Of a stretch of DNA of 64,000 bases, positions 1 through 64,000 are shown piece by piece (position 1 is the first letter of the stretch; each line of letters begins with the position of its first letter). Where the stretch lies: the NCBI GenBank assembly GCA_009693785.1, contig SHWP01000006.1, positions 34,354 through 98,353 on the forward strand. The letters run 5' to 3'. Made by a program: the position numbers and the translations under genes. The stretch is from Rhodospirillaceae bacterium. GTDB taxonomy: Bacteria > Pseudomonadota > Alphaproteobacteria > Rhodospirillales > Rhodospirillaceae. Under the pieces are notes generated by a model. That model ran no database searches, had not been told where the DNA came from, and was given only the letters and a program-made list of their open reading frames with translations.

Positions 1-531
1 GTACACCCGCACCACATCAATCGCACAGCGGGCGATCAAGCGCTGGGTGTGCGGCGATGACCCATTGCGCAAAATGCCCGCCGCCTCCACGCCGCTGAAC
101 ACCTGGCCAATCATCGCCACATATTGGTTGTGGGTTTTTTCGATGAGCTTGAACTCGTCACGGCCGATGCGCAGGAACAACGCTTCGCCGAAGCGCTCCC
201 ACAGCATCGGGTACATGTCGATCACGCCGTAGACCATGTCGGCGGGCGCCAAGCCCTTCAGGCCTTGCATGTGCGCCACGCCGGTTTGGAAAATCGGATC
301 GAGAATATGAAACAGCAAATCGCGCTTGCTAGTGAAAAAACTATAGAACGTGCTGCGTGCCAGGTTGGCGGCGTCTAAAATTTCTTCAACGCTGACGTTC
401 TCGATGCCCCGCTCGAGAAACATCTTGGCGCCCACCCGCAACACAGTTTGGCGCATACGATCGCGCCGTTGGGCCACACGCGGGCTGCGCGGGGCGGTGG
501 CACGGTGTTGCTTGGTCGCGGCAGGGCTCAT
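1..531 (-). CDS. TetR/AcrR family transcriptional regulator (partial, runs off left edge)
   Basis: Minus-strand translation from ATG at 531 is open to base 1: MSPAATKQHR...RRDRMRQTVLRVGAKMFLERGIENVSVEEILDAANLARSTFYSFFTSKRDLLFHILD, a typical TetR N-terminal HTH. Not in the supplied ORF track because it has no stop inside the window. Confidence 0.88.
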   Translation of the reverse strand, partial: MSPAATKQHRATAPRSPRVAQRRDRMRQTVLRVGAKMFLERGIENVSVEEILDAANLARSTFYSFFTSKRDLLFHILDPIFQTGVAHMQGLKGLAPADMVYGVIDMYPMLWERFGEALFLRIGRDEFKLIEKTHNQYVAMIGQVFSGVEAAGILRNGSSPHTQRLIARCAIDVVRVY

Positions 532-625
532 CGCTGACTCATACAGCTATGTCTGATTTCAGACGAGTATGTATGAGCGCATAACCCTAGGTCAAGTGGG
601 TCTAGAAACCGCCGCTAAAGCTGAC

Positions 626-2164
626 TTAGGCCGTCAGCGGGATCATCCGCTGACCCAAAATCTTGCCATAGGTGATGGCGGGCATGACGTTCATGCCGCC
701 GCAGAATGCACTGCCCATCAGCTGTGCGGTGCCCAACAGTTCTCCGGCGGCATACAGCCCGCGGATCGTCGAGCCGTCCGCGCGGATCACTTGCAGGTCT
801 TTGTTCACCGCCAGGCCCGCCGTCGAAGTAATGGAATAGCCTTGAACACGGACGGCATAGAAGGGGGCCTTCACAATCGCTTTGGGCATGTGTGTGCGGC
901 CGAGGGCATCTTTGCCGCTGGCTTGGCCTTGGTTGTAGGAGGCTACGCTCGCGGTTAACCCAGCTCCATCCACGCCAGCTTTGGCCGCCAATTCTTCCAG
1001 CGTTGCCGCCTTGAAGAACATCGGCTCACTGGTGAAGGCGGCTTCGTATTTGGCGCGATCCCATCCCTCAATCGGATTGGGCGCGGCTTTAAAAATCTCG
1101 TCGTCGAATACAATCCAATAGCGGAAATCGGGCTGGGCCAGTAGCGCGTGTTCGCGCTTATCAACGCTGGGAATGTCCTCCTGCACGAAACGCTTGCCCG
1201 CCACGTTCACATAAATCTCCCAGGGCTGGCGGCGCTCGGGGTAGGTCGTGAATCGCCCTATCACGGTCGATTGCGGTTCGTCGGCGGCCATGATGCCGCC
1301 GAAGTTGCACAGGTACTGTTCCTTGCCACGCAAGTAGCCGCCTACCGCCAGGCCCATGGTGATGCCCTGGCCCTGGCTATAGGGGTACGACATGCGGGCG
1401 TACTGTTTGCAGCCTGTCAATTTTTCGAACATCGCCGGGTTGGCGGCATACCCGCCGCTAGCGAGCAGCACAAATTTGCCCATATTGCGGCTGGCTTTGC
1501 CGTTCTCGCCTTGCGCGATCACGCCTGTGACCGCGCCGTTCGTCACGATCAACTCCTTGGCTTCGTGGCGTGCGAGAAACGTGATGCGACCGTTATCGAT
1601 CAGGGGCTTGGCAAGTTTTTCCAAGACTTTCACAATCGAAATGCCCTCTTCGATGCCCCAGTAATACCGGTTCTGCGAGTACGGTTCGTGCGCCCGGCCC
1701 TTCACCGGATGGCCTTCGATCATTTCGAAACCATTATCCATCAGCCAATCGTAGGCTTCGGCCGCGTTGAACACCGCGAGTTTCACCAAGTCTGGGTTCA
1801 CCGTACCTTTGCTAATGCGCCAAACGTCGTCGAAATGTTCTTGCGGTGTGTCGACGATGCCCTTTTGTTTTTGAATCTTCGTACCTGCGGCGCTCATCTG
1901 GCCCGTCGATAAATGCAGCGTGCCGCCCAACTGAGCCGAGGCCTCGATCAACAACACCTTGGCGCCGCGCTGGGCGGCGAAGATGGCCGCTGGAATGCCC
2001 GCCGCTCCGGCCCCGACCACGATCAGGTCCCATGTTTTGTCCTCCTCGGCGCGCGCCAATTTCGCCGCGGCTAGCCCCACGGCGGTCGATCCGGCGCCGA
2101 TCATAAATTGGCGCTTGGGCAGTTCGGCTTGCGTCCAAGGTAATTGAACAGTGGTCGTTGTCAT
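626..2164 (-). CDS. FAD-dependent oxidoreductase, fumarate reductase/3-ketosteroid dehydrogenase-like flavoprotein, probably Tat-exported
   Basis: DLIVVGAGAAGIPAAIFAAQRGAKVLLIEA Rossmann FAD motif and C-terminal GLYAAGELLG; N-terminal KRQFMIGAGSTAVGLAAAKLA Tat-like signal. Start at 2164 preferred over 2224 because of the upstream AAGGGGA and to avoid overlap with the preceding gene. Confidence 0.85.
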   Translation of the reverse strand: MTTTTVQLPWTQAELPKRQFMIGAGSTAVGLAAAKLARAEEDKTWDLIVVGAGAAGIPAAIFAAQRGAKVLLIEASAQLGGTLHLSTGQMSAAGTKIQKQKGIVDTPQEHFDDVWRISKGTVNPDLVKLAVFNAAEAYDWLMDNGFEMIEGHPVKGRAHEPYSQNRYYWGIEEGISIVKVLEKLAKPLIDNGRITFLARHEAKELIVTNGAVTGVIAQGENGKASRNMGKFVLLASGGYAANPAMFEKLTGCKQYARMSYPYSQGQGITMGLAVGGYLRGKEQYLCNFGGIMAADEPQSTVIGRFTTYPERRQPWEIYVNVAGKRFVQEDIPSVDKREHALLAQPDFRYWIVFDDEIFKAAPNPIEGWDRAKYEAAFTSEPMFFKAATLEELAAKAGVDGAGLTASVASYNQGQASGKDALGRTHMPKAIVKAPFYAVRVQGYSITSTAGLAVNKDLQVIRADGSTIRGLYAAGELLGTAQLMGSAFCGGMNVMPAITYGKILGQRMIPLTA

Positions 2165-2189
2165 TTTCATCTTCCCCTTATTGAAAGGT

Positions 2190-2840
2190 CTATTCGGCTG
2201 CCGCAGCCTGACCTTTGCGCGCACCCAGCCGGTTGAAATAGGCCAGCACCTCGGCGGAATTCATCACGTCGCAATAGCGCCGCCCGCAATCGGTGAGGTT
2301 GGATTGATGCGGGCCGATATCGACATCGCCGCAGCAATCTTCGGGCACGATCACACGGTAGCCATAAGAAAACGCATCGACGATGGAGGCACGCACGCAG
2401 CCCGAGGTGTTGCAGCCGGTCACGATCACGGTATCCACGCACTGCTTGGTGAGGAAGCTCATTAGCGGCGTGGCGAAGAAAATGCTGGGTGCGTTCTTCC
2501 AGAAATTAAAATCATAGGTGGGGTCGAACACACGCTCGTCCATCTCGGTGGTGGGATCGCCATAAAACCAGCCGGTGTGCAGACGGGCGATTTTCCAATA
2601 GCCGATGTCTTTCTCGCTGCCCCAGCCCACGCGGCAACTGGCCACCGGCACGTTGATGGCGCGGGCGGCCTTGAGCAATTTCGAGGTTTGCTCCACGGCC
2701 TTGTGCACATAGGGGCTGCGGCCCAACTCGAAGCGCGGGTCGGTGAAGCCCTTTTGGAAGTCGACCACCACCACGGCGGGGCGCTCGCCAAAACCCACGC
2801 TGCGCGCACCGAAAGATGCTTCGGAATACTTATCGGTCAT
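2190..2840 (-). CDS. Isochorismatase-family cysteine hydrolase (N-carbamoylsarcosine amidohydrolase-like)
   Basis: VVVDFQKGFTDP (Asp), FWKNAPSIFFATPL (Lys) and VIVTGCNTSGCVRAS (Cys) match the D-K-C triad of the family. Confidence 0.85.
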   Translation of the reverse strand: MTDKYSEASFGARSVGFGERPAVVVVDFQKGFTDPRFELGRSPYVHKAVEQTSKLLKAARAINVPVASCRVGWGSEKDIGYWKIARLHTGWFYGDPTTEMDERVFDPTYDFNFWKNAPSIFFATPLMSFLTKQCVDTVIVTGCNTSGCVRASIVDAFSYGYRVIVPEDCCGDVDIGPHQSNLTDCGRRYCDVMNSAEVLAYFNRLGARKGQAAAAE

Positions 2841-2940
2841 GGCCTTCTCCCAGCGGTTTGACCCCTAAGTTTAGCCACATTCATGGCCCCTGCGCCATGC
2901 CGTCTTTGACCTTGGCTGCGCGGGATTCCATAGTCGGGGC

Positions 2941-3915
2941 ATGAGAATTTATATGACCCTTTTATTGTTGCTGCTGGCCGCTGCCCCCGTGGCGGCCGCC
3001 GAGCAACAGCTCAGCGTCATCACCGCCTGGTCGAAGAACATCGAGTTCGCCGAGGACTTCACCCGCTTTGTCGCGGATGTGAATGCGGCCGGACAGGGCG
3101 TGGTGCGGCTGAAATATTTGGGTGGGCCCGAGGTGATTCCCCAGCGCCAAATGGCCTATGCGCTCAAGCGGGGCATTGTGGACATGTATTTTGGCGCGGC
3201 CACTTACACGATTGGGTTGGCGCCCGAAAGCGATGTGTTTTTGGGTGCCTCACTGACACCGATGCAGGCGCGTGCGCGGGGTGCCTACAGCGCCATCGAG
3301 GAAATTTGGAACAAAAAACTCAATGCACATTTTCTGGGCTGGCACCAAACCGGGCCGCGCTTGCATATATTCATGCGTGCCCCGCCGGCTTTGCGAGCCG
3401 ATGGCTTGCCCGAGGTGACGGGCTTGCGTATTCGCACCACGCCCACCTACCGCGCGTTTTTGGACGCCATGAAAACCACGCCGATCGATATTCCCTCGGG
3501 CGACGTTTACACCGCGCTCGAACGCGGCACGGTGCAAGCCATCGCCTGGACGGGCACGTCACTGTCCACCGAAGGATTTCAGAAGTTCGTGAAAACGCGC
3601 ATCGACCCGGGCGTGCTGGGTTATGCCATGACCCTGCAAGCCAACTTGCCGCGCTGGAACGAGCTTTCATCCGAAGCCAAAGCCATCATCGAGCGGGAAG
3701 CGGAAAAATACGAACGCGAATCGCGCGAGCGTTTTACCACCCGCGCCGAAGAGGAAAAGCGCGTGCTCGCCGCCGAAGGCGTGAATGGTTTTGAATTGGC
3801 GCCCGAGGCCGCAGCGCGCTATCAGGCGCTAGCCGTTGAAGCTGTATGGGCGCGCATGGCCGAAACCGCGCCCGAGGCGGTGGCCAAATTGCGCCCGCTG
3901 TTTGATCCGAGGTAA
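2941..3915 (+). CDS. TRAP transporter substrate-binding protein (DctP-like)
   Basis: Signal peptide MRIYMTLLLLLLAAAPVAAA; GLRIRTTPTYRAFLDAMKTTPIDIPSGDVYTALERGTVQAI is typical of DctP proteins. Confidence 0.8.
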   Translation: MRIYMTLLLLLLAAAPVAAAEQQLSVITAWSKNIEFAEDFTRFVADVNAAGQGVVRLKYLGGPEVIPQRQMAYALKRGIVDMYFGAATYTIGLAPESDVFLGASLTPMQARARGAYSAIEEIWNKKLNAHFLGWHQTGPRLHIFMRAPPALRADGLPEVTGLRIRTTPTYRAFLDAMKTTPIDIPSGDVYTALERGTVQAIAWTGTSLSTEGFQKFVKTRIDPGVLGYAMTLQANLPRWNELSSEAKAIIEREAEKYERESRERFTTRAEEEKRVLAAEGVNGFELAPEAAARYQALAVEAVWARMAETAPEAVAKLRPLFDPR

Positions 3916-3917
3916 GG

Positions 3918-5105
3918 ATGCCTCCCATGACCCACTTGCGTTTCGGCACCTTCATTCCGCCCATTCATCCCGTGCACGAAAACCCCACGCTGTGCATCGA
4001 ACGCGACATGGATTTGATCGTGCACATGGACAAATGGGGCTACGACGAAGCATGGATTGGCGAGCATCACTCGGCGGGCACGGAAATCATCGCCTCGCCC
4101 GAGTTGCTCATCGCCGCCGTGGCCGAACGCACCAAGCACATCAAGCTGGGCACCGGCGTCAATTCACTGCCCTACCATCATCCGTTGATCCTCGCTGACC
4201 GCATCATGCAGTTGCATCACATGACGCGGGGCCGGGCGATGTTCGGCGCGGGGCCAGGGGCTTTGGTATCCGACGCCAAGATGATGGGCATTGAGACGGC
4301 CAAGCAACGCGACATGATGGAAGAAGCACTCGAGTGCATCTTGCGTTTGTTCCGCGGCGAGACGGTGACCCACAAGGCCGATTGGTTCGAGTTGAACGAG
4401 GCGCGGTTACAACTGCGTCCCTATGGTGGCGGCCAAATCGAAACCGCAACCGCCTGCATGGTTTCGCCGTCGGGCCCGCGCGCGGCGGGCAGGCTTGGCA
4501 CGGGCTTGATGTCGCTCTCGGCCACCGCGCCCGAAGCCTTGGCCTCGGCGGGCAAGAATTGGCAGATCGCGGTCGAGATGGCCGCGCGCCATGGGCACAC
4601 GATGGACCGCAAGGATTGGCGCATGATCGGGCTGGTGCACATCGCTGAGACGCGCGAGCAAGCCTTCAAGGACGTGGCGTTCGGTATTGATGACTGGGCG
4701 CAATACTTCGAGGATGTGGCCGTGCTGCCGATGATTCCGCCCGACCGCAAGGGCGACCCCGCGCAGTTTTTGGTTAATACGGGCCGCGCCGTCATTGGCA
4801 CGCCCGATGATTGCATCCGCCAAGTCGAGGCGTTGGAAAAAGCCTCGGGCGGGTTTGGGTGCTATCTCATCACCGATCACAATTGGGCGCGGTTCGAGCG
4901 CAAGCTCAATTCATACGAGATGGCTGCGCGTTATGTGTTTCCGCGATTCCAAAATCTCAATGCGAACCGTGAGCTTTCGAATACCTGGGTGCGCGAGCGC
5001 CAGAAAGATTTCAAAACGTCGGCACAGGCCGCCACCCAGGCGCAGATCGAGCGTCATGCGCAAGAGCAAGCGCGATTGGCCGCAAAAAAATCCGCCGCTG
5101 AATAG
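3918..5105 (+). CDS. LLM class flavin-dependent oxidoreductase (luciferase-like monooxygenase)
   Basis: EHHSAGTEIIASPELLIAAVAERTKHIKLGTGVNSLPYHHPLILADRIMQLHHMTRGRAMFGAGPG, bacterial luciferase-like fold motif. ATG at 3927 is an alternative start. Confidence 0.88.
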   Translation: MPPMTHLRFGTFIPPIHPVHENPTLCIERDMDLIVHMDKWGYDEAWIGEHHSAGTEIIASPELLIAAVAERTKHIKLGTGVNSLPYHHPLILADRIMQLHHMTRGRAMFGAGPGALVSDAKMMGIETAKQRDMMEEALECILRLFRGETVTHKADWFELNEARLQLRPYGGGQIETATACMVSPSGPRAAGRLGTGLMSLSATAPEALASAGKNWQIAVEMAARHGHTMDRKDWRMIGLVHIAETREQAFKDVAFGIDDWAQYFEDVAVLPMIPPDRKGDPAQFLVNTGRAVIGTPDDCIRQVEALEKASGGFGCYLITDHNWARFERKLNSYEMAARYVFPRFQNLNANRELSNTWVRERQKDFKTSAQAATQAQIERHAQEQARLAAKKSAAE

Positions 5106-5401
5106 GTTAGCGGGCAGGTTCCAGCGCGCCGAGTTTATTAGTCTTGGAATAAAATAGTTGATGAACCAGGCGAGAGCTGCGCCGCTCAAGGCCCCGGCAC
5201 ATGGCAATGGGGTCTGGCCCACTGCGGCTAACGCGTGGCACTCGCTTAATATCGGGAAAAGTCTGCTGAGCAGGTTCTGGCTTTTGCATCGTACATCCCC
5301 ACGTTTTACCGGCTTTATCGTGATGCTTCTGTGAGCATTCAGCCGTTGAGGGGACGAAAGTCGCTTTAAAACGTAAATATTTGCGTAAGGCGTGATTTTC
5401 C

Positions 5402-5902
5402 TTAGTTTTGGCCGCGAATAAAGGCCCCCAGCACCGCCCCGGCAAACCCCATTCCGGCCGCCAGGCCTGCCGAAACAATCGGGAACCACCAGCGGCGGTC
5501 CTTCTCGTGTTCGAGCGCGCGCGAGTGCATGTCGATGGCGCTTTTAATCAACGAGGTGATCTCGTTGCCGCCCAAGGGCGGACGCGACAGCCGGGTGCCA
5601 TCAGGCGAGGCTTTGAGTTCATCGGGCGTCAGGCGCACTTGCCGGTCGACATCGTAGGTTTTGGGGTAGCTGCGCCGCCACACCAACGAGGCGCGCTGGC
5701 CGGATTTATCGACGCGGAAGAATTCGGGGTGATCGCGAAACAACCGTTCCCAATGCGTGGCTTGAGCGCTGTCGCCCTCGATCATGGTCGACCACTGCGC
5801 AAAGCTTTGTTTGTAGTACTTGTGCGTGCCCATCACCTGAATGGCGGCGATGACATCGGCCAAGCGGTTGGGGTCGGCGAGATAGGCGGATTGTTTGGCC
5901 AT
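5402..5902 (-). CDS. Hypothetical protein with C-terminal transmembrane segment
   Basis: 166-aa ORF with charged N-terminal part and a hydrophobic helix WWFPIVSAGLAAGMGFAGAVLGAFI; no family recognised. Confidence 0.65.
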   Translation of the reverse strand: MAKQSAYLADPNRLADVIAAIQVMGTHKYYKQSFAQWSTMIEGDSAQATHWERLFRDHPEFFRVDKSGQRASLVWRRSYPKTYDVDRQVRLTPDELKASPDGTRLSRPPLGGNEITSLIKSAIDMHSRALEHEKDRRWWFPIVSAGLAAGMGFAGAVLGAFIRGQN

Positions 5903-5946
5903 GGCACGGTTTCATCTTTTGCTTTGTCTGACGCTAGCGTAATCCT

Positions 5947-6441
5947 GTGGCCGGTCCAACACCAGCCGAGCCGCACCGCCACATGGCCTCACTTCTCGCC
6001 CGGGTCTATCGCCTGATCCCGCGCCCCTTCACGCGGTTTTTGTTATGGGCCCTGAACGCCAAGTTTAACTTTGGCGCGGTGGGGTTGTTCCTGACCCCCG
6101 ATGGGCGCTTGCTCGTGCTGCGGCATGTGTACCGGCACAGATATGCCTGGGGCCTGCCTGGAGGTTACCTCCATCGCGGTGAAACACCCGAAGTTGGGCT
6201 CTTGCGCGAACTGCGCGAAGAAACAGCCATGGTGGCCAGCATCACGGGCGTGTTGTGTGTCGAGGAGGTCGATGCCTTTCAAAAAGAGGCGGTGTTCGTG
6301 GGAACCATTGACCCAGCGCAAACACCGCAGCTTAATCACGAAATTTACGAAGTAGCTTTCGTGCCCCTCGATGCGTTACCCGAAGACATGCTGCCCCGCC
6401 ACGCGGCGATTATCGCGCGTTACTGCGCATCAATTCACTGA
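5947..6441 (+). CDS. NUDIX hydrolase
   Basis: Nudix box GGYLHRGETPEVGLLRELREETAM. Non-ATG start at 5947; ATG at 5983 is possible. Confidence 0.85.
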   Translation: MAGPTPAEPHRHMASLLARVYRLIPRPFTRFLLWALNAKFNFGAVGLFLTPDGRLLVLRHVYRHRYAWGLPGGYLHRGETPEVGLLRELREETAMVASITGVLCVEEVDAFQKEAVFVGTIDPAQTPQLNHEIYEVAFVPLDALPEDMLPRHAAIIARYCASIH

Positions 6442-7057
6442 CGGCTTGGCTGTTGGCATCTTCGCGTGCCGCCATACCCGCCACCACGCCCTGGCGATCA
6501 GGTTCGGCGCGATTTTGACTGAGCTTCCATTTGCCCTCGATGCGCGTGACAGTCATCTCTAGTCCAACGATGGCTTTGAGCATTTTATCGACGTAATCCA
6601 CAGGCGCGTCTGTCACTGCCCACTGGTGCGCAAACGCTGATTCATGCCGTGCTGTCAGCGCGCTGACATGGCGATACAGCCAGGCCGCATCGCTGACAGA
6701 GCGCACGTGCCCATGCACATGGGCCACAGCGTAATTCCAGGTGGGCACGACTTTGGCGTGCTCAAGCTTGCTGGGGTACCACTGCGGCGTGACATATGCT
6801 TGCGGTCCATGAAAGATGGCGAGCGCGTCGATACCCTCGCCTATTTCTTGCCAATGGCTATTGGCGCGCGCGATGTGTCCGCGAAGTGTTGCCGGTGCGT
6901 CATCCACGCCAGCTTCGAGAATCATCGGCAAATGGCTGACACTCAGCCCCTTCGCGCCAGTTGAAACAAGCGTGGCAAAAGGATGCGCATGGATAAACGC
7001 GCTGAGTGCGGCGTGATCGTCAACGCGGTAATGGCTCGGGTTATAGAGGTCGGGCAT
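6410..7057 (-). CDS. FMN-binding negative transcriptional regulator, PaiB-like
   Basis: MPDLYNPSHYRVDDHAALSAFIHAHPFATLVSTGAKGLSVSHLPM ... HGHVRSVSDAAWLYRHVSALTARHE, PaiB family pattern. Confidence 0.85.
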   Translation of the reverse strand: MPDLYNPSHYRVDDHAALSAFIHAHPFATLVSTGAKGLSVSHLPMILEAGVDDAPATLRGHIARANSHWQEIGEGIDALAIFHGPQAYVTPQWYPSKLEHAKVVPTWNYAVAHVHGHVRSVSDAAWLYRHVSALTARHESAFAHQWAVTDAPVDYVDKMLKAIVGLEMTVTRIEGKWKLSQNRAEPDRQGVVAGMAAREDANSQAVSELMRSNAR

Positions 7058-7120
7058 CGAACGCGCTCCTGAATTGGAGCGCGTCTCATCTCCCCGCTAT
7101 GGCCGCATGTCAATGCCGGG

Positions 7121-7615
7121 TTAATTCAACTTCGCCACAGTCACGCAAACCACATGGCTCACCGCGCTGCCGGACTCGGTGGTGAAGGGAAAATCCGCCG
7201 AGACATAATCAATTGGTGACGTATAGGGCGGGTTGATCGTGCCTGTAGCCACTTGAATATCGGCGAGGTCGACCGTGGGCCGCGCCCGGCTGTACCAATC
7301 GATGTCACCCAACACGGGTTTGACCGGACTGACTTTCGAGCCGGTCAAGTCTTCACCAGCCAAGGCGGTGATGGCCGAGCCCACAAACTCCACATCGAAG
7401 GATTTCTCGCCCCGGCATTTCAGGATGGTGAGGTAGGGCAGGGTATCGCCCACATTCGTCATGTCGAAGCTCGACCAGGGCGGCGTGCGGCCTTCCGCAA
7501 GCGTCAACCAGCGCTGGGTGAACGCCAAAATCGGCGGCGGCAAAAGGGGGTGACGTGGCTGACTTGCTGTACGGGTTTGCGCCACGCGTCGAATGTCCAA
7601 GGTGTTGATTTGCAT
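7121..7615 (-). CDS. PAS domain-containing protein (PAS_5-like)
   Basis: FTQRWLTLAEGRTPPWSSFDMTNVGDTLPYLTILKC...FDVEFVGSAITALAGEDLTG resembles the alphaproteobacterial PAS_5 family. Confidence 0.6.
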   Translation of the reverse strand: MQINTLDIRRVAQTRTASQPRHPLLPPPILAFTQRWLTLAEGRTPPWSSFDMTNVGDTLPYLTILKCRGEKSFDVEFVGSAITALAGEDLTGSKVSPVKPVLGDIDWYSRARPTVDLADIQVATGTINPPYTSPIDYVSADFPFTTESGSAVSHVVCVTVAKLN

Positions 7616-7804
7616 CTGTCGTCCTCTCCCGGCTCAAACAATGAGAGCGGGACCCCAACCCAGCACTCTTAACGGTGCTGTCCATTACCGCAGCGCAATA
7701 AGATTTTAAGTCGAAACTAATTGCAAGTTCTATCCACAGGGGCTCTAAGTCCCTAATATTGAACCCTATTTCGCACGAACACGGATAAATAAGGGGACCA
7801 TGTA

Positions 7805-8371
7805 ATGCAATTTCAATACGACTCGGGCTTTAGACGGTGCGCTTTCTTTGCCGTCCTGGTTTTGGCCTATGTGGGGCCAGCCTTGGCCGATGAGGCGCGC
7901 CTATCGCCGATCCGGCGCACCACCATCATGACCGCCGCCCCCGAGGCTTCTTTGCGGTTCTATCGCGATCTCCTGGGCTTTAGCGTGGAATACGACCGTG
8001 AGGTGACGGATGGGGGCCAACTGGCGCTGATTTCGCCCGGGGCAAAAAAAGGCCGGGCCATTGCATTGCGGCAAGGTGCAAAGCTGGGTGGTTCGGTGGG
8101 CTTGTCGTGGGTGGATAATATCAAGCCGCGCGCTACGGCTTGCGATGACGCTGCCGTTGCGGGCGCTGCGGCCATGCTCATCCTCACCGACAACCTCCAG
8201 GCGGTGTATGCCAAACTCCGCGCTGCCAAGGTGCCCTTCGTTTCCGTGCCCGTGACGTATGATCAAACCCGGGGGCCGACAGATGCCTTCACGGTATTCG
8301 ATCCAAACTGCGTGCGTGTCGCGTTCGCACAAATTCAAAACGAGACGTTCGAGCAAAGCATCAACAAATAA
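7805..8371 (+). CDS. Exported VOC (glyoxalase/bleomycin resistance) family protein
   Basis: Hydrophobic N-terminal leader then TTIMTAAPEASLRFYRDLLGFSVEYDREV and AVYAKLRAAKVPFVSVPVTYDQTRGPTDAFTVFDPNCVRVAF. Confidence 0.75.
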   Translation: MQFQYDSGFRRCAFFAVLVLAYVGPALADEARLSPIRRTTIMTAAPEASLRFYRDLLGFSVEYDREVTDGGQLALISPGAKKGRAIALRQGAKLGGSVGLSWVDNIKPRATACDDAAVAGAAAMLILTDNLQAVYAKLRAAKVPFVSVPVTYDQTRGPTDAFTVFDPNCVRVAFAQIQNETFEQSINK

Positions 8372-8386
8372 TCCGGGGAGATCACT

Positions 8387-9991
8387 ATGCTGCGGGGATC
8401 GCTTTTCGGATTGATTGCTCTGGCGCCCGCTTTGTCGCTCGCCCAAGTGCCAGGCGCAAATCCTGGCCAAGCCAAATGCCAAGCCGTGATGGCGCAAGAT
8501 TTTACCCAACTACCCGATGCGGCAACGGGAATTAACGGCGCAACTTTGGTGGCGCCGGAGCGCGACTTGCCAGAATACTGCCGCATCCAAGGCGTTATCG
8601 CCCCTGACGTGGTGTTCGAGCTGCGTCTGCCGACCACAACCTGGAACGGCAAGTTCTTGATGCAAGGCTGCGGCGGTATGTGCGGCATTCTCAACATGGC
8701 CGCTGCCGAGGATTCACTCGTGCGCGGCTATGCGGTGGTTAACACCGACATGGGCCACACCGGCGCGGGCTTCATCGCCAATTGGGCCTATAACGATCTC
8801 CAAGCCGAGGTGGACTTTGGCTACCGCGCCACGCATGTGGTCGCCGTCGCGGCCAAAGCCATCGTCGGGGCGTACTACGGCAAGCCCCCGGCTTATTCCT
8901 ATTTCAACGGCTGCTCCACTGGCGGTCGTCAAGGCATGGTGGAGGCGCAGCGCTTTCCCGCCGACTTCGATGGCATCGTCTCGGGCGCGCCGGTGCTCAA
9001 TGAAATCGGCGATGGCACCTTGCATTTGTTATGGAGTGCCCGCGCCAATGCAGGCCCCGACGGCAAACCGATTCTCGATGCGCGCAAGCTTCCAAAAATC
9101 CGCGATGCGGTCATAGCCAAGTGCGACGCACTCGACGGCGTGACAGACAATGTGTTGCAAGATCCGCGCCGCTGCGGCTTCAAACCCGAGGACATGCAAT
9201 GCAAGGGTGCCGATAAGGCCGATTGTCTCACCACTGCCGAAGTGGGCGTGGTCAATCGTATCTATAACGGAGCACATAATTCGAAGGGCGAGAAAATATT
9301 CCCAGGTGGTATGTCGCGCGGCTCGGAATACGAATGGTCCCCGCCGTTCGTTGGCCTGACCCAGGCCGGTGGCACCAAGACCCATGGTGCGATCCTCAAC
9401 CGCAACTCAATGATCTATCAATTCACCCAGTATCTGACGTTCTTCAATGATCCCGGCCCCAGCTACAACCCCATGACCTTTGACTGGGACCGCGATCCGT
9501 CACGCCTGATGCTGACGGAAACCATTTACAATGCGCAGAACCCGGATTTGCGCAGATTCAAGGCGGCGGGAAAAAAACTGATTCTCTATCATGGCTGGGA
9601 CGATGCAGAAATTCCGCCGGGTTTGAGCGTCGACTATTACGAGACGGCCACCAACACCATGGGCGGACCCGCGGCGACGCGCGAATTCTTCCGCTTGTTC
9701 ATGATTCCAGGCATGGCTCATTGCCGCCGCGGTGTCGGGGCCGATGGCTTCGATCCGGCGATCTCACTGGAAGCATGGGTGGAAAAGGACCAAGCTCCCG
9801 ATTCCATTCTCACGCACAAGATGGCCAAAGATCAGCCTTACGCGGGCCTTCCCCGCTTGCGCTTTCCGCTCAAGCGCGAGGACTATACCTGGACGCGGCC
9901 GGTGTACGCTTACCCCGATGTGGCGGCATGGAATGGCCAAGGCGACTGGCAAGACCCAGCCAATTGGATCAAAACTTCGCCCAGCAAGTAG
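8387..9991 (+). CDS. Tannase/feruloyl esterase family alpha/beta hydrolase
   Basis: Signal peptide MLRGSLFGLIALAPALSLAQ; YFNGCSTGGRQGMVEAQRFPADFDGIVSGAP nucleophile region and C-terminal FMIPGMAHCRRGVGADGFD typical of tannase family. Confidence 0.92.
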   Translation: MLRGSLFGLIALAPALSLAQVPGANPGQAKCQAVMAQDFTQLPDAATGINGATLVAPERDLPEYCRIQGVIAPDVVFELRLPTTTWNGKFLMQGCGGMCGILNMAAAEDSLVRGYAVVNTDMGHTGAGFIANWAYNDLQAEVDFGYRATHVVAVAAKAIVGAYYGKPPAYSYFNGCSTGGRQGMVEAQRFPADFDGIVSGAPVLNEIGDGTLHLLWSARANAGPDGKPILDARKLPKIRDAVIAKCDALDGVTDNVLQDPRRCGFKPEDMQCKGADKADCLTTAEVGVVNRIYNGAHNSKGEKIFPGGMSRGSEYEWSPPFVGLTQAGGTKTHGAILNRNSMIYQFTQYLTFFNDPGPSYNPMTFDWDRDPSRLMLTETIYNAQNPDLRRFKAAGKKLILYHGWDDAEIPPGLSVDYYETATNTMGGPAATREFFRLFMIPGMAHCRRGVGADGFDPAISLEAWVEKDQAPDSILTHKMAKDQPYAGLPRLRFPLKREDYTWTRPVYAYPDVAAWNGQGDWQDPANWIKTSPSK

Positions 9992-10001
9992 GAACACGCG
10001 C

Positions 10002-11270
10002 ATGAAACGTTTTATTTTAGCGCTGGCGATGTTGCCGTGTGCTGCATTGGGCCAAACGCCGGCATCTGCACCCATGGCGCCCGAGCAGATCAAGCAAAAG
10101 CTTGAGTGGGTGAAAGAGATCGAAGCGCAGGATTTTGCCTTCTGGCAGCGCTACGCCAACATGCCCGACTCCTCGGCGTTTCGTCAGGCGCAGGAGTGGT
10201 ACAACCCCATGGCGCTGGTGGATGGCGGCTTGCGCGCGTATCTGCCTATCGCGGCCAAAGACGAAAAGCCAACCATTGATCCAGCCGCGCTGGAAGCTGC
10301 GGCGGCTTATGCGATGGAGCGCGAGACCCAGGCTTTCATCGTCTATCACAAGGGCAAAGTCCGCTATCAGCGTTACATGGATGGTTATACCGACACTTCG
10401 GCCATTAGCTCGCACTCATGGGTGAAAACTCTGCACGGCATTTTGATGGGCTTTGCACTGGCTGACGGCAAAATCAAAAGCCTCGATGAACCTTCTGAGA
10501 CCTATATTACTGAATGGAAAAACGATCCGCGTGGGAAAATCACCATCCGTCAACTACTGTGGAATATTTCGGGCCTCGAGGACGCCGACCCGCGCAACCC
10601 CGATCCCACCACCAATCTCGGCATCCAAATCGTCGAAGGCAGCGACGTCAATGGCGCGGTGCTGGCGCATAAACTCAAATCCGAGCCAGGCACGGCGTTT
10701 AACCATAATAATGTGACCACACAAATTCTGGGCATCATCCTGACGCGGGCTACGGGTGTGCGGATCGATAAATATTTATCCGAGAAACTTTGGCGGCCGA
10801 TGGGCGCGCAACGCGGCGCGATGCGGTTGGATAAAAGCTACGGCGGCAATGTGATCTCGTACTGCTGTTTCCTGGCTGCGCCATCGGACTGGATACGCAC
10901 GGCACATCTGTTGAAGAACGACGGCAAGCTGCCCGATGGCACACAGCTTTTACCGATAGGCTGGGTGGCTGAAATGAAAAAGGGCTCAGGGCCCAACCCC
11001 AACTATGGCCTGCACATTTGGGTCGATGCCAAGTTCGAAAAACTGCGGCCCTATAACCCGGCGTTTCCCGTGCAAGCTCACAATACTCACTCCGAACCAT
11101 TCGCAGTTGATGATCTGTTTTATTTCGATGGCGGCGGCAAGGTGCGTATCTGGATCAGCCCGAAGCTTGATCTCATCGTATTGCGCATGGGTTTTCCACC
11201 ACCCAAGGGCAAGGACTTCGACGAGGCCTTCATGCCCAACACCATCATTCGCGGCATCAAGAAGGGCTAA
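10002..11270 (+). CDS. Serine hydrolase, class C beta-lactamase-related
   Basis: ATG at 10002 gives signal peptide MKRFILALAMLPCAALG; SWVK (SxxK) and FNHNNVTTQILG motif regions. The upstream extension to 9732 overlaps the preceding gene and is spurious. Confidence 0.85.
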   Translation: MKRFILALAMLPCAALGQTPASAPMAPEQIKQKLEWVKEIEAQDFAFWQRYANMPDSSAFRQAQEWYNPMALVDGGLRAYLPIAAKDEKPTIDPAALEAAAAYAMERETQAFIVYHKGKVRYQRYMDGYTDTSAISSHSWVKTLHGILMGFALADGKIKSLDEPSETYITEWKNDPRGKITIRQLLWNISGLEDADPRNPDPTTNLGIQIVEGSDVNGAVLAHKLKSEPGTAFNHNNVTTQILGIILTRATGVRIDKYLSEKLWRPMGAQRGAMRLDKSYGGNVISYCCFLAAPSDWIRTAHLLKNDGKLPDGTQLLPIGWVAEMKKGSGPNPNYGLHIWVDAKFEKLRPYNPAFPVQAHNTHSEPFAVDDLFYFDGGGKVRIWISPKLDLIVLRMGFPPPKGKDFDEAFMPNTIIRGIKKG

Positions 11271-11294
11271 GGCCGCGCTAGAAAAAGGAGACCG

Positions 11295-11828
11295 TTGATG
11301 TCCGACTACGTTGTTCATGGGTGCCAAGAAGCGGTCTTTAGCGTCTCGCAGCTCTCGCGCATGGCGAGCCTGTATGTGGATGCCGGCGGATGGGAGGTCG
11401 TGCGGCGCGGCAATTCCGACGTGCGTCAGGCCGCAGCCTGGGGCTTGCCCGACCGCACGACGATTGAAGAAACGCTGCTACGTGCCAAGGGCACGGCCAC
11501 CGGATTTATCCGGCTGGTGAAGTTTCCCAACACTTTGGCCCAACGCCAAATCCGCTCGGGTGGCCAAGCCTGGGACACGGGTGGAATTTTTGATGTGGAT
11601 GTGCGGGTGCGCGATGCCCAGGCTGCCATGGTGGCATTGCAGGCGCGAGGGCAAAACGCGCTGCACGACCCGGTGGTGTGGGGCTTTGGGCCCATGTCGG
11701 TGCGTCAAGTGTTGATGATGCTCGATGATGGTATTTGCCTTGCCATGATCGAGCGTGTCAGTCCGCCGTTACCCCCAGCCCAAGTTCCATCACCCAATAC
11801 CTTCGGCCAAATTTCAATTCAAGCCTGA
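11295..11828 (+). CDS. VOC-family protein, N-terminal half of a probable frameshifted two-domain protein
   Basis: DYVVHGCQEAVFSVSQLSRMASLYVDAGGWEVVRRG ... CLAMIERVSPPLPP is a VOC-like module; ends just as the next VOC domain begins in another frame. Confidence 0.6.
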   Translation: MMSDYVVHGCQEAVFSVSQLSRMASLYVDAGGWEVVRRGNSDVRQAAAWGLPDRTTIEETLLRAKGTATGFIRLVKFPNTLAQRQIRSGGQAWDTGGIFDVDVRVRDAQAAMVALQARGQNALHDPVVWGFGPMSVRQVLMMLDDGICLAMIERVSPPLPPAQVPSPNTFGQISIQA

Positions 11829-12271
11829 TTGTCGATGATATTGAGGCCACGACCCAATTCCTCCGCGATGGGTTGGGGTTCAATGTGATTGTGGACATGA
11901 TCTGGAAGGGCGAGGCCGACAACGGGAATAATATTTTTGGCCTTCCCGCCAACATCGCACGCGGCACCGAGGCCAAGGTGCGCATTCTGCATCCGCAGAA
12001 AGACTTTAACGGCACGATTGAGCTGATTTCATTTCCAGGGCTTGAGGGGCAGTCGTTCGCCGGCCATGCCAAGCCGCCGAACCTAGGCGTGTTGATGATG
12101 CGCTTTCCGGTGGAAAACGTTGCGGCCTATGCCGAAGCGGTGAAGTCGCGGGGTATCGCGCTCAACATGCCGCCTATGCCCGTGACCATCGCGCCCTATG
12201 GGCAAACCAGTACCTTCTCGGTGCGCACGCCCACGGGGGCGTGGCTGGAATTTTATGAACGCGGAAAATAA
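11735..12271 (+). CDS. VOC-family protein, C-terminal half of a probable frameshifted two-domain protein
   Basis: RPNFNSSLIVDDIEATTQFLRDGLGFNVIVDMIWKG ... TSTFSVRTPTGAWLEFYERGK is a complete VOC domain; overlaps the previous ORF by 94 nt in a different frame. Confidence 0.65.
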   Translation: MPCHDRACQSAVTPSPSSITQYLRPNFNSSLIVDDIEATTQFLRDGLGFNVIVDMIWKGEADNGNNIFGLPANIARGTEAKVRILHPQKDFNGTIELISFPGLEGQSFAGHAKPPNLGVLMMRFPVENVAAYAEAVKSRGIALNMPPMPVTIAPYGQTSTFSVRTPTGAWLEFYERGK

Positions 12272-12283
12272 GGAGACTCGACC

Positions 12284-13138
12284 ATGACCACTGCCATGAC
12301 ACGCAGACAAACGGTACTAGCGGCGGGCGCGCTTGCGGCTGCAAGTGCCGTGCCTGTCCAGGCCAAATCTCTCAACCTCGATCTGACGAAGACCGTCGAT
12401 GCCTACCGCGCCTACATGAAAATGCGTGGCGCGGGCGAGGGCAAGCTCGCCTTGTGGTGGTACACGGGTACGGTGTGGTTGAAAGTCGAGGAACAACTTC
12501 CGCAACAAGTCATGACCATCGATGGCTTTAGTTTTCAACGCTTGTCGATGAAACCGGATGGCTCGCTGGTGCAACTCATGGCGGAAGCAGGATATTTTAA
12601 AGACGCGCAAGGAAACGCCATTCTCGATAGCTGGGTCAACCCATTCAACGGCGAGACATGCAAACCCCAGCATTACAAATCAAAACAAACCATCATTGCT
12701 AAGCCCGATACCTCGCTGACGGGCGAAGAAGGCGCGCGCATGGATGGCAATAACATGAAAGGCCGCATTGGTCCGGCATCCGTGAACGGCGATCAGGTTT
12801 GGATCCCGGAAAATTTTGGCGCGCGCTTTACACTGCCAAAACGAGAGAACGTCGACCCCAAGGAAGACATGGGCAACGTCTTGGCGAACGCGTCCTTGGC
12901 GGTGTTCTCAGCCAAGGTGTCGGATGTCCAAAACGCCGACATCGAATCTGCGCCCAGCACGATGCACTTTCAAAATCTTGGCGGTTGGCGGCCGTGGATG
13001 CGGTTTGGGAAAACGCCGGGTGCACAAACTTGGCAACTGTTTGGACACAAAGTAGCCAACGTCGATGCTATTCCGGCAGCGTTACGCACGCGCCTTGAGA
13101 ACGACTATCCAGGCTGGCTGAAAGATCCGGGGATCTGA
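12284..13138 (+). CDS. DUF1838-like exported protein
   Basis: Tat-like signal MTRRQTVLAAGALAAASAVPVQA; GKLALWWYTGTVWLKVE and VNPFNGETCKPQHYKSK resemble DUF1838 proteins; more distant from the tandem pair at 58-60 kb. Confidence 0.65.
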   Translation: MTTAMTRRQTVLAAGALAAASAVPVQAKSLNLDLTKTVDAYRAYMKMRGAGEGKLALWWYTGTVWLKVEEQLPQQVMTIDGFSFQRLSMKPDGSLVQLMAEAGYFKDAQGNAILDSWVNPFNGETCKPQHYKSKQTIIAKPDTSLTGEEGARMDGNNMKGRIGPASVNGDQVWIPENFGARFTLPKRENVDPKEDMGNVLANASLAVFSAKVSDVQNADIESAPSTMHFQNLGGWRPWMRFGKTPGAQTWQLFGHKVANVDAIPAALRTRLENDYPGWLKDPGI

Positions 13139-14115
13139 TTAATCCTGCCAGTGATGACAGGCGATCTGGTGGCCGCCGCTCAGCACTTCGACGGCCGGAA
13201 CCTCTTTGATGCATTTGGGCGAGGCTTTTGGGCAGCGCGTGCGGAACACACAGCCTGAGGGCGGGTGCAAGGGCGAGGGCAAGTCGCCCGAGAGTATTAA
13301 CGGCTCTTTGGCCCGCTCCAAGGCCGGATCGGGGATCGGTACGGCCGACAACAATGCTTGTGTGTAGGGATGCAGCGGCTTGGCGAATAGCGCATCACGG
13401 TCGGCAAGCTCCATCATGCGGCCCAAGTACAGCACCATCACCCGATGGCACAGGTGACGCACAACGCTGAGATCGTGACTGATGAAGATCAGCGATAAGC
13501 CATGCTCGCGTTGCAGTTTGCGCAGCAAGTTGATGACTTGGGCTTGAATCGAAACATCCAAGGCGCTTACGGGTTCATCACACACAATCAATTTCGGCTT
13601 CAATACCATAGCGCGTGCGATGGCGATGCGCTGGCACTGCCCGCCCGAGAATTCATGTGGATAGCGGTTGCGCATCTCGGGTAACAAACCAACATCGCTC
13701 ATGATCTCATCGATGCGTTGGTCGGCTTCGCCGCGGCTGATGCTGGGGTCGGCGGCATATAACGGCTCGCGGATGATCTCGGCCACGCTCAGGCGCGGGT
13801 TCAAGCTCGACAACGGGTCTTGAAACACCAACTGTAAATCGCTCCGCTTCTGGCGCATGGCTTCGGGAGCTAAATCACACAGGTTTTCACCCAGCCACAG
13901 CACACGGCCATCGGTGGGCTTAATCAATTGCAGAATGGCACGGCCCAAGGTGGACTTACCGCAGCCGGACTCGCCCACCACGCCCAAGCACTCACCCGCG
14001 CCCACGTCAAAGCTGACACCATCGACGGCCTTAAGCGGTACTACGGTCGAATTTAAAAACCCGCCGGTCTTGATGGGAAAATGAACCTTGAGGTTCTCAA
14101 CTTTCAACACGGCGC

Positions 14116-14119
<4 letters not shown>
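13139..14119 (-). CDS. Oligopeptide/dipeptide ABC transporter ATP-binding protein (DppF/OppF-like)
   Basis: GVVGESGCGKSTLGRAIL Walker A, FSGGQCQRIAIARAMVLKPKLIVCDEPVSALDVS signature/Walker B, C-terminal CVFRTRCPKASPKC. Start trimmed to 14119, overlapping the preceding gene. Confidence 0.92.
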
Positions 14120-15084
<965 letters not shown>

Positions 15085-15087
15085 TGT

Positions 15088-15999
15088 TCAGCGGTCCTTA
15101 GGGTCCAGCGCATCGCGAAGCCCATCGCCGATGAAATTGAAACAGAACATGGTGATGGCCAGGAACGTGGCCGGGATAAGCAACAACCAAGGAGCGGTTT
15201 CCAGTGAGTTCGCCCCACGTGAGATCAGCACGCCCCAACTGGTCAGCGGCTCTTGCACACCCAAGCCCAGAAAGCTGAGGTAGCTTTCCACCAAAATGTT
15301 GGTGGGTACCAGCAGTGTCACATAGACAATCACCGGGCCGATGACATTGGGAATCACGTGGCGGCGGATAATGGTACCGGTGCGCACGCCTGAGGCCAGC
15401 GCCGCCTCGATGTAGTCCTTGCGTTTGACCGATAGAGTTTGCCCACGCACGATGCGCGCCATGGTCAGCCATTCCACACAGCCGATGGCCAGAAACACAA
15501 GATAGATGTTACGGCCAAACACAGTCACTAGAATGATAATGAAGAACAGCAGTGGCAGGGCGTAGAGCACGTCGACGAAACGCATCATGGCGTTGCCAGT
15601 GCGCCCACCTGCGTAGCCTGCCGTGGCCCCGTAGATCACGCCAATGCTCATGGCCACGATAGTGGTCATCACGCCGATGGTCAGTGACACGCGCGCGCCC
15701 ATCCAGGTTAGTACCCACAAATCTCGGCCGGTATCATCGGTGCCAAACCAATGACTGTTGGTCATGGTAGGCGCGATGCCGATGGCCTCCCACGATAAGT
15801 CTTCCAATGTATAGGGGCTGATGAGCGGGCCGATCATGGACATGAGCGCGATGAGGCAAAGCACAATCACGCCGCCCATGGCGGCGGTGTTGCGCCTGAA
15901 GCGTTCCAGCGCGTCTTGCCACAGTGAACGCCCGCGCATGCGGACCGCGGCATCCATGAGTTTAAGCTGCGCGTCGCTTTGGGATTGGAACAGCGCCAT
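15088..15999 (-). CDS. Peptide-type ABC transporter permease (DppC/OppC-like)
   Basis: GTDDTGRDLWVLTWMGARVSLTIGVMTTIVAMSIGVIYGATAGYAGG is the typical DppC motif. True start at ATG 15999; the longer ORF is out-of-context read-through. Confidence 0.92.
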   Translation of the reverse strand: MALFQSQSDAQLKLMDAAVRMRGRSLWQDALERFRRNTAAMGGVIVLCLIALMSMIGPLISPYTLEDLSWEAIGIAPTMTNSHWFGTDDTGRDLWVLTWMGARVSLTIGVMTTIVAMSIGVIYGATAGYAGGRTGNAMMRFVDVLYALPLLFFIIILVTVFGRNIYLVFLAIGCVEWLTMARIVRGQTLSVKRKDYIEAALASGVRTGTIIRRHVIPNVIGPVIVYVTLLVPTNILVESYLSFLGLGVQEPLTSWGVLISRGANSLETAPWLLLIPATFLAITMFCFNFIGDGLRDALDPKDR

Positions 16000-16958
16000 C
16001 AATCCCCGGCCTTCACTTTGGGGTCGAGCACGCCATAAAGCAGATCGACAATCAAGTTCATCGCAATCACGGCGGTGGCAAAGATGATCACGATGCCCAG
16101 CACCAGCGGGTAATCGCGGTTGATGGCGCCTTGAACGAAAAATCGCCCCATGCCGGGCAGTTGAAAGATGGTTTCCACCACCACCGCGCCGGTCACAATG
16201 CCCGCGATGGCGGGGCCGAGGTAACTCACCACGGGCAGCAAGCCTGCCTGCAGCGCATGACGCCACACCACGCGCCGTTCGGCCAAACCCTTGGCGCGTG
16301 CTGTGCGAATGTAATTTTGCCGCAGAACTTCAATCATTGCTCCGCGTGTCAGCCGCGAGATAATGGCCACTTGCGGAATGGCCAGCGCGATGATCGGCAG
16401 AATGTATGGTGTGAGCGGCGCAATGGCAGGAAATGTCCGCGCGAGGCTGCCGCCTGGCTCAAGCGTGGCGATGGGCAGTAATTTTAAGATCACGCCGAAG
16501 ATCAGGGTCATCAGCGGGGCCAGAACGAAGCTCGGCACCGCGATACCGGTCATGGCCACACCCATCACCACATAATCAGTGGTTTTGTTTTGGTTGAGCG
16601 CGGCGGTAATCCCCAACGAAATACCAATCATCGCCGCGATGAATATGGCCGATAGCCCAATGCGCAAGCTGACCGGCAAACCTGTGGCGATGAGTTGCGT
16701 GACACTGCGGTCTTGGTAGCGGATCGAGGGGCCAAACTCGCCCTGCGCTACCTTGCCCAGGTAAATCAGGTACTGTTGAAAAAGCGGCTTATCGAGGTCG
16801 TAGGCCGCCTTGAGGTTCGCGATAATTTGTGGTTCTAAATTCGCCTCGGCGTCGAAGGGGCCGCCCGGTGCGGTGTGCATCAGGAAGAACGACAGCGAGA
16901 CGATGATGAACAGCGTAGGCGCGGCTATGGCCAGGCGCTTGAGCGCAAAGCTCAGCAT
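15999..16958 (-). CDS. Peptide-type ABC transporter permease (DppB/OppB-like)
   Basis: MLSFALKRLAIAAPTLFIIVSLSFFLMHTAPGGPFDAE and RTARAKGLAERRVVWRHALQAGLLPVVSYLG. True start at 16958. Confidence 0.92.
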   Translation of the reverse strand: MLSFALKRLAIAAPTLFIIVSLSFFLMHTAPGGPFDAEANLEPQIIANLKAAYDLDKPLFQQYLIYLGKVAQGEFGPSIRYQDRSVTQLIATGLPVSLRIGLSAIFIAAMIGISLGITAALNQNKTTDYVVMGVAMTGIAVPSFVLAPLMTLIFGVILKLLPIATLEPGGSLARTFPAIAPLTPYILPIIALAIPQVAIISRLTRGAMIEVLRQNYIRTARAKGLAERRVVWRHALQAGLLPVVSYLGPAIAGIVTGAVVVETIFQLPGMGRFFVQGAINRDYPLVLGIVIIFATAVIAMNLIVDLLYGVLDPKVKAGD

Positions 16959-16974
16959 CAAACACGGCCCATCA

Positions 16975-18114
16975 TTATTCCGCCGCCGCCGAGAGGGCGC
17001 GCGCGGGCCGCAGCAACACCGGGTCGAGCACCCAGTTTTTGGGGTCGGCGCCACGCGCGGGGCTGGGAATGGCGCGGGCCACATCGTCATCGGCGGCCAT
17101 GGCCTTAGTGTCGATCCGCCAGCCGCGCGCCTCGTAGTCTTTGATCATCTTGCGGAAGGCAAAGCCCATGGCGTCGGGGTAGATGGTCAGATCACCACTC
17201 AGCGACTGGGGCACATGCACCGGCTTGATGTGGTTGACCACATCGCCGTCCTCTTGGAACACCGTCAGTACGCGCCTGCGTGAATCGGCGTCGTACTTTT
17301 CCTCGGTGAAAAAGTTACGTCCCTGAATCCACCAGCTCAGTGTTTGCTTGTCGTTGATGGGTGTGTAGGCCGAGACGATGATTTGGCTCATGGGCGGGCG
17401 CAAATGCATTTGAATACGCACCGAGGGGCCCGAGGCATGGAATTGCAATTCGGTCTTCACGTCGGGCCGGTCCTTGGTGATCTTCTCAGCCCACACGCCG
17501 CGTTTCTCGACGGGCTTTTGCGTGCGCGTCATGTACGAGCCGAACGGGCGGTCTTGAACATCAATCGGATCGACGCGGGGATGGTCGGGGTTGCCGAAGT
17601 CCCGGTGGACAAAAAACGGATGGGCCGTGTCCAGTCCATTCTCCACCACGCGCGTCCAAGCGGCATCAAACACATAGGTGCCGCGCACAAAGCGCCAATC
17701 GGTCGATCCATTTTCAAACGCGGCATACTCGGGGAAAAAATCGGGCAAGGGCGGGCGGTCTTTTTCTTGCAGGTCGCCCAGAAACACCCATACCCAGCCC
17801 CATTTTTCTTGCACGGGGTAAGAGTCCACCCGCGCGCGTTTGGGAATCGAGGCCTCGGAGCCGAGCGACGGAATCTCGACGCATGCGCCAGCGTTATTGA
17901 AACGCCAGCCATGATAGGGGCATTGCACGGTTCCTTCCACGACCTTGCCGCGGCACAACGACCCACCGCGATGAATGCAGGTGTCCGACAGGCAATGGGC
18001 CGTGCCCGCCTTGTCACGGAACACAACGAAGTCTTGACCCAGCATGGTCACGCCCACGGGCGCATCCGCAACGCTGGCCGATTCAGTTGCGACATACCAA
18101 GTGTTGATCAGCAT
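16975..18114 (-). CDS. Rieske non-heme iron oxygenase, alpha-subunit type
   Basis: Rieske motif CIHRGGSLCRGKVVEGTVQCPYHGWRF and catalytic iron motif ENGLDTAHPFFVH. Confidence 0.9.
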   Translation of the reverse strand: MLINTWYVATESASVADAPVGVTMLGQDFVVFRDKAGTAHCLSDTCIHRGGSLCRGKVVEGTVQCPYHGWRFNNAGACVEIPSLGSEASIPKRARVDSYPVQEKWGWVWVFLGDLQEKDRPPLPDFFPEYAAFENGSTDWRFVRGTYVFDAAWTRVVENGLDTAHPFFVHRDFGNPDHPRVDPIDVQDRPFGSYMTRTQKPVEKRGVWAEKITKDRPDVKTELQFHASGPSVRIQMHLRPPMSQIIVSAYTPINDKQTLSWWIQGRNFFTEEKYDADSRRRVLTVFQEDGDVVNHIKPVHVPQSLSGDLTIYPDAMGFAFRKMIKDYEARGWRIDTKAMAADDDVARAIPSPARGADPKNWVLDPVLLRPARALSAAAE

Positions 18115-18193
18115 AGTGAACCCCGTTCATAGGTTCGCGAACGCGCGCCGGAAGGTTATGCCCGGCAGGGTTCCAATTCAATGCTGACAATGG

Positions 18194-19786
18194 TTATTGC
18201 GGTCTTTCGATGGTCAAATACCGTGAGAGATTTTGATTGCGCGGGTTATCGACCCAGCCCTTGACGTACTGGTGCACCAGCCTGCGCCCGGCATAATGAT
18301 AGACCGGCATGATGGTGTAATTTTCCATCAGCACTTCTTCGGCCTGGCGCATGAACGCCGCGCGCTGGGCCAGATCGCCAGTGGAATTAGCCGCACTCAT
18401 AAAACGGTCATAGTCGGTGTTAGAAAACCCCGTGTAATTGCTGGCATCCTTGCTGCGGTAGAGGTTGAGGTAGGCCGAGGCATCGGCGAAGGGCGAGAAA
18501 TAAGCAAATCGCATGAACTCATAATCGCCGGTGCGCGCCCGGCGTTGGATGTCGCGGAACTCGCTGTTGGCCAATTCGACCGCCACACCCAAGGGCCGCC
18601 ACATCGCGGCAATAAATATTGCCATCTTGCGGTTTTCTTCCAAGGTGTCGTAGCGCAACGTGAATTTGAGCGGATTATCTGGACCAAAGCCTGCTTCCGC
18701 CAAAAGTCGTTTGGCTTCGGCCATGCGCTCGGTCATAGGCAGGCTTGCAATCTTGGCTTTGTAAACGCTGTAAGTGGTCACCACCGGCGGCACCAAGCTA
18801 TAGGCTGGCCCCGCGCCGTTCAGCGCCAGTTTGTCCACCATGCCCTCGCGATCCACAGCCATCGACAACGCCTTGCGCGCGCGCAAATCGTTGAAGGGCG
18901 GCTTGGCGTTATTGAACAGAAAATAATAAACCCCAAGGTTGGGCGCGATATGTAACTCCTTGGGCATGTTGGTTTTCAGCCATTCCAGTTGTTCGGCGGG
19001 AAAATTGAGCGCTACATCCAGTTCGCCGGCGCGAAAGCGGTTCAGCGCCGTGCCCAAATTTTCGGTGGGGAAAAAATTGACCTCGTCGATTTGCACGTTG
19101 GCTGCGTCATAGAACAACGGGTTTTTCTCCAGCGTCACGCGGGTTTGAGGTACGCGCTCCTTCAACACATAGGCGCCGTTCGAGACCATATTGCCGGGCG
19201 CGGTCCATTCCTGACCGAACTTCTCAACGACATGACGTGGCACCGGATACCCCGTGAGTGAGGTCAGCGTTTCCAAAATCACCGGATTGGGCACGGTCAT
19301 GGTCATTTCGAAGGTGCGGGCATCGATGGCGCGCACGCCCAAACTTTCCAATGGCATTTGCCCGCGATTGATCGCCTCGGCGTTTTTAATCGCCCACATC
19401 CATTGGGCATAACGGCTCGCCGTTGTGGGGTCCTGCACGCGGCGGAAGGAGTAGACGTAGTCATCCGCTGTCAGTGGCGTGCCGTCGGACCATTTCAAGC
19501 CCGGCCGCAGTTTGAAAGTGTACACCAAGCCGTCGGGGCTGACTGTGTAACTTTCCGCAGCACCCAATACGACATCGCCCTTCGCGTCAGAGCTCATTAG
19601 ACCCAGCATCAGGTCGGCCAACACAATCGAGGCGGTGTTGCCGCTGGATTTATGCGGATCGAGCGTATCGGGTTCGGCCGAGCTGCCGCGGTTGAACACC
19701 ACCTTGGCATTGGCGCTCGCAACAGCTCCGATAATCCAAATGGCCGTAATGAGAATGCGAAGAAACACGGGCGTTGCTCTTACCAA
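18194..19786 (-). CDS. Peptide-type ABC transporter substrate-binding protein (SBP family 5)
   Basis: Signal peptide then RGSSAEPDTLDPHKSSGNTASIVLADLMLGLMSSDAKG ... YTFKLRPGLKWSDGTPLTADDYVYSFRR. Confidence 0.92.
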   Translation of the reverse strand: MVRATPVFLRILITAIWIIGAVASANAKVVFNRGSSAEPDTLDPHKSSGNTASIVLADLMLGLMSSDAKGDVVLGAAESYTVSPDGLVYTFKLRPGLKWSDGTPLTADDYVYSFRRVQDPTTASRYAQWMWAIKNAEAINRGQMPLESLGVRAIDARTFEMTMTVPNPVILETLTSLTGYPVPRHVVEKFGQEWTAPGNMVSNGAYVLKERVPQTRVTLEKNPLFYDAANVQIDEVNFFPTENLGTALNRFRAGELDVALNFPAEQLEWLKTNMPKELHIAPNLGVYYFLFNNAKPPFNDLRARKALSMAVDREGMVDKLALNGAGPAYSLVPPVVTTYSVYKAKIASLPMTERMAEAKRLLAEAGFGPDNPLKFTLRYDTLEENRKMAIFIAAMWRPLGVAVELANSEFRDIQRRARTGDYEFMRFAYFSPFADASAYLNLYRSKDASNYTGFSNTDYDRFMSAANSTGDLAQRAAFMRQAEEVLMENYTIMPVYHYAGRRLVHQYVKGWVDNPRNQNLSRYLTIERPQ

Positions 19787-20844
19787 TAGTGCGTCCAGCG
19801 CGCGTTTTCTTTGAACACGCGGAAGGCATCGGCGCCATCTTTGGGGATATACTTTTCGTACATGCCCCGGTCATAGCGCTCGCGGTATTGATCGAACACG
19901 GGCTTGTACAATGACATATGCACGTCAGGGATGCGGTGCTTAGCGCGGAACTCTTTCATGTTGATCGCCACCATGCGCTTGGTCTCGAAGGCACCCGCTT
20001 TGGCCAACTCGATTCCACGCGGGCCATAAATTGCCGAGCGTCCCGGGCCGCCGTAGTTGGTGTCCTCTAAAAATCCCGTACCCCGTCGGCCCACGTTGAT
20101 CGAATTATTGCAGATCAATGTATAGAGGCTGTTGTGGTAGCTGGTGAGTTTCATATCATCAGATTCGAAACCGCCAGTGGCCACGCGGGCGATGATCTCG
20201 GCCCCTTTCATCGCCATGCATCGGAACAGCTCCGGTTCGAACTGCACCGCCGACACGGCGATGTTGCCGATGTCGGTGCGCTCAATCGGTATCACGGCAT
20301 CGACGCCGTACATCTCCACGAACCGGTCGTACACGTCATAAATGCTGCTGGTGTATTGCTCGGAACCGGGAAACATGCCGCGCACGTTACGTTGCTTCCA
20401 ATGCGTGGCACGCACTTTGCCGTCAGGGCCCAGCAGCACCATCAGATGCAAGATGTGCCCGGGCCAATTGACCGGGTCCTTGGCGTAGGTACCAAACACG
20501 ATGTAGCAGTTGTATTGCTTGGCGCGTTGGGCCACGCGTTCGATCTCGGGGCCGTTCACCTCCAGCGCCAGATTGTAATGCTGCTCGCGCGTCCAGCGGC
20601 GAAAGCCGGTGATGGGAAATTCATGAAAGCACAGTAAATCCGCCCGCCCGCCATAGCCTTGGGCCGCGTCGATACACTCAATAAAATAATCGAGGTTGCT
20701 TTGAATGTCGGGTGCGGGGTTATCGCCACTGACGCCATGCACACGGGTTTGCACCACGGCAACGTTGATATTATCCGAGCGCAAGGGTGAGGTGGGGTAG
20801 GTTCCGTCGTGGCGCACCATCGTGGGCGCTTCGGTGCTGGGCAT
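19780..20844 (-). CDS. Carbon-nitrogen hydrolase (nitrilase superfamily) protein, aliphatic amidase-like
   Basis: ADLLCFHEFPITGF (Glu), GPDGKVRATHWKQRN (Lys), PELFRCMAMKGAEII homologous to the region after the catalytic Cys, which itself appears to be Ser (see findings). Confidence 0.8.
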   Translation of the reverse strand: MPSTEAPTMVRHDGTYPTSPLRSDNINVAVVQTRVHGVSGDNPAPDIQSNLDYFIECIDAAQGYGGRADLLCFHEFPITGFRRWTREQHYNLALEVNGPEIERVAQRAKQYNCYIVFGTYAKDPVNWPGHILHLMVLLGPDGKVRATHWKQRNVRGMFPGSEQYTSSIYDVYDRFVEMYGVDAVIPIERTDIGNIAVSAVQFEPELFRCMAMKGAEIIARVATGGFESDDMKLTSYHNSLYTLICNNSINVGRRGTGFLEDTNYGGPGRSAIYGPRGIELAKAGAFETKRMVAINMKEFRAKHRIPDVHMSLYKPVFDQYRERYDRGMYEKYIPKDGADAFRVFKENARWTHYW

Positions 20845-21010
20845 GGGCGTGTCCTGAAAAGGATTTTTGACACCGCCAAGGTGGGGCGGGTTCTATAGCC
20901 GGTCAAGATAAAAGGTCATATAACTAGGGCGGTCATTGTTCGCTTATGTTGAGAACCGAATTTCACATGAGAACGAACCGATTCAATGACGAGTTGAGAG
21001 GGCGCACAAA

Positions 21011-21790
21011 ATGAAACGTCGCGATTTAATGTTGGCAGCAGGGGTAGCGACCATGGCGGGAACGGCTCAGGCCCAAGACAGCGCGGGGAAATCCAAGACA
21101 TATGTGTTGGTGCATGGTGCTTGGCACGGCGGTTGGTGCTGGCGCGACATCGCGGCTGGGTTGCGCGCGGCGGGGCATACGGTTTTTGTGCCGACGTTGA
21201 CGGGCTTAGGTGAGCGTGTGCATCTGATGAATAAGTCGGTGAATCTCTCGACACACGTCACCGATGTGGTGAACGTGTTTGAGTGGGAGGAATTGAGCGA
21301 CGTGGTTCTGGTGGGCCACAGCTACGCGGGCCATGTCATTCCCCTCGTCGCCGACCGCATTAAAAGCAAAATTCGCCATTTGGTGTTTCTGGACGCCGTG
21401 TTGGCGCAGGATGGCAAGCCCTTTATTCCTCAAGCCGTGGGCGAGGAGCGGGCCAAGACGGCCATCGAGGGTTATCTGCAAGAACCGCCCGGGCTCGATT
21501 TCTTTGGTGTACCCGCCGATCATCCACTCGCAGCCTGGGTGAAGCGGCGGCTGACCAATCACCCGCTCACCACGCTGATGGAAACGGTTCATTACAAAAA
21601 CGGCGGGCCAGCGGGCTTGCCCAAAACCTATATCCGCTGTTTGAAGCGCCGTGACATGAGCCAGCCCGATCCGATCGAGCCCACCATCAAAGGCAAACCT
21701 GAGTGGACCTGGCTGACGCTCGATACAGGCCACGACGCCATGATCACCGCGCCCAAGGAATTGACCACCATGTTATTGGCCATCGGCTAA
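21011..21790 (+). CDS. Alpha/beta hydrolase, Tat-exported esterase-like
   Basis: MKRRDLMLAAGVATMAGTAQAQ Tat-like signal; TYVLVHGAWHGGWCWRDIAAGLRAAGHTVFVPTLTGLGER and VLVGHSYAG nucleophile elbow. Confidence 0.9.
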   Translation: MKRRDLMLAAGVATMAGTAQAQDSAGKSKTYVLVHGAWHGGWCWRDIAAGLRAAGHTVFVPTLTGLGERVHLMNKSVNLSTHVTDVVNVFEWEELSDVVLVGHSYAGHVIPLVADRIKSKIRHLVFLDAVLAQDGKPFIPQAVGEERAKTAIEGYLQEPPGLDFFGVPADHPLAAWVKRRLTNHPLTTLMETVHYKNGGPAGLPKTYIRCLKRRDMSQPDPIEPTIKGKPEWTWLTLDTGHDAMITAPKELTTMLLAIG

Positions 21791-21828
21791 CAGCGCCCAA
21801 CCAATCAATAAATTCAAATACGCCACGC

Positions 21829-23010
21829 ATGTTTTCAATTTTCCTGATCGTCTTTGTCGGCATGCTGGGCACCAGTTTGCTTGCACCGCTCATCCCGTTC
21901 TATGCCCTCAGGCTTGGTGTTACTCCCGATTACATCACCATGATCATGGCGCTGTATGCGCTTTGCCAGTTTCTGGCCGCGCCCCTCTGGGGCCGTATTA
22001 GCGACGCCCGTGGCCGCAAGCCGGTGTTGCTGGTCACGGTGATCGGCGGCGGCATTGGCTTTGTCTTGCTGGGTTTGGCGGACTCGGTGTGGATGCTTGT
22101 GCTTTCGCGTATCGTGGGCGGCCTGTGCGCGGGTAACTTGTCGGCGGCTTATGCCTATGTCAGCGACATCACGACTCCGGAAAATCGCTCCGATGGTTTG
22201 GGTAAAATCGGCGCGGCCTTTGGCCTTGGCCTTGTCTTAGGGCCCGTCATTGGCGGATTTTTGGCGGGCGGCGATACGGCCCTCACAGCCAATTTTGCAC
22301 GCCCAGCCTTTGCCGCGGCAGGCTTATCGGGCTTGGCGTTTCTCACCACGCTCGTATTTTTAAAAGAGTCGAGAAAGCCGCTGGCAAACGAACCAAAGAA
22401 AAAAATCTCGCTCAACCCCTTTGGCCGCTTTGATGCCATCGCTGGCAATCCTAATCTGCTGCTTGTCGTGGTGTTGAATTTCCTGTTGGCAACGTCGGCA
22501 GCACTAAGGGAATCAACAGTGGCCCTGTGGGCGCACGATCATTTCAGCTTGGATTCGCGCGAGCTCGGGTTTTTGTTTGCGTACACAGGCGCTGTGATCG
22601 TCGTGTTGCAGGGTGCGGCCATGGGTGTCTTGTCGCGGCGCTTCGGCGACACCACAATTTTGATCAGCGGAATATTGTCTTACGCCTGTGGGCTGGCTTG
22701 CTTTGTCGTGGCCGACCACGCCGCGTTTTTGATTGTTGGCACGACCCTGAATTCTTTCGGCACGGCGGTGTTTTCGAATACCCCGTCAACCGTGGCTTCG
22801 AAGTTGGCGGGGCCCGACGAGCGTGGCTCAGTGCTGGGTATCAATCAGTCCTCGGCTAGCTTGGGCCGTTTTGTCGGGCCGATGTTTGCGGGCACGCTGT
22901 ATGCCCACATCGCCATCACAGCACCGTTTATGGCGGGCATCGGCGGCTTGGCCATTTGCTTAGGGATTGCCTATCGGCTGCGGCGCAAGCTTGCCGCACC
23001 CACGGCCTAG
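21829..23010 (+). CDS. MFS transporter (multidrug/tetracycline efflux-like)
   Basis: MFSIFLIVFVGMLGTSLLAPLIPFYALRLGVTPDYITMIMALYALCQFLAAPLWGRISDARGRKPVLL, MFS GxxxDxxGRK motif; about 12 hydrophobic segments. Start trimmed from 21703. Confidence 0.9.
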   Translation: MFSIFLIVFVGMLGTSLLAPLIPFYALRLGVTPDYITMIMALYALCQFLAAPLWGRISDARGRKPVLLVTVIGGGIGFVLLGLADSVWMLVLSRIVGGLCAGNLSAAYAYVSDITTPENRSDGLGKIGAAFGLGLVLGPVIGGFLAGGDTALTANFARPAFAAAGLSGLAFLTTLVFLKESRKPLANEPKKKISLNPFGRFDAIAGNPNLLLVVVLNFLLATSAALRESTVALWAHDHFSLDSRELGFLFAYTGAVIVVLQGAAMGVLSRRFGDTTILISGILSYACGLACFVVADHAAFLIVGTTLNSFGTAVFSNTPSTVASKLAGPDERGSVLGINQSSASLGRFVGPMFAGTLYAHIAITAPFMAGIGGLAICLGIAYRLRRKLAAPTA

Positions 23011-23369
23011 TCGGCGAGTTGCCGGTCGGCGAGGTCTTGCGAACTCACGTTCAGCGCGTCGTTTTCCAGTGCCTGAAGTTCCTGCTGCACAATACGTAAG
23101 ATTCGCGCCACATAGGCCGCATGCCATTCCTGGCGTTCACGGGCGGCGTTGTCGTCGGGCTTGAAGGCGTCGATAGCGGCCTTCGTGACCGGTTGGCCCG
23201 ATTCCATTAGGCGTTCGATCGTATCCATGCGTTCGCGCAGCACCGCCACTTCGGTTGCGACCGCCATGGTGATGGACAACACGCGCTCCACGGCCGGGTC
23301 GTCGAAGAAGTAAGGGCGCTTGCCTTTGGCTTTGGCATTGGCCAGCGTGTTGACGTCGAGGTTGGTCAT
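23007..23369 (-). CDS. Hypothetical protein
   Basis: 120-aa ORF, ATGA-type overlap with the upstream methyltransferase suggests translational coupling; no family recognised. Confidence 0.65.
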   Translation of the reverse strand: MTNLDVNTLANAKAKGKRPYFFDDPAVERVLSITMAVATEVAVLRERMDTIERLMESGQPVTKAAIDAFKPDDNAARERQEWHAAYVARILRIVQQELQALENDALNVSSQDLADRQLAD

Positions 23370-24622
23370 GGAACGTTACTCTTGGTTGCGCCGAACAAAT
23401 ACCAGTGCTCGCCCTTGCGTGCACCATCATTGGCAGCACCAGCCTTGTTCAGCTCGGGTTTATGGCGAGACAATGTCGAAGCCCAGGGTTGATATCGCCC
23501 AGGCTCAATGTCGGCTTCGCTGCGGGCCTCAAACTGTGCGTCGCGTGAAAAACCGGCGGTGGTCATCAGCTCGAATACATCCATGGTGTGAAACTTCGCC
23601 CAGAAGGGTTCGTTGTTGTACCAGGAATCCCAATCGCGCGTGAAGCGGTCCCACAGCGGAGTATCGGGGGCGAAGTTGGGTTGCTCCACATGCAACATCA
23701 ACCCGCCCGGTGTAAGCAAGTCATGGGCGCGGCGGAAGATGGTGCGCACGGTCTGCTCGCAGGTTTCATGCAGCACCATCGTGGTTTGCACCCAATCAAA
23801 ACTGCCTGGGGCAAACTTCAAATCATCGGCATCGGCTTGAACGAATTGAATATTGGTGTAGCCCATGCTCTGCGCGCGGGCGTGCCCATAGCGTAAGACC
23901 GGTGCGGCCACATCGACGGCGATAATCTCGGCATCGGGAAAGGCCGCGGCGATGGGCAGCGTGTTGACGCCAATGCCTGCGCCTAAATCAAGAATCCGTT
24001 TGGGTTGAAACGTTGGAAAGCGTTCTTTGACGAAATTGACAATGGAGCGCCCGCCCCCATCGCCATAGGCGCTCATGGATCCCGCGGTGGTGACAAACAC
24101 GCCTGCGTCGTAGCTGGCCCCCGCACCGGCATCGCCTGGCGTAACCTCGGTGTAGTAGCTGCCGGGCATCCAGTGATTATCGACCTGGGAAATGTAGTGG
24201 GGAATTTTTACATTGGCATCTAATTGCAGCGTGTTCTTGCCCGCATTGTGTTGTTGGACACGCGCGTTGAGCCGATCAAGTTGGCGCAAGACGATGTGAC
24301 GACCGGCTTGCTGGCGCATTTCCATTGTGGTGCGGCGCAAGGCCGCCCAGGATTGATAGATAGGCTCAGCGCGCATTGCTTGGCGAATCTCGCGTTGAGA
24401 AGCGAACTCGCATTGGCGGTCTTGAATCTGCTTGGGCCGCACGCGCTTTTCATAGGCAAGCTTGGTGCCAGGAAAGACCCGCTGGCCCAGAAAAACATTC
24501 AGATTGGTGAGAAAATTAAACCGCGCCGTTTCATCGTGCGACACGTCAGGCGAAGCACCGTGGCGTCCAACGCGGTCATAGGTCGGTGGTAATACGGGGG
24601 GCATCGCGGGCGGCTGTTCCAA
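23366..24622 (-). CDS. Class I SAM-dependent methyltransferase
   Basis: PKRILDLGAGIGVNTLPIAAAFPDAEIIAVDVAAPVLRYGHARAQSMGYTNIQFVQADADDLKFAPGSFDWVQTTMVLHE: methyltransferase motifs I-IV. Confidence 0.88.
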   Translation of the reverse strand: MEQPPAMPPVLPPTYDRVGRHGASPDVSHDETARFNFLTNLNVFLGQRVFPGTKLAYEKRVRPKQIQDRQCEFASQREIRQAMRAEPIYQSWAALRRTTMEMRQQAGRHIVLRQLDRLNARVQQHNAGKNTLQLDANVKIPHYISQVDNHWMPGSYYTEVTPGDAGAGASYDAGVFVTTAGSMSAYGDGGGRSIVNFVKERFPTFQPKRILDLGAGIGVNTLPIAAAFPDAEIIAVDVAAPVLRYGHARAQSMGYTNIQFVQADADDLKFAPGSFDWVQTTMVLHETCEQTVRTIFRRAHDLLTPGGLMLHVEQPNFAPDTPLWDRFTRDWDSWYNNEPFWAKFHTMDVFELMTTAGFSRDAQFEARSEADIEPGRYQPWASTLSRHKPELNKAGAANDGARKGEHWYLFGATKSNVP

Positions 24623-24799
24623 ATCGTTGTGTCAAACAAACGGGTCGTATCATCTTGCGGCGTGGTCATTCCGGCAACGACCCATCCTACCGGGTGCGTC
24701 CGCCAAGCGGACGACCCTGTGTGTGCTTTAAATTCTCTTGCCCGTCCATAGCGCGTGCGATACGAGCGGGCGCCCATTAGCCTCGCTTTCGGATACATC

Positions 24800-25117
24800 A
24801 TGCCTGCTATTCACGTTGTCAACCGCGCCGGACAAAAACACACCATTCAGGGTAAATCCGGCCAGACCCTCATGGAAATCCTGCGCGATCATAATATGGA
24901 CGTGGAAGCCATTTGCGGCGGCTGCTGTTCGTGCGCCACCTGCCATGTGTTCGTTGATGACGCCTGGGTAGCGAAGCTTCCCAAACGCTCGGACGACGAG
25001 CAAGAATTGGTGGAAGAGACCGAGGCCTATAAAGCGGCCAACTCCCGTCTCTCATGCCAGATCAAGGTCACCGATCCGCTGGACGGACTTTCGTTGACCG
25101 TCGCACCGGAAGAATGA
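24800..25117 (+). CDS. [2Fe-2S] ferredoxin, adrenodoxin/putidaredoxin type
   Basis: MPAIHVVNRAGQKHTIQGKSGQTLMEILRDHNMDVEAICGGCCSCATCHVFVDDAW; distal Cys in SRLSCQI. Confidence 0.92.
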   Translation: MPAIHVVNRAGQKHTIQGKSGQTLMEILRDHNMDVEAICGGCCSCATCHVFVDDAWVAKLPKRSDDEQELVEETEAYKAANSRLSCQIKVTDPLDGLSLTVAPEE

Positions 25118-25118
25118 G

Positions 25119-25742
25119 CTAACGTTCTACCGCTGAAAAAATTTTCCCGACTGTTTTCGCGTCGTCTAAACACGCAACGATCAGGCGCGCCACTTCGGCG
25201 CGCTGAATGCCGCCGCTGATGGTTGGATCCTCGGTCAAGATGCCCCGCCCCGTGGCTGGCCCGCGCCCTAAGCCGCCGGGGCGGATAGTCGTGTAATCCA
25301 GCCCGCTCGCCATCAAATGATTTTCGCCCAGTGTTTTGAGCGCACACACGGGGCCAAGGAATCGCTCGGCTTGAGGCGACAAGGCCGGGCGGCTGTTACC
25401 GGCACCAATAGAACTCACCAATAAAAAGCGCTTGATACCGTTGGCTTTGCAGGCCTCGATCACGTTCGCTACGCCGAGATGGTCGACCTTGTCCGGTGCG
25501 CTGGCTGTGTTGCCCAGGCTGCACACGGTAGCGTCGAAGGTTCGCCCTTTGAGGGCCGCGGTTAAACTCTGCTTATCGAAGGCATCGCCTGGCAGCAGTG
25601 TCGCGCCAATTGATTCAAGCCCACTGGTATCCGCACCCGAGCGTACTATGGCTGTGACCATGTCGCCCCGTTCGCGCAACAGGCGCGCAGTTTCAAGCCC
25701 GGTATGACGCGTTGCGCCGAAAATGAGGACATTCATAGCCAT
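25119..25742 (-). CDS. NAD(P)-binding atypical SDR family oxidoreductase
   Basis: MNVLIFGATRHTGLETARLLRERGDMVTAIVRSGAD nucleotide-binding motif; TTIRPGGLGRGPATGRG. Confidence 0.85.
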   Translation of the reverse strand: MAMNVLIFGATRHTGLETARLLRERGDMVTAIVRSGADTSGLESIGATLLPGDAFDKQSLTAALKGRTFDATVCSLGNTASAPDKVDHLGVANVIEACKANGIKRFLLVSSIGAGNSRPALSPQAERFLGPVCALKTLGENHLMASGLDYTTIRPGGLGRGPATGRGILTEDPTISGGIQRAEVARLIVACLDDAKTVGKIFSAVER

Positions 25743-25809
25743 GCTCTTGCCTCATAAGAAGGGCAAGATACAACGTCACAGGCCATTACATCCGCTGGAC
25801 GGTTCTCCA

Positions 25810-27327
25810 ATGCTCCAGATCAGCCGTTTTGTCGTAGCGCTTTGTCTTGCCGCCACGCTGGCGACTTCTGCTGGGGCATCCGAACTGCGCTATGGCTCAA
25901 AGGGCGTGCCCGTGAGTTTCGGCAATCCCTACATGGCCAATGGATCGCCCGCCATGTACGTCTGGTTTGCGATGTTCGACGCGCTCACCCAAGTCGACGC
26001 GCGTGGCGAACTCGTGCCGGCATTGGCGTTGTCGTGGGAAAATATCGAGCCACGCGCCTGGCGATTCAAGTTGCGTCCGAACGTGACTTTCAGCAACGGC
26101 GAGCCCTTCACTGCCGATGCCATCGTGACCGCTTTTGCATGGTTGCGTATACCAGAGGGAAGGCGGTCCATCATCGGCAACGAAGTGCGCTATGTGCTTT
26201 CCGTGGAAAAGGAAAACGATCTCTCGGTCGTGTTCCGCACCGAGCGGCCCGACGCCATCCTGCCGCGGCGCTTGTCTGGCGTGATGATGGTCGCGCCGAA
26301 GGCTTGGACCACGCTTGGCCCAGAGGGATTTGCCAAGACGCCCGCGACCACAGGTTCCTACGCCATGAAGGATTGGGGCGAGGGGACGAGTCGGCTAATC
26401 CTTGAGGCCTTTAAGGGGTCATGGCGGGCACCGGTGATTGACCGGTTGGTGATTGCCAATTTGCCCGATAACGCAGCACGGCTTCAGGCCTTACAATCGG
26501 GCCAAATCGACATCGCCGGAAATATCAACGTCGACGATATCGATACCGTCGAGGTCTCGGGCGGCCGCGTCGTGTCGGGCTCATCTGCCTCGATCAGTGC
26601 CTGGGCCTTCCGGGTCGCCGACAAGGCCAACACTCCGCTCAAGGACGTCCGCGTTCGCCAAGCTATCAACTATGCGGTGGACAAAACCATGCTCAACGAT
26701 GCCCTGCTGCGTGGCCTGACGGCTCCGGCGGGCCAGCCCGCTGCCAAGGGTGCCGTGGGCTACGATCCGTCGATTGAGCCTTATCCCTATGTCATAGAGA
26801 AAGCCAAAGCCTTGCTCAAGGCGGCCGGATACGAGAGGGGCTTTCCGCTGAAAGTCGATGTGATTGTCGACCGCACGCCTGGCGATGCGGCTGTCTATCA
26901 AACCGCCGCCAGCATGTTGGCCAAGGTTGGTATTGCGGTCGAGTTGCGCACCATGCCCTTTCCGAGTTGGATGACCAAGTATCTCACGCATACGTGGGAG
27001 GATTCGACCGACGCGTTTTCGTTATCGTGGAACTCAGGGCCCTACAATGATGTCTCCCGGCCCATGGAAATTTATTCTTGCCTCAGGCCAGATGCATTTT
27101 TTTGTGACAAAGCACTTTCCGACCGGCTGCAAACGGTCGGCGAGGAGATGGATTTGGCTAACCGCGAGCTCATGCTGAAAGACTTGGGCCGTGCTTACCA
27201 TGACGCGGCGCCAGCATTGTTCTTGCTGGACTTGAAAGATTTTTTCGGCGTGGGCCCTAGAGTCAAAGAGATCGAAATCCTCAATCGCGTGCCCGAGTAT
27301 CACAAAATCACACTGGCTGTACCTTAG
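25810..27327 (+). CDS. ABC transporter substrate-binding protein (SBP family 5)
   Basis: MLQISRFVVALCLAATLATSAGA signal; WRFKLRPNVTFSNGEPFTADAIVTAFAWL and DVRVRQAINYAVDKTMLNDALLRG. Start at 25810 preferred over 25723. Confidence 0.88.
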   Translation: MLQISRFVVALCLAATLATSAGASELRYGSKGVPVSFGNPYMANGSPAMYVWFAMFDALTQVDARGELVPALALSWENIEPRAWRFKLRPNVTFSNGEPFTADAIVTAFAWLRIPEGRRSIIGNEVRYVLSVEKENDLSVVFRTERPDAILPRRLSGVMMVAPKAWTTLGPEGFAKTPATTGSYAMKDWGEGTSRLILEAFKGSWRAPVIDRLVIANLPDNAARLQALQSGQIDIAGNINVDDIDTVEVSGGRVVSGSSASISAWAFRVADKANTPLKDVRVRQAINYAVDKTMLNDALLRGLTAPAGQPAAKGAVGYDPSIEPYPYVIEKAKALLKAAGYERGFPLKVDVIVDRTPGDAAVYQTAASMLAKVGIAVELRTMPFPSWMTKYLTHTWEDSTDAFSLSWNSGPYNDVSRPMEIYSCLRPDAFFCDKALSDRLQTVGEEMDLANRELMLKDLGRAYHDAAPALFLLDLKDFFGVGPRVKEIEILNRVPEYHKITLAVP

Positions 27328-28721
27328 ACTCGCTGCAAAATTTCCATGGCGGCGCGTTCACCCGATTCCATGGCGCCTTCCAAACCACTTTGTAGAAAAG
27401 CGGTGTGTTCGCCCGCGAAGTGAATCCGGCCATGAGGCGTGGCAGCGATATTGCCGTACTTCGCGATTTGTCCCGGCCCGCGATAAGCAAACGTGCCGCG
27501 CGACCACGGATTCGCCGACCAATTGACAACCGCGATGGGTTCGATACGGCCCTTGGTGCGTGGGCGTGCTTTGTTCAGTTCAGCCGTTGCATACCGGATG
27601 ATTTCCGCATCGGTTGCGTTACGTACCGCCAAGTTCGCCGCACCGGTCAGGTACATCCAAAGATAATTGCCATTGGGGATGAGCCAGTTGTAGGCCCGCC
27701 CGGCCGCGCCATCGGTCCAGAGCGCCGAGCCCAACCCGTCTTTCTCCCAAAACCGTTCCTTGATCGCGAAGAAAATGCTGGTGGATTGGCCGTAAGGAAT
27801 CGTTTTCACCGCCTCGGCTTGTAACTTTGGCAATACAGGATCGAGCTTGAGCTTGCGCAAGATCGTGGCCGGTGTCGTGCAGATACAAAACTTTGCGCTG
27901 AATTGCCGCCCATCCTGGCACGTCACACTCACACTATTACGTGTGCTAGCCATGGCCTCGACGGGTGAATTAAAGATCACTTCTTTTTTCAGCCCGCCCG
28001 CCATGGCCATAGGCAATTTGCTCATGCCCCCGACGATGTGATTGAACGGCCCATGGCTGCGGCCCCAGTCTTGTATTTTTTGGCCACGCATGTTCCAGAG
28101 GAACGACTCATCATTCAATGAGTCTGCCTGGCATGTCAGCGCGAGGATGCGCAGTGCGGTTTCGTCCGCGCCCTTGGATTTATAAAAATTAAGCATTGAA
28201 GGATCGGCTACGCCACGGGCCTCGTCCAACCAGCTGTCGAGCTCTTTCAGACCGCTGTCCTTTGGCAGAAAAGCTGTGTTCAGCGCCATGGGCGGAATTT
28301 TGCGCAAGGCATCGGGCAATGTGTTCTTGGGTGAGGTTGGCCAGTCCTTTGCGGCCATGAGCGTGCCGCCAACGTTAAGCGCGAAGTCGAGTTTCTCGAT
28401 TTGCCAAGGCCGAAGTTCAAGACCAAAGCGCTGGGCTTGGTCGATCACGCGCGCGTAAAGCGGCCCCACTTCCGAGCCGCCACTTTCGGGTGTCTCGGGC
28501 TTGTCGAGCAGTGTGCGCACGCGCCCGCCAACGCGGTTGTTGGCTTCGAGCACGGTGACGTTGAGCCCGGCCTCCTCAAGGGTTTGCGCGGCATTCAGTC
28601 CGGCCAGGCCTGCACCAATAACAATAACTTCAGCGTTGCTTGCAGCTGTGGCTTTGCCGCTCGTGATGGGGTAAGCGCTGGCGGCGAGTAACAGAGAGCG
28701 GCGGGATGTTTTAGCAGTCAT
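27324..28721 (-). CDS. Flavin-containing amine oxidase (monoamine oxidase-like), Tat-exported
   Basis: SRRSLLLAASAYPI Tat-like signal; EVIVIGAGLAGLNAAQTLEEAGLNVTVLEANNRVGGRVRT and C-terminal GRIHFAGEHTAFLQSGLEGAMESGERAAMEIL. Confidence 0.92.
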   Translation of the reverse strand: MTAKTSRRSLLLAASAYPITSGKATAASNAEVIVIGAGLAGLNAAQTLEEAGLNVTVLEANNRVGGRVRTLLDKPETPESGGSEVGPLYARVIDQAQRFGLELRPWQIEKLDFALNVGGTLMAAKDWPTSPKNTLPDALRKIPPMALNTAFLPKDSGLKELDSWLDEARGVADPSMLNFYKSKGADETALRILALTCQADSLNDESFLWNMRGQKIQDWGRSHGPFNHIVGGMSKLPMAMAGGLKKEVIFNSPVEAMASTRNSVSVTCQDGRQFSAKFCICTTPATILRKLKLDPVLPKLQAEAVKTIPYGQSTSIFFAIKERFWEKDGLGSALWTDGAAGRAYNWLIPNGNYLWMYLTGAANLAVRNATDAEIIRYATAELNKARPRTKGRIEPIAVVNWSANPWSRGTFAYRGPGQIAKYGNIAATPHGRIHFAGEHTAFLQSGLEGAMESGERAAMEILQRV

Positions 28722-29710
28722 GAGTTGGTTTTCAGAACGCAACGGTATTGAGCATCAAGAATATCGCGCGCGTTTTTAGGATTTCCAAGTGCTTGCAGTT
28801 GCCACCACTCGCGCAAAGGTCGTTTAGCATTTCCCCACAGTCGCGATAGGGCCATTCCAGACAATATATGTGACAGCTCTGTATGCCGTTCGAGATGTGC
28901 GTTAACTTCGGCAGTTGCATTTCGGAATTTGGCCAATGCCACGTTTCCACCTGATTTGTGTGCGATCACATTCAAATGTGCCGTGCCCGGCATGATCATC
29001 GCATCGTCGATGGCAAAGCCTGTAGCAAGCAACAGATCAGTCAGGCCCGCGAGATTAAACGAATGCAAGTGGGCGGCATGAAACCGCCGATGTGGCGCGT
29101 GGAACCGCGACAATATGTTGGGAACCTCCACCACCAAAAGCCCGTTTGGTTTTAGCCATCTGTGCAATTGCTCTAAACTAACGCGTGGTTCGGGCAAATG
29201 CTCCAACACATGATGAATCGCGATGGCGTCGAAATGCGCTGGCGGGAATGTCACTAATTCTAAGGTGGTGGGTAAGATGTTCAGGTCGTAGGAGGTTTTG
29301 CCAAACTCCGCATAGCCCGCATTGGGTTCAATGCCCGTGATGTCATAGCCAGCGGACCTCAATAAATACGCAAACTCGCCCCCACCTGCGCCAACATCTA
29401 ACACCATGGTTGGCGACTTACACCTATTGCGAAGTCGCTGCAGCCGTTCCATGGCGCGCAGGCCCGCCCGCAACACATGCTTGCGTTTGGGCGTGACGAC
29501 GCCCTTGTATTCGCTGCGATAGCGTTCGGAGTAATATGAATTTAAGTCGGCTTCGCTGGGTGCGGGGTTGGTGAATACATGGCCGCACGCGCGGCACATC
29601 ACCGTTCTTAAGTCATCGCCGTTGCGGTCGTGCAGGCCAACAACCGTGTAGTCAGCACTGGCGCACAGCGGGCAGGGCCGTTCGACGGCTGATACTTTTA
29701 ATCCGGCCAT
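28718..29710 (-). CDS. Class I SAM-dependent methyltransferase with N-terminal Zn-ribbon
   Basis: CPLCASADYTVVG...MCRACGHVFTNPAP zinc-binding Cys pairs; VLDVGAGGGEFAYLLRSAGYDITGIEPNAGYAEFG and AIAIHHVLEHLPEPRVSLEQLHRWLKPNGLLVVEVPN. Confidence 0.88.
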   Translation of the reverse strand: MAGLKVSAVERPCPLCASADYTVVGLHDRNGDDLRTVMCRACGHVFTNPAPSEADLNSYYSERYRSEYKGVVTPKRKHVLRAGLRAMERLQRLRNRCKSPTMVLDVGAGGGEFAYLLRSAGYDITGIEPNAGYAEFGKTSYDLNILPTTLELVTFPPAHFDAIAIHHVLEHLPEPRVSLEQLHRWLKPNGLLVVEVPNILSRFHAPHRRFHAAHLHSFNLAGLTDLLLATGFAIDDAMIMPGTAHLNVIAHKSGGNVALAKFRNATAEVNAHLERHTELSHILSGMALSRLWGNAKRPLREWWQLQALGNPKNARDILDAQYRCVLKTNS

Positions 29711-30651
29711 CGCTTGTGCATCCACATCCATTGGCCTGGGGCGGCGCGGACCCATTCTTCAATTTTCGCGTTAATACGGATCAGAGCGTTATTGACGTGC
29801 TGCGCATCGGAAGCATTACCCTCCACGCTCCACGGTTGTTCGAAAGTGATGCGGAACTGTGCGCGGCCAACCCGTTCGGAATGGGCCGGAATGAGTTTAC
29901 ATCCATGCTTCATGGCAATGCGCGCAATTGCCTTGCCAGTGCGCGCTCCACGCCCAAAGAAAGGAATCTCGGGCCCAGTGTTAGTTTTTTGATCGACCAC
30001 CATGAATACCGTACCACCGGCTTGAATATGTTCGACGATGCTACGCAAACCATCGGCACCTTTGGGCGCAAGGGCCGCAGCATAACGCTCGCGGACTCGG
30101 GCAATAATGGTATCGACAAGCGGATTGTTTGGTGCGCGGTACACGAGCATCGCGGGCTTACCGTAAGAGGCGAGCGCCATGGGAATGAGTTCCCAATTGC
30201 CGATGTGCGCGGTGAATACAATCGCGGGTTTATTGGCCAGCACCGCCCATTGCAGGCCATCCTTGCCCTGCACGTCGATGATGTTGTCCCACCGGCTGCG
30301 CCAAAGCCGTGGAATGATGGCGTACTCGGCCATGACCCGGCCAAAGTTATCGAACGCATCACGCACAACACGCCGGCGTTCATTGGCGCTTAAATCCGGG
30401 AAGGCACGGGAGATGTTTTTTTTGGCGATACGCCACGGCCGCGAAACAGGCCCCAAGGTCCGGCTGAGCCATCCGCCAAAGCCCGAGGCTATGGGCAAGC
30501 TCATGCGGCGTAAGGCGAACATCAAGGCATGCACCAATCCGGCCTCGATATAATGCCGAAGCTTGATGGGTTTTGCCGCGGGCGCTGAGTTTTCAGCCGG
30601 TGCTGCCGCACCAGCAGATCCTGCAGTGGCTTTGGGGTCCAAATCGGCCAT
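29698..30651 (-). CDS. Lysophospholipid/lipid A acyltransferase (LpxL/HtrB-like)
   Basis: FTAHIGNWELIPMALASYGKPAMLVYRAPNNPLVD (HxxxxE motif), VDQKTNTGPEIPFFGRGARTGKAIARIAMKHGCKLIPAHSER. Confidence 0.88.
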   Translation of the reverse strand: MADLDPKATAGSAGAAAPAENSAPAAKPIKLRHYIEAGLVHALMFALRRMSLPIASGFGGWLSRTLGPVSRPWRIAKKNISRAFPDLSANERRRVVRDAFDNFGRVMAEYAIIPRLWRSRWDNIIDVQGKDGLQWAVLANKPAIVFTAHIGNWELIPMALASYGKPAMLVYRAPNNPLVDTIIARVRERYAAALAPKGADGLRSIVEHIQAGGTVFMVVDQKTNTGPEIPFFGRGARTGKAIARIAMKHGCKLIPAHSERVGRAQFRITFEQPWSVEGNASDAQHVNNALIRINAKIEEWVRAAPGQWMWMHKRWPD

Positions 30652-30728
30652 GGCGGCTGGGTAAGCTACAGTTCCTCATCTGGCAAGGCGCAATAAAGCT
30701 TAAGAAACTGCGCTAATTTACGGCGTGG

Positions 30729-32534
30729 ATGGAAACCGGCATAGTCGAATACATGACCGCGCCTCCTGCCCTTGTTGCAGCGCTACCCAGCCAGCCACCA
30801 CCGCTTTCTGCGGCCGAGGTGAAGGACCATCTCAGCTTGATTGCCGAGATGATGTTGGTCTTTTCGGCCTCGAATAGCTTCGATGCCGTCGCCAAGTCGG
30901 CTTTGGAACGGATCGCCAAATACGTCGGCGCCGAGGCCTCATCGCTGTTCATGCTCGACGACCAGGGCCAAGCCATGGTGTGCACGGCGTGTTTTGGACC
31001 TGTCGATATCACGGGCCTGCGCTTGGCTGCGACCTCCGGCATTGTCGGGCGCGCGGTTCAGCGCCAAGAAGCGCAAATCGTGCGTGATGTGCGCAACGAT
31101 GCTGACTTTGGCGCCGTGGTCGATGCCAAAACCGGCTTTACAACCAAATCGATCCTTGTCGCGCCATTGTCGGTGGGCCGTGAGCGGCTTGGCGCCATTG
31201 AAGTGATCAACAAGATTGCCGGTGATGGGCTGTTCTCGGCGGATGATTTGTCGCTGTTGCATACACTGTCGCGGGCTGCCGCCCTGGCGATCCGCAACTT
31301 ACGCTTAACCGAAAAGCTTGTGGAACAGGAACGCGAGCGACATGAGCTGGAACTCGCCGCCGAGATTCAGCGCGATCTGTTACCGCAGCCCTCGGCCAAG
31401 GAATTCCCAATTCATGGAATCAACGTGCCCGCGCGCGCGGTCTCGGGTGATTTCTACGACATCATGCCCATGCCCGATGGCCGCATTTGGTTCAACATCG
31501 CCGACGTCTCGGGCAAGGGCATGAATGCGGCGCTGTTGATGGCCAAGACCTCCAGCCTGTTCCGCTGCTTGGCCAAAAGCGCCGAGCATCCCGGCCAATT
31601 GCTGAACGCCATCAACAACGAACTGTGCGAAACCAATTCGCATGGCATGTTCGTAACAATGGTGGGCGGAATCTTCGATCCCTCGACGGGGATTGCCAGA
31701 CTCACCAATGCGGGCCACGAACCGCCGCTGTTGTTTAATTTGACGCGCGAATCCTTCCTGGAGATTCCAGCCGATGCGCCACCCTTGGGCATCGCCGCCG
31801 GTATTGCTGGGCCGGAAGGGTTTCCTGTCGTGGACCTCGACCTCAAGGGCGGCACGCTCTACGTCTTTACCGATGGGCTAACCGAAGCAACCACCTTCGG
31901 TGGGGGGATGCTGGGTATCGACGGTGTCCGGGCGCTGATCCGTGATCACTCGGAAGAAACCCTCGATCTGAGGATCAAAAACATTGCGGGAGCAGTGAAA
32001 TTGCCAGGCAAACCCCTCAGAGACGATCTGACGTTGATTATCGTCGAGGATAATGGCGTCAGGACAACCGAAACCAAGCCACCTGCGGTTGTAGATCTAT
32101 CGGTAGCGGCGGGGGTGGTGTTGCGTCTGCGGGTTCCAGCCCGAGCCGACCGTTTGAAGATGGTTCGCCAGGCCACCGAGCAAGCATCGGCCTATTGTGG
32201 CTGTGGCCCGGAATGGACCTTAGACCTAGTGATGGCCGTAGATGAGGCCTGCCAAAATATCATCCGGCACGCTTATGGGGGCCGCGATGATGCGGGCGAT
32301 ATCGTCGTTGATTTCGTTAAGGAGGGCGATTCGCTCTCGGTCTTGCTGATGGACTTTGCCGAGCCGGTGGATCCCTCCCCAATCAGGTCGCGCGACCTTA
32401 ATGATGTAAGGCCTGGCGGTTTGGGGGTTCATCTGATCAAGTCGGTGACCGATGACGCCCGATTTTTGCCGCCGCCACCCGGGGTCGGCAATTTATTTAA
32501 ATTGACCAAACGGTTGGCACCCAAGGTAAACTGA
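30729..32534 (+). CDS. GAF - PP2C (SpoIIE) phosphatase - RsbW-like HATPase fused signalling protein
   Basis: GAF-like N-terminus, PP2C phosphatase AEIQRDLLPQPSAKEFPIHGINVPARAVSGDFYDIMPMPDGRIWFNIADVSGKGMNAALLMA, C-terminal HATPase N-box AVDEACQNIIRHAYGG and GGLGVHLIKSVTD. Confidence 0.92.
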   Translation: METGIVEYMTAPPALVAALPSQPPPLSAAEVKDHLSLIAEMMLVFSASNSFDAVAKSALERIAKYVGAEASSLFMLDDQGQAMVCTACFGPVDITGLRLAATSGIVGRAVQRQEAQIVRDVRNDADFGAVVDAKTGFTTKSILVAPLSVGRERLGAIEVINKIAGDGLFSADDLSLLHTLSRAAALAIRNLRLTEKLVEQERERHELELAAEIQRDLLPQPSAKEFPIHGINVPARAVSGDFYDIMPMPDGRIWFNIADVSGKGMNAALLMAKTSSLFRCLAKSAEHPGQLLNAINNELCETNSHGMFVTMVGGIFDPSTGIARLTNAGHEPPLLFNLTRESFLEIPADAPPLGIAAGIAGPEGFPVVDLDLKGGTLYVFTDGLTEATTFGGGMLGIDGVRALIRDHSEETLDLRIKNIAGAVKLPGKPLRDDLTLIIVEDNGVRTTETKPPAVVDLSVAAGVVLRLRVPARADRLKMVRQATEQASAYCGCGPEWTLDLVMAVDEACQNIIRHAYGGRDDAGDIVVDFVKEGDSLSVLLMDFAEPVDPSPIRSRDLNDVRPGGLGVHLIKSVTDDARFLPPPPGVGNLFKLTKRLAPKVN

Positions 32535-32549
32535 GGCGGGGAGACAGAC

Positions 32550-32882
32550 ATGACCTTTGAAGTTCGTGATGTAAACGGCACCGCCGTGGTTGCCTTAACC
32601 GGTGACGTGGACTTGCAGTCCTCGCCGACGGTGCGCCAACGTTTGTTGGAATGCCTTGATAAAAATAAGCGTCTGGTGGTTGACCTTGGTGCCGTGTCCT
32701 ACATCGACTCTTCGGGTGTGGCGAGTTTAGTCGAGGCCTTTCAGGTTTCACGCAAAAGGAGTTCTTATTTTGCGCTCGCCAGCGTTTCGCCCGCCGCCAT
32801 GCGTGTGCTCAGTCTCGCGCGTCTCGATAAAGTCTTTACGATCCACGCCGATGTGACCGCGGCCACGGCCGCGCAAGGCTAG
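32550..32882 (+). CDS. STAS-domain anti-sigma factor antagonist / MlaB-like protein
   Basis: AVVALTGDVDLQSSPTVRQRLLECLDKNKRLVVDLGAVSYIDSSGVASLVEA: STAS fold with DSSG phospho-acceptor motif. Confidence 0.92.
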   Translation: MTFEVRDVNGTAVVALTGDVDLQSSPTVRQRLLECLDKNKRLVVDLGAVSYIDSSGVASLVEAFQVSRKRSSYFALASVSPAAMRVLSLARLDKVFTIHADVTAATAAQG

Positions 32883-32886
32883 TCCC

Positions 32887-33690
32887 ATGTTAGACGGGCT
32901 CGGCGACCGTATGGAGCGCTTAGGCCGGTCGGCCGCCGCCGGCATGGCCGAGTTTGGGCTTGGCGCGGTTCTGCTGGCGCAAGTCATGTTCTGGATTGTG
33001 GCGGGCCCCCGCCGCGCCCAGCCGGTGCGCCTTGAGGCCACATTCGAGCGTTGCATGGAAGTTGGCATCATGGCGGTACCGATCATCACCTTGATGTCGG
33101 TGACCATCGGCATGATGCTAGCCATTCAAGGCATTTACTCGTTGCGGATTTTTGGCGCCGAAGAGCAGGTGGTGCTTGGCGTGGGCATGTCGGTGGTGCG
33201 TGAGTTTGGCCCGCTTATTACCGGCATTCTAGTTGCCGGGCGGACCGGCTCATCGCTGGCTGCGCGCATCGGCACCATGCGCATCAGTCAAGAAATCGAC
33301 GCCCTTTCTGTGATGGGAATTAACCCAGTCCGCTTCATTGTCGCGCCAGCTCTGATCGCCATGGTGGTGATGGTGCCGATACTGACATTCTGGTCCAGCA
33401 TTGTTATGCTGACAGGCGCGGGCTGGTACATCTCGCTTGATCTTGGCATGAGCGCGGGCGCGTATATTGACCGGCTCACCGAAGTTGTCAGGGTCGGCGA
33501 CGTGATGCACGGCCTTGGCAAAAGCACATTGTTCGGTGTTCTGATCACGCTGGTGGGCGTTATCAACGGCGCCATGGTGTCGGGTAGTGCTGAAGGGGTG
33601 GGCAAAATGACCACCCGCTCGGTGGTGTTGTCGATTTGCGCCATTATCGTCACCGACATGATTTTCGCATTTCTCGCGACACGATCATGA
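32887..33690 (+). CDS. mlaE: MlaE-family ABC lipid transporter permease
   Basis: EVGIMAVPIITLMSVTIGMMLAIQGIYSL...VVREFGPLITGILVAGRTGSSLAARIGTMRISQEIDALSVMGINPVRFIVAPALIA: canonical MlaE sequence. Confidence 0.92.
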   Translation: MLDGLGDRMERLGRSAAAGMAEFGLGAVLLAQVMFWIVAGPRRAQPVRLEATFERCMEVGIMAVPIITLMSVTIGMMLAIQGIYSLRIFGAEEQVVLGVGMSVVREFGPLITGILVAGRTGSSLAARIGTMRISQEIDALSVMGINPVRFIVAPALIAMVVMVPILTFWSSIVMLTGAGWYISLDLGMSAGAYIDRLTEVVRVGDVMHGLGKSTLFGVLITLVGVINGAMVSGSAEGVGKMTTRSVVLSICAIIVTDMIFAFLATRS

Positions 33691-34541
33691 CCCACGCCGC
33701 CGCCGAAACATCGTCTCGCTATAGGCCCTCCGCGGCAGATCTCGCGACGGCATCGCCGATGATCGAAATTCGCGATCTTGTCACTCACTATGGCAAGCGC
33801 GAGATTTTGCACGGCATCAATATCGAGGTCCGCCAAGGCGAGATCATGGTCATCATGGGCGGGTCGGGCTCGGGTAAGAGCACGTTGTTGAACGCGCTGC
33901 TTGGTTTGTTGCGCCCAACCTCAGGCTCCATCCGCATTCTGGGCCAAGATCTGAACGCAATTACCGATATCGAGCGCACCAAGTTGCGGCAGAAAATGGG
34001 CGTGGCGTTTCAAGGCGGGGCGTTGTTCAGTTCGCTGAACGTGCTTGAGAACATCATGCTGCCCTTGAAAGAGCACACCCGGCTAGACCGCAACACTATG
34101 CGCATCATGGCGCGCATGAAAATGCAGGTTGTCAGTCTCGCCGGTTTTGAGAACCTCATGCCTGCTGAACTGTCGGGCGGCATGATCAAGCGCGCTGCCT
34201 TGGCACGCGCCATCGTGATGGACCCGCGTATTTTGTTTTGTGACGAACCATCAGCGGGCCTTGACCCGGTCGTGTCCTCGGCCATTGACGATTTGATCCT
34301 GACCTTGCGCGAGGCCATGGACATGTCGATCGTGGTGGTCACGCACGAGCTTGAAAGCGCCTTTAAAATTGCTGACCGGATTTGTGTGCTAGATAAGGGC
34401 CATATCCTGACCATCGGCACGGTTGATGAAGTGCGTCATTCGCCGAACGAACACATTCAAAACCTATTGAATCGCCGGGCCGAGCCAGAAATATTGGATC
34501 CAGACGAATATCTACGCTGGCTTACGGCGGTAAATCAGTAA
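33687..34541 (+). CDS. mlaF: MlaF-like ABC transporter ATP-binding protein
   Basis: VIMGGSGSGKSTLLNALLGLLRPTSG, LSGGMIKRAALARAIVMDPRILFCDEPSAGLDPV. ATG at 33687 overlaps the MlaE stop; 33636 start is spurious. Confidence 0.92.
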   Translation: MTHAAAETSSRYRPSAADLATASPMIEIRDLVTHYGKREILHGINIEVRQGEIMVIMGGSGSGKSTLLNALLGLLRPTSGSIRILGQDLNAITDIERTKLRQKMGVAFQGGALFSSLNVLENIMLPLKEHTRLDRNTMRIMARMKMQVVSLAGFENLMPAELSGGMIKRAALARAIVMDPRILFCDEPSAGLDPVVSSAIDDLILTLREAMDMSIVVVTHELESAFKIADRICVLDKGHILTIGTVDEVRHSPNEHIQNLLNRRAEPEILDPDEYLRWLTAVNQ

Positions 34542-34605
34542 GGCTTATGTCAATGGGGTTATGAGTTAGAGTTGAGGGACGCTAGGTTAGGGGATCGTAG
34601 GGACC

Positions 34606-35589
34606 ATGCAAGATAGCCGCATGAATTACGTCGTCGTCGGCAGCTTTGTTGCCGTCGTTCTGGCGATGTTCCTTGTCGTCGTCTCGATCCTCGCAGGACG
34701 AACCGCCGCCACCGACGACTATTACACCCTCTACGACAATGTGAACGGTTTGAAGTTCGGTACGCAAGTCCTCTACGAGGGTTATCAAATTGGCCAAGTC
34801 GAGAGTATCGAGCCCAAGTTTGATGGGCAGACCGTTTCGTTCCGCGTTAACTTCGCCGTCAAAGAAGGCTGGAAGATTCCTGAAGACAGCGTTGCGCGCG
34901 CTTCAGTGGGCAGTTTGCTCTCGGCGCTGACCATCGACATTGATGGCGGTAAAAGCGCCACGGCACTCAAGCCAGGGGCTTTGGTCAATGGCGCTTCGGC
35001 CTCGAATTTCTTCGCAGCACTTTCCGAGATTGGCTCGGAGTTTGGCGAAATCAGCGCGGACTCAATCAAGCCATTGCTGGCCAGCTTGAACGCCTACATC
35101 CGCGATTTGGATAAGATGACCCAAGACAATGTGCCGGCCATCTTGGGCAATCTGAACAAGATATCCGAAGAATTGGCGCGCGATGTCCCGGCGATTTCAT
35201 CAAGCCTGAAGCGTACATCGCAATCCGTCGAGACGGGCATTCTCAAGCCCGAAAACGTGCAACGTATCGACGCCATTATCGCCAACCTCGACAAGACATC
35301 GGCCAACCTAGCTGGAATCTCTGGCGATCTGGGCGAGACCCGCGAACTACTCGTGGCGTCTATGCAAAACATCAACCGTGTTGTTCAAGACAATGCTGGC
35401 AATGTGGATGAGTCTTTTCGCAGCCTGCGCTACACGCTCGATACGATTGCGCGCTATATCGATGACATCTCGCATAACACAGAGGCCACGACGCGCAACT
35501 TGGCCGAGTTCAGCCGCGCGATCCGCGAGAATCCTGGGTTGTTGGTGTCGGGTTCGCCGCAATCCGACCAAGCCAAGACCGGGAAATAG
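34606..35589 (+). CDS. mlaD: MlaD/MCE-domain lipid-binding protein
   Basis: N-terminal TM helix then YYTLYDNVNGLKFGTQVLYEGYQIGQVESIEP, MCE domain; long helical C-terminus. Confidence 0.9.
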   Translation: MQDSRMNYVVVGSFVAVVLAMFLVVVSILAGRTAATDDYYTLYDNVNGLKFGTQVLYEGYQIGQVESIEPKFDGQTVSFRVNFAVKEGWKIPEDSVARASVGSLLSALTIDIDGGKSATALKPGALVNGASASNFFAALSEIGSEFGEISADSIKPLLASLNAYIRDLDKMTQDNVPAILGNLNKISEELARDVPAISSSLKRTSQSVETGILKPENVQRIDAIIANLDKTSANLAGISGDLGETRELLVASMQNINRVVQDNAGNVDESFRSLRYTLDTIARYIDDISHNTEATTRNLAEFSRAIRENPGLLVSGSPQSDQAKTGK

Positions 35590-35598
35590 AGGGCGCTC

Positions 35599-36207
35599 AT
35601 GATTACCTCAACGCGCCGCACGTTTGTCACCAGTCTGACCGCCACGGGTCTGGTAGCCTCCTGCTCATCCGCGCCCGTGCCTACCGACACGTTCTACCGC
35701 CTAGAGCCGCGCAGTGCTCCGCCAACCCGAGCGGGTGGGCCCATCAAGGGCATCGCCGAAGTTGCGCCGTTGCGTGGCGAGGGAATCATCAATGAACGTG
35801 CGATCCTTTACCGCTCTGGGGCGGCAGAATTGCGCCAATACAGCTATCATTTCTGGGCCGATACTCCGGCGGCGATGCTACAGCGCGCGCTGATCGATGC
35901 GCTGCGCTCCGCCCGCGCTTTTGACACGATTGTGAACCCCGAAATGCGGCTCAATCGCGATTACGAAATTTCCGGCACGATCCGTAAGCTCGAGCACGAT
36001 GTGACGTCGGGCGGATCGCGCTCGGTCATGGAAGTCGAATTGGGCGTGCGCAAGGTCGCAGGCAACCAAATGGCCTTGCTCAAGACCTATACAGCTGAGC
36101 TGTCAGCTTCCGGCGGCCAGGTAGATGCGGCTGTTGCTGGGTTCTCGGGTGCGGTGGGGCAAATTTTCACCTCATTCATCACCGACCTCGGCCAAATCGG
36201 CAGCTAA
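35599..36207 (+). CDS. ABC-type transport auxiliary lipoprotein (PqiC-like)
   Basis: Lipobox LVASCSS; DTFYRLEPRSAPP...GIAEVAPLRGEGIINERAILYRSGAAELRQYSYHFWADTPAAMLQRALIDALR; last gene of the Mla-type operon. Confidence 0.85.
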   Translation: MITSTRRTFVTSLTATGLVASCSSAPVPTDTFYRLEPRSAPPTRAGGPIKGIAEVAPLRGEGIINERAILYRSGAAELRQYSYHFWADTPAAMLQRALIDALRSARAFDTIVNPEMRLNRDYEISGTIRKLEHDVTSGGSRSVMEVELGVRKVAGNQMALLKTYTAELSASGGQVDAAVAGFSGAVGQIFTSFITDLGQIGS

Positions 36208-36310
36208 CTGCGTACCGCAACACGCTTGCTCCTGGGTGCTTTGAAACTTACTATCCGCGTTTCGCGGATCGGGCCAGATCGCCCAAGCCATTGAATCATA
36301 AGGAGAAACG

Positions 36311-37708
36311 GTGCGTTATCAGAGCACCCGAGGCCGGGCGCCAGAGCTCGGATTCGACGACGTTCTGTTGGCGGGTCTGGCCGACGATGGCGGGCTTTAT
36401 GTGCCTAGCACCTGGCCAACTTTTTCAGCGGCCGAGTGGGCGGATGGCGCGCGTCTTGATTATGCCGCGCTCGCCGCCCGCGTGATCGCGCCTTATGTGC
36501 GCGGTTCGGTGATCGAACGCGATATCGCGGCCATTACCCGGCAGGCTTTCGCATCCTTCAGTCACAAAGCCATTGCACCGCTCGTTCAACTCGACACTAA
36601 TCTTTGGCTGCTCGAACTGTTTCATGGTCCGACCCTGGCCTTCAAAGACTATGCTTTGCAACTGGTCGGCTTGCTGTTCGATCGTGTTCTCAAAGCCCGT
36701 GGCAGCCGCATTACCGTGGTTGGCGCTACCTCAGGTGATACCGGCTCGGCGGCCATTGAAGCCTGCAAGGATCGCGACGCAGTTGATATTTTTATTATGC
36801 ATCCGGCAGGACGCGTCTCGGATGTGCAGCGCCGCCAAATGACGACGGTCCAATCGGCCAATGTTCATAACATCGCCATCGCCGGAACCTTCGACGATTG
36901 TCAAAATCTCGTCAAAGAGATGTTTGCCGATGAGCGCATGCGCACCGAGCTTAATCTGTCGGCGGTGAATTCCATCAATTGGGCGCGCATCATGGGACAG
37001 GTGGTGTACTACGCCTGGGCCGCGCTGCGTCTGGGCGCGCCGCAGCGCCAGGTCGCATTCTCCGTGCCGACCGGAAACTTCGGCAATGTTTTTGCAGGCT
37101 ACGTCGCCAAGCAAATGGGCCTGCCCATCGTGAAATTCGTCGTGGGCTCTAACCGCAACGATATCCTGACCCGCTATTTCGAAACCAGGTCCATGACGGC
37201 CACCGCGGTGGCGCCATCGCTTAGCCCGTCGATGGATATTCAAATCTCGTCGAACTTCGAGCGCCTTTTGTTCGATGCCTATGGCCGCGATGGCAAGGCG
37301 GTGTCGGGCATGATGGATCGCTTCAAGCAAAGCGGCCAGTATGCCGTCGATGCCAAGGTCCATGAGCGGATTCTGGCCATGTTCTCGGGCGCGCGGCTCG
37401 ACGACGAAGGCACCAAGAAGGTGATCGGCGAAATTCATACAGCGACAGGGCAGATCGTTGACCCGCATACTGCGGTGGGTATTCATGCCGCGCGCGGCGT
37501 TCAGCTGGCGCCCGGCACGCCAATGATCGCCATGGCCACGGCCCATCCGGCTAAGTTCCCCGATGCCGTTCACGCGGCCATCGGCCTGCGGCCTGCGTTG
37601 CCAGCGCACATGGCGGGGCTATTTGATAAGACCGAGCGCTTTACACAGCTTCCCAACGACCTAGATCAGGTCAAACGTTTTGTGCGCGAACGCGCACGCC
37701 GCATATAA
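36311..37708 (+). CDS. thrC: Threonine synthase
   Basis: MRYQSTRGRAPELGFDDVLLAGLADDGGLYVPSTWP; FHGPTLAFKDYALQLVG PLP Lys; VPTGNFGNVFAGYVAKQMGLPI. GTG start. Confidence 0.96.
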   Translation: MRYQSTRGRAPELGFDDVLLAGLADDGGLYVPSTWPTFSAAEWADGARLDYAALAARVIAPYVRGSVIERDIAAITRQAFASFSHKAIAPLVQLDTNLWLLELFHGPTLAFKDYALQLVGLLFDRVLKARGSRITVVGATSGDTGSAAIEACKDRDAVDIFIMHPAGRVSDVQRRQMTTVQSANVHNIAIAGTFDDCQNLVKEMFADERMRTELNLSAVNSINWARIMGQVVYYAWAALRLGAPQRQVAFSVPTGNFGNVFAGYVAKQMGLPIVKFVVGSNRNDILTRYFETRSMTATAVAPSLSPSMDIQISSNFERLLFDAYGRDGKAVSGMMDRFKQSGQYAVDAKVHERILAMFSGARLDDEGTKKVIGEIHTATGQIVDPHTAVGIHAARGVQLAPGTPMIAMATAHPAKFPDAVHAAIGLRPALPAHMAGLFDKTERFTQLPNDLDQVKRFVRERARRI

Positions 37709-37721
37709 GCATCGGGAATTC

Positions 37722-38978
37722 ATGTCTGTCCAAGTCAGCACGCTGTCGAATGGCCTACGCATCATTACCGACCGCATGGAGTCGGTGGAAACAGTTGCGC
37801 TGGGTGCGTGGGTCAATGCCGGGACACGCAATGAGACCGCTGAGGTCAACGGGATTTCTCACCTGCTGGAGCACATGGCGTTCAAGGGCACCGCCAGGCG
37901 CAGCGCACAGCAAATCGCCGAGGACATGGATAATGTCGGCGGGCACCTCAATGCCTATACCAGCCGCGATCACACCGCTTATTTTGCCAAGGTGCTGAAA
38001 GAAGACACAACACTGGCGGTAGATATCATCGCCGATATTCTGCTCAACTCCACCATGGATGCCGAGGAGCTAGAGCGCGAGAAGCACGTCATTGTGCAGG
38101 AGATTTCGCAGGTCAACGATACCCCCGACGACATCATTTTCGATAAATTCCAGGCCAAGGCCTATCCCGATCAACCCATGGGCTGGCCGGTGTTGGGCTC
38201 GGAAGAGCTTGTGCGCTCGGTGACCTCACAACGCTTAAAGTCTTATCTCAACGAACACTATGCCGCCGAACATACGATCCTGGCTGCCTCGGGCAACATT
38301 CAACACGACCGGTTTGTCGCCGATGTCGAACGCTGCTTTTGCAGCTACAAGCCTAAAGCCAAAATCAGTTCGGTCTCAAGCAAGTATGCAGGCGGAGAAC
38401 ACCGCGAAGCGCGCGAGCTTGAACAGGTGCACCTGGTGCTGGGTTTTCCAGGCGTGGCCTACGATGATCTGGATTTTTACAATATCTCGGCGTTGTCGGT
38501 ATTGATGGGCGAGGGGATGTCCTCGCGGCTCTTTCAAGAGATCCGCGAAAAGCGCGGCCTGGCCTATTCGGTGTTTTCCTCCACGCAGTCGTTCTCCGAT
38601 ACGGGTCTTTTCACGATCTACACAGGTACGGCCCCTGATGAGTTGCCAAAGCTAATGCCTGTGCTGTGCGAAGAAATTCGCAAGTCGGCGGGTTCCATCA
38701 CGCCCGAGGAAACCAAACGCGCCAAGGCACAAATTAAATCGAGCCTGCTGATGTCGCTTGAAAGCCCATCAAGCCGGTGCAGCGCGCGTGCGCGTCAACT
38801 GGTCGTCTATGGCCGTCCGCTGACGACCGATGAAGTGATCGAACGTGTCGAGGCGATTGATACTGCAGCCATTCGCGCCACGGCGGCGCGGATTTTTGCC
38901 GGCACGCCCACGATGGCGGCCATCGGCCCGCTCGACAAACTTGCCCCGCTGTCAGAGATTCAACAAAAACTTCAATAA
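37722..38978 (+). CDS. M16-family zinc metallopeptidase (mitochondrial processing peptidase-like)
   Basis: HLLEHMAFKGTARRSAQQIAEDMDNVGGHLNAYTSRDHTAYFAKVL: HxxEH motif. Confidence 0.95.
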   Translation: MSVQVSTLSNGLRIITDRMESVETVALGAWVNAGTRNETAEVNGISHLLEHMAFKGTARRSAQQIAEDMDNVGGHLNAYTSRDHTAYFAKVLKEDTTLAVDIIADILLNSTMDAEELEREKHVIVQEISQVNDTPDDIIFDKFQAKAYPDQPMGWPVLGSEELVRSVTSQRLKSYLNEHYAAEHTILAASGNIQHDRFVADVERCFCSYKPKAKISSVSSKYAGGEHREARELEQVHLVLGFPGVAYDDLDFYNISALSVLMGEGMSSRLFQEIREKRGLAYSVFSSTQSFSDTGLFTIYTGTAPDELPKLMPVLCEEIRKSAGSITPEETKRAKAQIKSSLLMSLESPSSRCSARARQLVVYGRPLTTDEVIERVEAIDTAAIRATAARIFAGTPTMAAIGPLDKLAPLSEIQQKLQ

Positions 38979-38999
38979 AATAAACTTTCATACCGTTAT

Positions 39000-40307
39000 G
39001 TGAGCAAAGGACAACCGATGCCCCGCCATTTGAAAAAAGGTGCCGCCGCCGACACCAAAGCTGCCGATGAAGCCAAGGTGCGCGACATCGTCACCGGCAT
39101 TCTGGCCGATGTGAGCAAGCGCGGTGATGCGGCTGTGCGTGAGCTGTCGAAGAAATTCGACAGCTTCGAGCCCGCCAACTTCAGAATGTCACAGGCCGAC
39201 ATCGAAGCTTGCGTGAAGTCCTGCTCGAAACAAACCATCGACGACATCAAATTTGCGCAGACTCAAATCCGCCGTTTCGCCGAAGCGCAAAAAACAGCGC
39301 TGAAAGATATCGAAGTTGAAACGCTGCCGGGCGTGAAACTGGGTCACAAGAATATCCCCGTGAATAACGTTGGTTGCTATATCCCCGGCGGGCGCTACCC
39401 TATGGTCGCCTCGGCGCACATGAGTGTGCTGACCGCGCGCGTCGCCGGGTGCAAGCGGGTGATCGCCTGCACACCGCCCACCAAGGGCCAACCCCACCCA
39501 GCCACCATTGCCGCCATGCACATGGCCGGGGCCGATGAAATTTACCTGCTCGGCGGCGTGCAAGCCGTGGCCGCCATGGCGCTGGGCACCGAGACCATCA
39601 AGCCCGTCGATATGCTGGTGGGTCCGGGCAATGCCTATGTGGCCGAGGCCAAACGCCAGCTCTATGGGCGTGTTGGTATTGATCTGTTCGCAGGCCCCAC
39701 GGAAATTCTGGTGATCGCCGATGACACCGCCGATGGCGAAATGTGCGCCACCGATTTGCTGGGCCAGGCCGAACATGGGCCAACCTCGCCCGCCGTGTTG
39801 TTGACCACATCCGAACGCGTGGCGCGCGACACGATGAAAGAAATCGAACGCCAGCTCAAGATTCTGCAAACCGGCGATATCGCGGGCCAAGCCTGGCGCG
39901 ACTATGGTGAAGTGATTCTGTGCGACACGGTCGATGAACTGGTCGCCGAGGCAGACCGGATTGCCTCGGAGCATGTCGAGGTGCTGACCGAGAACCCGCG
40001 CTATTTCTTGCAAAAGATGAGCAATTACGGCGCGCTGTTTTTGGGCAAGCAAACCAACGTGGCCTATGGCGATAAAGTGATTGGAACCAATCACACGCTG
40101 CCGACCAATGGAGCCGCGCGTTACACCGGCGGATTATGGGTGGGCAAGTTCATGAAGACCTGCACCTATCAAGAAGTCACGGAATCTGCCTCGGCCTTGG
40201 TAGGCGAGTACTGTTCGCGGCTCTGTGCCATCGAAAATTTCTGGGGCCACAAGGAACAGGCCGACTTGCGCGTGCGCCGATACGGCAACGCTAAGGCTGC
40301 TGAGTAA
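39000..40307 (+). CDS. Histidinol dehydrogenase family protein (possibly HpsN-like sulfopropanediol dehydrogenase rather than HisD)
   Basis: [81 protein letters not shown] family. No his genes adjacent. Confidence 0.88.
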
Positions 40308-40322
40308 AGTTCCCAATTTAAC

Positions 40323-41294
40323 ATGGCACCAGACCTACCCGGCGGCAGTCGACAACCTATCGCCGTTATTGGCGCGGGTCTGGTGGGAGCGGGTTGGGCG
40401 ATTGTCTTCGCCCGTGCGGGTCATGCGGTTCGCATTTATGACGATAGCGCCTCGGTGCGCGATGGCGTCATGGCGTTGATCGCGCAGAATGTCCGCGATC
40501 TCAAATCATTCGACCTGATCGACGAATCACCCGAAGCGCTTCTTAGCCGCATCGCCGTTCACAGTACGCTTGAAGCGGCGGTTTTAAACGCGGCTTACGT
40601 TCAAGAATCCGTTTTTGAGACCGTTGAGGCCAAAACCAAAATCTATGGGGCACTCGACCGCCTCGTTCCTGCCACTGCGGCCATCGGCAGTTCGTCATCG
40701 GGCATTCCGGCCTCGGCGTTCACCGAACGCTGTACCACACGCCAGCGCATGCTCATCGCCCATCCGGTCAATCCGCCCTATCTCGTTCCGCTGGTCGAGC
40801 TAGTTCCAGCGCCCTGGACAGACGCTAAAACAGTCGATGCAGTTTTCGCCTTCATGAAGGCCGTGGGCCAAGAGCCCATCCGGGTTCGGCGCGAGGTCGA
40901 AGGCTTCGTGCTCAACCGTCTGCAAGGCGCGCTGCTCAATGAGGCCTGGGCGTTGTTCGACGAAGGCTACGCCAGCGCCGAAGATATCGACAAAACCGTC
41001 GCCGTCGGGCTGGGGTTGCGCTGGTCGTTCATGGGCCCCTTCGAGACCATTGATTTGAACGCGCCAGCCGGTGTGGCCGATTACGCCCGCCGTCTTGGCC
41101 CGCTGTACTATGCCGTGGCACAGTCGCGCTGCAGCCCAAAAGCGTGGAGCGCGAAATTAATTGACAAGGTCGAGGCCGAACGGCGGACAAAGCTTTCAGC
41201 CAGCGCGCTCAATCAACGCCGGGCCTGGCGCGATCGTAGGTTGATGGCCCTGGCCGCGCACAAAGCCAAGGCCGCAAAGGACGTGGGCTCATGA
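40323..41294 (+). CDS. 3-hydroxyacyl-CoA dehydrogenase family / L-gulonate dehydrogenase-like protein
   Basis: IAVIGAGLVGAGWAIVFARAGHAVRIYDD; AIGSSSSGIPASAFTERCTTRQRMLIAHPVNPPYLVPLVELVPAPWTD. Confidence 0.88.
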   Translation: MAPDLPGGSRQPIAVIGAGLVGAGWAIVFARAGHAVRIYDDSASVRDGVMALIAQNVRDLKSFDLIDESPEALLSRIAVHSTLEAAVLNAAYVQESVFETVEAKTKIYGALDRLVPATAAIGSSSSGIPASAFTERCTTRQRMLIAHPVNPPYLVPLVELVPAPWTDAKTVDAVFAFMKAVGQEPIRVRREVEGFVLNRLQGALLNEAWALFDEGYASAEDIDKTVAVGLGLRWSFMGPFETIDLNAPAGVADYARRLGPLYYAVAQSRCSPKAWSAKLIDKVEAERRTKLSASALNQRRAWRDRRLMALAAHKAKAAKDVGS

Positions 41295-42055
41295 CAGCAT
41301 CTGTCGCAAAGTTGTTCGATCTCACCGGCCAGCGCGCACTGATCACCGGCGCATCGCGTGGGCTCGGGTTGGGGTGTGCGGAACTGCTGGCCACTGCCGG
41401 CGCGGAAGTCATTTTGACTGGTCGCGGCGGGCCCGATTTGGATACTGCGGTTAAGGCCATTATCGCGCGCGGCGGCAAGGCGCGCAGTTGCATCTGCGAC
41501 GTGACCGACATTGAACAGATGCGCCAGGTGATTGGCGGCTTGCCCGACATCCACATTCTCGTCAACAACGCGGGCACCAACATCCCCGAACCGTTTGTCG
41601 ATGTGTCAGCCGATCACTTTGATAAAATTTTTGACATCAACGTACGCGCAGCTTTTTTTGTAGCCCAGGCCGTTGCCGCCAAAATGATGAAGGCCGCCAT
41701 CAAGGGCAGCATCATCAATATGTCATCGCAGATGGGGCACGTGGGCTCGCCCAACCGCACGGTCTATTGCGCCTCCAAGCATGCACTTGAAGGCCTGACC
41801 AAGGCCATGGCGGTTGAGTTGGCGCCCCATGGTATTCGGGTCAACGCCGTGGCGCCGACGTTCATCGAAACGCCTATGACCAAACCGATGCTCGATAAGC
41901 CGGAATTTAAAAGTTTTGTGCTCGATCACATTCCGCTGGGGCACATCGGCGAAATCAAAGACGTGGCAGCAGCGGTGCTGTTTTTGGCCGCGCCTGCATC
42001 AGCGTTGGTGACGGGGACTAGCCTTCGAGTCGATGGCGGGTGGACGGCGCAGTAG
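41291..42055 (+). CDS. Short-chain dehydrogenase/reductase (SDR)
   Basis: ALITGASRGLGLGCAELLATAGAEVILTGRG, ILVNNAGTNIPEPF, YCASKHALEGLTKAMAVELAPHGIRVNAVAPTFIETPMT. Confidence 0.94.
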   Translation: MTASVAKLFDLTGQRALITGASRGLGLGCAELLATAGAEVILTGRGGPDLDTAVKAIIARGGKARSCICDVTDIEQMRQVIGGLPDIHILVNNAGTNIPEPFVDVSADHFDKIFDINVRAAFFVAQAVAAKMMKAAIKGSIINMSSQMGHVGSPNRTVYCASKHALEGLTKAMAVELAPHGIRVNAVAPTFIETPMTKPMLDKPEFKSFVLDHIPLGHIGEIKDVAAAVLFLAAPASALVTGTSLRVDGGWTAQ

Positions 42056-42060
42056 CGCTC

Positions 42061-42645
42061 TCAGGCGTGCCCGGCGACACCCGAGAGCAGGTGCGGGCTA
42101 ACGCCAATTTTGGCCAGCACACGCTCCCACTTCTGATCGAAGTTTTCCGAGAACAATAATTCATCATCGCCGGGCACATTTAGCCAGGCGTTTTGTTTGA
42201 TCTCTTCGTCCAGTTGGCCGCGGCCCCAACCCGCGTAGCCCAGCGCCATCAGGCTTTTGCGCGGGCCCTCGCCCGAGGCGATAGCACGCAGGATTTCCGT
42301 GGTGGCGCTGAGACAAATCTCGGAGTTGACCTTCAGTGTCGCGCCCTCTTGGTGATAGTCGGCCGAATGCAGCACGAAGCCCCGTGCTGTCTCGACCGGC
42401 CCGCCACGATGAATATGAATCTTGTCACAGGGCGTCTTGGGCTCGATGCCCAACTGGTCCAGAATTTCGGGCAGCTTGATGTCCTTGAGCGGCTTGTTCA
42501 CGATCAAGCCCATGGCGCCGTCGGCGGAATGGGCACACAAATAAATCACACTACGCTCGAAACGCGGGTCGGCCATCGCCGGCATAGCGACGAGGAATTG
42601 ACCAACCAAATATCCAGAGTCCACGGGTGGTTTCTTTGCTGCCAT
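42061..42645 (-). CDS. yqgE: YqgE/AlgH family protein
   Basis: GYLVGQFLVAMPAMADPRFERSVIYLCAHSADGAMGLIVNKPL and FVLHSADYHQEGATLKVNSEICLSATTEILRAIASGEGPRKSLMALGYAGWGRGQLDEEIKQNAWL. Confidence 0.95.
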   Translation of the reverse strand: MAAKKPPVDSGYLVGQFLVAMPAMADPRFERSVIYLCAHSADGAMGLIVNKPLKDIKLPEILDQLGIEPKTPCDKIHIHRGGPVETARGFVLHSADYHQEGATLKVNSEICLSATTEILRAIASGEGPRKSLMALGYAGWGRGQLDEEIKQNAWLNVPGDDELLFSENFDQKWERVLAKIGVSPHLLSGVAGHA

Positions 42646-42712
42646 AATTGAAAAATGACCTTATCTTAGTGTCAACGCAAGACTTGACATCATCCTAAGC
42701 GAACCTTGTGAC

Positions 42713-43193
42713 ATGCCTATTCAACCGGGAGCTTTGCTTCCCGACATCAGTCTTAAAAGCACAATGAATGGCGCGGTTTACGACATTGCCATTCGGGATT
42801 TTCGCCACGGGTAAAACTGTGATTTTTGCCGTCCCCGGCGCGTATACCCCGGCCTGTTCAGCTCGCCATTTGCCAGGCTTTATCGAGCATGCCGCCGCAT
42901 TGCGCGCCAAGCACGTGGATCGTATCGCTTGCATCGCTGTGAACGATGCGTTTGTGATGGATGCCTGGGTGCGGGCCAATCATGTCAGCGATAGCATTGT
43001 CATGCTGGCCGATGGCAACGCCGAATTTACCCGTGCCGTGGGTTTAGACAGCGATGCGCGGCCCTATGGCATGGGTGTACGTTCACAACGTTATGCCATA
43101 GTGATTCAGAATGGCTGCGTGGTGAAAGTTTTCGTCGATGAGCCTGGCGCGTTCGAAGTATCTGCCGCGCATTACGTGTTAAGCCAACTTTAG
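42713..43193 (+). pseudogene. Peroxiredoxin (Prx5/AhpC-TSA type), apparently frameshifted near 42795-42815
   Basis: ATG at 42713 gives MPIQPGALLPDISLKSTMNGAVYDIAIRDFRHG then a stop; the frame of ORF 42768..43193 continues as FATGKTVIFAVPGAYTPACSARHLPGFIEHA, the peroxiredoxin active site. Confidence 0.75.
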
Positions 43194-43207
43194 GCGGCTT
43201 TGTTTGG

Positions 43208-43666
43208 TTAGCGGCGCTTCTCGGCCTCGGTGCGGGCAAGAACGTCAACACGCTCGTTCTCAATGTGGCCGTCATGCCCGCGCACCCACGTCCATTTCAT
43301 CGTGTGGAAGGCACTTAATTTATCTAGCTCTTGCCAGAGGTCGACATTCTTCACGGGCTTTTTATCGGCCGTGCGCCAATTCTTTGCTTTCCATCCATCC
43401 ATCCACTCGGTCATGCCCTTTTGCACATACTGACTATCGGTTGCGACGGTCACACGACAAGGACGCGTTAGCGCCTTAAGGCCCTCAATGACCGCCATCA
43501 TTTCCATACGGTTGTTGGTGGTGGCCGCTTCGCCGCCGCTCAATTCTTTTTCTGTGCCATTGAAACGCAGAAGTGCGGCCCAGCCACCAGGCCCCGGATT
43601 GCCCAAACAGGCCCCATCCGTGAAAAGTTCAACGTGTGCTGGCTGATCAGGTTTAGCTGAGGCCAT
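43208..43666 (-). CDS. rnhA: Ribonuclease HI
   Basis: [55 protein letters not shown]. Confidence 0.96.
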
Positions 43667-44615
43667 AAGCCGAAATTTCCGTCACGCCGCGATGAAACTT
43701 GAGTTTGCGTAAGTACTCGCGCGGGTCCTTGGGCTTCACCATTGCCCCAGCCGGCGTATTCACCCAATCGTAAAGCCGCGTGAGCAAAAAGCGCATGGCC
43801 GCACCCCGGGCCAATACAGGAAACGCTTGGCGTTCGCTTGGTTCGATGGGGCGCACACTGTCATATCCGGCGAATAGACGGCTGGCCTTGGTGACATTCA
43901 ATGCGCCATCGGCTTCGAAGCACCATGCGTTTAAACAAATGGCGATGTCGTAGGCGAGAAAGTCGGTGCACGCGAAATAGAAGTCGATCAGGCCCGAGCA
44001 TTGGTTGTTCATGAAGAACACGTTGTCGGGGAACAAGTCGGCGTGAATCACGCCCGTTATCAGGTTGCGCGGCCAATCGCGCTCCAACTCATTGAGTTCC
44101 GCACCAATCATCTTCGATAAACCGGCCTCGACGTTTTCCGCAGAATCGCCAACCTTAGAATAAAGACCGCGCCAGCCCGCGAGCGATAGGTCGTTCTTGC
44201 GCTGTTGTTTGAAGGAGTTGCCTGCGATGTGCAACGTGGCCAGCGCCTTGCCCAACTCATGGCAGTGCCAGGCTTCGATGCGCCGTGGCCACATTCCATT
44301 CAGGAAAGTGATAATCGCCGCCGGGCGGCCGCACAGTGTACGCAATGACTTTCCATCGTTGGCACGGATAGGCACCGGGCATTTTACGCCAGTACGCGCT
44401 AAGTGCTCCATCAGGTCGATGAAGAACGGCAAGTCCGACGGGTTCACGCGCCGCTCGTACAGTGTGAGGATAAAGGGGCCCTTGGCGGTCTGAAGCAGAT
44501 AATTGGAATTTTCCACGCCTTCAGCGATGCCTTTGCAACCGACAACCTCGCCCACATCGTAGGACGCCATGAAGGATTTTAAGTCGTCGTCGGATACTTC
44601 TGTGTAAACCGCCAT
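43653..44615 (-). CDS. thrB: Homoserine kinase (ThrB, APH-fold)
   Basis: [68 protein letters not shown]; synteny with rnhA and ispH. Confidence 0.95.
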
Positions 44616-44622
44616 CGAGGGC

Positions 44623-45576
44623 CTATGTCGTCAAGACGCGCGGCAAGCTGAACTTCACGGTTTCTTCCGTCACCGTGATCAACTCGACCATGACATCAAA
44701 TTTTTCGCGCGCAAGACTGATCACTTCCTCGACCAGCACTTCGGGCGCCGATGCGCCAGCCGTTACACCGAGGGTTGAGTTTGGCCTCACACGTATCCAC
44801 GGAATCGCCGCCGCCGTTTCCACCAGAAACGCGTCGTTACAGCCCGAACGTTGCGCCACCTCGACCAGCCGGTTGGAGTTCGATGAATTCGGCGCACCGA
44901 TCACCACAAAGGCGTCGCATTTGGGTGCAATGGCTTTGACTGCATTCTGGCGGTTGGTCGTGGCGTAGCAAATGTCTTCTTTGCGTGGCGGCGAAAGGCC
45001 AGAGAACCGCTGTTTCAGGGCTGCGATAATCTCGGCGGTGTCATCAACCGATAAGGTCGTTTGCGTGACGTAAGCAAGCGGCTTGCCCGGTGGCGGAACG
45101 ACCGTTTGGGCATCGGCCGCGGTTTCAATCAGGGTCATGGTGCCGGGCTCGACTTGGCCCATCGTGCCGATCACTTCCGGGTGGTTGCGGTGGCCAATCA
45201 GAAAAATGTGCCGCCCATCGCGCACATGTCGCTCGGCCTCCACGTGGACCTTACTCACCAACGGGCAAGTGGCGTCGATATAGGTGAGCTTGCGTGACTC
45301 GGCTTCTGCGGGAACGGACTTGGGCACACCGTGCGCCGAGAAAATAACGGGCACGCCATCAGGAACCTCGGTTAACTCGTCGACGAAAACCGCCCCTTTG
45401 GCCTTCAATGCATCAACGACATACCGGTTGTGGACAATTTCATGGCGCACGTAGACCGGCGCGCCATATTTCTCGAGCGCCCGCTCGACGACCAGGATAG
45501 CCCGATCCACGCCCGCGCAAAAACCCCGGGGCGCGGCTAAAAGAATCTTGAGGGCAGGGCGAGTCATGTCGATCAA
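44623..45576 (-). CDS. ispH: 4-hydroxy-3-methylbut-2-enyl diphosphate reductase
   Basis: [101 protein letters not shown]. Confidence 0.97.
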
Positions 45577-45717
45577 AAGGGGCCATTTTTATGGTCGAGT
45601 TCGGTCTAGTGTCGTGCGACTTCACCGGATAAACTGCGGCCAGACCCAGCCCCGACGACGGCACACATAGCAAATCCACCGGGGCCATGAAAGCCACACA
45701 GCCAAAGGACCTAACCC

Positions 45718-45972
45718 ATGGCCGACGCCACGCCTGCTACCCCCATTGTCGCTCAGAAAGCGCCCTATGGAATCGATGTGGAGGCCGGTAAGACGTATTA
45801 CTGGTGTTCGTGCGGACGTAGCGCCAAGCAGCCGTTTTGCGATGGCTCGCACAAAGGCACCGGACTAACCCCAACGGCCTATACACCCGAAGCGGCTGGT
45901 AAGGCGTGGTTTTGCGGCTGCAAGGCGTCGGCGAAATCACCCATGTGCGACGGCACACACAAGAAACTTTAA
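45718..45972 (+). CDS. CDGSH iron-sulfur domain protein with two CDGSH motifs
   Basis: CSCGRSAKQPFCDGSHKGT and CGCKASAKSPMCDGTHKKL in an 84-aa protein. Confidence 0.93.
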   Translation: MADATPATPIVAQKAPYGIDVEAGKTYYWCSCGRSAKQPFCDGSHKGTGLTPTAYTPEAAGKAWFCGCKASAKSPMCDGTHKKL

Positions 45973-46017
45973 GCTCGATCTCATAAAATTTGCCCTTTAG
46001 CGCGGTTGATTCACTCC

Positions 46018-46551
46018 ATGAAGCTTTTGTCGTACGTTAATTCCACTGCCCTACTGGTTGCCTTGGCAATGGTGGTGTCTGGTTGCACGAATAAAGTTGT
46101 GCCGCCGTGTCCTCCTGTGCGCATCGATAGTACGACCGCCCAGCTAACCCAATTCAAAGAGGGGCCCGGCCGCGACATCACCGATGTCGAGTACCAAGCT
46201 GAAATCATCGCTTATCAAGGCGAATGCAAGTATTCCGACGAGGGGGTCGAGGTGCAAATGGACCTCGACTTTGTCATCGCCACGGGGGCCGCGGTCAAAA
46301 AAGGCCCAGCGTCGATCTACTACTTCGCCGCGGTGCCGCAGTTATTTCCCGATCCGGTTGGCAAGCGGGTCTTTCAACTCCGGCACGACCTAGCCTCTAG
46401 TCCGGGGGTGCGCGAGCGGACGCAAGAATCGAATATTCGTATTTTCATTCCCCTGAAGAAAGACGAACCCGGGGCTGCCTACGACGTCTATGTGGGTCTT
46501 CAACTCAACAATGAGCAGCTTGAGTACAATCGCGCCCAACGCCAACGATAG
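46018..46551 (+). CDS. Hypothetical lipoprotein
   Basis: MKLLSYVNSTALLVALAMVVSGCTNK lipobox VSGC; remainder not assigned. Start 46018 preferred over 46006. Confidence 0.8.
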   Translation: MKLLSYVNSTALLVALAMVVSGCTNKVVPPCPPVRIDSTTAQLTQFKEGPGRDITDVEYQAEIIAYQGECKYSDEGVEVQMDLDFVIATGAAVKKGPASIYYFAAVPQLFPDPVGKRVFQLRHDLASSPGVRERTQESNIRIFIPLKKDEPGAAYDVYVGLQLNNEQLEYNRAQRQR

Positions 46552-46659
46552 GCGCGGGTTGAAACAAACTTATCCACAACAATTCTCGACTTCGTGATTG
46601 ATCGGCAATTGACCCGGATGGCCGACTTCGCCAGAGTCCGCGCCATACCGTGCACCCCC

Positions 46660-46877
46660 ACGGAAGAGACCGCTCGTTGATGTGTCATCAATATTGAGCG
46701 GCGCCGAAGGAGAAACCGCCCTCGGAAACTCTCAGGCAAATGGACCGCGGGGGGATTGGTACTCTGGAAAGTAGCCGCTTGGGTCATTCCTCAAGCGTCT
46801 CACCGAAGATGTAAGCCGGGCCTGTTCAAGCAGGGACTTCCCGGTGAATCTTTCAGGTTCTCCGACAGAGGGGGGCG
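46660..46877 (+). promoter_or_regulatory. Tandem glycine riboswitch (two aptamers) upstream of gcvT
   Basis: First aptamer: GGAAGAGACCG...GCGCCGAAGGAGAAACCGCCCTCGGAAACTCTCAGGCAAATGGACCGCGGGGGG...ACTCTGGAAAGTAG; second: TCACCGAAGATGTAAGCCGGGCC...CCCGGTGAATCTTTCAGGTTCTCCGACAGAGGGGGG. Placed immediately upstream of the gcv operon. Confidence 0.95.
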
Positions 46878-46934
46878 CTCGACTGCCGGACTCTGAGTCC
46901 GCGCCGGGCGAACCCAAGATATTCGGAGAACCCA

Positions 46935-48086
46935 TTGGCCGATCCAGCCGCCGCAGACCTGAAAACCACGCCGCTTCACGCGCTGCATGTGTCCTTGGGC
47001 GCGAAGATGGTGCCGTTTGCTGGCTACAGCATGCCGGTGCAATACCCCTTGGGTGTGCTGAAGGAGCATCTGCATACCCGCGCCCAGGCAGGGCTATTCG
47101 ACGTCTCGCACATGGGACAAGCCGACCTGACAGGCGATGACGTTGCTGCTGCCCTCGAAGAACTCATCCCTGGTGATCTCAAGGCATTAGCCGCCGGCCG
47201 CATTCGCTATTCCACACTGCTGACGGAAGCGGGCGGTATTATCGACGACCTGATGGTTACGCGGCCCGCTGAGCCTGGCTCGGAAAAGCGTTTGTTTTTG
47301 GTGGTTAATGCCGCCTGCAAAGAGGGCGACTTCGATCATATCGTTCGGCGCTTAGGAAGCCGCGTGCAGCTTAAGCGCCACGAAGATCGCGCTCTTTTAG
47401 CGCTGCAAGGCCCTGCCGCCGCCGGTGTTTTGACGCGCTTCGTGCCTGCGTGCGCGGCCATGCCCTTCATGTCGAGCCGGGTCGACAGTTTCGCGCTGCC
47501 CGGCGGTGCAAAAATCGAGGTCCGCTTGTTCCGTTCCGGTTACACCGGCGAGGACGGTTACGAAATTTCCATACCCGCCGATAAAGCCGAAGCTGTGGCC
47601 AAGGCTTTGCTCGCTCAAGCCGAAGTGCAACCGATTGGCCTTGGCGCTCGCGACTCACTGCGCCTTGAAGCAGGCCTGTGCCTGTATGGCAGCGATATCG
47701 ACATCAACACGACGCCCATCGAGGCCAACCTGTCGTGGATCATCAGCAAACGCCGCAAGCTTGAAGGCGGGTTTCCGGGCGCTGGAAAAATCATCGAGCA
47801 AATCAATACGGGCACCGAGCGTTTACGTGTTGGCATCAAGCCGCTGGGCCGCGCGCCTGCCCGCGCGCATACGGAAATTCTCGATGAGCTGGGCGATAAC
47901 ATCGGCGAAATCACCAGCGGTGGCTTTGGCCCCAGCGTCAATGGCCCGGTGGCCATGGGCTACGTGAAAACTGCCTTCGCCAGCCCCGGCACCCAAGTTC
48001 AACTGGTCGTGCGCGGCCAAGCCATGCCAGCCGAAGTCGTGGCGCTGCCATTCGCGCCGCATCGTTATTTCAAGACAAAACCATAA
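46935..48086 (+). CDS. gcvT: Glycine cleavage system aminomethyltransferase T protein
   Basis: [52 protein letters not shown] start with upstream CGGAGAA; followed by gcvH. Confidence 0.96.
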
Positions 48087-48097
48087 AGGGACTAGCC

Positions 48098-48478
48098 ATG
48101 AGCCAGCTTCGCTTCACCAAAGATCACGAATGGATCCGCGTCGACGGCGTCACCGCCACGGTTGGCATCACGACCTATGCCCAAGGCCAACTGGGCGACA
48201 TTGTGTTTGTCGAAGTCCCGGCGAAGGGCAAGGCGCTCAAGGCTGGCGGTGAGGCTGCCGTGGTGGAATCGGTGAAGGCGGCGAGCGAAGTCTATGCGCC
48301 AGCCTCGGGCGAAGTGACCGAGGGAAATGCCGCGCTGCCCAATGCACCCGAGACGGTCAACAAGGACCCGCAAGGGGCTGGATGGTTCTTCAAGATGGCA
48401 CTGTCGAACCCGGCCGAACTGAACGGCCTGATGGATCAAGCTGCTTACGACAGCTATGTCGCGAGCCTTGGTGCTTAA
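48098..48478 (+). CDS. gcvH: Glycine cleavage system H protein
   Basis: [70 protein letters not shown]: lipoyl motif ESVKA. Confidence 0.97.
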
Positions 48479-48491
48479 ACCTTAGGAGTGG

Positions 48492-49841
48492 ATGATGCGC
48501 TATTTACCCCTCAACGACGCTAACCGTGCCGACATGCTGGCGGCCATCGGTGTGAAGTCGGTGGATGATTTGTTCGCCGATATTCCCGCACCGGCCAAGG
48601 CCAAGGCGGTTTTCGATTTGTCGAACTCCATGAGTGAGATTGAAGTCGAGCGGGTGTTGTCAAATCTGGCGGCAAAAAATTTGAACGCCTCAACAGCCCC
48701 GAGTTTTCTGGGCGCAGGCAATTACCGCCACCATACGCCGGCCTCGTTGGACTACATTATTCAGCGTGGCGAGTTTTTGACGGCCTACACGCCCTATCAG
48801 CCCGAGATCAGCCAAGGCACCTTGCAAGCTATCTACGAATTCCAAACGCAAGTAGCGCTGATCACCGGCATGGAAGTGGCCAATGCCTCCATGTACGACG
48901 GGGCCACGGCATGTGCCGAGGCCGCCGCCATGGCCTGCCGCGTGGTCAAGCGCGCCAAGGCGCTAATGTCGGGCAATGTGCATCCGCACTACCGAGATGT
49001 CACCGCCACGGCGATGCGGTTCATGGATATTCAAGTGGAGTGTTTGGCGCCCGATCCCATGGGTATCGAGGATCTCGTGGGTCGCATCGGTTCTGATCTG
49101 TCTTGTGTGATCGTCCAAACGCCGGGCTTCTTCGGGCATTTGAATGACTACACCGCTCTGGCCGCCGCCTGCCACGCGGCAGGCGCGCTACTGGTCGTGT
49201 GCGTCACGGAGCCCGTATCGCTGGGCTTGCTCAAGTCGCCGGGCGCCATGGGGGCCGATATTGTCGTAGGCGAGGGGCAATCCATTGCCACGCCAACCTG
49301 CTTTGGCGGCCCGGGTGTGGGACTGTTTGCCACGCGCGAGAAGTTTATCCGGCAAATGCCTGGCCGCGTGGCTGGCGAAACGGTGGATGAGAACGGCCGC
49401 CGGGGTTGGGTGTTGACGCTCTCGACCCGCGAGCAACACATCCGCCGCGAAAAGGCGACCTCGAACATCTGCACTAACTCTGGGCTCATCGCCTTGGCGT
49501 TCTCCGTGCACATGACGTTGCTGGGTGAAGCCGGGTTCCGCCGTTTGGCCGAACTCAACCACGCGCATGCGGCGTTGTTGGCCGATAAGTTGGAACAGAT
49601 CAAAGGCGTGAAAATTTTGCCTGGAACCTTTTTCAATGAATTCGCCGTGCAGCTGAGCAAACCAGCCGCTGGCGTGGTTGAAACGTTGGCCCAGCGCAAA
49701 ATTCTCGGCGGTGTTCCGGCCTCGCGCTTTTATCCAACCTACCCAGAGCTTGAAAATGTATTGCTGCTGACGGCAACCGAAATGAATTCAGAGGGCGACA
49801 TCAATGCCTTGGCTGTGGCGCTGAAGGAGGTGCTGTCATGA
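48492..49841 (+). CDS. gcvPA: Glycine dehydrogenase (decarboxylating) subunit 1
   Basis: [32 protein letters not shown] ... [47 protein letters not shown]. Confidence 0.97.
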
Positions 49842-51379
49842 ACGAGCCCATGATCACCACCAGCGGCCACCGCGCCCTGCAAATCGAACAACCGTTGATT
49901 TTTGAATTGGATACGGGCGGTTCTACGGCCGTCGATTTGCCCGACCCGCCGAAGGTCCGTATGCGGCTTGGCAATCTGCGTAACGATAAAGCGATTGGTC
50001 TGCCCGGGTTATCCGAGCCGGAGGTGGTGCGCCACTACACGAGGCTGTCGCAAAAAAATTATTCCATCGACACGGGGTTTTACCCGCTGGGCTCGTGCAC
50101 CATGAAGCACAATCCGCGCTTGAACGAAAAAATGGCGCGGCTGCCAGGCTTTGCCGACATCCACCCCTTCCAGCCGCAAAGTACCGCCCAAGGGGCTTAT
50201 GAGCTGATGGATACCCTGGCCCATTGGTTGAAAACACTCACCGGCATGCCCGCCGTGGCCATGAGCCCGGCAGCGGGCGCCCATGGTGAACTGTGCGGGC
50301 TGATGTGTATTCGCTCTGCCCACGACGCCAACGGGCAAGGGTCTCGTAAACTCGTGCTGGTCCCTGAGTCCGCCCATGGCACCAACCCCGCAACAGCCGC
50401 CTTGTGCGGCTACCGGGTTGAATCCATTCCCGCCAATGCCGCCGGTCGTGTCGATGTTGCCGCGCTCAAGGCCAAGCTCGGCCCCGAGGTGGCGGCGGTG
50501 ATGATCACCAACCCCAACACCTGCGGGCTGTTTGAAACCGAATGCATTGAGATCGCCAAGGCTGTGCATGCGGCGGGTGCATATTTCTACATGGATGGCG
50601 CTAACTTCAACGCCCTGGTGGGGCGCGTGCGCATCGCCGACTTGGGTGTGGATGCCATGCACATCAACCTGCACAAAACTTTCTCCACGCCTCATGGCGG
50701 CGGCGGGCCGGGCGCGGGCCCCACGGTGCTCAGTGCCGCGCTGGCAGCTTTCGTGCCGGTGCCTTTTGTCGTCCATGACACCAAGGGTTACGGCGTGGTC
50801 GAACATGCAGGCCACGGCGCGGCCAAGCAATCCTTCGGCCGTATGAAGGGCTTTCAGGGCCAATTCGGCGTCTTTGTGCGTGCGCTCAGCTACATCCTCG
50901 CCATGGGTGTCGATGGTCTGAAACAGGCCTCGGGCGATGCAGTGCTGAACGCCAACTACCTGCGCGCCAAGTTGTCAGCCGAACTCACGCCTGCCTTCGA
51001 TGGCATTTGCATGCACGAGGTGGTGTTCGATGACGGGTTCTTGAAGAACACCGGCGTGTCCACGCTCGACGTCGCCAAGGCGCTGATCGATGAGGGCTTC
51101 CACCCCATGACCATGTACTTTCCATTAGTCGTCCATGGCGCGCTGTTGATGGAGCCGACCGAAACCGAAAGCAAAGCCACGCTCGATCAATTCATCGCCT
51201 CCATGCTGGCCCTGGCGCGCCGCGCCAAGCAAGGCGATCAAGCTGAGTGGTTCAAGGCTGCGCCGCGTTTGGCCCCAAGGCGGCGTTTGGATGAAACCCA
51301 AGCCGCGCGCAAGCCAGTGTTGCGGTGGAAGCCATCAGAGGCCACGCAGGCCGCAGCTGCGCGGCAGGCGGCGGAGTAA
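49838..51379 (+). CDS. gcvPB: Glycine dehydrogenase (decarboxylating) subunit 2
   Basis: [32 protein letters not shown] ... [25 protein letters not shown] lysine motif. ATGA overlap with gcvPA. Confidence 0.97.
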
Positions 51380-51391
51380 TTTGATAGTGAG

Positions 51392-51880
51392 CTAATTCAG
51401 CCGCTTGGGCAGTTCGGCGATGGCTTTCTCGACCAGGCCTTGGGCTTGAGCTGGCGAGAGGTTCTCGCGGACCAAACGCTCGGCCGCCGTCATGGCCACG
51501 TCGACAGCGAGATTACGCACTTGGGCGATGGCTTGGGCCTCGGTTTGGGCAATGCGGTCGAGTGCTTGCTGCTTGCGCCGATCGATCGCGCGCGTCAGGT
51601 CCTCTTCCGCCTCGGCGCGAATGCGCACAGCTTCTTCCTTGGCCTGCTGAATGATCTTTTCAGCTTCCGCCAAGGCGTCGCGCTGCTTGCGTTGGTACTC
51701 GGCCAGCAAGGCTTGCGCGTCCTCGCGTAGTTTGCGGGCTTCTTCGATCTGCACGCGAATGTGGCTAGCGCGGCTATCGAGCGATGCGCCAATCGCCTTC
51801 ATCGCGGGCCGGTATATCAGGGCCACGACGATCACGAAGGCAACTGACACCCAAAATTCTGGCTCGTGAAGGAATTCCAC
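51392..51880 (-). CDS. atpF: F0F1 ATP synthase subunit b
   Basis: VEFLHEPEFWVSVAFVIVVALIYRPAMKAIGASLDSRASHIRVQIEEARKLREDAQALLAEYQRKQRDALAEAEKII; GTG start at 51880. Confidence 0.93.
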   Translation of the reverse strand: MEFLHEPEFWVSVAFVIVVALIYRPAMKAIGASLDSRASHIRVQIEEARKLREDAQALLAEYQRKQRDALAEAEKIIQQAKEEAVRIRAEAEEDLTRAIDRRKQQALDRIAQTEAQAIAQVRNLAVDVAMTAAERLVRENLSPAQAQGLVEKAIAELPKRLN

Positions 51881-51890
51881 GGGGGTGCTC

Positions 51891-52382
51891 CTAGCGGGCG
51901 TCTTTGAGGGCGGCCATGACGGCGCCGTCAATTTTAGTTGCATCCAACGCCATACCTGAGAGCTTGCTCACGGCCTCGCGCGCTGTCTCGGTGGCGATGG
52001 TGCGAATGGACTCCATCGCCTCGGATTTAGCCTTGGCAATGCTGGCCTCGGCGTCGGCGATTTGCTTGGTGATCTCCGTGTTCACGGCGGCGGTCTTGTC
52101 GTCGGCGACTTTTTTCATGGCGTTGACCGCCGCGAGCAACGTATCACGGGCTTGGCCGCGCGCATTGGCCATTGCCTTCTCGTAGGTGGCAATCGCCGCA
52201 TCGGTGTCGGCTTTCAGCGCGGCAGCGCGGTCCAGGTCGTCTTGGATCAGGCGGGCGCGTTGCTCAAGTATCTCGCCAACACGAGGGATGGCGAACTTCG
52301 CGATGACCCAGTACAGGGCCAGGAAGCTCACCACCAACCAGAAGATCTGCGACGCAAACGTCGCCGGATCGAATTGCGGCAT
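51891..52382 (-). CDS. F0F1 ATP synthase subunit b'
   Basis: MPQFDPATFASQIFWLVVSFLALYWVIAKFAIPRVGEILEQRARLIQDDLDRAAALKADTDAAIATYEKAMANAR. Confidence 0.94.
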   Translation of the reverse strand: MPQFDPATFASQIFWLVVSFLALYWVIAKFAIPRVGEILEQRARLIQDDLDRAAALKADTDAAIATYEKAMANARGQARDTLLAAVNAMKKVADDKTAAVNTEITKQIADAEASIAKAKSEAMESIRTIATETAREAVSKLSGMALDATKIDGAVMAALKDAR

Positions 52383-52444
52383 GAAGGATCGCCTTCAATC
52401 AGAACCCTCAGGCCAGGCTATCTGCCCAGCCCAAAGGTTATCGT

Positions 52445-52669
52445 TCAGGTGAACAGAATGATCAGCGCAATAACCAGCGCGAACAACGCCGTGGCTTCCG
52501 ACAGCGCGAAGCCCAAGAACGCCGGGGTACGCAGCTTGTCCTCCATCGACGGGTTGCGCGCAACTGCGGTCATGTAATTGGCCCATACGGTGCCCACGCC
52601 GACACCGCCGCCAATCACGCCGATGGCCGCAAGGCCTGCGCCGATCATTTTTGCTGCTTCTGTTTCCAT
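52445..52669 (-). CDS. atpE: F0F1 ATP synthase subunit c
   Basis: METEAAKMIGAGLAAIGVIGGGVGVGTVWANYMTAVARNPSMEDKLRTPAFLGFALSEATALFALVIALIILF. Confidence 0.97.
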   Translation of the reverse strand: METEAAKMIGAGLAAIGVIGGGVGVGTVWANYMTAVARNPSMEDKLRTPAFLGFALSEATALFALVIALIILFT

Positions 52670-52708
52670 GGTGAAGTTCCTTCCTTCGTTCGAGAACTGT
52701 TTAAGGGG

Positions 52709-53461
52709 TTAGTGGAGATTAATCGCGTCGTTCAGGTAAATGCACGATAGCAGCGCAAAGACATAGGCTTGAATCACGGCAACCATCATTTCCAGCAAGG
52801 TCACGCCGAATACTGCCGCAAAGGGCACGATGCCAAACACAACGCCAAGCGAGATGACGAAACCCGCCAGCACCTTCAGCAACACGTGGCCCGCCAGCAT
52901 GTTGGCGAACAAGCGCAAGCTCAGCGACACGGGGCGGATGAAGTAGGACATGATCTCGATGGGCACCAGCACGAAAGCCACCGGCAGCGGCGTGCCAGGC
53001 GGGCAAAACAGGCTGAAATAGTGCAAGCCATGGCGCGCAAAGCCAATGATGGTCACGGCCACGAAAATGAACAGCGCGAGCGAAGCGTTGACAATGATGT
53101 GCGATGTGAACGTGAAGCTATAGGGCATCAGTCCCAGCACGTTGCCAAACAGAATGAACATGAACAGCGTAAAGATGAACGGGAAATACGCCATGCCCTC
53201 ATGGCCGACGTTATCCTTCACCATGCCGCCGACGAATTCGTAAGTCAGTTCAGCAATCGACTGCCAGCGCGAGGGCACCATGGTGCGATGCCGGGTCGCC
53301 ACCCAAAACAGGGCGAACGTGCCCAGAATGGCCAGCGTCATGAATAGGGCTGAGTTCGTATAAGAAACGTTGGCGCCGCCAAGCTGGAGGTTGATGAGCG
53401 GTTTAATAACAAACTGCTCCATCGGACCATGAGATTCGCCAGCCACTGCGCGCTCCTTCAA
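52709..53461 (-). CDS. atpB: F0F1 ATP synthase subunit a
   Basis: MEQFVIKPLINLQLGGANVSYTNSALFMTLAILGTF...SLSLRLFANMLAGHVLLKVLAGF. Confidence 0.96.
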   Translation of the reverse strand: MKERAVAGESHGPMEQFVIKPLINLQLGGANVSYTNSALFMTLAILGTFALFWVATRHRTMVPSRWQSIAELTYEFVGGMVKDNVGHEGMAYFPFIFTLFMFILFGNVLGLMPYSFTFTSHIIVNASLALFIFVAVTIIGFARHGLHYFSLFCPPGTPLPVAFVLVPIEIMSYFIRPVSLSLRLFANMLAGHVLLKVLAGFVISLGVVFGIVPFAAVFGVTLLEMMVAVIQAYVFALLSCIYLNDAINLH

Positions 53462-53862
53462 TCGTCGCGAACGGATCGCCCGTTCCTTAAAGTTTCATCT
53501 TCATCTTGGGGGCTAGCTTGCTTCTGCTCGGCTTCGCGCATCGCCCGGCCTAGGCCGACGGCCTGATCAAGGCCCTTCATGATGCGGAAGATATTCATCA
53601 GCGCGGCCGCAAACCCCAACAGTATCATCACCACCATGAACAACGGCTTGGTGTTCAGCCATTGATCCAACCCATACCCGAGCCCCGCACCGACCAGCAC
53701 CGAGGCAACAAGCTCGGCAGCGATCTTGAAGCCCACCCCGTGCGCCGCACCAACAGCGCGGCGTTGATCGCTTTTCTCCCGCTCTTTGTCTTTTTCGGCG
53801 CGATGCGCGGCAAGCCGTGCTTCGACGTCGTCAAGAGATGGCGGGTTGGTTCGGTCCGTCAT
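53458..53862 (-). CDS. atpI: AtpI-like F0F1 ATP synthase accessory protein
   Basis: LVASVLVGAGLGYGLDQWLNTKPLFMVVMILLGFAAALMNIFRIMKGLDQAVG; position upstream of atpB. Confidence 0.88.
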   Translation of the reverse strand: MTDRTNPPSLDDVEARLAAHRAEKDKEREKSDQRRAVGAAHGVGFKIAAELVASVLVGAGLGYGLDQWLNTKPLFMVVMILLGFAAALMNIFRIMKGLDQAVGLGRAMREAEQKQASPQDEDETLRNGRSVRDD

Positions 53863-54052
53863 GGAGATGTTAGACCGCGCGACCCTCGGCACGGGCGCTT
53901 GCTAGCGATGGCCAGCAACTGCAGTTCCCGGTTCAAAAATCGCGCGCAACATAGGCACGGGGGTGGGGGGTGTCAAGAATGATTCCCGCGCCGCACAATG
54001 GCTTGAAAGCCTTGGAATCCAAGGCTTTGCAGGGTCTTTAGCGAAGCGAAAA

Positions 54053-57000
54053 CTACGCGCTTTCGCGCATCTGTTCGGCCGCCTTGAGATCGACCGAGAC
54101 CAGCCGCGACACGCCACGCTCGGCCATGGTCACGCCAAACAGCCGGTCCATGCGCGCCATGGTCATGCGGTGGTGGGTGACCACCAAGGCCCGGGTGCCC
54201 GTCTGCTTGGTGATTTCAGCCAGCAGCGAGCAGAACCGATCGACGTTGGCATCGTCCAAAGGCGCGTCCACTTCGTCCAGCACACAAATGGGGGCTGGGT
54301 TGGTCATGAACACCGCGAACAACAGCGCCAGGGCTGTCAGGGCCTGTTCACCGCCCGATAACAGGCCTAAGTTTTGCAACCGCTTGCCGGGGGGGCTGGC
54401 CATGATTTCCAGGCCCGCATCCAGCGGATCGTCAGCTTCTGTGAGTGATAGATGCGCCCGGCCGCCGCCAAACAGGCGCGTGAACAAGCTACGGAAGTGG
54501 CTATCGACTTCGTTGAAGGATTTCAACAACCGTTCGCGGCCTTCGCTGTTAAGCTTCTGAATGCCTTCGCGCAGCCGCGCGATAGCGGCGATCAAGTCAT
54601 CACGCTCCGACGTCATGCCGGTGATTTGTTGGGTCAGATCTTCGGCTTCTTGTTCGGCACGCAAGTTGACCGCGCCCAAATTCTCGCGCTCGCTGACCAG
54701 CCGCTGCAAACGCTTCTCGGCTTGGTCCAGCGCGATCATGGGCTCGTCATCTTTAAGGCGGGTTTGGGCGCGTACGTCGGCGGGCTCGCACGACAGCCGT
54801 TCGCGGATGGTGCTTTCGACCACACCCAAAGCTTGTTCGCCTTGGGCCACGGCGGCCTCACGGCGGATGCGCTCTTCGCGTACTTCGGCCAGGGCGCGCT
54901 CGGCTTGCTTCAAGGCCTTGTCGGCTTCGGCCAGGCGCGATTCACCTTCAGCTAAGGCATCGGCGGCCTTGCGGCGCCCGGCTTCGGCCAAGTTGAGCTG
55001 TTCGTTCAGGGCGTCGCGGTGTGCGGCAATCTCGGCAGGCTTACTCGCCAAATTGGCGATCTCAAGTTCTTCGGCTTCTTTGCGTTGTTGCAGGGCGGCA
55101 TCTTGGGCAATGGAAGATTCCTTGCGAGCGCGCCAAGAGGTTTCTTCAGTCGACAATGTTTGCAAGCGCCGTGCGCGCTCATCGGCCTGACGGGCCAGTG
55201 CATCGTACTGGGCGCGGGCTTCCATCAAATTTTGGCGCAAATTCGCAAGGCCGCCTTGTTTGGCGTCGATCTCGGCCCGCAGCGCCAGGCCATCGCCCAG
55301 TTCGGCTAGGCGCGCCTCAGCCGAGGCAAGTTGGCCTTTTGATTCATCAATTTCAGCTTCAAGCTGCTGGCGGTTTTCGTGCAAGGCCGACAGCCGCATT
55401 TGCACGGCGGCTTGTTTCTGTTTCAGTTCACCCAGAACATCTTTGGCCTTGTTGCGCGCGTCTTCGGCAGCCCGCATGGAGGTGCGGGTTGACTGTTCCA
55501 TCTCTTGCGCGGAACCGGAGGCGGCTTTGGCGGCATTATTGGCGTCCTCTGCCATGCGCACGGCTGCCGATGAGGTGTCGAGCGCGCCGCGCAGATCACG
55601 CAAACGATTGCGCTGTTTCAGGCGCGTGGCGGCTGCCGTGGGCGCGCCTGCGGCAGCAAAAAAACCATCCCAGCGCCACAGATCGCCAAGGGCTGTGACC
55701 AAACGCTGGCCCGGTTTCAACGATGTTTGAAGGTGCGAGCCCGCGGCCACATCGGCCACCAGGCCAACTTGCGACAATCGACGGCCTAAGCGGTCGGGGG
55801 CTTTGACCACATCGCTTAAGGGCCGCACGCCCTCGGGCAATGGTTGGGGTTCGGACAAGGGTGGTAAGAACATCCAGCGCATGGGCGCGACATCATCGCC
55901 CGCCGCCGTCAGGTCATCGCCCAGGGCCGCGCCAAGAGCGGCCTCGAAGCCAGAGTCGACAGACACGGCATCGACAATCGGACTCCAGCCGCCAACGGTG
56001 TTGGGTTCGGCCAGAAGTTCTTCCAGCGCCACGGCCTCGGCTTGAATGCGCGTGTGCTCGGCGGCGCGGTTTTGCAGCTCACCGCGTGCGGCGTCGGCCG
56101 CAGATTGCGCCGACAGGCGCGTTTGTTCGGCCTGCTCCCAAGCTTGGCGCGATGACACGACGTTGGCTTCGGCTTCTGCTGTGCGGTTTTCCTCTGCGGT
56201 GATCAGCTCCGGCGCCAAGGCTGACTGCTGAGCGACGTCGAGTTGTTGAAGAATATCGGCGTGGCGGCGTTCAGCGCGTTGGCGGCGCAATTCGGCCTCG
56301 CTTGATTGCTGGCGTGCCGCAGCCCGCGCCGCATCGGCTTCGGACTGGCGCTTGGACATCGCCACCAACTCAGCCTCGACATCCTCAACGGCTTTTGCCG
56401 CCGCCATCAGGGCATCGCGCACGCGTTCGCGCTCGGCACCCTCGGCGATCGCCTGGGCATTGAGCGTTTCTTGCTCGCTTGAAATACGGGCTAGGTTTGA
56501 TTCAGCATCGGTCAGACGCTCAGCTTCGCGGTTTAAGTCTTCTTTGATTTGCGCCAGGCGCGTCTCGGCTGCCGCGCGCGCCTGGGCAATGCGTTCGAGT
56601 TCTTCATCCAGCTTGTCACGCGCGATCAGTATGGCTTGCCGTTTGGCGGCAGCCTCGGCCTCGGCCTTGCGCAAGTCGGGCATGACCACCGCTGCCGAGG
56701 CTTGCTCGGTGGATGCTGCAGCCGCGGTGGTGGTGCGCGCCGCGACTTCGGATTCGATTTCCTTCAACGCGGCATGAGCGGCTTCCAAGGCGGCCAGGTT
56801 CTCGGTGCGCTTGATCAGCAATACCAAGGCTTCGGCGGCGCGGATGGTTTCGCTAATCGTGCGATAGCGCGCGGCTTGCCGGGCCTGTTTCTTTAAGCCT
56901 TCAAGTTGCACATGCAGCGCCGTGATGACATCGGTTAGGCGCGCCAAATTGCCTTCGGCGGCTTGCAAGCGCAGCTCGGCCTCGTGGCGGCGGCTGTGAA

Positions 57001-57520
57001 GGCCCGTAATGTTGGCGGCTTCTTCCAGCAAGTGGCGGCGTTGTTGCGGCTTGGCACTGATGATGGCGCTGATGCGTCCCTGACTCACGAGCGCGGTTGA
57101 ACGCGCTCCGGTGGCCACATCGGCGAACAACAATTGTACGTCGCGGGCGCGGACTTCGCGGCCGTTGACTTTATATTGCGAACCTTTCTCGCGCTCGATG
57201 CGCCGGGTGACTTCCAGGTCGTCGTTATCGTTGAACTGGGCGGTAGCCTTGCGCTGTGCGTTGTCGAGGAAAATCGAAACCTCGGCGATGTTGCGCGCGG
57301 GCCGGTCGCGGGTGCCGCCGAAAATCACTTCATCCATATCACCGCCGCGCATGGACTTGGCGGACGTTTCGCCCATTGCCCATCGTAACGCCTCGACCAG
57401 ATTTGATTTACCGCACCCGTTGGGTCCGACAACGCCGGTTAAGCCCGGCTGAACATGCAATTCGGTGGCATCGACAAATGACTTGAACCCGGACAACCGG
57501 AGTTTCGTGAACTGAACCAA
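54053..57520 (-). CDS. smc: Chromosome segregation protein SMC
   Basis: LRLSGFKSFVDATELHVQPGLTGVVGPNGCGKSNLVEALRWAMGETSAKSMRGGDMDEVIFGGT; C-terminal LLSGGEQALTALALLFAVFMTNPAPICVLDEVDAPLDDANVDRF; long coiled coil and hinge. Confidence 0.97.
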   Translation of the reverse strand: MVQFTKLRLSGFKSFVDATELHVQPGLTGVVGPNGCGKSNLVEALRWAMGETSAKSMRGGDMDEVIFGGTRDRPARNIAEVSIFLDNAQRKATAQFNDNDDLEVTRRIEREKGSQYKVNGREVRARDVQLLFADVATGARSTALVSQGRISAIISAKPQQRRHLLEEAANITGLHSRRHEAELRLQAAEGNLARLTDVITALHVQLEGLKKQARQAARYRTISETIRAAEALVLLIKRTENLAALEAAHAALKEIESEVAARTTTAAAASTEQASAAVVMPDLRKAEAEAAAKRQAILIARDKLDEELERIAQARAAAETRLAQIKEDLNREAERLTDAESNLARISSEQETLNAQAIAEGAERERVRDALMAAAKAVEDVEAELVAMSKRQSEADAARAAARQQSSEAELRRQRAERRHADILQQLDVAQQSALAPELITAEENRTAEAEANVVSSRQAWEQAEQTRLSAQSAADAARGELQNRAAEHTRIQAEAVALEELLAEPNTVGGWSPIVDAVSVDSGFEAALGAALGDDLTAAGDDVAPMRWMFLPPLSEPQPLPEGVRPLSDVVKAPDRLGRRLSQVGLVADVAAGSHLQTSLKPGQRLVTALGDLWRWDGFFAAAGAPTAAATRLKQRNRLRDLRGALDTSSAAVRMAEDANNAAKAASGSAQEMEQSTRTSMRAAEDARNKAKDVLGELKQKQAAVQMRLSALHENRQQLEAEIDESKGQLASAEARLAELGDGLALRAEIDAKQGGLANLRQNLMEARAQYDALARQADERARRLQTLSTEETSWRARKESSIAQDAALQQRKEAEELEIANLASKPAEIAAHRDALNEQLNLAEAGRRKAADALAEGESRLAEADKALKQAERALAEVREERIRREAAVAQGEQALGVVESTIRERLSCEPADVRAQTRLKDDEPMIALDQAEKRLQRLVSERENLGAVNLRAEQEAEDLTQQITGMTSERDDLIAAIARLREGIQKLNSEGRERLLKSFNEVDSHFRSLFTRLFGGGRAHLSLTEADDPLDAGLEIMASPPGKRLQNLGLLSGGEQALTALALLFAVFMTNPAPICVLDEVDAPLDDANVDRFCSLLAEITKQTGTRALVVTHHRMTMARMDRLFGVTMAERGVSRLVSVDLKAAEQMRESA

Positions 57521-57583
57521 CTCGATATTCCCCGTTAAATCGTGATGCTTGTGGCAGGGCCGGGTAAGGCCAGCACAATGTAA

Positions 57584-58231
57584 TTATTTTTTATCTTTGA
57601 TCTTTTCGTCGATTTTCTTGGCCAGCGCTTCGTAGCCCGGATCGCCTTCAACCTTCTCATCGTCGACGAAGAAGGTTGGCGTCGCCTGGATTTTATAAAG
57701 GTTGCTGCCGGTGTTTTGAACTTCGCGCACCGTCTTGATGATCGCTTCGTTTTTCAAACAGGCCTCGACATCGTCAGAACTCATGCCCGCCAGCAGCGCA
57801 TAACCTTTGAGCGGTTCGAGAGGCTTTTCAGAGCGAATCCAAGTGTCTTGATTCTTGAACATCATATCGATCAGCTTGAGGCCTCGGTCGCCTGGCGCGC
57901 AGCGTGCGATCACCGCACCTGCCGTGGCCAGTCCATCAAGCGGGAAGTCGCGAAACACAAACCTGACCTTGCCGGTATCGATGTAGTTTTTCTTCAAATC
58001 GCCGTAAGCGGTTTGATGGAAATGCGCGCAATGGGAACACGTCAACGACGCGTATTCGATAATGGTCACGGGCGCTTTGGCATCGCCCAGAATAAATTCG
58101 CGGTATTGCGGCCCGCTGCTTGCCGGAGCCTGTGCGGGCGCTTTGGCGTCTTGTGCGAATGCCGAGGGGGTTATGCTCAGGGTCAAAGCAGAGCTCAGGG
58201 CCGCTCCAACCAATAGATGGCGAATGTTCAC
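57584..58231 (-). CDS. DsbA-family thioredoxin-fold thiol:disulfide oxidoreductase, periplasmic
   Basis: Signal peptide NIRHLLVGAALSSALTLSITPSAFAQ; EFILGDAKAPVTIIEYASLTCSHCAHFHQTAYGDLK with CSHC. GTG start at 58231. Confidence 0.9.
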   Translation of the reverse strand: MNIRHLLVGAALSSALTLSITPSAFAQDAKAPAQAPASSGPQYREFILGDAKAPVTIIEYASLTCSHCAHFHQTAYGDLKKNYIDTGKVRFVFRDFPLDGLATAGAVIARCAPGDRGLKLIDMMFKNQDTWIRSEKPLEPLKGYALLAGMSSDDVEACLKNEAIIKTVREVQNTGSNLYKIQATPTFFVDDEKVEGDPGYEALAKKIDEKIKDKK

Positions 58232-58488
58232 AACAAACCTCCCGGCGATTGAGAATCTAGATACTGCGGTTGCATAGCAACATCTGCACCACTTGTGGAG
58301 ATATTTGGGTGATGATGTTTTTACCCACAGGCCGGGGAAAACCCCCTCAGACATGAATCCTATAAACTGGCTTATTATGAGAATAAATTACCTCTGGGCC
58401 TGACATTTCCAAATTACATGTGACTCGGTTACTGGCTCTGATAGCGTTCGATTTCTGATCGGCGAGGGATAAGGGGAGCGAGAACCAC

Positions 58489-59520
58489 ATGACATTTACC
58501 ACACCGTTGCGACGCCTAACGCGGACTGCGCTCGGCACCTTGAGTGCGGCGGCATTATTGGCTTCGTGTGCACAACAAGGTGGCATGGCTGCTAAGGAAG
58601 CCCCGGCCAAACAGGCTTCCGAAAAACAGGCCATGTCCAAACAAGGCCCCATGGATGCGACCCACGCGGGCAAGTTGAACCCCAATGATCCCAACGATGC
58701 CATTCGCATCGATCAAAAACTGAACTGTTCGCTCAAGCAGGGCGATGTGGTGGTCTATTGGTGGAAGGGCGGGGCGTTCAGCCGCGTGCCCGGCGAACGC
58801 GACCGGCATTTGTTCGATGTCGAGGGCATGAACATCCGCCAATGCCAGAATGTCCAAGACGACAAGCGCGGCTATGGCTTCCGGTCGGTGTCGCGCGAAA
58901 TTCTGCTCTATAAGGACGCCGAAACCGGCCAAATCTTGCGCACCTGGAAAAACCCCTGGACCGGCAAAGAGGTCGAGGTGATTCACGTCGCCAACAATCC
59001 GGTCAACATGCGCAGGCCGATGTTTGCCATGAGCGCTGACGGCAAACCCCACAAGGCCGACATCCGAATCATTGGCAATCGGGCGTGGAGTTCGGGCGAA
59101 GCGCCACTGTTTTATAAAAACCCGCTAGCTGGCGAGTATCAGGAATTCATCGGCAACGATTATCACGCCATGGAAGCCTTGAATGGCTACGTCTACACCG
59201 ATGATTTGTTGGATGCGACCAAGCCGAAACTGAGTTCCTACACGCTGTCATGGGCGCGTTTCTCGGAGTGGTTGCCCTGGATGCAGATGGGCAGCCGCAC
59301 GGGCATGATGATCTTTTCGACCGTCGGCGGGCGTGTCGATAGCTTCAAGGATTTGCCGGACTCGATCCGCAAAGAGATCGAAGCCAACTATCCGATCTAT
59401 AACGCACCGCCCCCGGTGAATGACGACCGGCCCAACGAAACCAGCTGGACCTATATGAAAAAGGTCATCGACGCCAAGCGTGCGGCGGCGCCAAAGACAA
59501 ACGCCAAGGCAGGGGAGTAA
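58489..59520 (+). CDS. DUF1838-like lipoprotein
   Basis: Lipobox-like LLASC; DPNDAIRIDQKLNCSLKQGDVVVYWWKGGAFSRVPGERDRHLFDVEGMNIRQCQ and LFYKNPLAGEYQEFIGNDYHAME. Confidence 0.8.
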   Translation: MTFTTPLRRLTRTALGTLSAAALLASCAQQGGMAAKEAPAKQASEKQAMSKQGPMDATHAGKLNPNDPNDAIRIDQKLNCSLKQGDVVVYWWKGGAFSRVPGERDRHLFDVEGMNIRQCQNVQDDKRGYGFRSVSREILLYKDAETGQILRTWKNPWTGKEVEVIHVANNPVNMRRPMFAMSADGKPHKADIRIIGNRAWSSGEAPLFYKNPLAGEYQEFIGNDYHAMEALNGYVYTDDLLDATKPKLSSYTLSWARFSEWLPWMQMGSRTGMMIFSTVGGRVDSFKDLPDSIRKEIEANYPIYNAPPPVNDDRPNETSWTYMKKVIDAKRAAAPKTNAKAGE

Positions 59521-59525
59521 CGGCC

Positions 59526-60440
59526 ATGTTGCGCAACATCCTCATTTCGACGGTGGCTTTGGTTGGCCTTGCTCTCAGCAGCGTTGCCTCGGCGCAAACC
59601 AAGCTCGACATCAAAAATCCCGACGACGTATTCAAGATCTCTCGCAAGCAGACGTGTTCGCTGGTCGAGGGAACGCCGGTTCTGCATTGGTGGGAAGGCA
59701 AGGTCTATGGCCGCCGCCCTGGCGAGAGGGACCGCCCCCTGTTCAATGTGCAGGGCATGAACGTGCGCTCGTGCAAGTTCTACAACGACCCTAAACGAGG
59801 GCCCGGCTACAAGTCGGGCTCGCGCGAGGTGATGTTGCACCTCGACCCCGAGACCAACGCCGTGTTGAAAGCCTGGAAGAATCCCTGGACCAACGAGGAG
59901 GTCGAAGTCATCAACGTTGCGAACGACCCCGTCAGCATGCGTGCGCCAGTTTATGCGCGCGATGAAAACGGAAAGCCGACCGCCACGTTCCGTTATTTCC
60001 AGCTCGATGGGGCCTACCTCAGCGGCGGCGGGGCCGCGCGGCTGTTTTATAAGAACCCCATGGCCGGCGAGTATCAGGAGTACATCGGCGGCGACTACCA
60101 CGCGATGGAGTTTGGCACCGATGCCATCAACGTTGAGCAACTGCTTAACCCCACCGCCGAACTCACCGACGCAGTGATTTCGTGGGGCCGGGTGTCGAAG
60201 TGGTTGCCGTGGATGAAGATGGGCGACCGCGATGGCGTGATCATCTATCACACGGCCGGAAAGCGGGCGTCGAACGGTTATGCTGAGTTGCCCGAACCGC
60301 TCGCCAGCGAGATCAAGAATACCTATCCGATTTACCTCGCGCCGCCGCCACTTGACGACACGCGCCCGAATGAAACCACCTGGACGGTCGTGAAAAAGGC
60401 CGTCGATAAAAAGCGCGCTGACGAGGCGAAGAAAAAATAG
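59526..60440 (+). CDS. DUF1838-like periplasmic protein, tandem paralog of the preceding gene
   Basis: Cleavable signal peptide ending SVASAQ; GERDRPLFNVQGMNVRSCKFYND and LFYKNPMAGEYQEYIGGDYHAME nearly identical to the upstream paralog. Confidence 0.82.
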   Translation: MLRNILISTVALVGLALSSVASAQTKLDIKNPDDVFKISRKQTCSLVEGTPVLHWWEGKVYGRRPGERDRPLFNVQGMNVRSCKFYNDPKRGPGYKSGSREVMLHLDPETNAVLKAWKNPWTNEEVEVINVANDPVSMRAPVYARDENGKPTATFRYFQLDGAYLSGGGAARLFYKNPMAGEYQEYIGGDYHAMEFGTDAINVEQLLNPTAELTDAVISWGRVSKWLPWMKMGDRDGVIIYHTAGKRASNGYAELPEPLASEIKNTYPIYLAPPPLDDTRPNETTWTVVKKAVDKKRADEAKKK

Positions 60441-60469
60441 CCCGACAAGTACCTAGACGCAGACAAAAA

Positions 60470-60503
60470 GAAGAGCGGCCGCTGAAATCAGGGCCGCTCT
60501 CTT
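60470..60503 (+). terminator. Probable Rho-independent terminator after the DUF1838 pair
   Basis: AAGAGCGGCC-GCTGAAATCAG-GGCCGCTCTCTT: GC-rich inverted repeat about 30 nt after the stop; weak T-tract. Confidence 0.6.
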
Positions 60504-60645
60504 GATTTCGATTTCGCGCATCCAAAGAGGTTGTTTGCCTGGCGAAACGGCTGTGGCGTATGGGCAACACATGCCGAGGAAATGGGCGCAAAGCACGGCG
60601 CTGCTGCGTCAAAATCGGAATTACATTTTATGGTAAACGATTTTA

Positions 60646-60662
60646 TAGGTAATTATTACCTA
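60646..60662. repeat. 17-nt palindrome, candidate operator
   Basis: TAGGTAATTATTACCTA: 8-bp arms with 1-nt centre in an AT-rich stretch upstream of the TonB receptor. Confidence 0.6.
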
Positions 60663-60710
60663 ATAAATTCATTCAAATCGTAATTTTACTATTATTTTTT
60701 GGTTATATAA

Positions 60711-60740
60711 GAAATTGGGGAATGATATTCCCTCAATTTC
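60711..60740. repeat. 30-nt inverted repeat/hairpin upstream of TonB receptor
   Basis: GAAATTG-GGGAAT-GAT-ATTCCC-T-CAATTTC: 13 paired bases, one bulged T and a 3-nt loop, about 80 nt upstream of the receptor ATG. Confidence 0.7.
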
Positions 60741-60819
60741 TGCAGTCGATTGTGTGATAGTGACATGCGTAAGACTGCACAGGCAGCACGACATCCGCAC
60801 TACTAAAATTGGGGTTAAC

Positions 60820-63219
60820 ATGACACGCAATCGTCTTCTTGGAACCGCAGCAGCGCTTGCCCTCGGCGCGGGTCTCAACGTTACAGCGCCAGCCCTGGCG
60901 CAGCAACAAAGCGCGCAAGCGCAGCCCATGCTGGAAGAAATCGTTGTGACGGCCCGCAAACGGTCGGAAAACCTGCAAGAAATTCCTCTATCGGTAACAG
61001 CCTTCTCGGCCAACGGCATCCGCGATCTCGATATTCGCAGTGTCTATGACCTGGTTAACGCGACCGCCAACTTCTCGTTCGATAAAACCTTTGGCCGCCG
61101 CTTCGACCGCCCCGTGATTCGTGGACAGTCGACAATTCAGGGCGATCCCAATGCCTCGTTCTTCGTCGATGGCGTGTTTGTCTCGGGCTCAATCACCGGG
61201 ACCTCGACCGATGCCCTCGAGCGCATCGAAATCTTGCGTGGTCCGCAATCGGCGCTCTATGGACGCGCCACGTTTTCTGGGGCTGTGAATTATATCTCGA
61301 AGCAGCCGACAGATGAGTTCGACGGCCAAATCAACGGCCGCATTGGCAGCCACTCCGATTATAAAGGCGCGCTATGGATGCGCGGCGCAATAGTGCCCAG
61401 CAAGCTGCAGTTTTTCATTGCCGGCAACTGGGAATACTACGGCGGCCAATACCGCAATGACCTACCGGCAGTTCCGGTTCCTGCGACCTTCATTACCGCA
61501 CCGACGCGCTCCGATACCAGCCGCGTTGGCAACGAAGACACCAAAGACTTCACCGCAAAGCTGCGGTTTTTGGCCACGGATAACGTTCAGTTCAATATTA
61601 AGGCCAACTATTCCGACACCAACGATGGACACTTTGCCAGCGTCTTTGTCCGCGGCGACGAACTCAATTGCTTCCGCCCTGGCATCGATGCAGGCACGCC
61701 CGCGACTGCGCGCGGTTATTATTGCGGCGAAATCAAGGTCGGCAATCGCAAGCCGCATTTGAACCTGCCAGACTTTGTAGACGGCGTGACGACGGCGGCT
61801 GGCACCTCTAAGCCACGTAAAGCTGGTAACCAGCGCCAGGTGTGGCGTTGGGTTGGCGACATGCAAGCCGACGTCAACGATTGGAATTTCCTGGCCCAGG
61901 CCACCTACAATACCGACACGGCGAACTTTGAATCAGACGGTGACCGCACCAGCTTGCGGCCCAACGTGGCTTTCGTGTTGCCCGCGAACGGTGCGTTCCA
62001 AACCCACGTCCAAGAAAACTATGTCGACCATTCGTTTGAAGGCCGGATCGCCGCGCCCGACCAAGAACGAATTCACGGCTTGGCTGGTATCTATTACTTC
62101 AAGCAACAATTTAAGACGCATTCGCGTTCATTTACCGGCGCCAACCCGAATTTTTCTCCGACCGGGGCTGACTACACCACCTCGCATGTCCGCAACCTCG
62201 CAGGTTTCGCGCAAATAGCTGGCGATGTGACCGACCAGCTCAGTGTCACGGTTGAAGGCCGTTACGCCGGCGACAAAAAGGATGCCTTCGCGGTTGGCGG
62301 ACGCGCGGCGTCCAAGACCTTTAAGTCTTTCACTCCGCGCCTTACGGTCGACTTCAAAGCGACCGACGATAGCCTAATCTATGCCTACGTTTCGAAAGGC
62401 AATAAACCCGGCGGTTTCAATACTGGCTTATTCAGCCCGACCGGCGTTTCAAACGCATCGTTCCAAGCCGCGATCGCCAGCAGCCAGATCGTCTTTAATG
62501 AAGAAAAGGCGTGGAACTACGAACTCGGCACTAAAAACACCCTGATGGATGGCCGCGCGACCTTGAATGCCGATGTGTACTACATCGATTGGAAAGGCCA
62601 GCAACTCACCAACATCATTAACATCACCAACCCTCAAGGCGGACCAACCACGGCGGCTATCCTCGTCAACTTGGGCGCGACAAAGGTCCGGGGTACGGAG
62701 ATTGAAGCCACGGTGAGAGCGACGGAAGAGCTGACATTGGGTTTGACCTACGGCTTGGCCGATTCATCGATCCGGGCCTATGACGACGATGAAATTCGCA
62801 TCACGACCGGCCGCACCGATCCGACGCTTGCCAATGGCGGCAATGCGAAGGGTAAACAACTGCCGTTGTCGCCGAAGCATTCGTTGAACCTAACGGCCAA
62901 TTGGCGCCAACCCTTGGCGGGCGATGTCGATTGGTTCCTTGGCACGAACATGCGCTATGAGTCCAAGAAGTACACAGAAGTCGCCAATTATCAGTGGACT
63001 GGCGATATCTATATTTGGAATGCGCGTTTGGGCGTGGAGAACGAGAGCTGGAATTTAGCGCTCTATGCCAACAACATGCTCGATGACCGCACACCAAATG
63101 GTTCGTTGCGTTTCGTTGACGTAACTTTCCCGAACTTCTCGGGTGGCAGCCGCCGTGGGTTCGACCTCGGCCTGCGACGTGGCCGCGAGTTCGGCCTGAC
63201 CGGGCAATACAGCTTCTAA
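60820..63219 (+). CDS. TonB-dependent receptor
   Basis: Signal peptide MTRNRLLGTAAALALGAGLNVTAPALAQ; TonB box/plug EEIVVTARKRSENLQEIPLSVTAFSANGI, RGPQSALYGRATFSGAVNYISK; C-terminal beta strand ending REFGLTGQYSF. Start trimmed from 60715. Confidence 0.95.
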   Translation: MTRNRLLGTAAALALGAGLNVTAPALAQQQSAQAQPMLEEIVVTARKRSENLQEIPLSVTAFSANGIRDLDIRSVYDLVNATANFSFDKTFGRRFDRPVIRGQSTIQGDPNASFFVDGVFVSGSITGTSTDALERIEILRGPQSALYGRATFSGAVNYISKQPTDEFDGQINGRIGSHSDYKGALWMRGAIVPSKLQFFIAGNWEYYGGQYRNDLPAVPVPATFITAPTRSDTSRVGNEDTKDFTAKLRFLATDNVQFNIKANYSDTNDGHFASVFVRGDELNCFRPGIDAGTPATARGYYCGEIKVGNRKPHLNLPDFVDGVTTAAGTSKPRKAGNQRQVWRWVGDMQADVNDWNFLAQATYNTDTANFESDGDRTSLRPNVAFVLPANGAFQTHVQENYVDHSFEGRIAAPDQERIHGLAGIYYFKQQFKTHSRSFTGANPNFSPTGADYTTSHVRNLAGFAQIAGDVTDQLSVTVEGRYAGDKKDAFAVGGRAASKTFKSFTPRLTVDFKATDDSLIYAYVSKGNKPGGFNTGLFSPTGVSNASFQAAIASSQIVFNEEKAWNYELGTKNTLMDGRATLNADVYYIDWKGQQLTNIINITNPQGGPTTAAILVNLGATKVRGTEIEATVRATEELTLGLTYGLADSSIRAYDDDEIRITTGRTDPTLANGGNAKGKQLPLSPKHSLNLTANWRQPLAGDVDWFLGTNMRYESKKYTEVANYQWTGDIYIWNARLGVENESWNLALYANNMLDDRTPNGSLRFVDVTFPNFSGGSRRGFDLGLRRGREFGLTGQYSF

Positions 63220-63238
63220 ATTTTTTGCGGTTGAATAG

Positions 63239-63273
63239 AAAAAGGGCCGGAGAGAAATCTCCGGCCCTTTTTC
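63239..63273 (+). terminator. Rho-independent terminator after TonB receptor
   Basis: AAAAAGGGCCGGAGA-GAAA-TCTCCGGCCCTTTTTC: perfect 15-bp stem, GAAA tetraloop, T-run. Confidence 0.92.
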
Positions 63274-63614
63274 TTGGGCGAGTGCCGGCATGATGTGTGT
63301 GCGATCATACGGCTATGGGTTATTTTGTATTAGGTTGCCGGAGGGAGATCTAATCTGCCGGAAACGTTCCGCTAACTGAGCATTTTCAATGCTATACCGC
63401 TCAAATGTGAGCCTGATTGAACTATGACATGTGCTTTTTCAGAATCACAAAAGCCGAATTTTCTTTATAAGCATCGTTCAGCGTATAATTTCCACTTCGA
63501 TTTGCTTTCTTTGGAGATCAGTCGCATCTTTAAACGAATTTCCAGTGCGTTCGGGGGCTACTTAAGTTATTTGCGAACCGAATAATGCAGAATCCGAGTT
63601 CAAGGAGTTTAGTC

Positions 63615-64000
63615 ATGCAAAATCAAAAGTCTGTCAGGATTTTCACCGCTGCTGTGGTGCTGACCGCCACCTTTGCCGGAGTCGCAACCGAAGCGTTTGC
63701 GCAAATCGAAGAGATCGTCGTTACCACACGTAAGCGCGAAGAAAATTTGCAAGACGTGCCCATCGTGATCACTGCGTTTTCTGCGGCCTCAATCGAGCGT
63801 AAGGGCATCGCCAGCTTGGAAGATGTCGCTAAATACACCAACGGTTTGATCTTATCCGACATTCCCCGGATGAACCCCGGCTTCAGGCAACATGGTAGGC
63901 GTAAGGGCCGCCTATTACAACTTCGGGGGTACTTTCCTGGATTTTCCGCCAAGTCCCTTCTGAACGCAGACTTCTCAGCCCGCCGATACCCCTATTTCCC
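63615..64000 (+). CDS. TonB-dependent receptor, N-terminal part (truncated by window edge)
   Basis: MQNQKSVRIFTAAVVLTATFAGVATEAFAQIEEIVVTTRKREENLQDVPIVITAFSAASIERKGIASLEDVAKYTNGLIL; open to base 64000, so absent from the ORF track. Downstream residues are atypical (see findings). Confidence 0.8.
   Translation, partial: MQNQKSVRIFTAAVVLTATFAGVATEAFAQIEEIVVTTRKREENLQDVPIVITAFSAASIERKGIASLEDVAKYTNGLILSDIPRMNPGFRQHGRRKGRLLQLRGYFPGFSAKSLLNADFSARRYPYF

Follow-up and report, generated by a model that had tools for sequence, protein, structure and literature searches.

The pairing of a TonB-dependent receptor (TBDR) with a PepSY_TM protein is established for uptake, as in HiuAB (PMC12424826) and FhuA/FhuB (PMC10866019), with CrtA/CrpH as a further case (PMC12914433, PMC13038864). 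Reduction of an imported metal chelate is known or proposed for PepSY_TM proteins that occur with TonB receptors (PMC12424826, PMC10866019, PMC13038864). In the pyoverdine system FpvC, FpvF and FpvG act as periplasmic and membrane partners (PMC6954188), and we propose that the arrangement studied here may follow a similar logic to FpvA, FpvC-FpvF and FpvG, i.e. a receptor, periplasmic partners and an inner-membrane PepSY_TM protein. Our locus resembles HiuABC, FoxAB, FhuA/FhuB and CrtA-CrpH in that several of its counterparts in other genomes combine a receptor with a PepSY_TM neighbour. However, the descriptions of those systems show no pair of DUF1838 proteins, and in the DNA analysed here the PepSY_TM gene is unlinked to the pair. 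We know of no function for DUF1838. Our literature search on the family returned one incidental mention only, namely ArtU, a DUF1838 protein in the aurantimycin biosynthetic cluster of Streptomyces (PMC5031334).

The analysed stretch of 64,000 nucleotides (the window) belongs to a genome of 2.95 Mb in 72 contigs with a completeness of 86%. An earlier note, made from the sequence alone, had described two paralogs sharing the motifs GERDR-LF-V-GMN, KNPWT--EVEVI-VAN-PV-MR-P, LFYKNP-AGEYQE-IG-DYHAME and PIY-APPP--D-RPNET-WT and had called both DUF1838-like. The open reading frames and the motifs are present (Table 1) and an assignment to DUF1838 holds: membership was defined as a PF08894 profile score of more than 25 bits, the gathering score, and all three DUF1838 proteins of the window lie far above this curated cut-off. 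PF08894 was the only family found in these proteins by the Pfam profile search, which gave no match to PF06206 (CpeT/CpcT), and searches of NCBIfam and PADLOC returned no DUF1838 match. We refer to the two members of the pair as DUF1838-A and DUF1838-B.

Table 1. Positions of the features discussed in the text, numbered from the first base of the window.
Feature	Position	Strand	Evidence or remark
Tannase/feruloyl esterase family protein	8411..9991 (alternative start 8387)	+	PF07519, E 2.6e-115
Beta-lactamase-fold serine hydrolase	10002..11270	+	PF00144
Glyoxalase-like (VOC) protein	11735..12271		Adjoins distant DUF1838 paralog
Distant Tat-type DUF1838 paralog	12284..13138	+	PF08894, E 1.1e-20, 74.8 bits
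DsbA-like thioredoxin	57584..58231	-	PF13462; divergent from DUF1838 pair
DUF1838-A, first member of the pair	58489..59520	+	PF08894, E 1.3e-70, 238.3 bits; A clade
DUF1838-B, second member of the pair	59526..60440	+	PF08894, E 8.6e-57, 193 bits; B clade
Terminator-like stem-loop between pair and receptor	60472..60500	+	Arms AGAGCGGCC/GGCCGCTCT; sequence inspected directly
TonB-dependent receptor, 799 aa	60820..63219	+	PF07715 (58 bits) and PF00593 (121.5 bits)
Terminator-like stem-loop 3' of receptor	about 63240..63275	+	Sequence inspected directly
Second TonB receptor, N-terminus	63615..64000	+	Named by TonB-box-like start only

DUF1838-A and DUF1838-B are 46% identical. Only 5 bp lie between their genes, which makes a two-gene transcription unit likely. 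Judging by their N-termini both proteins are probably exported beyond the inner membrane: the signal sequence of DUF1838-A contains a lipobox-like LASC motif, and DUF1838-B has a Sec-type signal peptide (AxA) as well as the cysteines Cys44 and Cys83. The receptor that the earlier note had placed on the same strand after the paralogs was recovered with Plug and barrel domains above their cut-offs. Its likely start shifts from TTG 60715 to ATG 60820, where a signal peptide (MTRNRLLGTAAALALG...APALAQ) was recognised by eye. The spacer of ∼380 bp between pair and receptor includes a stem-loop with a loop of 11 nt, and equivalents of this structure were found in the two nearest relatives (L078 and L079) with arms that differ in sequence and retain their pairing. 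Given this stem-loop and the one 3' of the receptor, pair and receptor look like separate transcription units and are probably neighbours and not one operon. In an alignment the region upstream of the receptor, where we sought a conserved operator, was AT-rich and showed no common motif. The downstream receptor had been called truncated, a description that we do not retain: its reading frame runs off the end of the contig, as the final base of the window (C60:98353) is also the contig's last base, and degeneracy is not demonstrated. The fragment gave no Pfam match at 0.001, and this second receptor does not come after the first in either of the two nearest relatives.

We counted about 25 genes for DUF1838 in the genome, about 35 for TonB receptors (34 listed plugs and the fragment at the contig end) and 11 for CpeT/CpcT homologs. 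Within the host order DUF1838 was detected in 17 of 281 genomes, all of them from the family of the window; at first look there were 4 to 52 candidates per genome, of which at most 9 per genome were scored. With the window's own genome included in both cases, DUF1838 occurred in 6 of the 387 genomes of the class and in 5 of the 398 genomes of the phylum sample. The expansion is therefore a property of one family. Of 131 DUF1838 proteins, 87 carry the two cysteines but no twin-arginine motif, the reverse (the motif without the full cysteine pair) applies to 24, 19 show neither feature and a single protein shows both. These patterns suggest two export classes, one using the Sec route with a probable disulfide bond and the other using the Tat route without it. 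The two cysteines, spaced 39 residues apart, occur in every A sequence (16/16) and every B sequence (16/16), and A and B keep the same core residues.

For the linkage between DUF1838 and TonB receptors, genes were called in 79 loci of other genomes and tallied by their distance from DUF1838. Receptors made up 17 of the 154 genes (11%) at distance 1 and 24 of the 287 genes at distance 1-2, compared to 9 of 367 (2.5%) at distance 5-8. The p-value for distance 1-2 against 5-8 is 9e-4, which is optimistic because the loci are mutually related and not fully independent. With plasmid loci included, a receptor was located within two genes of DUF1838 in 26 of 77 loci. The linked receptors are found both upstream and downstream of DUF1838 and in either relative orientation, an argument for repeated linkage. 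The earlier note had named a lack of recurrent linkage as counting against its proposal; what we found is a linkage that recurs in other genomes, with receptors several-fold commoner at 1-2 than at 5-8 genes, although it is not universal. On a plasmid of Novosphingobium sp. P6W the independent annotation reads TonB receptor, DUF1838, DUF1838, serine hydrolase, and this tandem falls outside the A and B clades of the DUF1838 tree. Most of the plasmid matches to DUF1838 are unannotated.

In the window's own genome four DUF1838 sites adjoin a receptor compared to ∼1.3 expected (p about 0.04; 0.03-0.12 depending on the distance chosen), and most of the DUF1838 genes have no receptor nearby. Taken alone, this modest enrichment would fit a neighbourhood that is incidental, in a genome that is rich in both protein families and where gene order has no functional meaning. 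The separate transcription units and the absence of a receptor beside the pair in one genus point the same way. We consider such a coincidence improbable, as the linkage recurs in many lineages, on both sides and on both strands, and as one receptor clade is specific to the pair loci.

This specificity is apparent from the phylogenies. In the DUF1838 tree (FastTree) the 5' members of the pairs form one A clade (15 rows, support 94), with the 5' member of L087 placed just outside, and the 3' members form one B clade (17 rows, support 99) that includes one single gene. The A-B order is never reversed across alpha-, beta- and gammaproteobacterial and acidobacterial contigs. The locus L090 bears the GenBank label Marinimicrobia; the genes on its contig are the same as in a contig of G189, a genome from the window's own family, and we did not count it as another phylum. 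Three genera of the window's family have the pair at the smc/dsbA site, where smc-dsbA is the conserved flank, and five genomes of one sister genus have it at the same site with no receptor. The receptors that adjoin the pair belong to one subclade (9 rows, support 93; window, L078, L079, L084, L089, L090, L092 and L094). According to the receptor tree the window receptor and the one that occupies this site in L078 and L079 are not orthologs, and hence the receptor has been exchanged.

Other noticeable company of the pair is PepSY_TM of the ferrisiderophore-reductase type. A gene of this kind is located within two genes at 6 of 15 pair loci (L082, L084 as a fragment, L087, L089, L090 and L094) compared to 1 of 84 other loci (p 3e-5), counted with a search model built from the pair loci and a Pfam check, which supplied the sole non-pair locus (L139). 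For L092 we observed cytochrome b561 in place of PepSY_TM. Receptor and PepSY_TM are linked in G189/L090, L089 and L094, and on the L090 contig of G189 the genes for A, B, receptor and PepSY_TM are contiguous on one strand. Within the window there is no PepSY_TM gene near the pair or the receptor; a member of the same subfamily (E 4e-180) is encoded elsewhere in the genome (C38:14366-15913) beside DUF1775 and CobW genes. UbiD adjoins the pair in L085 and L086, CpeT adjoins it in L088, L089, L091 and L094, and VOC and amidohydrolase genes were also encountered. The UbiD, CpeT, VOC and amidohydrolase company suits organic substrates. A redox-active chelate might be the cargo that best matches the neighbours of the pair. 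The expansion across the genome, the constant order of A and B, PepSY_TM and CpeT all go beyond what the earlier note had reported.

AlphaFold2 models of DUF1838-B (mean pLDDT 92.7) and of the distant Tat-type paralog (12365-13135; mean pLDDT 89.7) both consist largely of antiparallel beta strands, which follow each other in the same order. The confidently predicted fold is a beta-barrel and it hints at a cavity. The best Foldseek matches of the two models were the lipid carriers LmcA / LolA / MTP, membrane-type barrels, PsbO and DynF. LmcA / LolA / MTP, PsbO and DynF resemble DUF1838 as open or closed beta-barrels, but as most TM-scores are at or below about 0.35 and the rmsd is mostly above 8 Å (for LmcA E 7e-4, TM 0.28-0.32), the agreement is too poor to assign DUF1838 to one of these folds. 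Foldseek gave no convincing fold relative in the PDB and viral sets, and sequence searches of the PDB, run with single DUF1838 proteins and with a profile, returned no significant match. Many charged positions are conserved in DUF1838 (K41, R63, E67, R81, R100, E101, D107, E195 and R222), which is atypical of a plain lipid carrier and leaves room for a role as an enzyme.

Such a role is at the centre of the main rival explanation: DUF1838 proteins could be periplasmic catabolic enzymes (hydrolases, lyases or isomerases) for varied plant- or alga-derived compounds, with the receptor merely an entry port and different substrates for the ∼25 paralogs. The third DUF1838 protein of the window fits this explanation. 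It has the twin-arginine signal TRRQTVLA, lacks the cysteine pair and is grouped with a tannase, a serine hydrolase and a VOC protein; the earlier note had already seen the first two of these neighbours and the profile matches agree. Across the window's genome the neighbours of DUF1838 genes include three serine hydrolases, VOC, peptide-type ABC binding proteins, methyltransferases and DUF885, and in other genomes homologs of MDR reductase, ALDH, nitrilase, UbiD, HMG-CoA-lyase and CoA-transferase. The serine hydrolase after the tandem on the Novosphingobium plasmid and the place of ArtU in a biosynthetic cluster (PMC5031334) add to this. However, DUF1838 shows no catalytic motif or fold match, and both the concentration of PepSY_TM at the pair and the pair-specific receptor clade would be left unexplained. 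We therefore regard catabolic enzymes as possible but somewhat unlikely.

A further explanation starts from CpeT/CpcT, the phycobiliprotein lyase family, and assumes that DUF1838 and CpeT homologs jointly handle tetrapyrroles or bilins that phototrophs release. CpeT accounted for 15 of 287 genes within two genes of DUF1838 compared to 2 of 367 at distance 5-8, a roughly tenfold difference, and many of the neighbouring CpeT-like genes encode signal peptides. Each of the 15 genomes of the order with CpeT also belongs to its 17 genomes with DUF1838, the profile of these exported CpeT-like proteins matches the CpcT structure 4o4o (E 2e-18), and the 11 copies in the window's genome are in line with this. 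The overlap may nevertheless be one event, because it mostly concerns one family of genomes; in the phylum sample the two families co-occur in just one other genome, and CpeT is not adjacent to the window's pair. Although exported homologs of the CpcT/CpeT lyases often adjoin DUF1838, they are a separate protein family. Joint handling of such pigments thus appears very doubtful to us.

The explanation that we prefer, at a probability of roughly 0.45, is a module for TonB-dependent uptake, with A and B binding or processing the incoming compound in the periplasm. The earlier note had suggested that the proteins may handle a substrate imported by the receptor, a proposal that our results partly support. 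The receptor would bring the compound across the outer membrane, where the two exported beta-barrels, DUF1838-A probably as a membrane-anchored lipoprotein and DUF1838-B as a soluble protein, would bind or process it as obligate periplasmic partners. Electrons would then come, in several lineages, from a PepSY_TM or cytochrome-b561-type protein of the inner membrane, a step modelled on the known ferrisiderophore and the proposed copper systems. Against the uptake module stand the unlinked PepSY_TM gene of the window, the sister genus without a receptor, the exchanged receptor, the UbiD, CpeT, VOC and amidohydrolase neighbours, and the stem-loops as hints of separate transcription. In a bolder and, in our judgement, improbable version, A and B would be a new type of periplasmic relay that, with a dedicated receptor and a heme-type PepSY_TM reductase, strips or remodels a metal chelate or tetrapyrrole and that is joined in some lineages by an exported CpcT-like protein. 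If this were true, one alphaproteobacterial family would have raised the copy number of the protein families involved into the tens for such work.

In the literature searched we found no description of the A-B pair, of the split between Sec/cysteine and Tat proteins or of the company of receptor and PepSY_TM. New are thus the fixed-order pair with its first and second members in separate clades, the single clade of receptors adjoining it, the concentration of PepSY_TM at the pair loci and the two invariant cysteines 39 residues apart that mark the Sec-type class, a pair that Tat-type paralogs lack. With its own clade of receptors and a redox partner, the conserved pair offers the first concrete, testable frame for DUF1838. 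Cultivable relatives are available in Kordiimonas for the pair and in Niveispirillum, Brevundimonas and Novosphingobium for other DUF1838-receptor loci. With ∼25 DUF1838 genes per 2.9 Mb, our results suggest that much of the substrate range of this lineage hangs on a family that has not been assayed.

Eleven homologs of CpeT/CpcT, the phycobiliprotein lyase family, were found in the genome of the window, which is not cyanobacterial. On one of its contigs (C36) such a homolog lies within ~10 kb of a serine hydrolase-like gene, a DUF1838 gene and two receptors. The window also carries a gene pair encoding a small protein and a methyltransferase, and this pair was again observed near DUF1838 in the Flavobacteriaceae loci L114, L118, L125, L126, L135, L136 and L141, in the company of hydantoinase-B-like, CpeT, VOC and peroxiredoxin-like genes. 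For the gammaproteobacterial loci L134, L144, L149 and L151 we observed a conserved block of 4 to 5 genes (clusters c60-c64) directly upstream of a single DUF1838 gene, which is followed by an ALDH-family gene.

Locations of the features discussed
Feature	Location	Strand	Remarks
Gene pair: 120-aa protein and 392-aa methyltransferase	window 23007-24544	-	120-aa protein with weak HTH_25
TonB-dependent receptor	window 60820-63219	+	
CpeT/CpcT homologs	window's genome, contigs C1, C2, C10, C36, C45, C47, C55, C69		
Tandem DUF1838 pair	L100:4623-6456		Vicinamibacterales contig

Both members of the Vicinamibacterales tandem lack cysteines and fall outside the clades of A and B, the two DUF1838 genes paired in the window. 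Locus L090 (CANJPQ010000036.1) is assigned to Candidatus Marinimicrobia by its GenBank title. However, its contig matches G189, a genome placed in the same family as that of the window, and thus the record is probably mislabelled or misbinned.

The receptor adjoining the A-B pair is not an ortholog of the receptor that occupies this site in L078 and L079, the two nearest relatives, and instead groups with a paralog on contig C38 of the window's genome. This suggests that the pair has been stable while the receptor next to it was exchanged.
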